From Rhodoplanes serenus (lineage in GTDB: Bacteria > Pseudomonadota > Alphaproteobacteria > Rhizobiales > Xanthobacteraceae), in the NCBI GenBank assembly GCA_945897515.1, contig CAMDFO010000034.1:1-46548 (forward strand): 46,548 nucleotides of DNA. The letters are read 5' to 3'. A program made the position numbers and the translations under genes. Positions within the stretch are counted from its first letter, which is position 1; the number at the start of each line of letters is the position of its first letter. Shown here in pieces: positions 1 to 46,548 of this stretch. The notes under the pieces were generated by a model. It ran no database searches. It was not told the DNA's origin and worked only from the letters and a program-made list of their open reading frames with translations.

Positions 1-845
1 GCCGGCACAGCTTCTTTCACCAGCCGGTGGCCAAGCGCGCGGCCATCGTGGTCGCCGGGCCGGTCGCCAATTTCATATTGGCCATCGTGATCTTCGCGAC
101 GATCTTCACCTTGTACGGCGAGCATACGACGGTCGCGCGTGTCGACGAGGTGCAGGCTGATTCCGCGGCCGCTGCGGCCGGCTTCCGGGCCGGCGACATC
201 GTCCTGTCGATCGACGGGCGCAGTATTGCAAGCTTCTCCGATATGCAGCGTATCGTCAGCGCCAACGCGGACCGCGCGCTGCAATTCGAGATCAATCGCG
301 GCGGTGTCCCGACAACTCTGGTCGCGACGCCGACCCTGAAGCGCGGCAAGGATGGGTTCGGCAACAGCACCTGCCACGCCGTGCTGGGGGTCAGGGGTTC
401 GCCCACGCCGCAGGACGTCAAGAGCGAGGCGATGGACCCGCTGAGCGCCGTCTGGCTGGGCGCCAGGAAAAGCTGGTTCATCATCGACCGGACGTTCTCG
501 TTCATCGGCGGGCTGTTCGCCGGGCGCGAGTGCATCGACCAACTCGGCGGTCCGATCCGGATTGCCCAGATTTCAGGTCAGGTGGCGACGCTCGGATTTG
601 TCCCAATCCTGAATCTTGTCGCGATGCTGTCGGTTTCGATTGGACTGCTGAACCTGTTTCCGGTTCCGCTGCTCGACGGTGGTCACCTTTTGTTCTATGC
701 GATCGAGGTGGTGCGAGGCCGTCCGCTGTCGGAACGCGCCCAGGAACTGGGGTTCCGGGTCGGGCTGGGGATCGTCCTGCTGTTGATGATTTTCACAACC
801 TTTAATGACACGATCCAGGTCTGGGCTCGGTTCTGGGCCTCGTAA
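1..845 (+). CDS. rseP: RseP/RasP-family site-2 intramembrane zinc metalloprotease, C-terminal part
   Basis: The gene enters from the left edge; the frame is open from base 3 and ends at 845, giving 280 residues of the C-terminal part. The family cleaves transmembrane anti-sigma factors and leftover signal peptides within the inner membrane. Visible here are a membrane segment right after the start (FILAIVIFATIFTL), a PDZ domain around residues 45-110 (AGFRAGDIVLSIDG), and the family's last membrane block with NLFPVPLLDGGHL, whose Asp is a zinc ligand in characterised members. The HExxH helix lies outside the window. The gene leads into bamA after 83 bp, the usual alphaproteobacterial order. 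A GTG at 27 could be taken as a start, but coding sequence clearly continues upstream of it (SFFHQP), so the gene is cut by the window rather than truncated. Confidence 0.95.
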   Translation, partial: RHSFFHQPVAKRAAIVVAGPVANFILAIVIFATIFTLYGEHTTVARVDEVQADSAAAAAGFRAGDIVLSIDGRSIASFSDMQRIVSANADRALQFEINRGGVPTTLVATPTLKRGKDGFGNSTCHAVLGVRGSPTPQDVKSEAMDPLSAVWLGARKSWFIIDRTFSFIGGLFAGRECIDQLGGPIRIAQISGQVATLGFVPILNLVAMLSVSIGLLNLFPVPLLDGGHLLFYAIEVVRGRPLSERAQELGFRVGLGIVLLLMIFTTFNDTIQVWARFWAS

Positions 846-928
846 GTCGGTCCCGTTGAAACTTCCTGCGGGTAACAGGAAGCCTGCGGGGAAGTTGTGT
901 TGCAGCGTCGGGGAAAGCCTGTAAAACC

Positions 929-3397
929 ATGGTGTCGAGTACATCCCGCGATAACGCCGTTCGGTCGGTAAAAAGGTCAATAAAGGGCGCGTTGCGCATG
1001 ATACTGTGGGTACGGTTGCTTCGGGGCCTAGGCCTAGTTGGCATGGTCCTCGGCGGGATCGTTGTTGGCGCTGCGGTCACATCCGTTGCGACGGCTGATT
1101 TCGCCATAGCGCAAAGCGGCAGCTTGGTCGTCGTCCAGGGCAACCGGCGCGTCGAAGCCGACACCATTCGCAGCTATTTCCGCGTCGGCGGACGCGAGCG
1201 GATGGACGCCGCCACCATCGACGACGCGCTCAAGTCGCTCTACGCCACCGGACTGTTCCAGGATGTCCGCATCACCCCGTCCGGCGGCCGGCTCGTTGTC
1301 ACCGTGGTCGAGAACCCGGTGCTCAATCGTGTCGCGTTCGAGGGCAACAAGAAGCTCAAGGACGAGCAGATCTCCGGCGAAGTGCAGTCGAAGCCGCGCG
1401 GCACGCTGTCGCGTCCGACCGTGCAGGCCGACGTCCAGCGCATCGTCGACATCTACCGGCGCAATGGCCGGTTCGATGTGCGGGTCGAGCCTAAGATCAT
1501 TGAGCTTCCGAACAATCGCGTCGATCTCGTCTACGAGATCAATGAAGGCGACAAGACCACGGTCCGGGAAATCAAGTTCATCGGCAACAACAACTTCTCC
1601 GCGGGGCGCCTGAAAGACGAAATCAAGACCGCCGAGAGCTTCCCGATTTTCTCTTTCCTGCAGACCGCCGATATCTATGATCCCGACCGCATCGAAGCCG
1701 ACCGCGACCTGATCCGCCGCTTCTATCTGAAGAAGGGTTACGCCGACGTCCGCGTCATTTCTGCGGCCGCTGAGTTTGATCCGAGCCGTAAAGGCTTCGT
1801 CATCATCTTCACCATCGAGGAGGGCGAGCGTTACCGGTTCGGCCCCGTCGAGGTGCAATCGAACGTTCCCGCGGTCGACGGACAGTCTGTCCGGTCCACC
1901 CTGCGAACCAGCAGCGGAGCGGTCTACAACGCCGAGGCGGTCGAGAAGTCGGTCGAAAATCTGTCGATCGAGGTGGCGCGCCGCGGCTATCCCTTTGCCG
2001 TGGTGCGGCCGCGTGGCGACCGCGACCCCTCCAGCGCGACGGTCGGTCTGGTCTACGTGATCGAAGAAGGTCCGCGCGTCTACATCGAGCGGATCAACGT
2101 CCGCAACAACACCCGCACCCGCGATTACGTGATCCGCCGCGAGTTCAACGTTGCCGAGGGCGACGCCTATAACCGCGCGCTCATCGACCGGGCCGAGCGT
2201 CGGCTGAAGAATCTCAATTACTTCAAGAACGTCAGGATCACCAACGAGCCAGGATCGGCGCCCGATCGCATCGTGATCAACGTCGATGTCGAAGAGATGC
2301 CGACCGGCGAGCTGTCGCTTTCCGGCGGCTACTCGACCGCCGACGGCTTCATGGCGGAGATCAGCGTCGGCGAGCGCAATCTGCTCGGGCGCGGCCAATA
2401 TGCCCGCGCGTCGGTGCAGTACGGCCAGCGCACCCAGGGCTTCGAGTTGTCGTTTGCGGAGCCATTCTTCCTGGGCTACCGCCTCTCCGCCGGCGTCGAC
2501 CTGTTCGCCAAGCAGACGCTGGCCTCCAGCTACTATTCGTACGACAACAAGCTGTTCGGCACCGGACTGCGCGCCGGCTTCGCATTGAGCGAAGAAATGA
2601 GCGTGCAGATGCGCTATTCGATCTACCGGCAGGAAATCACGCTGCCGAGCCAGTTGAACAACTGCTCGTCCACCACGCTGGCCACATGCTACGGCGACGG
2701 CGAGGCCTCGTTGGCCGTGCGCAAGGAGCTCGCGCAAGGGCCGGTGCTGGTTTCACTGGTCGGATATACCGCAGTCTACAACACCCTCGACAGCAACAAG
2801 AACCCGACCAGCGGCGCACTCCTGGAGTTCAAGCAGGACCTCGCCGGCGTCGGCGGTCACGTGAACTTCCTGCGCACGACGGTCGACTCGCGGAACTACT
2901 ACGAGCTGTTCGCCGACGTTGTCGCGGTTGCCCGCCTGCAAGCCGGTCACATGACCGGCTGGGGCGGCAAGGACCTGCGCATGCTCGACCATTTCCAAAA
3001 GGGGCCGGATCTCGTGCGTGGCTTCGCTCCCGGCGGATTCGGGCCGCGCGATCTCACGCCCAACACCGCACAGGATGCGCTGGGCGGCTCGATGTTCTGG
3101 GGAGCGAGTCTCGAAGCTCAGACGCCGTTCAGCTTCCTGCCGAAGGACGTCGGGATCAAGGGCGCCGTCTTCGCCGATGCGGGCTCGTTGTGGAACTACC
3201 GCGGACCGACAAACTGGGTGCAGACCGGTGAAACGCTTACACTTGCGGATTCGAACGCGATCCGCGCGTCGGTCGGCGCCGGCATCATCTGGAATTCGCC
3301 GTTCGGCCCGCTGCGGTTCGATTATTCCGTCCCGCTGATGAAGGAAGGCTACGACCGGGTACAGCAGTTCCGGTTTGGCGGCGGAACGCGTTTCTAG
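929..3397 (+). CDS. bamA: Outer membrane protein assembly factor BamA (Omp85)
   Basis: BamA is the central outer-membrane component that folds and inserts beta-barrel proteins. The 822-residue product has a basic N-terminus and a hydrophobic export signal (about residues 25-60, ending near AIAQS), then five POTRA repeats from about 62 to 400 ([69 protein letters not shown]). A 16-strand barrel follows. The VRGF lid-loop motif is present ([12 protein letters not shown]), and the protein ends in Phe (FGGGTRF), as outer-membrane barrels do. A GGGGAAAG sequence lies about ten bases before the ATG at 929; an ATG at 998 would give a more typical signal peptide length and is a fair alternative. Length is normal for alphaproteobacteria. 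The neighbours rseP and lpxD place it in the envelope biogenesis operon. Confidence 0.97.
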
Positions 3398-3428
3398 TCG
3401 ACGCGGACCCGGCCACTACGTTGGCGCT

Positions 3429-4511
3429 ATGACGGAGCCGATGTTTTTCAAGCGCGGGGCCGGGCTGACCGTGGGCGAGATCGCCGGCATCACGGGAGCC
3501 AAGCCGCGCCGTGGCACGCGGCTCGACCTGCGTATCACCGATCTTGCGCCGCTGGATCGAGCCGGACCGGCCGATCTGGTGTTCCTCGAAAAGCAAAAAT
3601 TTGCCGGCGGCGCGGCGACCACTGCGGCCGGCGCCTGCCTCACCACCGAGCGCCTCGAAAGCCACGTCCCGCCGCATGTCGCGGTGCTGTACGCGCGCGA
3701 ACCTTATCGCGCGTTCGTGGCGGTGGCGCGTTCGCTGTTTCCGGATTCGGTGCGGCCGTCCTCCCTGTTCGAGGGCAACGGGCAAATCGCGGCCGGCGCC
3801 TTCGTTCATGACACGGCGCGCGTCGAGAGTGGCGTGACCATCGATCCGGGAGTCGTGATCGGACCGCGTGCCGAAATCGGTGCGGGCACCGTGATCGCGG
3901 CAGGCGCAGCGATCGGCGCGGAGGTTCGCATCGGGCGCGATTGCAGCATCGGCGCCAGTTCCACGATCATGCACGCCCTGATCGGCGACCGGGTGACGAT
4001 CCATGCCGGTGTGCGGATCGGGCAGGATGGCTACGGCTATATTCCCGGCGCCAGGCACGAGAGGGTGCCGCAACTCGGCCGCGTGATCATCCAGGACGAC
4101 GTCGAAGTCGGCTCCAACAGCACGATCGATCGCGGCGGATTGCGCGACACTGTCATCGGCGAGGGCACCAAGATCGACAATCTGGTGCAAATCGGTCACA
4201 ACGTCATGATCGGACGTCATTGCCTGCTGGTGGCGCAGGTCGGGGTTTCCGGCAGCGTCAGCATCGGAGATTACGCCGTGTTGGCCGGACAGGTCGGCGT
4301 TGCCGATCATGCCGAAATCGGGGAGGGCGCGCAGATAGCGGCCCAGAGCGGCGTCGTCGGACAACTGGCCGCCGGCCGCGAATTCGGCGGCTCACCGGCG
4401 ATACCGCGCAAGGAATGGCTGCGGATGACTCTCATGCTTCGCCAGATGGCCAGGCGCAACGGACGCAGCACGTCGGGAACGAGCGGCAAGAAAGACGGAG
4501 ACGGGGAATGA
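3429..4511 (+). CDS. lpxD: UDP-3-O-(3-hydroxyacyl)glucosamine N-acyltransferase LpxD
   Basis: LpxD adds the second hydroxyacyl chain, from acyl-ACP, to UDP-3-O-acyl-glucosamine in cytosolic lipid A synthesis. The 360-residue protein has the N-terminal uridine-binding domain (about 1-110) and a left-handed beta helix of hexapeptide repeats ([21 protein letters not shown] and on). It contains the QIGHNV segment that carries the catalytic His in the family, and a C-terminal helical tail ([15 protein letters not shown]). The ATG at 3429 was chosen because it starts directly at the family N-terminus ([12 protein letters not shown]); the frame extends 18 codons upstream without resemblance to the family. 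The stop codon overlaps the fabZ start in an ATGA, so the two are probably translationally coupled. Confidence 0.96.
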
Positions 4512-4963
4512 GCGGCGAGACGCTCGACGCAATCGGAATCCGCGAGATTCTCGCCGCGCTGCCGCATCGCTATCCATTCCTGCTGGTGGACCGCGTCCGC
4601 GATATCCGCAGCGACCTGCATGGCATCGGCGTCAAGAACGTGACGGCGAACGAGCCGCATTTTCTCGGACACTTCCCGAACAATCCGGTGATGCCGGGCG
4701 TGCTCGTGCTCGAAGGCATGGCGCAGACCGCGGGCGTGCTCTGCGTCAGGTCGATGGAGGGCCAGCGCAAGCCGCAAATCGTCTATTTCATGACCATCGA
4801 CAAAGCCAAGTTCCGCAAGCCGGTCGTGCCGGGCGACGTGCTGGAATATCATATGAACCGGATCGCGAGACGGCGGAACATGTGGTGGTATCGGGGCGAG
4901 GCCAAAGTGGACGGTCAGATCGTGGCCGAGGCCGATCTCGGCGCGATGATCGTGGGCGCCTGA
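4508..4963 (+). CDS. fabZ: 3-hydroxyacyl-[ACP] dehydratase FabZ
   Basis: FabZ dehydrates 3-hydroxyacyl-ACP in fatty acid elongation. It competes with LpxA and LpxD for the same hydroxyacyl-ACP pool, which explains its usual place in lipid A operons. The product is 151 residues with a single hot-dog fold. The catalytic pair is visible as His55 in PHFLGHFP and Glu69 in LVLEGMAQ, spaced 14 residues apart as in E. coli FabZ. The start is the ATG of the ATGA overlap with lpxD. The stop at 4963 is followed two bases later by the GTG of lpxA. Length and motifs are those of a complete, active enzyme. Confidence 0.97.
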
Positions 4964-4965
4964 GC

Positions 4966-5772
4966 GTGCCGCAGATCGATCCCACGGCGCGCGTCGCCGA
5001 TGGCGCCAAGCTCGCCGGCGATGTCGAGATCGGACCCTATTGCATCGTCGGTCCGCAGGTCGAATTGCATTCGGGCGTCCGGCTGCTGTCTCATGTCAAC
5101 GTCGTGGGCGTCACGACCATAGGCGAGCGCACTGTGGTCTATCCGTTCGCCTCGCTCGGCACCCCTCCGCAATCCACGGGTTACCGCGGCGGTGCGACCA
5201 AGCTGTTGATCGGCGCGAACTGCACGGTGCGCGAAAGCGTGACCATGAACACCGGCACCGAAGACGGCGGCGGCGTCACGAGCATCGGCGACCGCGGCTT
5301 GTTCATGTCCTACAGCCACGTCGGCCACGATTGTCACGTCGGCAACGACGTCATTTTCGCAAACAACGCGACGCTGGGCGGCCATTGCGTCGTCGGCGAT
5401 CATGTCTTCATGGGCGGGCTTGCGGCCACCCATCAGTTCACCCACATCGGCGCGCATGCCATGGTGAGTGGTTACACCGGCGTGCGTGGCGACATCATCC
5501 CGTTCGCCATCGCCGCTGGTCCGTTCGCGCGCCTCAACGGCATCAACGTCGTGGGAATGCGGCGGCGCAAGTTCTCCAACGAAACCATTCGTGCGGTTCG
5601 CTCCGCCTATAAGCTGTTGTTTTTAAGCGGCGGGGTCCTGGAGGATCGTATCGCATCGGTCGAACGGGAATTCTCCGACGATCCAGCGGTGATGCAGATC
5701 GTGACGTTCGTGCGAGCCGCCCGTAGAAGGCCGCTCTGCCAACCGGGCTCCTCCAAGGAGGACACCGGATGA
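4966..5772 (+). CDS. lpxA: Acyl-ACP--UDP-N-acetylglucosamine O-acyltransferase LpxA
   Basis: LpxA performs the first step of lipid A synthesis, 3-O-acylation of UDP-GlcNAc. With a GTG start at 4966 the product is 268 residues, close to E. coli LpxA (262), and begins PQIDPTARVADG, the expected first hexapeptide coil. The frame stays open 28 codons upstream, but that stretch overlaps fabZ and is Arg-rich nonsense. The left-handed beta helix covers about residues 1-190. His121 in SHVGHDC corresponds to the catalytic His of E. coli LpxA. A helical C-terminal domain follows (NETIRAVRSAYKLLFLSGG). The stop overlaps the lpxI start by an ATGA. Confidence 0.96.
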   Translation: MPQIDPTARVADGAKLAGDVEIGPYCIVGPQVELHSGVRLLSHVNVVGVTTIGERTVVYPFASLGTPPQSTGYRGGATKLLIGANCTVRESVTMNTGTEDGGGVTSIGDRGLFMSYSHVGHDCHVGNDVIFANNATLGGHCVVGDHVFMGGLAATHQFTHIGAHAMVSGYTGVRGDIIPFAIAAGPFARLNGINVVGMRRRKFSNETIRAVRSAYKLLFLSGGVLEDRIASVEREFSDDPAVMQIVTFVRAARRRPLCQPGSSKEDTG

Positions 5773-6665
5773 CCGTTGCCGACGAGCGGCGCAGCGACGC
5801 GGCCGGCGTCGACGGCGGCGCCCCGGTTGCTATCATCTGCGGCGGCGGCAGCCTCCCATTTGCGGTCGTGGAAGCCGCGCTCCGTCGCGGCCGCAAGGTC
5901 GTTCTGTTTGCGCTCCGCGGCTCTGCCGATGCGCAGCGCGTGGCGGGCCATCCGCACCACTGGGTCAGGCTGGGACAGCTCGGCCGCTTTGTGCGGCTGG
6001 CTCGCGCCGCCGGCTGCCGCGATGTGGTGATGATCGGCAGTCTGGTGCGCCCCAGGCTCGTGCAGCTCTGGCCGGATTATGGCGCGATCCTGCTCATGCC
6101 GCGGCTGGTCGGGCTGTTCAAGGGCGGCGACGACCGATTGCTGTCGGGCGTTGCGGCCATCATGGCGGAGCGCGGTTTCAAGCTGATCGGAGCCCACGAG
6201 CTTGCTCCGGAAATTGCGATGCCGTTTGGCGCGCTCGGCCGCGGCGAACCCAATGCACGCGACCGGGCTGACATCGAACGGGGGCTGGCGCTGCTGCGAG
6301 CGACCGGTCCGTTCGACGTCGGCCAGGCGGTGGTGGTCGCCGACGGGCGCGTGCTCGCGATCGAGGCGGCAGGGGGAACCGATGCCATGCTCGCGCACCT
6401 TTCCGAACTGCGCGACCGCGGACGCATCCGTTCGCGGGCTGGCGTCGGGGTCCTGATCAAGGCGCCCAAGCCCGGCCAGGATCGGCGGATCGACCTGCCG
6501 TCGATCGGACCGCAAACCGTCGAGGGTGTTGCACGGGCCGGACTTGCCGGCATCGCCATCGTCGCCGGCAGTGCGGTGGTCGCCGAGCCGGACCGCCTCG
6601 CTCAAGCGGCTGATGGCGCGCGCGTGTTCGTGGTGGGCATCGGCGGCGACGAGCCGGCGGAATGA
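5769..6665 (+). CDS. lpxI: UDP-2,3-diacylglucosamine diphosphatase LpxI (DUF1009)
   Basis: LpxI hydrolyses UDP-2,3-diacylglucosamine to lipid X and UMP. It is the alphaproteobacterial replacement for LpxH, first described in Caulobacter. The 298-residue protein begins its recognisable fold at about residue 18 with AIICGGGSLPF, followed by MIGSLVRPRL and FKGGDDRLLSG. The C-terminal catalytic domain shows DVGQAVVVADGRVLAIEAAGGTD and ends in VVGIGG. The first 15 residues (MTVADERRSDAAGVD) look like a non-conserved tail. Start and stop both lie in 4-base ATGA overlaps, with lpxA upstream and lpxB downstream, so translation of the whole run is probably coupled. Confidence 0.95.
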   Translation: MTVADERRSDAAGVDGGAPVAIICGGGSLPFAVVEAALRRGRKVVLFALRGSADAQRVAGHPHHWVRLGQLGRFVRLARAAGCRDVVMIGSLVRPRLVQLWPDYGAILLMPRLVGLFKGGDDRLLSGVAAIMAERGFKLIGAHELAPEIAMPFGALGRGEPNARDRADIERGLALLRATGPFDVGQAVVVADGRVLAIEAAGGTDAMLAHLSELRDRGRIRSRAGVGVLIKAPKPGQDRRIDLPSIGPQTVEGVARAGLAGIAIVAGSAVVAEPDRLAQAADGARVFVVGIGGDEPAE

Positions 6666-7855
6666 CGCGCGATCTGAAGATTTTTCTTGTGGCCACCGAA
6701 GAATCCGGTGACCGGCTCGGCGGCGCACTGATGCAGGCGCTGCGCGAGCGCGCCGGCGACGACGTGCAATTCATCGGCGTCGGCGCCCACGCCATGGCGG
6801 CGCAAGGCCTCCACAGTCTGTTTCCTATCCATGAATTGGCGATCATGGGATTTTCCGCGATCCCGCGTCGCGTGCCGGCGATCCTGCGGCGCATCCGCGA
6901 GACGGCCAATGCCGTGCTCTCGGCACGGCCCGACGCGCTGATCATCATCGACAGTCCCGATTTCACGCACCGCGTGGCGCGCCGCGTGCGCGCGGCGGAT
7001 CCCTCGATCCCGATCGTGAACTACGTTCCGCCCGCGGTCTGGGCTTGGCGGCCGTGGCGGGCCAAGACCATGCGCCGCTATGTCGATCACGCGCTCGCGC
7101 TGCTGCCGTTCGAACCGGCTGTTCACCGCAAGCTCGGCGGCCCCGAATGCAGCTATGTCGGACATCCGCTGGCCCATCAGGTCGCAGCCCTGCGCCCCAA
7201 TGCCGAGGAGGCGCGACGGCGCGTTACCGATCCGCCCGTGGTGCTGGTCCTGCCGGGAAGCCGGGGCAGCGAAATCCGGCGGCTTGCCGGGGTGTTCGGG
7301 GAGGCGATCGCGCGGCTGCACGAGCGTGCCGGCGGCATCGAGCTGGTTCTGCCGACGGTGCCGGCATTGCGCGATCAGGTGGCGGCGGCGACCGCCTCCT
7401 GGGCGGTGCGTCCGCGGATCGTCGTCGACCCGGCGGAGAAACAGGAGGCCTATCGCACCGCTCGCGTAGCCCTCACCAAGTCGGGCACGGTGACGCTGGA
7501 ACTCGCCCTGGCGGGCATTCCCATGGCGGCCGCCTACAAGGTTTCCGGATTCGAGGTTTGGGTGGCCAGGCGCCTGGTGCACGTTCCGTCCGTCATATTG
7601 GCAAACCTGGTGCTCGGGCAGAATGTCGTGCCGGAATTCATCCAAGAGGCCTGCACGGCCGATGCACTGGCCGAAACTTTGCTGCCGCTCCTTGCCGATA
7701 CGCCGGAGCGAAGACGGCAGACCGAGGCCTTTGCCCGGCTCGATGTCATCATGGAAATCGGCTCTCGTGCGCCTGCCGGGCGCGCCGCGGATATAGTCCT
7801 GGGAACGATTCGGCAGCATGGGCAGCCCTTTGCCGGGACGGCCCCAAACCTGTAG
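6662..7855 (+). CDS. lpxB: Lipid-A-disaccharide synthase LpxB
   Basis: LpxB is a GT-B (family GT19) glycosyltransferase on the inner face of the membrane. It joins lipid X to UDP-2,3-diacylglucosamine to make the tetraacyl disaccharide. The 397-residue product shows the N-terminal ATEESGDRLGGALMQAL motif, the central YVPPAVWAWRPWRA segment, and the nucleotide-binding part with LVLPGSRGSEIRR and ALTKSGTVTLELAL. Length is normal. The start overlaps lpxI by ATGA. It is the last of the canonical lipid A genes in the run; a FabH-like gene follows after 12 bases, close enough to share the transcript. Confidence 0.96.
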   Translation: MTRDLKIFLVATEESGDRLGGALMQALRERAGDDVQFIGVGAHAMAAQGLHSLFPIHELAIMGFSAIPRRVPAILRRIRETANAVLSARPDALIIIDSPDFTHRVARRVRAADPSIPIVNYVPPAVWAWRPWRAKTMRRYVDHALALLPFEPAVHRKLGGPECSYVGHPLAHQVAALRPNAEEARRRVTDPPVVLVLPGSRGSEIRRLAGVFGEAIARLHERAGGIELVLPTVPALRDQVAAATASWAVRPRIVVDPAEKQEAYRTARVALTKSGTVTLELALAGIPMAAAYKVSGFEVWVARRLVHVPSVILANLVLGQNVVPEFIQEACTADALAETLLPLLADTPERRRQTEAFARLDVIMEIGSRAPAGRAADIVLGTIRQHGQPFAGTAPNL

Positions 7856-7867
7856 GTTTCCGCTGAA

Positions 7868-8887
7868 ATGAGCCTTCCCTTGCCAATCAGAGCGGCGATC
7901 ACCGGCGTCCATGGCTACGTGCCGGACTACGTGCTGAACAATGCCGAATTGGCCCGGCTGGTCGATACCAGCGACGCTTGGATCACCGAGCGCACCGGCA
8001 TCAAGGAGCGCCGGATCCTGAAGGGCGAGGGGCTCGGGACCTCCCATATGGCCGCCGAAGCCGTGCGCGGGCTGTTCGCCCGCACGTCGCTCAATCCGGA
8101 GGACGTCGATCTCCTGATCTGCGCAACCACCACGCCGGACATGGTGTTCCCCTCAACCGCCAATCTGATCTGCGACATGGTCGGCGTCCGCAACATCGGC
8201 AGCTTCGACGTCCAGGCGGCGTGCTCCGGCTTTATCTATGCGGTGACTATCGCATCCCAGTTCGTTGCCAGCGGCCAGTGCCGCAAGGTGGTGGTCGTCG
8301 GCGCCGACAAGATGTCAGCGCTGATGGATTACACCGACCGCGCGACCTGCGTGCTGTTCGGCGACGGCGCAGGCGCCGTGCTGATCGAACCGAGCGAGAA
8401 TGGCCACGGCATCCTCGATACGCTGATCCGTTCCGACGGCGCCGGCATGCCCCACCTGCACCAGAAGGCTGGCGGCAGCCGTATGCCCCCGACCGCCGAC
8501 ACCGTCGCCAAGCGGCTGCATTACGTTCATCAGGAAGGCGCCGCGGTCTACAAGTTTGCCATCGCAAAGATGGCCGAAGTGGCGACCGAGCTGATGGCGC
8601 GCAACAACCTGAAGGTCGACATGATCGACTGGCTGGTGCCGCACCAGGCCAATCGCCGGATCATCGAGTCGACCGCCGAGCGCATCAATCTTCCGATGGA
8701 TCGCGTCATGATGACGATCCAGAAGTTCGGCAACACGACCGCCGCCACCATCCCGCTTTGCCTGTGGGACTATCAGGAACGTCTCAAGCCCGGCGACCGG
8801 CTGCTGCTGGCGGCGTTCGGCGGCGGCTTCACCTGGGGCGGCGCCTACGTCACCTGGGCTTACAACAACGGCCACAACGGTCACTGA
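7868..8887 (+). CDS. 3-oxoacyl-ACP synthase III family protein (FabH-like)
   Basis: This is a thiolase-fold condensing enzyme of the KAS III family, 339 residues. The full catalytic triad is present: Cys119 (VQAACSGF), His259 (VPHQANRR) and Asn289 (FGNTTAAT), plus the family end GGGFTWGGAYVTW. KAS III enzymes normally condense acetyl-CoA with malonyl-ACP to start fatty acid synthesis. The housekeeping alphaproteobacterial fabH usually sits next to plsX; here the gene follows lpxB after 12 bases. It may therefore be a second FabH, or an enzyme making a special acyl chain. The insertion around residues 190-225 (MPHLHQKAGGSRMPP) is longer than I expect for E. coli FabH. Family assignment is firm; the exact substrate is unknown, so no symbol is given. 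Confidence 0.85.
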   Translation: MSLPLPIRAAITGVHGYVPDYVLNNAELARLVDTSDAWITERTGIKERRILKGEGLGTSHMAAEAVRGLFARTSLNPEDVDLLICATTTPDMVFPSTANLICDMVGVRNIGSFDVQAACSGFIYAVTIASQFVASGQCRKVVVVGADKMSALMDYTDRATCVLFGDGAGAVLIEPSENGHGILDTLIRSDGAGMPHLHQKAGGSRMPPTADTVAKRLHYVHQEGAAVYKFAIAKMAEVATELMARNNLKVDMIDWLVPHQANRRIIESTAERINLPMDRVMMTIQKFGNTTAATIPLCLWDYQERLKPGDRLLLAAFGGGFTWGGAYVTWAYNNGHNGH

Positions 8888-8919
8888 TCCGCCCGCCGGG
8901 GCGAAAGGGGGAGGATGTC

Positions 8920-9897
8920 ATGAAAGCCAACCGAAGGTCGGCGGTGACCACGCTTGCGGTGTTGTTGCTGGCGGCGGCCGCGGCGTTGCCGGCACAGGCG
9001 CAGAGCTGGCCGACCCGGCCGGTGAAGGTCATCATGGCGACCGCCGCCGGCAGCGCACCAGACGTCATTGCCCGCATCGTGACCGACCGCCTGGCGCAGC
9101 TTTGGGGCCAGCAAGTCCTGATCCTGAACCGCCCCGGCGCCGGCGGCCTGATCGCATTGCAGGCGCTGGCCTCTGCCGAGAAGGACAACCATACGCTCTA
9201 CCTGCCGAGCTCGTCGTCGCTGGTGGTGCTGCCGGAGACGAACTCCAAGCTGCCGCTCGATATCCAGCGCGATCTCATTCCGATTGGGCTGGTCGGCGAG
9301 CAGCCGTTCATGATCGTCGCCGGCAATGCAACCGGCGTCAGCGCGCTCCCGGAGCTGATCGCGCTCGCCAAAAGCAAGCCGGGCGAGTTGACCTATGCGG
9401 CGAACTTCCGCGGATCGCTGCCCAACATGACCGGGGAGATGTTTGCAAGCCGCGCCGGCGTCAAGCTGACATTCGTTCCCTATCCCGGCGCTCCGCAGGG
9501 CATGCAGGACGTGATGGGTGGACGAATTTCGGCGATGGTGGAAGGGCTGGCAGCGTTCACCGGGGCGCTGCAGGCTAACTCGGTGAAGCCGCTCGCAGTC
9601 ACTTCGCCGCGGCGGTTGCCGAACCATCCGAACGTGCCGACCGTCGCGGAAACCATCCCGGGCTTCGACTCGCGCGGCTGGTTCGTATTCCTGGGGCTCA
9701 CCGGAATTCCGGACGAGGTGGTGCGCAAGGTCAATGCCGACCTGAAGACGGTGCTGGAAATCCCCGAGGTGAAGGCGCGGTTCGAGACGCTCGCGACCTA
9801 TATCCGCCACCTGACGCCGGCCGAGACCGGACAATTCATCCGCGACGAGCAGGCCGCCTGGCGGCCGATCGTCAAGCAGGTTGGCGTCACGAACTAG
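8920..9897 (+). CDS. Bug-family tripartite tricarboxylate transporter substrate-binding protein
   Basis: A periplasmic solute-binding protein of the TctC/Bug family, 325 residues. It has a Sec signal peptide (MKANRRSAVTTLAVLLLAAAAALPAQAQ), then the family opening WPTRPVKVIMATAAGSAPDVIARIV and the ligand-loop motif NRPGAGGLIA. A second lobe includes YPGAPQGMQDVMGGRISAMVEG. The ATG at 8920 is preceded by GGGGGAGG and is the only start that yields a signal peptide. No TctA/TctB membrane partners are nearby, which is usual for Bug proteins in this group; the ligand cannot be told from sequence. It lies 32 bases after the FabH-like gene and ends just before a bidirectional terminator. Confidence 0.92.
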   Translation: MKANRRSAVTTLAVLLLAAAAALPAQAQSWPTRPVKVIMATAAGSAPDVIARIVTDRLAQLWGQQVLILNRPGAGGLIALQALASAEKDNHTLYLPSSSSLVVLPETNSKLPLDIQRDLIPIGLVGEQPFMIVAGNATGVSALPELIALAKSKPGELTYAANFRGSLPNMTGEMFASRAGVKLTFVPYPGAPQGMQDVMGGRISAMVEGLAAFTGALQANSVKPLAVTSPRRLPNHPNVPTVAETIPGFDSRGWFVFLGLTGIPDEVVRKVNADLKTVLEIPEVKARFETLATYIRHLTPAETGQFIRDEQAAWRPIVKQVGVTN

Positions 9898-9919
9898 AAA
9901 CACACGAACCGGCCAAACA

Positions 9920-9949
9920 AAAACGGGGCGCCTCATGGCGCCCCGTTTT
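9920..9949. terminator. Bidirectional intrinsic terminator between the Bug gene and gltA
   Basis: A perfect inverted repeat has 13-base arms, AAAACGGGGCGCC and GGCGCCCCGTTTT, around a TCAT loop. It has a GC core and ends in T runs read from either strand. It fills the 68-bp gap between two convergent genes (Bug ending at 9897, gltA ending at 9966) and should stop transcription from both. Confidence 0.93.
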
Positions 9950-9965
9950 AATTCAACTGTCGCGG

Positions 9966-11276
9966 CTATTTCCGTCGTGAAATCGGAATGTAGTCCCTTG
10001 CCTCGGCGCCGGTGTAGAGCTGGCGCGGCCGGCCGATGCGCTGGCCCGGATCCTCGATCATCTCCTTCCACTGCGCGATCCAGCCGACCGCTCGCGCGAC
10101 CGCGAACAGCACGGTGAACATCGTGGTGGGGAAGCCCATCGCCTTGAGCGTAATGCCCGAATAGAAATCGACGTTCGGGTAGAGCTTCTTCTCGATGAAA
10201 TATTCGTCGCTCAGCGCGACCTTCTCGAGTTCCATCGCGACCTGCAGCAGCGGATCGTCGCGGTGTCCGATTTCGCTCAGCACCTCGTGCGCGGTCTTCT
10301 GCATGATCTTGGCGCGCGGATCGTAGTTCTTGTAGACCCGGTGGCCGAAGCCCATCAGGCGGAAGCCGGAGTTCTTGTCCTTGGCCTTCTTGACGTATTC
10401 GCCGACACGGTCGGGCGTACCGATCTCGCCGAGCATCTTGAGCGCGGCCTCGTTGGCGCCGCCGTGCGCGGGCCCCCACAACGCGGCAATGCCGGCTGCG
10501 ACGCAGGCGAACGGGTTGGCGCCGGTCGAGCCCGCGAGCCGCACCGTCGAGGTCGAGGCATTCTGCTCGTGGTCGGCATGCAGGATGAAGATGCGGTCCA
10601 TCGCGCGCGCCAAGACCGGATTGGGCTTGTAGTCCTCGGACGGCACCGCGAAGCACATCCGCAGGAAGTTCGTGGCGTAGTCGAGGTCGTTCTTCGGGTA
10701 CACGAACGGCTGGCCGACCGAATATTTGTAGGCCATCGCGGCCAGCGTCGGCATCTTCGCGATCATCCGGATCGACGCCACCATGCGCTGATGCGGATCG
10801 GAGATGTCGGTAGAGTCGTGATAGAATGCCGAGAGCGCGCCGACCGAGCCGGTCATCACCGCCATCGGATGGGCGTCGCGCCGGAAGCCCTGGAAGAAGC
10901 GGTTCATCTGCTCGTGGACCATCGTGTGACGGGTCACCCGATAATCGAAGTCGGCCTTTTGCGCCGCCGTCGGCATCTCGCCGTAGAGCAGCAGGTAGCA
11001 GGTCTCCAGGAAGTCGCCGTGCTCGGCCAGTTGCTCGATCGGAACGCCCCGGTAGAGCAGAATGCCCTCGTCGCCGTCGATGTAGGTGATTTTCGACTCG
11101 CACGCTCCAGTCGACGTGAAGCCCGGATCGAAGGTGAACATCCCGGTCTCGGCGTAGAACTTGCCGATGTCCAGAACGTCCGGCCCGATCGTGCCCTCGT
11201 AGATCGGGAACGACCAGCTTTTGTCGCCGACGGAAAATTTGCCGGTCTTGAGATTGGAGCCGGTTTTCGCGTCCAT
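9966..11276 (-). CDS. gltA: Citrate synthase, type II
   Basis: Condenses oxaloacetate and acetyl-CoA at the entry to the TCA cycle. The product is 436 residues, the length of the hexameric NADH-sensitive type. The active site is visible: His in [15 protein letters not shown], His in [15 protein letters not shown], and Asp in [10 protein letters not shown]; the substrate motif [15 protein letters not shown] is intact. The start ATG at 11276 gives [18 protein letters not shown], a normal N-terminus. It lies 140 bp downstream of gltX on the same strand, with a 23-base inverted repeat in the gap, and ends at a shared terminator. Confidence 0.97.
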
Positions 11277-11299
11277 GATCGAACCCTCGATTTCAGACT

Positions 11300-11322
11300 G
11301 GATACCCTATTTTTGGGTATCC
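11300..11322. promoter_or_regulatory. Inverted repeat in the gltA leader
   Basis: GGATACCC and GGGTATCC arms flank a seven-base TATTTTT loop, 24 bases upstream of the gltA start codon. It could be an operator, or a stem in the 5' leader near the ribosome site. There is no long T run following on the gltA strand, so a terminator is less likely. Seen in sequence; the role is a guess. Confidence 0.4.
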
Positions 11323-11416
11323 CATTCATGTGTGCGCTGCAAGATAAAGCACTTTGCCGTTGCCCGACAAATAAGCAATCCGGCGGATTTCCGGGAGCCT
11401 GACGGCGACCGGCGCG

Positions 11417-12838
11417 CTAGCCGGCCTGGTCGCGGAGCCGAGCCAGGCTCTCGTCCTTTCCGAGAACCGCGAGCACATCGAAGATCGGAGGCGACGTGAT
11501 CCGTCCGGTCAGCGCTGCCCGCAGCGGTTGCGCCACGGCCCCGAGCTTGACCCCCTTGGCCTCGACGAAAGCGCGCACATCCGCCTCGGTCGAGGCCGCG
11601 CTCCAGTCCGCGTTGGCCTCGAACTGCGGCACCAGCGCCCCGATCAGGCCGCGCGCCTCGGGCGTCAGCAACGCCTGGGCCTTGTCGTCCATCGTCAGCG
11701 GACGGGCGGCCCACAGGAAGCCGGCGGCGTCCACCAGCTCCACCAGCGTCTTGGCGCGCTCCTTCAAGTTCGGCATGGCGGCCATGAGCTTCTCTCGCAT
11801 CGCGGGCGTGAGCTTGGCCGCGATCTCGGCTCCGTGGCCCAGGTACGGCAGCAACCGATCGATGGCGGCGACCAGCTCGCCGGCCGGGCTGGTGCGCATG
11901 TAGTGCCCGTTCAGGCTTTCGAGCTTGGCAAAGTCGAAGCGCGCGGGCGAGCGGCCGATTTGCGGCAGGTCGAACGCCGCGATCATCTCCTCGGTCGAGA
12001 AAATCTCCTGGTCGCCATGAGCCCAGCCGAGCCGCACCAGATAATTCCGCATCGCCGCCGGCAGGTAACCCATGGCGCGGTAGGCGTCGACGCCGAGCGC
12101 GCCGTGGCGTTTGGAGAGCTTGGAGCCGTCGGGGCCGTGGATCAGCGGAATGTGCGACATCACCGGCACTTTCCAGCCGAGCGCTTGGTAAATCTGGGTC
12201 TGGCGTGCGCCGTTGTTGAGGTGGTCGTCGCCGCGGATGATATGGGTGACGCCCATGTCGTGATCGTCGACCACGACCGCCAGCATGTAGGTCGGGTTGC
12301 CGTCGGAACGCAGCAGCACGAAATCGTCGAGGTTCTCGTTCTGCCAGGCGACGCGGCCCTGCACCTGGTCCTCGACCGCGGTCTCGCCGGTCAGCGGCGC
12401 CTTGAGCCGGATCACCGGCTTAACACCCGGCGGCGCGTCACCCGGATCGCGGTCGCGCCAGCGACCGTCGTAGAGCCGGGTACGGCCTTCGGCGCGAGCC
12501 TTCTCGCGCATCTGGGTGAGTTCATCCGGCGAGGCGTAACAGCGGTAGGCGTGACCTGTGGCCAGCATCTGCTCGGCCACTTCGCGATGGCGCGCGACAC
12601 GGGAGAATTGATAGATGGTGTCGCCGTCCCAATCGAGGCCGAGCCATGAAAGCCCATCGAGAATGGCGTCGATCGCCGGCTTGGTTGAGCGCTCGCGGTC
12701 GGTGTCCTCGATCCGCAGCAGCATCTTGCCGCCGCGCCCGCGCGCATAGAGCCAGTTGAATAGCGCGGTGCGAGCCCCGCCGATGTGGAGAAAGCCGGTG
12801 GGCGAGGGGGCAAAGCGCGTGACGACGGGTTCGGTCAT
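11417..12838 (-). CDS. gltX: Glutamyl-tRNA synthetase
   Basis: A class I aminoacyl-tRNA synthetase that charges tRNA with glutamate; 473 residues. The HIGH-type signature is HIGG at 18-21 and the KMSKS-type signature is KLSKR at 240-244. [10 protein letters not shown] near residue 42 and the anticodon-binding C-terminal helical domain from about 330 are also present. The ATG at 12838 gives the standard beginning [21 protein letters not shown]. The gene is divergent from glnS across 165 bp and upstream of gltA. Since GlnRS is encoded next door, this enzyme may be discriminating (Glu-tRNAGlu only), but sequence alone does not settle that. Confidence 0.95.
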
Positions 12839-13003
12839 ACCGGGCGGGGCAATCGATGAGGTGCGGCTTCAATAGCGCGGACCGCTGTATCACAAAAGAG
12901 TTCGTTCATCTCCCCGGGCTTGGCTCCTGGACCGGGATTTGGCACATAGGCCGCTCATTGGGCCACTCATTGCGTCGAAATCGCGACCGGGAACCGAGGC
13001 AGC

Positions 13004-14713
<1,710 letters not shown>

Positions 14714-14734
14714 CTTCCGCCCATCTCATTCGGC

Positions 14735-14821
14735 TGTCATCGTCCGCGAAGGCGGACGATCCAGAACCACCGGCATGCGGACTGCGCTGTCCGGGATGCC
14801 CCGCCTTCGCGGGGCATGACA
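14735..14821. repeat. REP-like intergenic repeat with two hairpins
   Basis: The glnS-comEC gap holds TGTCAT, then hairpin CGTCCGC-GAAG-GCGGACG (14741-14758), a spacer, then hairpin ATGCCCCGC-CTTC-GCGGGGCAT (14796-14817), ending ATGACA at 14821. The outer TGTCAT/ATGACA ends are inverted too. The layout resembles the short dispersed palindromic repeats common between Bradyrhizobium-type genes (from memory, unsearched). It may also act as a transcription terminator for glnS, though T runs are missing. Confidence 0.7.
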
Positions 14822-14913
14822 GCGGGGTGACGCCGGACAACACCGGTGGCGCGAACTTGCCTCTCGTGTAGTCTGCAACCATTGGTTCAGCGCACGCGCG
14901 GGGGCGTGGCGCC

Positions 14914-16046
14914 ATGGTCGAGTGGGGCAGGGGTCGCGGCCGGGTGGGGACCTGGCCGCCGAGCGGTGCGTCGCGTCCGCGGGCCTTGGCCTGGATCGGC
15001 GGCTCGGCGGGATTCAGGCAGATTGCAGCGGCGCGAATGCGCCAATGGGCACAGGCCGACACCGGTCCGGGACGGCTTCTGCCGTGGCTGCCGGTCGCAT
15101 TCGGTTTCGGGATCGTCGTCTATTTCACCGCGGAGCGCGAGCCGGCCTGGTGGGCCGCCGTGGCGCTTGCGGTCGGGTGCGCGACCGTAGCTTTCCTGGC
15201 GCGTAAGCGGCCCGTGGCGTTCCCGGTCGCGCTTGCGCTGGCGGCGGCCGCAGCCGGATTTGCCACCGCGACCCTCAAGAGCGTGCGCATCGCGCATCCG
15301 ATCCTGTCGGCGCCCGCGTTCAGCGTGGACATCGCGGGCTATGTCGAAATGCGCGAGGAGCGCGAACGCTCCGACCGGATCGTGGTCCGCGCGCTCAAGC
15401 TCGAAGGCGCGCGCCTCAACGAGAAGCCCGAGCGCGTCCGCGTATCGGTGCGCAAGGGCACGGCGCCGCCGGTCGGCAGCTATGTCGCGTTCAAGGCGCG
15501 GCTCAATCCGCCGCTCGCGCCGCTGCGCCCCGGCGGCTACGACTTCGCCCGCGACATGTATTTCCAGAGCATCGGCGCGACCGGCTTCGTGCTGGGCGCA
15601 GTGCGGACCGCCGAGCCGCCGGAACCGCCCGGCCTGTGGCTTCGCTATATGTCCGCGATCCAGGGGTTGCGCGACGCCATCGACGGCCGCATTCGCGCGG
15701 TGGTGCCGGGCGACCAGGGCGCCATCGCCTCCGCGCTGATCACCGGCAAGCGCGACGCGATCTCGGCGCCGGTCAACGAGGCGATGTATGTGTCGAGCCT
15801 CGCGCACGTGCTGTCGATTTCCGGCTACCACATGGCAATCGTCGCCGGCGTCGTGTTCTTCACCTTCCGCGCGGTGTTCGCGCTGATGCCTGGGTTCGCC
15901 AACCGGCGGCCGATCAAGAAATGGGCCGCGCTCGCGGCGCTGGGGGCCGCGGCGTTCTACCTCGTGCTGTCGGGCGCCGAGGTGGCGACGCAGCGCGCCT
16001 TCATCATGACTGCGATCGTGCTGATCGGCGTGATGGCCGACCGCCC
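14914..16046 (+). pseudogene. comEC: comEC, 5' part, interrupted by an IS1595-like element
   Basis: ComEC forms the inner-membrane channel that imports single-stranded DNA in natural transformation. This 5' part encodes about 377 residues: a basic tail, two or three membrane helices near the start (LLPWLPVAFGFGIVVYF; WAAVALAVGCATVAFLA), a soluble OB-like domain (DUF4131 region, about residues 140-225), and the start of the Competence domain with SALITGKRD and HVLSISGYHMAIVAG. Reading then runs into the insertion and stops at 16080 after eleven foreign codons. The frame resumes at 19170: removing the element and one copy of the 8-bp duplication joins GAC-CGC-CC to G-GCC-TTG (DRPAL) in frame. 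As it stands, the protein lacks half of its membrane domain and is very probably non-functional. Confidence 0.93.
16039..16046. repeat. Target-site duplication, left copy
   Basis: GACCGCCC directly precedes the left end of the element. The identical octamer at 19162-19169 directly follows the right end. Eight bases is the usual duplication size for the IS1595 family. Confidence 0.95.
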
Positions 16047-16072
16047 CGGTATTATGGCGCAAACGCCACAAG
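16047..16072 (+). repeat. Left terminal inverted repeat of the IS1595-like element
   Basis: 26 bp beginning CGGTATTATGGCGC and ending CCACAAG, identical to the reverse complement of 19136-19161. Inside it is a small palindrome TGGCG-CAAA-CGCCA. Just inward, at 16088-16123, is a longer broken stem: CCCAC and CTGTC pair with GACAG and GTGGG. Confidence 0.95.
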
Positions 16073-16153
16073 CGTCTTAGGGCAAGTCCCACATCTGTCT
16101 TCACAGGAGGACAGTAAAGTGGGAAAGGCGGCGCTCGGCGCGCGAAGTGGCTG

Positions 16154-16849
16154 CTATTTTAGAAAAACCCGCCTTGGCGCAACGACCACTTGCAGCACCC
16201 CCTCTGGAACGGATGGGCATGTTGCGAAGCCGGTCGAATCTGCACCAATCGATTCCCACAGCGCATCGGTCAGAGCGAGCCACGGCGTTTTTCGGTCCTT
16301 CGGCAACACGCCCCGATGCGGCATTTCTTCTTGTTCTTCATTGGACACCGAGTGCGAGAGGACCAAAACGCCACCGAGGTTTGCGCCGCACATTTTTACA
16401 GACGCTGACGTTTCGCCCAAATATCCGTGGTCCCACTCGGCTGCCTTCAACGCCCCCATTATACTCATTGCGAGAAAAAACGATTCAGGATCGTCGGGAG
16501 CGTGGGAAACCAAGACGCGCTTCTTTGCCACCCCCTTCCGCGTCTCTTCCAATCTGATTTCCGCGAGGGCAGTTCGTTCGTTCGCTTTTGCGGCGCTTTC
16601 GTTGGCTTTGGCGGTTTCCAGTTCAAGGGCGGCCACCTTTTCCACCGACTGTTCTCTTAACAGGTCCCAGTGGTGCTCTTTGACGATGCCCATCCAAATG
16701 ATGACGACAGTCGCGGAGAATCCGACCAGCAAGGTGAATGCCAACACAAAACTGGCGCGGTCAAACCACTTGGAAGCGGTATCCAGCGGCGGCCACGGCG
16801 AATTTCCGGCGTGGTATGCGATTTCAGTCATTGCGGCGATGGTCATCAT
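16154..16849 (-). CDS. Passenger membrane-anchored coiled-coil protein of unknown function
   Basis: Unrecognised protein of 231 residues. One strong membrane helix is at about 33-57 (SFVLAFTLLVGFSATVVIIW). A charged, Ala/Glu-rich coiled coil follows at about 62-107 (LETAKANESAAKANERTALA), and then a soluble domain with alternating strands (KKRVLVSHA, GVLVLSHS, VLQVVVAP) that could be Rossmann-like. The overall plan is a short cytoplasmic start, one anchor, a stalk and a globular head. It is downstream of the DUF6471-like gene (54-bp gap), probably in one transcript. The start may be Met1 at 16849, Met2, or Met7; no clear ribosome site decides. A frame on the opposite strand covers the same bases but reads as Ser/Arg-rich shadow. 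I do not know what it does. Confidence 0.7.
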   Translation of the reverse strand: MMTIAAMTEIAYHAGNSPWPPLDTASKWFDRASFVLAFTLLVGFSATVVIIWMGIVKEHHWDLLREQSVEKVAALELETAKANESAAKANERTALAEIRLEETRKGVAKKRVLVSHAPDDPESFFLAMSIMGALKAAEWDHGYLGETSASVKMCGANLGGVLVLSHSVSNEEQEEMPHRGVLPKDRKTPWLALTDALWESIGADSTGFATCPSVPEGVLQVVVAPRRVFLK

Positions 16850-16903
16850 TGCGGGGATCGGGCTGACGCTAATTTACACAGCAATAGCTGCAAAAAACCG
16901 GCG

Positions 16904-17143
16904 CTAAATCTCCTCCAATGCTACGCCCTCCAATTCGAGTGCCGCAAGGCAGGCCAGGAAGAACGTGGCCGGGAAAGTACCCCGTTTCAGCTTGTTCGTG
17001 ATCGAGGCTTCGGTTTCGTTGTGGCCATGCTTCTTGAGGCGCTTGGCTAGCTCCTCATACGTGACCTCGGCTTCCCGCAGTTTGTGTTTGAGAAAGGCAG
17101 CGGCGCGGGCGGCCCACTCCTCCTCGGTTTTGATGAATCCCAT
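16904..17143 (-). CDS. DUF6471-like small protein, candidate repressor of the element
   Basis: Seventy-nine residues from the ATG at 17143, which has AGGAAA seven bases upstream; a GTG at 17158 would add five residues but removes that ribosome site. The sequence (KTEEEWAARAAAFLKHKLRE, then TYEELAKRLKKHG, ETEASITNKLKRGTFPATFF) is all-helical. It resembles DUF6471 proteins, which look like Cro/Xre-type helix-turn-helix folds (recalled, unsearched). It diverges from the transposase across an intergenic region with four operator-like repeats, the first of which overlaps its own leader. A role as autorepressor and repressor of transposase expression is inferred from this layout. Confidence 0.75.
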   Translation of the reverse strand: MGFIKTEEEWAARAAAFLKHKLREAEVTYEELAKRLKKHGHNETEASITNKLKRGTFPATFFLACLAALELEGVALEEI

Positions 17144-17151
17144 CCGGTTTC

Positions 17152-17237
17152 CTATCACATCTGAGGGCTATCATATCTGATAGATTGCCGTTGACAACCC
17201 CCTACCTATCACATATGATAGCTTTCATAAACGATAG
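17152..17237. promoter_or_regulatory. Divergent promoters with four 16-bp operator repeats
   Basis: Four palindromic 16-mers lie as two abutting pairs: 17152-17167 CTATCACATCTGAGGG, 17168-17183 CTATCATATCTGATAG, 17206-17221 CTATCACATATGATAG, 17222-17237 CTTTCATAAACGATAG. A near-consensus sigma-70 promoter towards the transposase is TTGACA (17191-17196), 17 bases, TATGAT (17214-17219), with its -10 inside the third repeat. On the other strand, TTGTCA (17197-17192), 16 bases, TATGAT (17175-17170) could drive the DUF6471-like gene, its -10 inside the second repeat. Binding here would block both promoters. Confidence 0.8.
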
Positions 17238-17245
17238 GTAAGCAG

Positions 17246-18226
17246 ATGGCCCAACACTTCCTCCTCTCCAAAGCCGCCAAGACCCTTTCGCTGGCGTCCG
17301 TATTCCAGATGAAGGACTCCGAGGCGGAGACGGCGTTCCGGTGCATCCGTTGGGCCGATACGAACGGCGAGCCGGTTTGCTCCCATTGTGGTGGCGTTGA
17401 TGCTTACGACTGCCGCCGGTTGAAGGGTGCCCCACGCTTCCGCTGCCGGGCCTGTAAAAAGGATTTCACCATTACGAGCGGCACGCTGTTCGCCTCTGCC
17501 AAGCTGCCCCTCCGCTGCTACCTCGCCGCCATCGCGATCTTCTGCAACGAGGTCAAGGGCAAGTCCGCCCTGGCGCTCTCCCGCGATTTGAACGTGTCTT
17601 ACAAGTGCGCCTTCGTCCTGTTGCACAAGCTGCGCGAGGCGATGGCTGCGGAATTGAAGGCGCGCGTCGTTGGCGGCACAGGCAAGGTCGCTGAGGTCGA
17701 TGGCGGCTATTTCGGCGGCTACGTGAAGCCAGCCAACCGTAAGGAATTTCGCCGGGACCGTCGCTTGGCAGAGAACCAGAACCACAAGCGCAAGGCCGTC
17801 GTCATCATTCGCGAGCGGAACGGCAATTCAATCCCGGCGGTATTCAAGACCGAGTCGCAGGCCATCGATTTCATCAAGGCGTACGTCGCCACTGGCACGG
17901 TCGTCAATGCAGACAGCGCCGCCGGTTGGGACCCGCTGCACGCCAAGTTTGAAATGAAGCGCGTCAACCACGAGGAAGCCTATTCGATGGATGGCGCTTG
18001 CACCAATTGGGCCGAAGAGTTTTTCAGCCGCATGCGCCGCGCCGAGATCGGCCACCATCACCACATCGCCGGTCAATATCTGCTGCGCTACGCGCAAGAG
18101 GCGTCATGGCGGGAGGATAACCGTCGCCAATCGAATGGCGATCAAGTGCAGCGCGTTGCTGGCTTGGCCCTGAAAAGCGGCAAGTCGAAAGAGTTCACCG
18201 GCTACTGGCAACGCCATGACGCATAG
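17246..18226 (+). CDS. IS1595-family (ISXO2-like) transposase
   Basis: The 326-residue protein has an N-terminal zinc ribbon with Cys45-x2-Cys48 and Cys67-x2-Cys70 (CSHC...CRAC), a helical DNA-binding stretch (about 95-135), and the ISXO2-like DDE domain. Acid residues are Asp152 (EVDGGYFGGY), Asp223 (NADSAAGW), and Asn254 with Glu257 (CTNWAEEFF), the D-D-N/E arrangement of this family. HHHHIAGQYLLRYAQEASWR near the end is also typical. All key residues are present, so it may be active. The ATG at 17246 lies about 20 bases past the predicted transcription start with only a weak ribosome site. Its end overlaps the next gene by 11 bases. Confidence 0.95.
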   Translation: MAQHFLLSKAAKTLSLASVFQMKDSEAETAFRCIRWADTNGEPVCSHCGGVDAYDCRRLKGAPRFRCRACKKDFTITSGTLFASAKLPLRCYLAAIAIFCNEVKGKSALALSRDLNVSYKCAFVLLHKLREAMAAELKARVVGGTGKVAEVDGGYFGGYVKPANRKEFRRDRRLAENQNHKRKAVVIIRERNGNSIPAVFKTESQAIDFIKAYVATGTVVNADSAAGWDPLHAKFEMKRVNHEEAYSMDGACTNWAEEFFSRMRRAEIGHHHHIAGQYLLRYAQEASWREDNRRQSNGDQVQRVAGLALKSGKSKEFTGYWQRHDA

Positions 18227-18626
18227 CCCTCTGATGTACGGCCTGATCGAGCTTCACCGCAGGCTTGATGGCGAGGTGCGGAAGGGCAGAGAGAACCTTG
18301 CCCATGTCCGCGCCGTGATCGAAATTGTCTCGCCTGGCTTCGACGTTTCGACCATCCGGCCCGTGAAGGCCTACAAGGAAAATCCCTGGTTCCAGCGTGG
18401 CGAGGTAATTCTCGAAGCCCTAAGCGTTTTACGTGAGGCCCATATGCCACTGTCGCAAACGGAAATCGTAAAGCGAATGCTGGCCAAGCGCGGCGTTACT
18501 GATCCGACCTCAGCGGATTTGAGGAATATGCGGAACGCACTTCACGCAACGCTGCCGCGCTATGAGGGGAAAGCGGTCAAATCAACAGGCGAACGTCAGA
18601 TGCGGCGTTGGTCGGTCATTACTTGA
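18216..18626 (+). CDS. Passenger protein overlapping the transposase end, unknown function
   Basis: The 136-residue product is unrecognised. Its ATG at 18216 lies inside the last codons of the transposase (11-base overlap), so translation is probably coupled. The N-terminal half is helical (LIELHRRLDGEVRKGRENLAHVRAVIEIV). The second half (FQRGEVILEALSVLREAHMPLSQTEIVKRMLAKRGV, then a basic KAVKSTGERQMRRWSVI) has the pattern of a winged helix-turn-helix. A DNA-binding accessory of transposition or a regulator would fit, but that is inference. It is followed by a strong palindrome that may end the transcript. Confidence 0.75.
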   Translation: MTHSPLMYGLIELHRRLDGEVRKGRENLAHVRAVIEIVSPGFDVSTIRPVKAYKENPWFQRGEVILEALSVLREAHMPLSQTEIVKRMLAKRGVTDPTSADLRNMRNALHATLPRYEGKAVKSTGERQMRRWSVIT

Positions 18627-18657
18627 CGTGCTAAAATACAAACGGCCCGCCGATTGG

Positions 18658-18694
18658 GTACTGGGTCAGTTTGACCTTCAAACTGACCCAGTAC
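18658..18694. repeat. Perfect 17-bp-arm palindrome flanked by 10-bp direct repeats
   Basis: Arms GTACTGGGTCAGTTTGA (18658-18674) and its exact reverse complement (18678-18694) surround a CCT loop. The decamer CCGCCGATTG occurs on both sides, at 18647-18656 and 18694-18703. It sits between two converging passenger genes, where a hairpin could stop transcription from both sides, though it lacks T runs. The flanking direct repeat also fits a tiny insertion or the fused ends of a deleted element. Confidence 0.85.
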
Positions 18695-18752
18695 CGCCGA
18701 TTGCCGTCGGGGGGGGGCGTGTACCAATCAGACCGGACTAAATCCAGCCCCG

Positions 18753-19025
18753 TCATGGGGGGCTCCTATCGTCATCGATTTCCCACTCAATTCGCGCTTG
18801 GCTTCCTTGGTCCTTACAGGAGCCACTTACAAAGCCGACGGATTTGCCGCAGCCTGGACATGGGCGCCCGTTCGCTCCCTCTGAATCGAACCCGAAACCA
18901 GCCACTACGAAAACCTTCGAACACACCGGGCACGAAAAAGCGACGTTGTTACCGTGCCAATCCGCATTTGCGTCAGGCGATAAGCCGGAACGGTATTTGT
19001 TGGGATCGAGAAAACGCGTTGCCAT
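18753..19025 (-). CDS. Passenger small zinc-ribbon protein, unknown function
   Basis: The 90-residue product carries two CxxC knuckles, CPVC near residue 32 and CPGC near residue 56, with the SCPVCSKVF...GRPCPGCGKSVGF layout of a zinc ribbon. The ATG at 19025 was chosen because GGAGG stands five bases before it; an in-frame ATG at 19037 would add four residues and place that ribosome site inside the gene. The C-terminus is acidic (EWEIDDDRSPP). It runs towards the transposase operon and is the last gene before the right end of the element. It is not a transposase fragment as far as I can see. Confidence 0.7.
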   Translation of the reverse strand: MATRFLDPNKYRSGLSPDANADWHGNNVAFSCPVCSKVFVVAGFGFDSEGANGRPCPGCGKSVGFVSGSCKDQGSQARIEWEIDDDRSPP

Positions 19026-19135
19026 GGTTGCCTCCATTTATTTCGCGTCCTTGAGGAACGCGATCCGGGGAGGCTTAAGCAAGGCCTTGACGGGGGATTG
19101 GGAGGATTAGGGCAGAAATCCTATCGGATTTTAGC

Positions 19136-19161
19136 CTTGTGGCGTTTGCGCCATAATACCG
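19136..19161 (-). repeat. Right terminal inverted repeat of the IS1595-like element
   Basis: 26 bp ending GCGCCATAATACCG, the exact reverse complement of 16047-16072. Immediately inside is a small stem AAATCC-TATC-GGATTT (19116-19131) that could dampen transcription across the end. Confidence 0.95.
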
Positions 19162-19169
19162 GACCGCCC
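19162..19169. repeat. Target-site duplication, right copy
   Basis: GACCGCCC, identical to 16039-16046, immediately after the right inverted repeat. Confidence 0.95.
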
Positions 19170-20307
19170 GGCCTTGACGCTGCGCACGCTTGCGGTGGCG
19201 GCGTTCGCGGTGCTGCTGATCGCGCCTCAATCGGTGGTGCATCCGAGCTTCCAGATGTCGTTTGCGGCAACGCTTGCGCTGGTCGCGGCCTACGAGCGCG
19301 GGCTGCCGTGGAGCGCCAACGCCGACAGCACGGTCGGGGCGCGCGTGGCGCTGTGGGGCGGACGTGAGATCGCCGGCTTGGTGCTTGCGTCGCTGGTCGC
19401 CGGGCTCGCGACCACGCCCTATGCGGCTTACCACTTCCACCGGCTGGCTCCCTACGGCGTCATCGCCAACCTGATCGCCATGCCGATCGTCTCGCTATGG
19501 GTGATGCCGGCCGGCCTGCTGGCGCTGATCGCGATCCCGTTCGGCTTCGACGGCGTGCTGTGGCGGCTGATGGGCGACGGCATCGGATGGATGATCGCAG
19601 TGGCGTTGTGGGTCACCAGCCTGCCGGGCTCGGTCGGCCGGATGGCGGCGTTCGGCACCGGGCCGCTACTGCTCGGCAGTCTGGGGCTCGTCGTGCTGTG
19701 CCTGCTGAAAACGCCGCTGCGCTGGTGCGGAGCCGTGATGATTGTGCTGGCCAGCGTGCTGGCGATCCGTGCTCCGCTGCCGGACGTGCTGATCTCCGCC
19801 GACGGGCAGGCCATGGCGGTCCGCGGCGCCGACGGGCGCCTCGCGATCCATCGGACCGGCAGCGACGCCTTTACGATCCGGGAGTGGCTCGCAGCCGACG
19901 GCGACGCGCGCCTGCCGGCCGATCCGGCGCTGCGGGCCGGTATCGCGTGCGACGACGCCGGCTGTGTCGCAAGGCTGCCCGACGGCAAGCTGGTGTCCCG
20001 GGTGCTTGCGCCGGACGCATTCGAGGAGGATTGCCGCCGGGCGCTCGTCGTGGTGACGACCCGCGATGCGCCGCCGGCCTGCGAGGCGCTCACGATCGAC
20101 CGCAAGGTTTCACGCGCCAGCGGCGCGCTGTCGCTGCAGCGGTCAGGAGGTGGATTCGAGGTTACGGCCGCCCGGCCGGTGGGACAGGACCGGCCCTGGG
20201 CACGGGCTCGGCCGGAACCAGTCGAGGGTGCGCGGACACCAGCCATCACCCGGCCGACGCCGCGCGATGCCATTCCGCGAGCGGAGGACTTGGAAGCGGG
20301 CGACTGA
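19170..20307 (+). pseudogene. comEC: comEC, 3' part, separated by the IS1595-like element
   Basis: This continues the comEC frame after the insertion. It encodes the rest of the Competence domain: LTLRTLAVAAFAVLLIAPQ, then the family motif HPSFQMSFAATLALVA, and several helices to about LLCLLKTPLRW. A soluble C-terminal region of about 180 residues follows (DVLISADGQAMAVRG...) that resembles a reduced form of the usual metallo-hydrolase tail without its metal motifs. Added to the 5' part through the split codon, the full protein would be 756 residues. It has no ribosome site or start of its own, so it is probably not translated. It ends five bases before the convergent lexA. Confidence 0.92.
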
Positions 20308-20312
20308 ACCGA

Positions 20313-21014
20313 TCAGTACCGCCGGAACAATCCGACCATCTTGCCCTGGATGCGCACCCGCGTCGGCGGCAGGATCCGCACTTCGTAGGAGGCGTTGGCG
20401 GGTTCGAGTGCGATCGAGGCGCCACGGCGGCGGAAGCGCTTGAGCGTCGCCTCCTCGTCGTCGATCAGCGCCACCACGATGTCGCCGGTGTCGGCGCCCT
20501 CGGTCTTTTTGATCAGCACGGTGTCGCCGTCGAGAATGCCGGCCTCGATCATCGAGTCGCCGCGCACTTCGAGCGCGAAATGCTCGCCCGAGCCCAGCAT
20601 GTCGGGCGGCATGTTGATGGTCTGGGTCCGGTTCTGGATCGCCTCGATCGGCGTGCCGGCGGCGATCCGGCCCATCATCGGGATGGCGACCGGACGCGAA
20701 TTGGCGGCCTCGTCGTCGGATGACGGCGCACGGCCCTTGCCGAGATTGCCCTCGATAACGCTTGGCGTGAAGCCGCGGCGCACGCCGCCTTGCCCGACCG
20801 AGTCAGGCAGCTTGATCACCTCGATCGCACGGGCCCGGTTGGGCAGCCGGCGGATGAAGCCGCGCTCCTCCAGGGCCGTGATCAACCGATGAATGCCGGA
20901 CTTGGACCGCAGATCGAGTGCATCCTTCATCTCGTCGAAGGAGGGGGGGACCCCTTGCTCCTTCAGCCGTTCATGAATGAAACGCAGAAGCTCGAACTGT
21001 TTGCGGGTCAGCAT
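20313..21014 (-). CDS. lexA: SOS repressor LexA
   Basis: LexA represses DNA-damage genes and cleaves itself when RecA filaments form. The 233-residue protein has the N-terminal winged helix (1-70; [21 protein letters not shown]), an unusually long linker typical of alphaproteobacteria, and the S24 peptidase domain. The cleavage bond is Ala119-Gly120 (GRIAAGTP), the nucleophile is Ser154 (RGDSMIEAG), and the general base is Lys192 (ATLKRF). The Ser-Lys spacing of 38 is close to the 37 of E. coli. An alphaproteobacterial SOS box lies about 90 bases upstream, so it should regulate itself. It is convergent with comEC. Confidence 0.97.
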
Positions 21015-21102
21015 CGGCCGTGTTCTCCGAGTCTCCCGGGGTCTCCGGGCGCCGTCCCGGCGGCAGGGGCCGCCGAAAACAAATCATGAACGGACACTAT
21101 AT

Positions 21103-21117
21103 GTTCTATGTGTGTTC
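21103..21117 (-). promoter_or_regulatory. LexA-binding site (SOS box) upstream of lexA
   Basis: GTTC-TATGTGT-GTTC on the plus strand, that is GAAC-N7-GAAC read in the lexA direction. This direct-repeat form is the known alphaproteobacterial LexA target, unlike the palindromic box of E. coli. It lies in the gap between moeA and lexA. Confidence 0.85.
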
Positions 21118-21156
21118 CGCAACCCTTTAATTTGGCGTGAACAAGTCGAGCGACCG

Positions 21157-22374
21157 CTAAAACGCGGGCGTAAGCTTAAGGATCGCACACGATGTGCCGG
21201 CCTTCGCTGCCGGAGCAAAGGGCTCGCGAACCAAGAGGCAGTCTGCCTTTGCGAGCGCCGCGATCATCGAGGAATCCTGGGTTGGAAGCGGCGTCGCAAT
21301 CATGGCGCCGGACTCGCCGGGTGTGAGTGTGGCGCGGAGGTAATCGGCCCGCTCGTCGTTTTCGGGCAGGTCGCGCCCGAGCACGGCCGATTCGGACTGA
21401 GGCTCGACATCCTTGCGTCCGGCGAGCGCCCTGATCAGCGGCACCAGGAACAGCAGCGCGCAGACGAACGCCGACACCGGGTTGCCGGGCAGGCCCACCA
21501 CCTGCATGGAGCCGAGCCTGCCGTGCATCATCGGCCGGCCGGGCCGCAGCGCCACCTTCCAGAACGACAGCTTGAGCCCTTCCGCCGCCAATCCCTTCTG
21601 CACCAGATCGTAGTCGCCGACCGAAGCCCCGCCCGAGGTCAGGAGGATATCGGCGCCGGCCGCCCGCGCCCGGCGGATCGCGACGACGGTATCCTCGATG
21701 CGGTCGGGCACAATGCCGAGATCGATCACCTCGGCGCCCTCGCTGCGGGCCAGCGCCATCAGCGCGAAGCCGTTGGAATAGACGATCTCGCCCGGTCCGG
21801 GGTTTGAGCCCGGCGGCTTGAGCTCGTCGCCGGTGCCAAGCACGGCGACCTTCGGACGGCGGTGCACCGGCACCGTGGGATGGTTCATCGCCGCGGCCAG
21901 CATCAGGTCGCGATCGGTGAGCCGGCGGCCCTTGGCCAGCAGCGTATTGCCCTGAGCGAAGTCGAGGCCGGCGCGGCGGATGTGCCGGCCAGCCGCCGAA
22001 GGCGTGGTCACCAGCACGGCATCGCCGTCGCGCTTCGTGTTCTCCTGGATCACGATGGTGTCGGCACCGGGCGGCACCACGCCGCCGGTGAAGATGCGCG
22101 CGGCCTCGCCGGGACCGACCTTGCCATGGAACGGATGTCCGGCGGCGACCTCGCCGACCAGCTTCAGTTTAGCCGGCACTGTGGCGACATCGGCCGCCTG
22201 CACGGCATAGCCGTCCATGGCCGACAGATCTTCCGGCGGCTGGGTGCGCAGCGCCGCAACATCCGCCGCCAGCACGCGTCCGTGCGCATCGAGGAGGGGG
22301 ACGCTCTCGCTCGCAAGCGGCTGCGCACCATCGAGCACGCGGGCCAGCGCATCGGCGACCGACATTAGCGCCAT
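21157..22374 (-). CDS. moeA: Molybdopterin molybdenumtransferase MoeA
   Basis: MoeA inserts molybdate into adenylylated molybdopterin, the last step of Mo-cofactor synthesis. The 405-residue protein shows the expected PPEDLSAMDGYAV segment, the FTGGVVPPGADTIV motif, the MoCF-type domain with VLGTGDEL, LTSGGASVGDYDLVQ and GLPGNPVSAFV, and a C-terminal barrel. It lies three bases downstream of moaC on the same strand, so the two cofactor genes form part of one operon behind the trp genes. Start ATG at 22374. Confidence 0.95.
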   Translation of the reverse strand: MALMSVADALARVLDGAQPLASESVPLLDAHGRVLAADVAALRTQPPEDLSAMDGYAVQAADVATVPAKLKLVGEVAAGHPFHGKVGPGEAARIFTGGVVPPGADTIVIQENTKRDGDAVLVTTPSAAGRHIRRAGLDFAQGNTLLAKGRRLTDRDLMLAAAMNHPTVPVHRRPKVAVLGTGDELKPPGSNPGPGEIVYSNGFALMALARSEGAEVIDLGIVPDRIEDTVVAIRRARAAGADILLTSGGASVGDYDLVQKGLAAEGLKLSFWKVALRPGRPMMHGRLGSMQVVGLPGNPVSAFVCALLFLVPLIRALAGRKDVEPQSESAVLGRDLPENDERADYLRATLTPGESGAMIATPLPTQDSSMIAALAKADCLLVREPFAPAAKAGTSCAILKLTPAF

Positions 22375-22377
22375 GAC

Positions 22378-22866
22378 TTACCCTTTGGCCCGATAATGCC
22401 CGGACTTGCCGCCCAGCTTTTCGACCAGCCGGATGCCTTCGATCCGCATGCCGCGCTCGACCGCCTTGACCATGTCGTAGATCGTGAGGCACGCGACCGA
22501 CACCGCGGTCAGCGCCTCCATTTCGACGCCGGTCGGCCCCTTCACCTTGACGGTGGCGCGCACCGACAGGCCGGGAAGCTTGCGGTCCGGCTCGATATCC
22601 ACCACGACCTTGGACAGCGCCAGCGGATGGCACAGCGGGATGAGCTCGTGCGTGCGCTTGGCCGCCATGATGCCGGCGAGCCGTGCCACGCCCAGCACGT
22701 CGCCCTTCTTGGCGTTGCCCTTGAGCACCAGATCGAGCGTGGCCTTGCTCATCTGCACGCGGCCTTCGGCGATCGCTACGCGGGCGGTGGCGTCCTTCTC
22801 GGAGACGTCGACCATGCGCGCCTCGCCCGACTTGCCGATGTGGGTGAGCTTTTTCGCCACCATCAC
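22378..22866 (-). CDS. moaC: Cyclic pyranopterin monophosphate synthase MoaC
   Basis: MoaC, with the radical-SAM enzyme MoaA, converts GTP into cyclic pyranopterin monophosphate, the first Mo-cofactor intermediate. It has 162 residues with the family blocks [31 protein letters not shown] (with the conserved His), [20 protein letters not shown] and the terminal KLGGKSGHY; the catalytic Lys of the family lies in the last block. The start codon overlaps the trpC stop by ATGA. moaA is not in the window. Confidence 0.96.
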
Positions 22867-23681
22867 CTCGCGGCGAACACAGAGGAGCGTTCATCGGCGA
22901 GCAGCGCGTGCGTGGCCGCAGCGACATCGCTCTGCCGCATCAGGCTCTCGCCGACGAGGAACGCGGTCATCCCGAATTGTGCGAGCTGGTCGAGGTCGCC
23001 GGCGGTGGAAATTCCGCTTTCGCCAACCACCACATAGCCGGACGGAACCTTCGGCGCGAGCTTCTGGCTGACGGTGAGCGATGTCTCGAAGGTTTTCAGA
23101 TTGCGATTGTTGATGCCGATCAGACGCGACTTGAGCTTCAACGCGCGCGTCAGCTCCCACTCGTCGTGAACCTCGACCAGCACGTCCATGCCGAAGGAGA
23201 TGGCGGCGTCTTCCAGATCCTGCGCCTGATGATCCTCGATCGCCGCCATGATCAACAGAACACAGTCGGCGTGCCAGGCGCGCGCCTCGGCCACCTGATA
23301 GATATCGAACATGAAATCCTTGCGCAGCGCGGGCAGGGCGGTCGCGGCTCGCGCCTGCGTCAGATATTCCGGCCGGCCTTGAAACGATGGCCCGTCGGTG
23401 AGCACCGAAAGGCACGCCGCGCCACCCTTTTCATAAGCTTGCGCCAGTGCAGGCGGATCGAAGTCCGCGCGGATCAGCCCCTTCGAAGGGCTCGCCTTCT
23501 TGATCTCGGCGATCAGCGCGTACTTTCCAGCCGCGCGACGGCGATCGAGAGCCCCCAGGAAATTGCGTGGCGCGGGCGCGGCTTTGGCCGCAGCTTCGAC
23601 TTCGGCGAACGGATGCACTCGCTTGGCCGCGTGGATTTCCTCGCGCTTGTAGGCTTCGATGGTTTTCAGGATGTCGGTCAT
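22863..23681 (-). CDS. trpC: Indole-3-glycerol-phosphate synthase
   Basis: Closes the indole ring in tryptophan synthesis. A monofunctional 272-residue TIM barrel without the PRAI domain fused in E. coli. Catalytic blocks are [62 protein letters not shown] and VVGESGIST. It starts three bases after trpD and overlaps moaC by four bases, so the trp and Mo-cofactor genes are likely transcribed and translated together. Confidence 0.97.
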
Positions 23682-23684
23682 CGC

Positions 23685-24710
23685 TCAGTCCGACGGTGCG
23701 TTCGACATCGTGACCAGGCGGCCGAGCCGGCTTTCGGCCGCTCCGCTGTCGATGGCCTTGGCCGCAAGCGTCACGCCCTCCTGCAAGTCCTTGGCACGGC
23801 CGGCCACCACGAGCGCCGCAGCGGCGTTCAGAACCGCCACGTCGCGGAACGGACCCTTGGTGCCCTTGAGTACGGCCAGCAGCGCCGTCGCGTTGGTCTC
23901 GGCATCGCCGCCGCGCAGCATCTCGGGCTTGGTCGGTGCGATACCCACGTCTTCCGGCTTGATCTCGAACGTCCGCACCTTGCCGTTCTCCAGCGCAGCG
24001 ATCGCGGTCGGGCCCGAGGTCGTGATCTCGTCGAGCCCGTCGGAGCCGTGCGCAACCCAAACGCACTCGGAGCCCAAGTTTTTGAGCACATGCGCCATCG
24101 GTTCGATCCAATGCCGCGAGAACACGCCGATCATCTGGCGCTTCACGCCGGCCGGATTGGAAAGCGGCCCCAGCAGATTGAAGATCGTGCGGGTGCCAAG
24201 CTCGACGCGCGTCGGGCCGACGTTCTTCATCGCGGGATGATGCGCCGGCGCAAACATGAAGCCGATGCCGGCCTCGCGGATGCAGGCGCCGACCTGCTCG
24301 GCCGACAGATCGATCTTTACGCCGAGCGCGCCGAGCACATCGGCGGCGCCCGAGCGCGACGACAGCGCGCGGTTGCCGTGCTTGGCGACCGGTACGCCGG
24401 CGCCCGCCACGATGAACGCCGCGCAGGTCGAGATGTTGAACGAGCCCGAGGCATCGCCGCCGGTGCCGACCACGTCGATGGCATCGGGCGGGGCATCCAC
24501 CTTGAGCATCTTCGCGCGCATCGCAGTCACCGCGCCGGTGATCTCGTCCACGGTTTCGCCGCGCACGCGCAATCCCATCAACAGCGCGCCCATCTGCGAC
24601 GGCGTGGCCTCGCCCGACATCATGCGGTCGAAGGCATGCGCCGCCTGCTCGCGCGAAAGCTTCTCGCCGGAGGCGACCTTGCCGAGCAGGGACTTGAAAT
24701 CGTCGGACAC
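23685..24710 (-). CDS. trpD: Anthranilate phosphoribosyltransferase
   Basis: Transfers phosphoribosyl from PRPP to anthranilate. With the GTG at 24710 (GAGGGG just upstream) the product is 341 residues and starts [17 protein letters not shown], as in the family. A GTG, TTG or CTG further upstream would add a tail overlapping trpG. The PRPP and anthranilate motifs [33 protein letters not shown] and the [16 protein letters not shown] segment are intact. trpG ends 11 bases upstream and trpC starts three bases downstream. Confidence 0.95.
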
Positions 24711-24721
24711 GGCTCGCCCCT

Positions 24722-25324
24722 CTAATGCATCGTCCGCCCGCGCTGCGCATTCCACTGCGAGGCGAGCTCAAGGAAGTTCTTCAGGATCAGGTGGCCGTGC
24801 TCGGAGGCGATGCTTTCCGGATGAAACTGCACGCCGTGCACCGGCAGCGTCTTGTGCGACAACCCCATCACCAGGCGGTCGGCGGTTTCCGCCGTCACGG
24901 CGAGCGCATCCGGGAACGTGTCGCGCTCCACCACCAGCGAATGGTAGCGCGTCGCCTTGAACGGCCCGTTGATGCCGCGGAACACGCCGGCGCCGCGATG
25001 CTGCACTTCGGAAAGCTTGCCATGCACCGGCAAGGGCGCGCGCACCACGTTGCCGCCAAAGGCCTGACCGACGGCCTGATGACCGAGACAGACGCCCAGG
25101 ATCGGAATGCTCGGCGCGGCCTGCTCGATCAGATCGAGGCAGATGCCGGCGTCGTTCGGCGTGCAGGGTCCGGGCGACAGCACGATGGCCTCGGGCTCCG
25201 ACGCCAGCACGTCCTGCACGGCAATCTTGTCGTTGCGATGCACGGCCACGTTCGCCCCCAGCCCACCCAGGTAATGGACGAGGTTGAAGGTGAAGCTGTC
25301 GTAGTTGTCGATCAGCACGATCAT
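24722..25324 (-). CDS. trpG: Anthranilate synthase component II (glutamine amidotransferase)
   Basis: Supplies ammonia from glutamine to TrpE. The 200-residue class I amidotransferase has its catalytic triad: Cys79 (GVCLGHQ), His168 and Glu170 (QFHPES). The oxyanion segment [11 protein letters not shown] is present. It is a separate protein here, in contrast to the fused TrpEG of Rhizobium. It lies 77 bp downstream of trpE; it could also serve para-aminobenzoate synthesis, as in other bacteria with one such subunit. Confidence 0.95.
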
Positions 25325-25401
25325 GGCGGCCGTTTCTCTAGCACGTTTCGGCTCTTAGAGGGGGACCGGAGGAGGGTCAAGAAGCCTCGCCAGCCACACC
25401 T

Positions 25402-26919
25402 TTACTGGCCTCTTCCGGCAGCGCTCGCAAACCTCCGTGCTTCCTCGGCCGCGCGGAACAGCGCCTTGGCCTTGTTGAGGCATTCGGCCTGCTCGGAGCC
25501 GGGATCGGAATCCGCAACGATGCCGGCGCCGGCCTGGACGTACATCGTGCCGTCCTTGACCAGCGCGGTGCGCAGCACGATGCAGCTATCCATCTCGCCC
25601 GCGGCGGAGAAGTAGCCGACGCAACCGGCGTAGATTCCGCGTTTTTCCTTCTCCAGCTCGTCGATGATTTCCATTGCCCGCACCTTGGGCGCGCCCGACA
25701 CGGTGCCGGCCGGAAAGCCTGCCGCCAGCGCGTCGAGCGCATCGCGATCCTCAGCCAGGATGCCTTCGACATTCGAGACGATGTGCATGACGTGGCTGTA
25801 GCGCTCGACGAAGAACTGATCGGTGACCTTCACGGTGCCGATCCTTGCGACGCGGCCGACATCGTTGCGCCCGAGGTCCAGCAACATCAGATGCTCGGCG
25901 CGCTCCTTCGGATCGGCGAGCAGCTCTTCTTCCAGCGCCTTGTCCTCGTGCGGTGTCGCGCCGCGCGGACGGGTGCCGGCGATCGGACGGATCGTCACCG
26001 TGCCGGCGCGTGCGCGCACCAAAATCTCCGGGCTCGAACCTGCGACGGCGTAACCGCCGAAATCCAGGAAATACAGGAACGGCGCCGGGTTGACCCGGCG
26101 CAGCGCGCGGTAGAGCGAGAATGGCGGCAGCGTGAACGGCGCCTCGAAGCGCTGCGACAGCACCACCTGGAAAATATCGCCGGCCAGGATGTAATCCTTG
26201 GCCTTGAGCACCATGTCGCGATACTCGGCCGGGGTGGTGTTGGATTTGGCCGGCACGTCCGGAGGGCCGGTGTCGGGGCCTGCAGCAGACTTGTCGAGCG
26301 GCCGGTCCAGCGCATCGACCACCGCCGACAGCCGCTCCTCCGCGCGAACCAGGGCAACACCCGCCGTCACGCCCGGCTCCGGACGGACCGGAGTGACCAC
26401 GATAATCGTGTCCTTCACCGCATCGAACACGACAACCAGCGTCGGGCGGATCAAGACCGCATCGGGCACGCCGATCGGGTCGGGGTTGGGCGCGGGCAAC
26501 TCCTCCATCAGCCGCACCATGTCGTAGCCGAGATAGCCGAATACGCCGGCCGCCATCGGCGGCAGATCGTGCGGCAGCTCGATGCGGCTTTCGGCGATCA
26601 GGGCGCGCAATGCATCGAGCGGAGGTTCGACGCACGCGACGAACTCTTCGGGACTTGTTCGAGCCGCGCGATTGATTTCGGCTCGCGGCCCACGCGTCCG
26701 CCAGATCAGGTCGGGATCGAGTCCGATGACCGAATAGCGGCCGCGTACCGCGCCACCTTCCACGGATTCAAGGAGTAAGCTCATCGGCCGGCCGCCGGCG
26801 ATCTTGAGGAATGCCGAAACCGGGGTTTCTAGATCGGCGACCAGCGTGGTCCACACCACCTGTGCTTCGCCGCGCCCATAGCGCGTGGCGAAGGCGGCTG
26901 CCGGCGGCTCGATCTGCAT
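25402..26919 (-). CDS. trpE: Anthranilate synthase component I
   Basis: Makes anthranilate from chorismate, committing it to tryptophan. It has 505 residues. The N-terminal regulatory part contains [19 protein letters not shown], the LLES-type motif of Trp feedback binding. The chorismate domain has [38 protein letters not shown] and [19 protein letters not shown]. Start ATG at 26919, four bases after the ppiD stop, so there is no room for a leader-peptide attenuator directly before trpE. trpG follows on the same strand. Confidence 0.96.
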
Positions 26920-26923
26920 GGCG

Positions 26924-28840
26924 CTAATTCTGGGTGCTGCTGGCGCCGTTGACCTGATTCAATGCCGCCTGATTGATGGTCACGCCAATCTCTTTCTCCA
27001 ACCGGGCGATGTACTGGTTCAGCAGCTCTTCCTGGAGCGATCGGCGCAGCGCTTCATCGATGCGCTTGGCTTCGGCCGACTCGGGATCGAACGTCGGCAT
27101 CGTGATCTCGTTGACCCGGAATACGATCCGCTCGGTCGGCGTCGCACCATCCGCCACCGCGACGGCATCCTTCGGCGCGCGGAAAATCTCGTCGAGCGCA
27201 CGGGCGGAAATCCCTGCCGGCGGGTTGCCGCGCTTGAGACCCGGCCGCCATTCCATCGTGAGATTGTTCGCCGCGGCCACTTCAGGGAACGGCGTCCCGG
27301 CCTTCACCTTGTCGAGCATCTCGGTGGCCTTGGCCCTCAGCCGTGTGGCGATCTCCTCGTCGCGCCAGCGCGTCAGGAGCTGGTCCTTGACTTCGTCCAG
27401 CGAACGCTCGCGCGCCGCCTTGATGTCCATGACCTCGTACCAGACGTAGCCGCCGCTGCCGGGCACCTGAAGCGGATCGTGGTCGGGGCCGGTATCGGCG
27501 GTGAAAACCGACGGCAGCACGTCGACGCCTTGCGGCAGGTCGGCGATGGCCACGCCGTCGGGCGTGCGGCCCGAACGATCGACCGCGTCGATGGTGCGAA
27601 TGCTGAGCTTGAGCTTGGTCGCGATCTCGGCGAGCGAAGAGCCGCCCAGCCGTTCGTCCTCGACCTTGTCGTGGAGCGAGGACATCGCGCTCCGTGCGCG
27701 CTCGGACGCGACCTCCTGCTTGAGCTCGGCGGCGACGTCTTCGAACGAACGCGTCTGTCCGGGCTCGATCTTGAGGACCCGGACCAGCGCGATGCCGAAG
27801 CGCCCTTCCACCGGAGCGGTGACTTCACCGTCCTTCAGGGCAAATGCCGCGTCGGCGGCCGCACGATCCACCATCGAGGATTTTGCGATCGTGCCAAGGT
27901 CGATGTCGGCATCCTTGAGGCCGCGTTCGGCCGCGAGATCGGCGAACGAGGCGCCCTTGGAAAGCTTCTCGGCCGCAGCCTTGGCCTCGTCCAGGTTCGG
28001 GAACACGATCTGGTGCAGATGGCGGCGCTCGGCGGTGTCGTACTTCGCCTTGCGGTCTTCGTAGGCCTTGCGCAGATCGGCGTCCGATACCTCGACCGAG
28101 GACGCAAGCGTCGCAGGCGTGAGCACCAGCAGATTGACCTTGCGATACTCGGGCGCGCGGAACATCACCTTGCGCTCGTCGAAATATTTCGCGAGCACCT
28201 CGGGCGCCGGATCGGCAATCTCGCCGGCCTGGGCGCGATCGAGCCGCACGTATTCGATGGAGCGCTGCTCGTTCTGGTAGCGATTGAACGCTTCGGCCGC
28301 CGCCTTCGGCGCGATCAGATCGCCGCTCACCGTGCCGATGAGCTGCTGGCGCACGGAAGTACGCCGCTGCTCGGCCAGGAATCGTATCTCCGTAAAACCC
28401 GCTTGGCGCAGGAGCTGGTCGAACCGGGTGCGCTCGAACTGGCCGGTAATCCCCTTGAAATTCGGATCCTCCATAATCCGGCGCGCAACCTCGGCGTCGC
28501 TGAGCGCCAAGCGCAGCGAGCGGGCGCGCTCGTCGAGCACGGTTTCGGCCACGGTCGTGGCGAGCAACTGCCGGTCGAGACCCAAGGCGCGGGCCTGGGC
28601 CGGCAGGATCGGCCGGCCGAGCTGGCGGCTGAGTTGCTGGATCCGGTCCTGATAGGACTGGCGGAATGTTTCGACGCGGATTTCGGTGTTGCCGACCTTG
28701 GCGACGGTCGACTGGCCGAAGCCGCGGAACATGTCACCCACGCCCCAGATCGCAAAGCTGATGGCGATCAGGCCCAGGATGATGCCCATCACCACCCGGC
28801 CAAGCCAATTCGCGGACGCTTTGTGGATTCCTCGAAGCAT
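26924..28840 (-). CDS. ppiD: PpiD-like periplasmic peptidyl-prolyl isomerase/chaperone
   Basis: The 638-residue protein is anchored by one N-terminal helix (about 13-34, [22 protein letters not shown]) with its body in the periplasm. A SurA_N/SurN_3-type helical region covers about 35-240, a parvulin-type region about 245-365 (with the degenerate segment [21 protein letters not shown] and the [21 protein letters not shown] block), and a second partial one follows. It assists folding of exported proteins leaving the Sec translocon. It is the first gene of the minus-strand run and diverges from tpiA (102-bp gap), so its promoter probably drives ppiD-trpE-trpG-trpD-trpC. Confidence 0.92.
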
Positions 28841-28942
28841 GGGTCAACCCCTACCGGAGACCGGGAAAACGGTCAAACCGCCATCTGGCGCGGCCACATT
28901 GGCTCTGCTAACCGCTGTGACGTTGATGAAACAGGGGCGATC

Positions 28943-29701
28943 ATGGCACCTCCGGCACGCCGTCCGCTGGTTGCGGGCAACTGGAAGATGAACGGGCTGC
29001 AACGGTCCGCCGTCGAGCTCGAAAAGATCATGGCCGCCGCGGCTTCGCTTGCAGGCTCGGTCGAATTGATGATCTGCCCGCCGGCCACGCTGGTCATGAG
29101 TTTTGCCGGGACCACCCAAGGCTCGAAAGTGGGGATCGGCGGCCAGGATTGCCACCCGGAGAGCTCCGGGGCCTACACCGGCGACATCGCCGCGGAGATG
29201 CTGGCGGATGCCGGCGCCAAGGCCGTCATCGTCGGGCATTCCGAACGCCGGACCTATTACGAGGAAACCGACGCGGAAGTCTGCGCCAAGGCGCGGGCCG
29301 CCTGGCGCGCGGGACTCACCGCGATCGTCTGCGTCGGCGAGACCCGCGCCGAACGCGAAGCTGGACGCACGCTCGACGTGCTTGGCCGCCAGCTCAAGGG
29401 CTCGCTGCCGGACGGCGCGACCGGCGCAAACCTGGTGGTCGCCTACGAGCCGGTGTGGGCGATCGGCACCGGCCTGACCCCGACGGTGGCGGACGTCGCC
29501 GAGGCCCATGCATTCATCCGCGAGCACCTGACACGCTTCCACGGCAGCACCGCGCAACAGGTGCGCATCCTCTACGGCGGGTCGGTCAAGCCATCGAATG
29601 CCAAGGAGCTGATGGGCGTGGCCAACGTCGACGGCGCTCTGGTCGGTGGCGCAAGCCTGAAGGCCGAGGACTTCCTCGGGATCGCGGCAGCCTATCGTTG
29701 A
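28943..29701 (+). CDS. tpiA: Triosephosphate isomerase
   Basis: Interconverts dihydroxyacetone phosphate and glyceraldehyde 3-phosphate. It has 252 residues from the ATG at 28943, which is preceded by CAGGGGCG. Active-site residues are Lys15 (GNWKMNG), His in VIVGHSERR and Glu in [11 protein letters not shown]; the phosphate loop [10 protein letters not shown] is intact. A much longer open frame extends upstream, but only as an antisense shadow of ppiD. A Bug gene starts eight bases after the stop. Confidence 0.97.
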
Positions 29702-29709
29702 AAGGGCCC

Positions 29710-30678
29710 ATGATGAAAACGCTCGCGCGTCTCGCCGCAATCGCATCGTCCGTTCTGCTGCTGGCCGGCGCGGCCGCAGCGCAGGACTATCCCGCCCGCC
29801 CGATCACGCTGGTGCTGCCGTTCGGCGCCGGCAGCGGAATCGATCCGACCGCTCGGCTGATCGCCGACGAATTGGGCCGCGCGCTCAAGCAGCCCGTGGT
29901 CATCGACTACAAGCCGGGCGCCAACGGCGCGATCGCGGCGACCGCCGTCGCACGCGCCGCGCCCGACGGCTACACCATCTTCATGACCACGGTGAGCACG
30001 CATTCGGCCAATCCGAATCTGCTCAAGAGCATTCCCTACGACCCGATCAAGGATTTCGCGGCGCTGTCACGCGTCGGCAACCTGCCGTTCATGATGGTGA
30101 TCGATCCGAAAATTCCGGCGCGATCGGTCGCCGAATTCATCGCCTATGCCAAGGCGCACCAGGGCAAGCTCAGCTACGCCAGCGCCAACGCCATCGGTCT
30201 GGTCGCTGCGGCGACGCTGAACCGCATTGCCGGTCTCGACATGGTCAATGTGCCGTACCGGGTTTCGCCGCAGGCCATCGGCGACGTCATCGCAGGCCGG
30301 ATCGCGATGATGTTCGTCGACTTTGCGCTCGGCTCGCCGCAGGTAAAGGCGGGCAACGTCAGGGCGCTCGCCGTCACGACCAAGGAGCGCAGCGCGCTGT
30401 TGCCCGATGTGCCCTCTATGACCGAGGCGGGGTTGCCCTCGCTCGACCTGACGCCCTGGAACGCGCTGTTTGCCCCGGCGGGCACGCCAAAGCTGATCAT
30501 CAACCGCCTCAATGCGGAGCTGCGGCCCATTCTCGCCGATCCCAGGATCAAGGCCCGGCTGGCGGCGATCGGGTTCGATGCTTTTTCCAGCACGCCTGAG
30601 GAACTCGAGCAGTTCGTCCGCGACGACCTCGCAAAATGGACCCGATGGGTCAAGGATGCCGGAATCCAGCCGGAATAG
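29710..30678 (+). CDS. Bug-family tripartite tricarboxylate transporter substrate-binding protein
   Basis: The 322-residue periplasmic binding protein has a Sec signal (MMKTLARLAAIASSVLLLAGAAAAQ) and the family body YPARPITLVLPFGAGSGIDPTARLIADEL, KPGANGAIAATAVARAAPDGYT, and NVPYRVSPQAIGDVIAGRIAMMF. It begins eight bases after tpiA, an unexpected place: tpiA and secG are neighbours in many relatives, so this gene looks inserted between them. No membrane subunits are nearby, and the ligand cannot be judged from sequence. The ATG at 29710 has AAAGGG upstream and is followed by a second ATG. Confidence 0.92.
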   Translation: MMKTLARLAAIASSVLLLAGAAAAQDYPARPITLVLPFGAGSGIDPTARLIADELGRALKQPVVIDYKPGANGAIAATAVARAAPDGYTIFMTTVSTHSANPNLLKSIPYDPIKDFAALSRVGNLPFMMVIDPKIPARSVAEFIAYAKAHQGKLSYASANAIGLVAAATLNRIAGLDMVNVPYRVSPQAIGDVIAGRIAMMFVDFALGSPQVKAGNVRALAVTTKERSALLPDVPSMTEAGLPSLDLTPWNALFAPAGTPKLIINRLNAELRPILADPRIKARLAAIGFDAFSSTPEELEQFVRDDLAKWTRWVKDAGIQPE

Positions 30679-30795
30679 GCGAGGGCCGGGCAGGGTGGAA
30701 ATGCGCCGGGGGATCGTGTAGAGACGCCGCAACTTCCTATATGAAGGATCGTGGACCGGGCCTGTCGGCTCGGCCGGCGTTTGGACAGACCGTTC

Positions 30796-31170
30796 ATGCA
30801 GACCGTCATCATCGTTATCCACCTTATGATCGTGCTCGCCATGATCGGCCTGATCCTGCTGCAGAAATCCGAAGGCGGCGGCCTCGGGATGGGCAGCGGC
30901 GGCGGCTTCATGACCAGCCGCGGCACCACCAACGTGCTGAGCCGTACCACCGGAATCCTGGCGGCCGTGTTCTTTGGGACCAGCCTGATCCTATCGATCC
31001 TGGCGGGCCTGGACCGTAAGCCGCGGTCGATCCTGGATTCGTCCGGCCGGCCGGCTCCTTCGGCGCCTGGCGCTCCCACCGCTCCGCTCGGGTCTGGCGG
31101 TGGCGTCCTCGACCAGCTCCGCGGTCCGGAGCCGGCCCCCTCGGGGCCGCAGGTGCCGCGCTCGCAGTGA
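30796..31170 (+). CDS. secG: Preprotein translocase subunit SecG
   Basis: SecG assists SecYEG protein export. The 124-residue protein has two membrane helices (about 2-22, QTVIIVIHLMIVLAMIGLILL, and 53-74, GILAAVFFGTSLILSILAGL) around the conserved GGGLGMGSGGGFMTSRGT loop. A Pro/Gly/Ala-rich tail typical of alphaproteobacterial SecG follows. The ATG at 30796 was chosen because the first helix begins at once; a start 15 codons upstream would add an Arg-rich stretch. A strong terminator lies just downstream. Confidence 0.94.
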   Translation: MQTVIIVIHLMIVLAMIGLILLQKSEGGGLGMGSGGGFMTSRGTTNVLSRTTGILAAVFFGTSLILSILAGLDRKPRSILDSSGRPAPSAPGAPTAPLGSGGGVLDQLRGPEPAPSGPQVPRSQ

Positions 31171-31174
31171 CACC

Positions 31175-31206
31175 AAGGGGCCGGGCGACCGGCCCCTTCT
31201 TCTTTG
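31175..31206 (+). terminator. Intrinsic terminator after secG
   Basis: AAGGGGCCGG-GCGA-CCGGCCCCTT hairpin (31175-31198) followed by CTTCTTCTTT, five bases after the secG stop. It separates secG from pyrG. Confidence 0.9.
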
Positions 31207-31337
31207 CGAACCAAGTTCTAAGCCGATCGAGGCAACGTGCTGGCAGTCCTTAATTTTTTTAGCTTTATCCACAGCCTCGACAGTGCAGCGGGGACTCCGC
31301 CCACCCAATGCTCGTCGAATCGCCGAACCGACGTTAG

Positions 31338-32978
<1,641 letters not shown>

Positions 32979-33246
32979 TTTCAGATTGAGTTTTCAAAGC
33001 CGGCGTAGCGCTGCGCCGCAACGTCGCAAATAGAATACGAACAAATATAAGGACGCGCGCTCAGACCGCCTTGTCGTCGCGCCGCCGCGACCTGTTTTTC
33101 CCCATGTCCATCTCAGGCCCGTGGATTTTTGCACGGGTGGATTGCACGGGACGGGGAGGTCATCCGCGCCAGGTAGCGCGAATGCGCATTGAGCTTGCCG
33201 ACCGGGAGACCGATAAAGGACGCCTCACCAACGTCGGAGGGACCCC

Positions 33247-33573
33247 ATGATCTATGAGTTGCGCATCTATTCCTGCATTCCCGGCCGCCTGCCGGCCCTG
33301 CTTAAGCGCTTCGAAACCCAGACGCTTCCGATCTGGAAGAAGCATGGGATCAATCCGGTCGGGTTCTGGACCGTGCTGGTCGGCGACGGCAACAACGACC
33401 TGCATTATCTGCTGGCTTGGGACTCGCTGGCCGACCGTGAGAAGAAATGGGGAGTCTTCCAGGCCGATCCGGCATGGCATTCTGCGCGCGCCGAGAGCGA
33501 AAAGGACGGGATGATCATCGCCAACATCAAGAGCGCATTCCTGACACCAACCGCATTCTCCGCCTTGAAATAA
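33247..33573 (+). CDS. NIPSNAP family protein
   Basis: The 108-residue protein has one NIPSNAP domain, a dimeric alpha-beta barrel fold: MIYELRIYSCIPGRLPALLKRF at the start, GINPVGFWTVLVGDGNNDLHYLLAW in the middle, and SLADREKKWGVFQADPAW. GGAGGG stands just before the ATG. The molecular function of bacterial NIPSNAP proteins is not established. It is 14 bases upstream of a VOC-family gene and probably cotranscribed with it, and both lie between pyrG and kdsA. Confidence 0.9.
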   Translation: MIYELRIYSCIPGRLPALLKRFETQTLPIWKKHGINPVGFWTVLVGDGNNDLHYLLAWDSLADREKKWGVFQADPAWHSARAESEKDGMIIANIKSAFLTPTAFSALK

Positions 33574-33586
33574 GCGGGCCCCGCTC

Positions 33587-34462
33587 ATGCCGACGATGGC
33601 CCGCGGCCTCGATCACGTTGCCCATGCGGTGCGCGATCTCGACGCCGCGGGCGAATTCTATCGGCGGCTGGGCTTTACGGTCGGTGCGCGCAATCGCCAT
33701 TCCTGGGGCACCCACAACCGGCTGGTCCAGCTCCCCGGATTTTTCGTCGAGCTGCTAACGATGGCCGAGCCGGAGAAGCTCGGCGACGACGGATTCTCCG
33801 TGCTGTTCGGCGGCTTCGCGAAGCGCTTCCTGGAGCGGCACGAAGGGTTGGCGGTGCTGCTGCTGGAAAGCCGCGATGCGGCAGCGGATGCTGCGACGTT
33901 CGAAGCGGCCTCCATCGCCGCGTCGAAAGTCCTGCGCTTCGAGCGGCAGGGCAGCCGTCCCGACGGCACGCCGATCCAGGTGGCGTTCTCGCTCGCATTT
34001 GCGCGCGACATGCACGCACCGGACGCGGGCTTCGCGGTATGCCAGCAACATTATCCGGAAAATTTCTGGAACGCCGCGTTTCAGGATCACGCCAATATGG
34101 CCACGGGAGTCGCAGGGGTGGTGCTGGTCGCCGACAAGCCGGCCGAGCACGAAGCGTTCCTCTCGGCATTCGCGGGCCAGCCGAAACCGCTGGCGACGCC
34201 GGACGCCAAGACGTTCCAGACGCCGCGCGGCGAGATTCAAACCATGACGCCGCTCGCATTCGAAAGCCATTTCGGCGTGGCCGCGCCGGACGTGTCCCGC
34301 GGCGCCCGGATCGCCGCCGTGCGGTTTGCGGTGCGCGACATGGCGACAGCAGCCGCAGCGTGGAAGAATGCCGGCCTGACGGCGAAGCAGCACGGCGGCC
34401 GGTTTGTCTTCGGTCCGGAAGCCGCTATCGGGGCCGTCATTGCGTTCGAACCGGCCGGTTGA
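33587..34462 (+). CDS. VOC (glyoxalase/dioxygenase-fold) family protein
   Basis: The 291-residue protein begins with a Glyoxalase-type module (GLDHVAHAVRDLDAAGEFYRRLGFTVGARNRHSWGTHNRLVQL). This contains a first metal-type His (His11 in LDHVAH) and the family's typical Glu (VELLT). A second, weaker module lies at the end (RIAAVRFAVRDMATAAAAWKNAGL). It resembles Glyoxalase_3-like hydrolase/lyase proteins, but the substrate is unknown. The ATG at 33587 follows the NIPSNAP gene by 13 bases; kdsA follows after 41 bases. Confidence 0.85.
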   Translation: MPTMARGLDHVAHAVRDLDAAGEFYRRLGFTVGARNRHSWGTHNRLVQLPGFFVELLTMAEPEKLGDDGFSVLFGGFAKRFLERHEGLAVLLLESRDAAADAATFEAASIAASKVLRFERQGSRPDGTPIQVAFSLAFARDMHAPDAGFAVCQQHYPENFWNAAFQDHANMATGVAGVVLVADKPAEHEAFLSAFAGQPKPLATPDAKTFQTPRGEIQTMTPLAFESHFGVAAPDVSRGARIAAVRFAVRDMATAAAAWKNAGLTAKQHGGRFVFGPEAAIGAVIAFEPAG

Positions 34463-34503
34463 CCGCACGCCCGCTGCCAAGCATGGTCCGCCCGCGAGGA
34501 ACC

Positions 34504-35343
34504 ATGGTCGATCCCGCTCCGAATGCCGTCGTCACTGTTGGCCAGGCCCGCTTCGGCAATGCGTTGCCGCTGGCGCTGATCGCTGGACCCTGCCAGCTCG
34601 AGAGCCGCGCGCACGCGCTGGAGATGGCGTCGGCGCTCAAGGAACTCGCCGCAAGGCTCAAGATCGGGCTGATCTACAAAACCTCGTTCGACAAGGCCAA
34701 CCGCACCAGCGGCAACAGCGCGCGCGGCATCGGGCTCGATCAGGCGCTGCCGATCTTCGCGGAAATCCGCGAAAGCTTGAGCGTGCCGGTGCTCACCGAC
34801 GTGCACGAGGCCGAGCAATGCGCCCGCGTCGCGCCGGCCGTCGACGTGCTGCAGATCCCGGCGTTCCTGTGCCGGCAGACCGACCTGCTGGTTGCCGCCG
34901 CGAAAACCGGGCGTGCGGTCAACGTCAAGAAGGGCCAGTTCCTCGCGCCCTGGGACATGGCCAACGTCGTGCAGAAGGTCACCGGCGCAGGCAATGCCAA
35001 CGTGCTGGTCACCGAGCGCGGCGTGTCGTTCGGCTACAACACCCTGGTCTCGGACATGCGCGCGCTGCCGGTGCTGCGCGACACCGGCGCGCCGGTGATC
35101 TTCGACGCCACCCATTCGGTGCAGCAGCCGGGCGGGCAGGGCACCTCGTCCGGCGGTCAGCGCGAATATGTGCCGGTGCTGGCGCGCGCCGCGGTCGCGA
35201 TCGGCGTCGCCGGTGTGTTCATCGAGACCCACCAGGACCCCGACAAGGCGCCCTCCGACGGACCGAACATGATCGCGCTGAAAGACATGGAAGCGCTGAT
35301 CCGGAATCTTCAGGCGTTCGACCGCGTCGCCAAAGGTGGATAA
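34504..35343 (+). CDS. kdsA: 3-deoxy-8-phosphooctulonate synthase (Kdo-8-P synthase)
   Basis: Condenses PEP with arabinose 5-phosphate to Kdo-8-phosphate for the LPS core. It has 279 residues. Family blocks are LIAGPCQLES, YKTSFDKANRTSGNSARG, LTDVHEAEQ, VDVLQIPAFLCRQTDLL, NVKKGQFLAPWDM, FDATHSVQQPGGQG and FIETHQDPDKAPSDGPNM. Cys30 in GPCQLES occupies the position that is Asn in the metal-free E. coli enzyme and Cys in metal-dependent KdsA, so this should be the metal-dependent class. The ATG at 34504 is preceded by GAGGA; ATG 34483 is an alternative. Confidence 0.95.
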   Translation: MVDPAPNAVVTVGQARFGNALPLALIAGPCQLESRAHALEMASALKELAARLKIGLIYKTSFDKANRTSGNSARGIGLDQALPIFAEIRESLSVPVLTDVHEAEQCARVAPAVDVLQIPAFLCRQTDLLVAAAKTGRAVNVKKGQFLAPWDMANVVQKVTGAGNANVLVTERGVSFGYNTLVSDMRALPVLRDTGAPVIFDATHSVQQPGGQGTSSGGQREYVPVLARAAVAIGVAGVFIETHQDPDKAPSDGPNMIALKDMEALIRNLQAFDRVAKGG

Positions 35344-35392
35344 GAGTCGGCCTTTACGAATTTCGGTATCGGGACACTAGACGAGAGCCGCC

Positions 35393-36547
35393 ATTCCGCC
35401 CGTCCTGAAAATCGTCGCACTGGTCGTCTTCGCACAGACGCTGTTCACGCGCGCGGTCGATCCGGTGATCCCGATGATCGCCGCCGATCTCACCATCGAC
35501 ATCAAGACCGCCGCATTGCTCTCGACCGCGTTCGCCTTGCCCTATGCGCTGATCCAGCCGGTGCTTGGCGTCACCGCCGATTTCTTCGGCAAGACCAAAT
35601 TGATGAACCTCTGCGTGCTGGTGGTGGCGCTGGCTTCGCTGGCCTGCGTGTTCGCGACCAGCTTTCCGTTCCTGGTCGCAATGCGGATCGTGGCCGGTCT
35701 GGTCGCGGGCGGGGTGTTTCCGATCGCGATGGCGCTGGTCGGCGACCTGGTGCCGATCCATCAGCGCCAGGTGGCGATTGCGCGGCTGCTCGGTGTCGCG
35801 CTCACCGCCAACGTGCTGGGCGCCTCGATTGCCGGCGTGATCGGCGACGTGTTGGGCTGGCGCGGCGTGTTCGCGGTGCTGGGGCTGTTCTCGCTGTCGG
35901 TCGGCGTTCTGGCGTTTCTGGCATTCCGCAACGTCAAGCTCCCCGAGCCGCGCCCCTTCAACCGGGCCGCGGTCGTCGCCAATTTCCGCGGCATCTTCGC
36001 CGACCCTCGCGCCAAGATCTGCTTCGGTTCGGTGTTCCTGGAATCGATTTTCATCCACGGCCTTTTTCCCTACGTCGGACTTTTGCTGCTGAGCATCGGT
36101 GAGGTCCGGGCTTCGATCGCGGGTTTGCTGATCGCGTGTTTCGCGCTCGGCGGCGTCGGCTATACCCTGGCCGTTCCATACATGGTCCGAAGGTTTCCCG
36201 AGCGCCGCTTGATGCTGATCGGCGGAATGGTTGCAGCGTGCGGACTTGCATTGACCGCATTTCATCTGCCCTGGCAGGCACAGATCGTGGTGTTCGCCAT
36301 CTTCGGCTTCGGCTTCTACCTCCTGCACGGCAGCATCCAGGTGCACGTCACCGACCTGTCGCAGACCGCGCGCGGCGCGGCAGCGTCGCTGCACTCGTCG
36401 TCGTTCTACATGGGGCAGGCGGTCGGTCCGGTGATCTACGGGGTAGGGTTTGCGCACAGCGGACCGGAACCCGCGATCCTGGTCGGCGCGCTGGTGATCC
36501 TGGGCGTCGGGCTGGTCTGCGCGCGTCTGCTGCGCCATCCGGCCTGA
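35393..36547 (+). CDS. MFS transporter (first of a tandem pair), probable ATT start
   Basis: Twelve-helix major facilitator with the DHA1-like pattern (LPYALIQPVLGVTADFFGKTKLM). The frame after the in-frame TAG at 35378 holds no ATG, GTG or TTG until GTG 35465, which lies inside the first membrane helix. The codons before it read KIVALVVFAQTLFTRAVDPVIP, matching NIISFLTFASALSVRAVDPVIP of the next gene. Aligned this way, the ATT at 35393 falls exactly on the Met of that paralogue, giving 384 versus 385 residues. I therefore propose an ATT start; the other option is a start codon lost by mutation. The substrate is unknown. It lies 49 bases after kdsA. Confidence 0.75.
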   Translation: MPPVLKIVALVVFAQTLFTRAVDPVIPMIAADLTIDIKTAALLSTAFALPYALIQPVLGVTADFFGKTKLMNLCVLVVALASLACVFATSFPFLVAMRIVAGLVAGGVFPIAMALVGDLVPIHQRQVAIARLLGVALTANVLGASIAGVIGDVLGWRGVFAVLGLFSLSVGVLAFLAFRNVKLPEPRPFNRAAVVANFRGIFADPRAKICFGSVFLESIFIHGLFPYVGLLLLSIGEVRASIAGLLIACFALGGVGYTLAVPYMVRRFPERRLMLIGGMVAACGLALTAFHLPWQAQIVVFAIFGFGFYLLHGSIQVHVTDLSQTARGAAASLHSSSFYMGQAVGPVIYGVGFAHSGPEPAILVGALVILGVGLVCARLLRHPA

Positions 36548-36655
36548 TCAAATAAACGGCACGCGGCGGCCGGCATGGGCGGGTTGCGCAATTTGGCATT
36601 GCAGCGCGCACAGGCGTGTTGTCCATAGCCGGATCATGCTCCGACCAAACGCCCG

Positions 36656-37813
36656 ATGAACCGCACGCTCAACATCATCAGCTTTCTCACCTTCGCCTCG
36701 GCGCTGTCGGTGCGCGCGGTCGACCCGGTGATTCCACAGATCGCCGAGGATTTCTGGATCATGCCGGCGACGGCGGCGCTGCTGGCGGTCGGCTTCGCCG
36801 CCTACGGCATGGCGCTGCCGGTGCTGGGACCCATCGCGGACCGGCTCGGCAAGGTCCGCGTGATGATCGCCTGCCTGCTGGTACTCTCGGTGTCGTCGTT
36901 TCTCTGCGCGCTGGCGACGAGTTTTCCGCAGTTGTTCGTGCTGCGCGTCATCGCCGGCGCGGCTTGCGGCGGAAGCTTCCCGCTCGCCATGGCGCTGGTC
37001 TCCGATCTGGTGCCGATCGCGCAGCGCCAGGTGGTGATCGGCCGCCTGCTGGCCGGGACCATCTCGGGCAACCTGCTGGGCGCCGCCGCGGCCGGCATCG
37101 TCGCAGATTTCATCCACTGGCGCGGCGTGTTCATCGTGCTCGGGCTGATCTCGCTCGCCGCGCTGATCCTGGCGATCTTCGGACTGCGCGGCCTGCCGGA
37201 ATCGCCGCGCCAGCCGCTCGACATCCGCTCGGTGCTGGCGCGCTACCGCGGCATCTTCAGGAAGCCGATTGCGAGGGTCTGCTATCTCGCGGTGCTGTCC
37301 GAGGGCGTCTTCCTGTTCGGTGTGTTCTCCTACGTCGCGGTGCTGCTGCTCGCCGCGGGCGAACCGCGCGCTTCGATCGCCGGGCTGGTGATCGCGGCCT
37401 TTGCGGTCGGCGGCATGATCTATTCGTTCAGCGTCGGCACGCTGTTGCATTGGTTCGGGCAGAAACGGGTGATGATCGGCGGCGGATTGTTCATCGCGCT
37501 CGGGCTTGCCGTGATGGCATTCCAGCCGCCCTGGCCGGTGCAATGCTTAGCCTTCGGCGTGATGGGGCTGGGCTTCTACATGCTGCACGCCAGCATCCAG
37601 GTGTTCGTGACCGAGCTTGCGCCGGAGGCGCGCAGCTCGGCGATCGCGTTCCACACCTTTTCGATTTTCGTCGGCCAGGCCATCGGCACGATCCTGTTCG
37701 GCCTGGGGCTCGCCACCATCGGCGCGTCGGCCTCGCTGGCCGTGTGTGCGCTGGCCGTGGGACTGACCGGATTCGTCGCCGCGCGATTGCTGACGCGGAC
37801 GCGACCTGCGTGA
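36656..37813 (+). CDS. MFS transporter (second of a tandem pair)
   Basis: The 385-residue major facilitator has about 12 hydrophobic segments. The signature GMALPVLGPIADRLGKVRVM lies between helices 2 and 3, and GVFSYVAVLLLAAGEPRASIAG starts the second half. It is clearly paralogous to the preceding gene along its length (RAVDPVIP; FPLAMALVSDLVPIAQRQV versus FPIAMALVGDLVPIHQRQV; GFYMLHASIQV versus GFYLLHGSIQV), so the pair arose by tandem duplication. The two may export different compounds, or form a pair; nothing in the sequence names a substrate. Convergent with queF across four bases. Confidence 0.9.
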   Translation: MNRTLNIISFLTFASALSVRAVDPVIPQIAEDFWIMPATAALLAVGFAAYGMALPVLGPIADRLGKVRVMIACLLVLSVSSFLCALATSFPQLFVLRVIAGAACGGSFPLAMALVSDLVPIAQRQVVIGRLLAGTISGNLLGAAAAGIVADFIHWRGVFIVLGLISLAALILAIFGLRGLPESPRQPLDIRSVLARYRGIFRKPIARVCYLAVLSEGVFLFGVFSYVAVLLLAAGEPRASIAGLVIAAFAVGGMIYSFSVGTLLHWFGQKRVMIGGGLFIALGLAVMAFQPPWPVQCLAFGVMGLGFYMLHASIQVFVTELAPEARSSAIAFHTFSIFVGQAIGTILFGLGLATIGASASLAVCALAVGLTGFVAARLLTRTRPA

Positions 37814-37817
37814 GCGG

Positions 37818-41028
<3,211 letters not shown>

Positions 41029-41171
41029 TCAGCCGCGCTCGGTGTCTGACCCGATCATACGGGACCCTTGCGCCAATAGCCGCGTTTTTTCGATTCTGTA
41101 GCGACGGTTCCTTTAGCGGCACGGCATTGCGCCAATGCTGCAAGGGCGATCCAGGCACTTGAGGCTCGCCG

Positions 41172-41186
41172 TTAAACCGGCCTTAA
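41172..41186 (+). promoter_or_regulatory. CtrA-type binding site upstream of ftsB
   Basis: TTAA-ACCGGCC-TTAA, an exact TTAA-N7-TTAA match to the full CtrA box of alphaproteobacteria, followed by C as in many sites. It lies 25 bases before the ftsB start. CtrA is the cell-cycle master regulator; control of a division gene is plausible. The site is short, so chance occurrence is possible. Confidence 0.6.
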
Positions 41187-41210
41187 CGCGACGCACGTCA
41201 TTTTCCCGTC

Positions 41211-41528
41211 ATGATCACCCGACGAAAGCTCCGATCTTTCCTGAGCGCGCTCGGGCTTTACGTCGCGGCGGCGGGACTGATCAGCTATTTCGGCGTCAAC
41301 GCCTACACCGGCAACCGCGGCCTTAACGCCAAGCAGGATCTCGACCATCAGTTCGCGGAGCTTTCGGGCGAGCTCGCCCGCCTCAAGCACGAGCGGGCAG
41401 AGTGGCAACGCCGCGTCGCGCTGCTGAAATCCGAGAGCATCGATCCCGACACGCTGGACGAGCGCGCGCGTGCGGTCCTGAACTACCTCGAACCGCGCGA
41501 GCTGACGCTGATCGTCCGGCGGCCGTAG
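41211..41528 (+). CDS. ftsB: FtsB/DivIC-like septum formation initiator
   Basis: The 105-residue bitopic membrane protein has a basic N-terminus (MITRRKLRSF), one helix at about 12-30 (ALGLYVAAAGLISYFGVNAY) and a periplasmic coiled coil at about 40-73 (KQDLDHQFAELSGELARLKHERAEWQRRVALL). The C-terminal segment (DPDTLDERARAVLNYLEPRELTLI) is typical of alphaproteobacterial FtsB. The family links FtsQ and FtsL in the divisome. Its place just before pdhA is the standard alphaproteobacterial order. Confidence 0.9.
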   Translation: MITRRKLRSFLSALGLYVAAAGLISYFGVNAYTGNRGLNAKQDLDHQFAELSGELARLKHERAEWQRRVALLKSESIDPDTLDERARAVLNYLEPRELTLIVRRP

Positions 41529-41693
41529 CGGTCCGACGCCGGCGCCGTCTTCAAGTAATTTTCTTTTGTCCTCAGGCGCTTGTGCGCATGATTCGGACCT
41601 GTGTGCGACCAACGCACACGCTTCCGCCGCCTCGAAATATGGGCTATTGGGTGGATGGCCGTCGCTCGACGGCGACTTTGCCCGAGGAGAACC

Positions 41694-42743
41694 ATGGCCG
41701 TCGCCAAGGACAAGGCGCAGCCGTCCGCTGCGCGCCGCCCCGACAAGCCGTCGGAGCAAGGGTCCGTCCCGGAGCTGAGCAAGGAGCAGAGCGTCTCGGC
41801 TTATCGGGACATGCTGCTGATCCGGCGCTTCGAGGAGAAGGCCGGCCAGATGTACGGCATGGGGCTGATCGGCGGCTTCTGCCATCTCTACATCGGCCAG
41901 GAGGCGGTCGTCGTCGGGATGCAGATGGCGCTCAAGCCAGGCGACGGTGTCATCACCGGCTACCGCGACCACGGCCATATGCTGGCCTGCGGCATGGATC
42001 CCAAGGGTGTCATGGCCGAACTGACCGGGCGCCAGCACGGCTATTCCCGCGGCAAGGGCGGGTCGATGCACATGTTCTCCGCCGAGAAGGGCTTCTACGG
42101 CGGCCACGGCATCGTCGGCGCCCAGGTTCCGCTCGGCACTGGCCTCGCTTTCGCCAGCAAGTACCGCGGCAACGACAATGTCAGCCTCACGTATTTCGGC
42201 GACGGTGCGGCCAACCAGGGCCAAGTCTACGAGAGCTTCAATATGGCGAAGCTCTGGAAGCTGCCCGCGGTCTACATCATCGAGAACAACCAGTACGCCA
42301 TGGGCACCTCATTGGCGCGGGCTTCGGCCAACACCGACCTCTCGACGCGCGGCGCATCGTTCGGCATCCCGGGCGAGCGGGTCGACGGCATGGACGTGCG
42401 CGCCGTCAAGGACGCAGCCGAACGGGCCGTGACCTGGTGCCGCGAAGGCAACGGCCCGATGATCCTGGAGATGCTGACCTACCGCTATCGCGGCCATTCG
42501 ATGTCGGACCCGGCCAAGTATCGCACCCGCGACGAGGTCGAGAAGGTCCGCAACGAGCAGGACCCGATCGAGCAGGTGCGCCGGCGGCTGCTGGAATGGA
42601 AATGGGCCAGCGAGGACGATCTCAAGAAGATCGACGCCAAGGTGCGCGACGCCGTCAACGAGTCGGCCGAGTTCGCGACCGTCGATCCCGAGCCGGATGC
42701 GTCGGAGCTTTACACCGACATCTACGCGCAAGCGGCGCGGTGA
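41694..42743 (+). CDS. pdhA: Pyruvate dehydrogenase E1 component, alpha subunit
   Basis: Thiamine-diphosphate decarboxylase half of E1; 349 residues. The thiamine motif is FGDGAANQGQVYESFNMAKLW, followed by IENNQYAMGTS; substrate-side segments GFCHLYIGQEAV, GYRDHGHMLACG and RGKGGSMHMF are present. The loop TYRYRGHSMSDPAKYRTRDEV is the region phosphorylated in mitochondrial E1. The ATG at 41694 follows GAGGAGA, a strong ribosome site. The first 25 residues are a low-complexity tail. The next gene starts three bases after the stop, or overlaps by GTGA. Confidence 0.97.
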   Translation: MAVAKDKAQPSAARRPDKPSEQGSVPELSKEQSVSAYRDMLLIRRFEEKAGQMYGMGLIGGFCHLYIGQEAVVVGMQMALKPGDGVITGYRDHGHMLACGMDPKGVMAELTGRQHGYSRGKGGSMHMFSAEKGFYGGHGIVGAQVPLGTGLAFASKYRGNDNVSLTYFGDGAANQGQVYESFNMAKLWKLPAVYIIENNQYAMGTSLARASANTDLSTRGASFGIPGERVDGMDVRAVKDAAERAVTWCREGNGPMILEMLTYRYRGHSMSDPAKYRTRDEVEKVRNEQDPIEQVRRRLLEWKWASEDDLKKIDAKVRDAVNESAEFATVDPEPDASELYTDIYAQAAR

Positions 42744-42745
42744 GC

Positions 42746-43021
42746 ATGGCCCTGATCGCAACCATCGTGACTGTGCTCGCCCTCGCAGGCGCAATCGTGA
42801 GCTGGATCGCGGCCGCGACGTTCCAGTTGCGGGCGGCGCACCCCGGCGCGGCGCGCAGCCTCACGATCGTGCTCTGGCCGTTTGCGACCCGGCGCCTGCA
42901 AGACGGCGCGGCCGAACATGCCGCCAAGGTCAACAAGGCTCTGGTGGCTTTCTTCGCCTGTCTGACGGTCGCGGTTGCGGCCACGTCGGTGGCGACCAAT
43001 CTGTCGCGTTTGTCCCGCTAG
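42746..43021 (+). CDS. Small two-helix membrane protein between pdhA and pdhB, unknown function
   Basis: The 91-residue protein has two membrane helices, at about 4-26 (IATIVTVLALAGAIVSWIAAATF) and 65-84 (ALVAFFACLTVAVAATSVAT), joined by a basic loop (HPGAARSLTIVLWPFATRRLQDG). No family is recognised. A GTG at 42740, overlapping the pdhA stop as GTGA, would add two residues and is an alternative start. It lies inside the pyruvate dehydrogenase operon, 15 bases before pdhB, so it should be coexpressed. The base composition matches the neighbours. Confidence 0.75.
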   Translation: MALIATIVTVLALAGAIVSWIAAATFQLRAAHPGAARSLTIVLWPFATRRLQDGAAEHAAKVNKALVAFFACLTVAVAATSVATNLSRLSR

Positions 43022-43036
43022 GCAGGTCCCGCGTCC

Positions 43037-44431
43037 ATGTCCATTCAAGTGTTGATGCCAGCGCTCTCGCCCACGATGGAGAAGGGCAACCTCGCCAAGT
43101 GGCTCAAGAAGGAGGGCGATACGATCAAGGCCGGCGACGTGATCGCCGAGATCGAGACCGACAAGGCGACCATGGAGGTCGAGGCGGTCGACGAAGGCAC
43201 GCTCGGCAAGATCCTGATCCCCGAGGGCACCGCCGACGTCGCGGTCAACACCCCGATCGCCGTGATCCTGTCCGATGGCGAGGATGCCTCGGCGGCCGAT
43301 GCGGCCAAGCCCGCGCAGCAGCAAAAGTCCGCCGAATCCGCTCCGCCCGCCGCCAAGGAAGCATCCGCGCCGAGGAAAGCGCCGTCGGCCGTAGCCGAGC
43401 CGCCGAAGCCCGCCGCGCCGATCGAGCCCGACGTGCCGGAAGGCACCGAGATGGTCAACATCACCATGCGCGAAGCGCTGCGCGACGCCATGGCCGAGGA
43501 GATGCGCCGCGACAAGGACGTCTTCGTGATGGGCGAGGAGGTCGCCGAGTATCAGGGCGCCTACAAGGTTACGCAGGGCCTGCTGCAGGAGTTCGGGCCC
43601 GAGCGGGTGGTCGACACTCCGATTACCGAGCATGGCTTTGCCGGACTGGGCGTCGGCGCGGCGCTGGCCGGGTTGAAACCCATCGTCGAGTTCATGACCT
43701 TCAACTTCGCCATGCAGGCGATGGACCAGATCATCAATTCGGCGGCCAAGACCCGCTACATGTCCGGCGGCCAGATCGGCGCTTCGATCGTATTCCGGGG
43801 CCCCAACGGCGCCGCCGCCCGCGTCGCCGCGCAGCACAGCCAGGACTACTCGGCCTGGTTCTCCCATATTCCCGGACTGATCGTGATCGCGCCGTCGAAC
43901 GCCGCCGACGCCAAGGGGCTGCTCAAGGCCGCGATCCGCGATCCCAACACCGTGATCTTCCTCGAGAATGAAATTCTCTATGGCCAGGCCGGGCCGGTGC
44001 CGAAGCTCGACGATTTCGTGCTGCCGATCGGCAAGGCGAGAATTGCCCGTCGTGGAAACGACGTGACCATCGTGTCGTTCTCGATCGGCATGAGCTACGC
44101 GCTCAAGGCCGCCGACGAACTCGCCAAGCAGGGCATCGACGCCGAGGTGATCGACCTCCGCACGCTCCGCCCAATGGATTCCGACACGATCATCGAGTCG
44201 GTGAAGAAGACCGGCCGCATCGTCACGGTCGAGGAGGGGTGGCCGCAGGCCGGCATCGGCGCCGAGATCGCGGCCCGCGTCATGGCCGGCGCCTTCGACT
44301 ACCTCGATGCACCGGTCACGCGGGTTTCCGGCAAGGATGTGCCGATGCCCTATGCGGCCAATCTGGAAAAGCTGGCGCTGCCTTCGGTTGCCGAGGTGGT
44401 CGAAGCGGCGAAGTCAGTCTGTTATCGGTAA
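43037..44431 (+). CDS. pdhB: Pyruvate dehydrogenase E1 component, beta subunit, with N-terminal lipoyl domain
   Basis: The 464-residue protein has a lipoyl domain at 1-78 with the lipoylated Lys43 ([12 protein letters not shown]), an Ala/Pro-rich linker (about 85-135), and the E1-beta transketolase-like domain (about 138-464: [61 protein letters not shown]). A lipoyl domain on E1-beta is a known alphaproteobacterial trait, described in Sinorhizobium and Zymomonas. A 53-base stretch within the domain (43142-43194) is identical to pdhC (44897-44949). GTG/ATG alternatives were not needed. Confidence 0.97.
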
Positions 44432-44452
44432 AAGACGCCAAATGAGGGTGCC

Positions 44453-44764
44453 ATGAGCATGAACGAAACCCCGAAGAGCTTCGATGCGCTGCAGCTTCCG
44501 CCCGCGGCGCTCGATCGCGGGGGTGTCGAAATTCTGCGCGCCGGCATCATCGACGATGGGCTGCACGTCACGCTGCGGCCGGTGTTCGAGGACACAAGGC
44601 TGTGGGGCCGCGTGCTGGCCGACATCGCGTTCCAGGTGGCCCGTGCCTACGCGCATCAACAGCGCGGCAACATGCCCGATATCATCGCCAATATCCGTTC
44701 CGCTTTCGACGCCGACATGAACAATCCGCCCGACTTCCACAGCGAGGTCGGGCCGCTGACCTGA
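44453..44764 (+). CDS. DUF5076-family protein in the pdh operon
   Basis: The 103-residue soluble protein reads as DUF5076: FDALQLPPAALDRGGVEILRAGIIDDGLHVTLRPVFEDTRLWG and VARAYAHQQRGN. It lies between pdhB and pdhC (21 and 27 bases) on the same strand, a place it holds in related genomes as far as I recall. Function unknown. Its conserved association suggests a link to the pyruvate dehydrogenase complex. The ATG at 44453 is immediately followed by another Met codon (MSMNET). Confidence 0.85.
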   Translation: MSMNETPKSFDALQLPPAALDRGGVEILRAGIIDDGLHVTLRPVFEDTRLWGRVLADIAFQVARAYAHQQRGNMPDIIANIRSAFDADMNNPPDFHSEVGPLT

Positions 44765-44791
44765 CGCTTTTGTCCGCGCGAGCGTAAAGCC

Positions 44792-46144
44792 ATGCCGATC
44801 AATATTCTCATGCCCGCGCTGTCGCCCACAATGGAAAAGGGCAACCTCGCCAAATGGCTCAAGCGCGAGGGCGACAAGGTCAAGCCCGGCGACGTCATCG
44901 CCGAGATCGAGACCGACAAGGCGACCATGGAGGTCGAGGCGGTCGACGAGGGCACGCTTGCGAAAATCATGGTGCCTGAAGGCACCGCCGATGTGCCGGT
45001 CAATCAGGTAATCGCGGTTCTGGCGGGCGAGGGCGAGGACGCCAAGGCTGCGGCGGCGGGTGCCGTATCGGCTCCGCCACAGGCCAAGGCGCCCGAGGCT
45101 CCAAAGCCCGCAGCGGCTCCCAAGCCGGAAGCCAAGTCCGAAGCCAGGACCAGCGCGCCGCAACCCACGGCACAGCCGCAAGCGCCCGCGAAAGCCGAAA
45201 GCGCGGGAGGCAATCGCGTGTTCGCTTCGCCGCTCGCCAAGCGGCTCGCCAAGGAAGCCGGCGTCGACATTGCCCGCGTCGAAGGGTCCGGCCCGCACGG
45301 CCGCATCATCGCGCGTGACGTCGAAGCGGCGAAATCCGGCAAGGGACTGAAAGCGGCGGGTGCCGCGCCTGCGGCGTCCGCAGCGCCGGCTGCCGCACCA
45401 TCGATGTCGGACCAGCAGATCCGCGCGCTGTTCGAAGACGGCAGCTACGAGGTGGTGCCGCACGACGGCATGCGGCGCACCATTGCGCAGCGGCTCACGC
45501 AATCGACGCAGACCATCCCGCATTTCTATCTCACGATGGACTGCAACATCGGCAAGCTGCTGGAGGCGCGCGAGGACATCAACGCCGCGGCTCCCAAGGA
45601 CAAGGACGGCAAGCCCGCCTACAAGCTCTCGGTCAACGACTTCGTCATCAAGGCCTTGGCGTTGGCGTTGCAGCGCGTGCCCGACGCCAACGTGAGCTGG
45701 ACTGAAAGCGGCATGCTCAAGCACAAGCATTCCGACATCGGCGTCGCGGTCGCGATGCCTGGCGGCCTGATCACGCCGATCATTCGCAACGCCGAGACGA
45801 AATCGCTCTCGATCATTTCCAGCGAGATGAAGGACTTCGCGGCCCGCGCCCGCGCCCGCAAGCTCAAGCCTGCCGAGTATCAGGGCGGCACCACGGCGGT
45901 CTCCAATCTCGGCATGTACGGAATCAAGGATTTCACCGCGGTGATCAATCCACCGCACGCCACGATCCTGGCGGTGGGCGCCGGCGAGGAGCGTGCCATC
46001 GTCCGGAACGGCAAGATCGAAGCCGCCCATGTGATGAGCGTGACGCTGTCGTGCGATCATCGCGCGGTCGACGGCGCGCTCGGCGCGGAACTGATCGGCG
46101 CGTTCAAGACGCTGATCGAGAACCCGGTGATGATGGTGGTGTGA
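44792..46144 (+). CDS. pdhC: Pyruvate dehydrogenase E2 component (dihydrolipoamide acetyltransferase)
   Basis: Core of the complex; transfers acetyl from lipoamide to CoA. The 450-residue protein has one lipoyl domain (1-78, Lys43), an Ala/Pro/Lys linker, an E1/E3-binding domain at about 147-182 (FASPLAKRLAKEAGVDIARVEGSGPHGRI), a second linker, and the acetyltransferase domain from about 220 with the catalytic His/Asp in SCDHRAVDGALGAEL near the end. The E3 gene is not in the window; it would be expected downstream, but a Bug gene follows here after 47 bases. Confidence 0.97.
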   Translation: MPINILMPALSPTMEKGNLAKWLKREGDKVKPGDVIAEIETDKATMEVEAVDEGTLAKIMVPEGTADVPVNQVIAVLAGEGEDAKAAAAGAVSAPPQAKAPEAPKPAAAPKPEAKSEARTSAPQPTAQPQAPAKAESAGGNRVFASPLAKRLAKEAGVDIARVEGSGPHGRIIARDVEAAKSGKGLKAAGAAPAASAAPAAAPSMSDQQIRALFEDGSYEVVPHDGMRRTIAQRLTQSTQTIPHFYLTMDCNIGKLLEAREDINAAAPKDKDGKPAYKLSVNDFVIKALALALQRVPDANVSWTESGMLKHKHSDIGVAVAMPGGLITPIIRNAETKSLSIISSEMKDFAARARARKLKPAEYQGGTTAVSNLGMYGIKDFTAVINPPHATILAVGAGEERAIVRNGKIEAAHVMSVTLSCDHRAVDGALGAELIGAFKTLIENPVMMVV

Positions 46145-46191
46145 GGTGCGAGCGTAGTTTCAAAACTTGAAAATGCCTGGGGAGGCGACAA

Positions 46192-46548
46192 ATGACCAAG
46201 ACACGACGTGAGATTCTCAAGGGTGCGGCGGCTATCGGCGGTGCGACCTTGTTTGCACCGGCGGTTTGGGCGCAGGCGCAATATCCAAACCGCACGGCGC
46301 GGATCGTCGTGCCGTTCCCGGCCGGCGCCACCACCGACATGCTGGCGCGCCTGATCGCGCAGCATCTCACCGAGTCTTTGGGCCAGAGCTTCGTGGTCGA
46401 GAACGTCGGCGGCGGCGGCGGGTCGATCGGCGCCGATCAGGTCGCGAAGGCCGCGCCCGACGGCCACACGCTGATGTTCGGGAACATCACCTTCTCCACC
46501 ACCACATCGTCGCTGATGTACGTCAAGCGCGCCCGGCACACGTTCGAT
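46192..46548 (+). CDS. Bug-family substrate-binding protein, N-terminal part (runs off the window)
   Basis: The first 119 codons are present; the gene is cut by the right edge. The signal looks Tat-type (MTKTRREILKGAAAIGGATLFAPAVWAQ; twin Arg), unlike the two other Bug genes of the window. The mature part begins YPNRTARIVVPFPAGATTDMLARLIAQHL and VENVGGGGGSIGADQVAKAAPDGHT, clear family motifs. GGGGAGG lies seven bases before the ATG. A perfect inverted repeat TTTCAA-AAC-TTGAAA (46158-46172) is in the gap after pdhC. Confidence 0.9.
   Translation, partial: MTKTRREILKGAAAIGGATLFAPAVWAQAQYPNRTARIVVPFPAGATTDMLARLIAQHLTESLGQSFVVENVGGGGGSIGADQVAKAAPDGHTLMFGNITFSTTTSSLMYVKRARHTFD

What the first reader, a model, noticed from the sequence alone, without database searches (positions are those of the whole stretch)
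16047..19161. Cargo of four uncharacterised genes on an IS1595-like element
Besides the transposase, this 3.1-kb unit carries a membrane/coiled-coil protein, a DUF6471-like protein, a transposase-coupled protein and a zinc-ribbon protein, all inside perfect inverted ends. That is a lot for an IS1595. Two of them (the DUF6471-like and coupled proteins) could be regulators of transposition, leaving the membrane protein and zinc protein as possible payload. This is the best candidate in the window for an undescribed system.
Basis: inference. Interest (0 to 1): 0.7.

Follow-up and report, generated by a model that had tools for sequence, protein, structure and literature searches.

The report
Jumping gene aimed at DNA-uptake genes
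A 3.1-kb jumping gene has split this bacterium's DNA-uptake gene comEC, relatives of it sit at exact sites in this and two other DNA-uptake genes, and a small protein that it carries likely picks those sites, which would stop the host from taking up DNA.

Summary
The unit is real: an IS1595-family element (16047-19161) with 26-bp perfect inverted ends and an 8-bp target repeat, inserted in comEC. It is not "transposase plus four passengers". In 60 delimited elements, the "coupled" protein (here C1) recurs in 57 and DUF6471 in 49; five 1.6-kb relatives hold only transposase + C1. The other two genes fill slots: the left slot usually holds a membrane protein (37 of 44), the right slot varies. 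DUF6471 faces palindromes over the transposase promoter and is likely its repressor; four relatives have an HTH_3 protein and another palindrome instead. The surprise is the target: 36 of 99 loci abut one of six exact sites, 19 of them in natural-transformation genes (dprA 11, comM 6, comEC 2). On trees of the same 30 elements, target class needs 6 changes on C1 (minimum 5), 10 on the transposase, 13 on DUF6471. C1 (predicted coiled coil + winged helix) is therefore likely a target selector, a role like that of TnsD/TnsF in Tn7-like elements, but in a one-transposase IS. Against: about half of the elements lie elsewhere, 14 of them within labelled C1 clades, and nothing was tested at the bench.

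The parts
14914..16046 (+). 5' part of the interrupted comEC gene
   Evidence: Pfam Competence 3.1e-25 and DUF4131 1.6e-20; ComEC_Rec2 3.5e-17
16039..16046 (.). target repeat GACCGCCC, left copy
   Evidence: identical to 19162-19169
16047..16072 (+). left inverted end, 26 bp
   Evidence: perfect complement of 19136-19161
16154..16849 (-). left-slot cargo: 231-aa protein, one transmembrane stretch, long helix (coiled coil), C-terminal alpha/beta domain (predicted)
   Evidence: (transmembrane), AlphaFold2 pLDDT 84; no family in Pfam, PHROGs or PADLOC; 32 database relatives
16904..17143 (-). DUF6471 protein, likely repressor of the transposase promoter (longer frame from GTG to 17158 also open)
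   Evidence: Pfam PF20075 7e-23; next to an IS1595 transposase for 17 of 28 hits in 385 genomes
17152..17238 (.). array of palindromic sites: CTATCATATCTGATAG 17168-17183, CTATCACATATGATAG 17206-17221, partial copies 17152-17164 and 17223-17238; -35 TTGACA 17191-17196 and -10 TATGAT 17214-17219 inside the array
   Evidence: read; repeats D1 and I2; motif in 56 of 66 relatives with DUF6471 beside the transposase
17246..18226 (+). IS1595-family DDE transposase, 326 aa
18216..18626 (+). C1, 136 aa, overlaps the transposase stop; likely target selector (predicted helical N-terminal part + winged helix)
   Evidence: in 57 of 60 elements; AlphaFold2 pLDDT 90; target association
18753..19037 (-). right-slot cargo: zinc-ribbon-like protein, 94 aa (90 from the second ATG)
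   Evidence: CPVC/CPGC motifs conserved in the 9 relatives fetched besides the own entry (CPTC in P0054, CPMC/CPLC/CPSC in P0035 and P0036); no family over cut-off
19136..19161 (-). right inverted end, 26 bp
19162..19169 (.). target repeat GACCGCCC, right copy
19170..20307 (+). 3' part of comEC
   Evidence: Pfam Competence 4.7e-31; in frame with the 5' part

Best explanation
The unit is an IS1595-family element inserted in comEC whose small coupled protein C1 likely selects the target, whose DUF6471 protein is predicted to repress the transposase, and whose membrane and zinc-ribbon genes look like exchangeable cargo. Likely working: DUF6471 sits on the palindromes over the transposase promoter and keeps it quiet (inferred). 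When relieved, transposase and C1 would be made together; here their genes overlap (shown). C1 would bind a conserved stretch of a host gene through its winged helix and bring the transposase there (inferred). The element joins at one exact 8-bp site per target class, in either orientation (shown from the sites). Each of the main C1 clades goes with its own site: dprA, comM, comEC, two places in a glycosyltransferase gene, one unnamed gene (shown as an association, not as cause). In this genome the insertion has split the only comEC found (shown), which would end DNA uptake and so protect the element from removal by transformation (inferred, by the intragenomic-conflict argument of PMC4774983).
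For: C1 is core: 57 of 60 delimited elements, and the only companion of the transposase in five 1.6-kb elements. 36 of 99 loci abut one of six sites; 28 of the 60 delimited elements are among them; the same 8 bp is hit within a class. Orientations at dprA 3 same/6 opposite, comM 2/2, GT2a 1/5, comEC 1/1. Target class on trees of the same 30 elements: C1 6 changes (minimum 5), transposase 10, DUF6471 13, shuffled means 17.6, 17.6 and 17.7; one clade for dprA or GT2a rejected for the transposase (p 1.7e-6, 4.9e-34) and for DUF6471 (0.0025, 7.7e-5). Nearest neighbour has the same target: C1 28, transposase 20, DUF6471 15 of 30; L027 and L041: transposase 89%, C1 18% identical, different targets. 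The left-end gene does not follow the target (6 of 16; C1 14 of 16). C1 is under purifying selection between window and L021 (dN/dS 0.19). DUF6471: CATATNYG upstream in 56 of 66 with it beside the transposase, 108 sites against 6.6 in shuffles; four elements without it have an HTH_3 gene in its place and a CAAC..GTTG palindrome that none of the 70 elements with DUF6471 has.
Against: 32 of 60 delimited elements are at none of the six sites. In the C1 tree, 14 rows without a label lie inside labelled clades (L029, L031, L088; L004, L019, L044; L042, L052, L083; L012, L016, L037, L038, L063); for some the flanks were not resolved, L031 looks like a decayed dprA site by my reading. Out of sample, three further loci lay in a recurrent target gene and their nearest labelled C1 named the right gene each time, but only L139 is at the exact site: L134 is in comM about 64 codons away, L146 in the glycosyltransferase about 36 codons past GT2b; L142, L145, L147, L153 and L154, with labelled neighbours, showed no recurrent gene in the stretch held. 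The comEC class has only two members. Transposase distance also carries some signal (partial r -0.34). Fold hits of C1 are weak (best E 0.18). Ten of 66 DUF6471 elements lack CATATNYG. No biochemical data.
Confidence: 0.68

Rival explanations
1. The transposase itself recognises the target; C1 is a helper (for example for synapsis or regulation) that has co-evolved with it.
For: Transposase distance keeps some association with target after C1 is allowed for (partial r -0.34), and the transposase has its own zinc ribbon.
Against: Transposases 89% identical (L027, L041) use different targets with C1 18% identical, and transposases 53% identical (L009, L055) share comM; one clade per target is rejected for the transposase.
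Confidence: 0.14
2. C1 follows the target only because elements at the same site recombine through shared flanks, or because insertions were inherited; C1 has no part in targeting.
For: In most elements C1 lies beside the right end; some dprA elements (L033, L041, L078) are close kin in one orientation.
Against: The left-end gene, as near to a flank, does not follow the target (6 of 16). Both orientations occur at four sites. In the window and L021 C1 is not at the end. The exact 8-bp recurrence itself needs an explanation.
Confidence: 0.1
3. An ordinary cargo-carrying IS1595 element whose payload matters, for example a defence module of membrane and zinc-ribbon protein; the comEC site is incidental.
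For: Relatives carry BstA (L022, 6.7e-124), a type IIG restriction enzyme (L027), a type II methyltransferase (L043), and HicA-, Fic- and IrrE-like genes; the left slot's longest frame has a transmembrane stretch in 37 of 44, right slot 7 of 38, flanks 18 of 123.
Against: Window proteins give no convincing PADLOC hit (best 0.0047). A length-matched set of 47 flanking host genes also gave PADLOC hits, so enrichment is not shown. comEC is hit at the same codon in L021 with other cargo.
Confidence: 0.08

Closest known systems
IS1595 family of insertion sequences (cargo-carrying 'transporter IS' subgroups ISNwi1/ISNha5: recalled, no text seen)
   Same: DDE_Tnp_IS1595 transposase with zinc ribbon, inverted ends, 8-bp target repeat, extra genes.
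   Different: A recurrent C1 gene whose clade goes with the target, a DUF6471 repressor with operator array, two cargo slots, insertion at exact sites in transformation genes.
Tn6022 and Tsy elements whose TnsF targets comM (PMC10293859, passages seen)
   Same: A dedicated protein aims the element at comM, at the Walker B motif; our comM elements cut FLDELPE^F, which I read as the same motif.
   Different: No TnsA/B/C, TniQ or tyrosine recombinase found here; one DDE transposase plus a ~140-aa protein without a Pfam match; both orientations; also dprA and comEC.
Mobile elements that interrupt competence genes (AbaR islands in comM, prophages and islands in com genes: PMC4774983, PMC11472951; comEC in Piscirickettsia: PMC12955456; passages seen)
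   Same: Disruption of transformation genes, read as conflict between element and host.
   Different: In Piscirickettsia the elements lie at non-identical positions; here one element family hits exact sites in three transformation genes.
XRE/HTH_3 repressors of mobile elements
   Same: Divergent small gene beside the transposase with palindromes between; HTH_3 replaces DUF6471 in L010, L015, L042, L085.
   Different: DUF6471 itself does not match HTH_3 in Pfam.

Membership tests
IS1595 family | IS1595/ISXO2-type DDE transposase with zinc ribbon | tested here: met
   PF12762 1.3e-35, PF12760 2.6e-7, NF033547 131.6 bits (cut-off 75)
IS1595 family | inverted ends and 8-bp target repeat | tested here: met
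   26-bp perfect ends, GACCGCCC twice; exact repeat in 56 of 60 delimited elements, where it was also a search criterion
ISNwi1/ISNha5 subgroup (recalled) | transposase closest to the named subgroup elements | not tested
   no ISfinder sequences held; one paper search by name gave no relevant text
Tn7-like transposon with target selector | TnsA/B/C-type transposition genes and TniQ/TnsD | tested here: not met
   window genes are one DDE transposase and four others without such a match
Tn7-like transposon with target selector | selector protein of the TniQ/TnsD or TnsF family | tested here: not met
   C1: no Pfam family at E 1 but DUF4777 0.12; in 63 members only weak winged-helix matches (HARE-HTH in 15, best 2.1e-4)
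Tn7-like transposon with target selector | a dedicated protein decides the target (works like) | tested here: inconclusive
   association only: C1 tree 6 changes against 10 and 13; no experiment
DUF6471 (PF20075) | profile match over the curated cut-off | tested here: met
   80.7 bits, cut-off 26.8
Known anti-phage defence system | match of the window's cargo to PADLOC-DB | tested here: not met
   membrane protein none; zinc protein 0.0047 to a candidate model

The most novel reading that the evidence does not exclude
A family of simple one-transposase insertion sequences carries swappable ~140-residue winged-helix selectors, each steering much the same transposase to one exact codon of a conserved host gene. 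Its favourites are the DNA-uptake and transformation genes dprA, comM and comEC. It thereby disables the pathway by which the host could cure it, while hauling exchangeable cargo under a DUF6471 repressor.
Probability: 0.6. Interest if true: 0.9.

Novelty: new variant of a known kind. Interest (0 to 1): 0.8.

Why it matters
Simple insertion sequences are usually thought to need little but a transposase and to have loose target preference. A compact protein selector that exchanges between near-identical transposases would be a natural and very small system of targeted DNA insertion. It would also be a case of mobile DNA attacking natural transformation at three different genes, which makes the intragenomic-conflict idea testable in alphaproteobacteria. 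It further gives DUF6471, a domain of unknown function, a testable role as transposase repressor with a named operator.

Tried and rejected
Phage-defence payload: PADLOC found BstA, type IIG restriction and methyltransferase genes in relatives, but a length-matched control of 47 flanking host genes also gave hits (18 families; one of them, ShosA, is by my recollection DprA-like), so I claim no enrichment. Four separate passengers: rejected. Function of the membrane protein: AlphaFold2 gave an alpha/beta C-terminal domain, Foldseek nothing better than E 0.24. Solved-structure searches with the DUF6471 and C1 profiles gave only weak matches. PHROGs: no match for three window proteins, 0.0095 for the zinc protein. 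Viral contigs: 21 pattern matches, none a relative of the zinc protein. Rfam on 12 loci showed only tRNAs. Shared flanks as the cause of the C1-target link: tested with the left-end gene, not supported. A DNA consensus common to all sites: none seen by eye in the listing.

Limits and dropped rows. Delimited set: L001 (duplicate of the window) and L003 (other ends) left out; the automatic pair for L039 replaced by hand; L038, L046, L073 added by hand without an exact repeat. L005 left out of trees and counts (same element as L050). Gene calls are my scripts, not a gene finder; left slots often have long frames on both strands, so the left-slot counts are of longest frames. The operator count used order-1 random shuffles; 3 of its 15 elements without DUF6471 (L037, L071, L082) start inside the transposase gene and are poor controls; without them it is 1 of 12 (L091). 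The CAAC..GTTG motif was chosen after seeing the four rows. The orientation script found no frame for the GT2b sites and L065. Mantel and careful trees use 30 of the 36 labelled elements, those with all three proteins; comEC then has one row, so 29 is the best possible neighbour score; in the 16-row control 14 is the best possible. L021 is in the 68-row tree but not in the 30.
Full report
Observation. The unit 16047-19161 is a complete IS1595-family element. It has 26-bp perfect inverted ends and the 8-bp repeat GACCGCCC on both sides, and it splits comEC; the two halves read through in frame when joined in a script. The draft genome (88.9% complete) shows no other comEC; it has dprA in an open frame of 413 codons and a Mg_chelatase gene of the ComM type.

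Relatives. A scan of genome contigs gave 81 relatives of the transposase, 80 kept; 16 of 385 genomes of the class, the own one included, have one at E 1e-60 or better. I delimited 60 elements, the window included, by ends and repeats; 56 have an exact 8-bp repeat, which was also a search criterion. Clustering of their frames and profile searches show a core: transposase cluster in 58 of 60, C1 in 57, DUF6471 in 49; of the other clusters one is in 6 elements, one in 3, the rest in 1 or 2. Five elements of 1,576-1,637 bp (L068, L075, L076, L077, L081) have only transposase and C1, so C1 is not a passenger. In 56 of the 57 C1 lies on the strand opposite to the transposase, mostly by the right end; in the window, L021, L061, L007 and L019 it follows the transposase on the same strand.

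Cargo. L021 has a transposase 91% identical and the same transposase-C1 overlap, but other sequence outside with sharp borders; dN/dS between the two is 0.11 for the transposase and 0.19 for C1. The left slot's longest frame has a transmembrane stretch in 37 of 44 elements, against 7 of 38 right slots and 18 of 123 one-kilobase flank pieces. Twenty-eight left-slot proteins of 27 elements align as one very divergent family: transmembrane part, coiled-coil-like stretch, then RAY, N-G-TPA and FG motifs; no Pfam family is shared between them. The window's left protein has another C-terminal part; its 32 database relatives share the N-terminal half and vary behind it. The right slot is varied: type IIG restriction enzyme in L027, BstA in L022, methyltransferase in L043, IrrE-like in L025, Fic-like in L026 and others. 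A control of 47 flanking genes also matched PADLOC models, so I claim no enrichment.

DUF6471 as repressor. PF20075 has 28 hits in 385 genomes; 17 have an IS1595 transposase within about 1.5 kb, among them 17 of the 18 strongest; of the other 11, four hold stop codons. Upstream of 66 transposases with DUF6471 in the divergent place, CATATNYG occurs 108 times (200 random shuffles: mean 6.6, maximum 14), in 56 of 66; in 4 of 4 with DUF6471 farther off; in 1 of 15 without it, or 1 of 12 after three poor controls are dropped. Related elements share ancestry, so these counts are not independent. A natural control says more: L010, L015, L042 and L085 lack DUF6471 in the stretch held, carry an HTH_3 protein (over cut-off) in the same divergent place, and have a CAAC..GTTG palindrome that is in 0 of the 70 elements with DUF6471 and 0 of the other 11 without it. 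In the window the -10 box lies inside one palindrome.

Targets. Reading the flanks showed that sites recur. With flank searches, 36 of 99 loci (window and L002-L100 without L005) abut one of six sites: dprA 11, a glycosyltransferase-2 gene at two places (GT2a 8, GT2b 7), comM 6, comEC 2, and an unnamed gene with DIFAIEACGS 2. Of the 60 delimited elements 28 are among them. Within a class the same 8 bp is duplicated, for example GAYTAYCC in 6 of 6 GT2a sites shown. Pfam on unjoined flank pieces gives DprA (7.7e-71), Mg_chelatase/ChlI (ComM) and glycosyltransferase 2; none for the unnamed gene. The comM site is FLDELPE^F, by my reading the Walker B motif that TnsF targets (PMC10293859, passages). 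Elements lie in both orientations at dprA, comM, GT2a and comEC, which means repeated insertion unless inversion between the ends is invoked. The left end of L021 is off its contig, so its repeat could not be checked.

C1 follows the target. On a 68-row C1 tree the six classes (31 rows) need 5 changes, the minimum; on a 76-row transposase tree 10. On careful trees of the same 30 elements: C1 6, transposase 10, DUF6471 13; shuffled 17.6-17.7. One clade for dprA or GT2a is rejected for the transposase (p 1.7e-6, 4.9e-34) and for DUF6471 (0.0025, 7.7e-5), while both are single groups on C1 (support 90/79 and 100/100). Nearest neighbours share the target in 28, 20 and 15 of 30 by C1, transposase and DUF6471; partial Mantel correlations are -0.67 (C1 given transposase) and -0.34 (the reverse). 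L027 and L041 have transposases 89% alike, C1 18% alike and different targets; L009 and L055 have transposases 53% alike and share comM. The left-end gene does not follow the target (6 of 16; C1 14, transposase 11, DUF6471 9 on the same rows).

Out of sample. Of the C1 loci found later in the 385 genomes (26 hits), three outside the tree rows lie in a recurrent target gene: L139 (comM, exact site), L134 (comM, about 64 codons before the site), L146 (the glycosyltransferase, about 36 codons past GT2b). Their nearest labelled C1 names the right gene in 3 of 3, the exact site in 1 of 3; for L134 the very nearest C1 rows are unlabelled. L142, L145, L147, L153 and L154, with labelled neighbours, show no recurrent gene in the stretch held.

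What C1 may be. Its AlphaFold2 model (63-row alignment, pLDDT 90, pTM 0.65) has a helical N-terminal part and a C-terminal winged helix by my reading of the elements; Foldseek hits include several DNA-binding winged helices but are weak, best E 0.18; 15 of 63 members weakly match HARE-HTH. The role of selector is an inference from the association.

Against. Thirty-two of 60 delimited elements are at none of the six sites, and 14 unlabelled rows lie inside labelled C1 clades. So either C1 biases rather than dictates, or some sites were not recognised: L049 and L089, sister C1 rows, both start 6 bp behind a tRNA-Arg gene, and by my reading the flanks of L036, L045, L056, L073 and L087, in one C1 clade, hold short palindromes.

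Literature. Insertions in comM, other com genes and comEC are known and have been read as conflict over transformation (PMC4774983, PMC11472951, PMC12955456: passages). Searches of the open-licence library, of which I saw listings and the passages named, showed no description of a target selector in IS1595 elements, and no paper with the word DUF6471. Subscription papers are not covered; the IS1595 review literature is recalled, not seen.

Noticed in passing
window 16154-16849: Compared with its closest database relative P0002, the membrane protein lacks about 17 residues in frame behind the coiled-coil part.
   Followed up: no
window 18647-18705: An 18-bp perfect hairpin (18657-18674 / 18678-18695) is flanked by the direct repeat CCGCCGATTG, as if a tiny palindromic element had inserted behind C1; its arm occurs only here in the genome.
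   Followed up: partly
L010, L015, L042, L085: Regulator and operator appear swapped together: HTH_3 protein instead of DUF6471, CAAC..GTTG palindromes instead of CATATNYG sites.
   Followed up: partly
L033, L041, L078: DUF6471 has moved to the right end, divergent from C1; the palindromes remain at the transposase.
   Followed up: no
L049:4548-4631 and L089:4581-4664: Two elements with sister C1 rows both start 6 bp behind a tRNA-Arg gene, a possible further target class.
   Followed up: partly
L064:1-7927: A second element of the family (transposase 2037-2987, minus strand) lies directly beside the delimited one, at the same GATATCTT site.
   Followed up: no
L030, L039, L043: Second IS1595-type transposases lie inside cargo slots, as nested or captured elements.
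   Followed up: no
P0031: A database protein joins a DprA N-terminal piece (RLIRSDNVGPR) to the window-type membrane protein, as if such an element in dprA had been truncated or misassembled.
   Followed up: no
L021:212-436 (-): Between DUF6471 and the operators of L021 lies a small CPIC...CPNHG zinc-finger-like frame, unlike the window's zinc protein.
   Followed up: no
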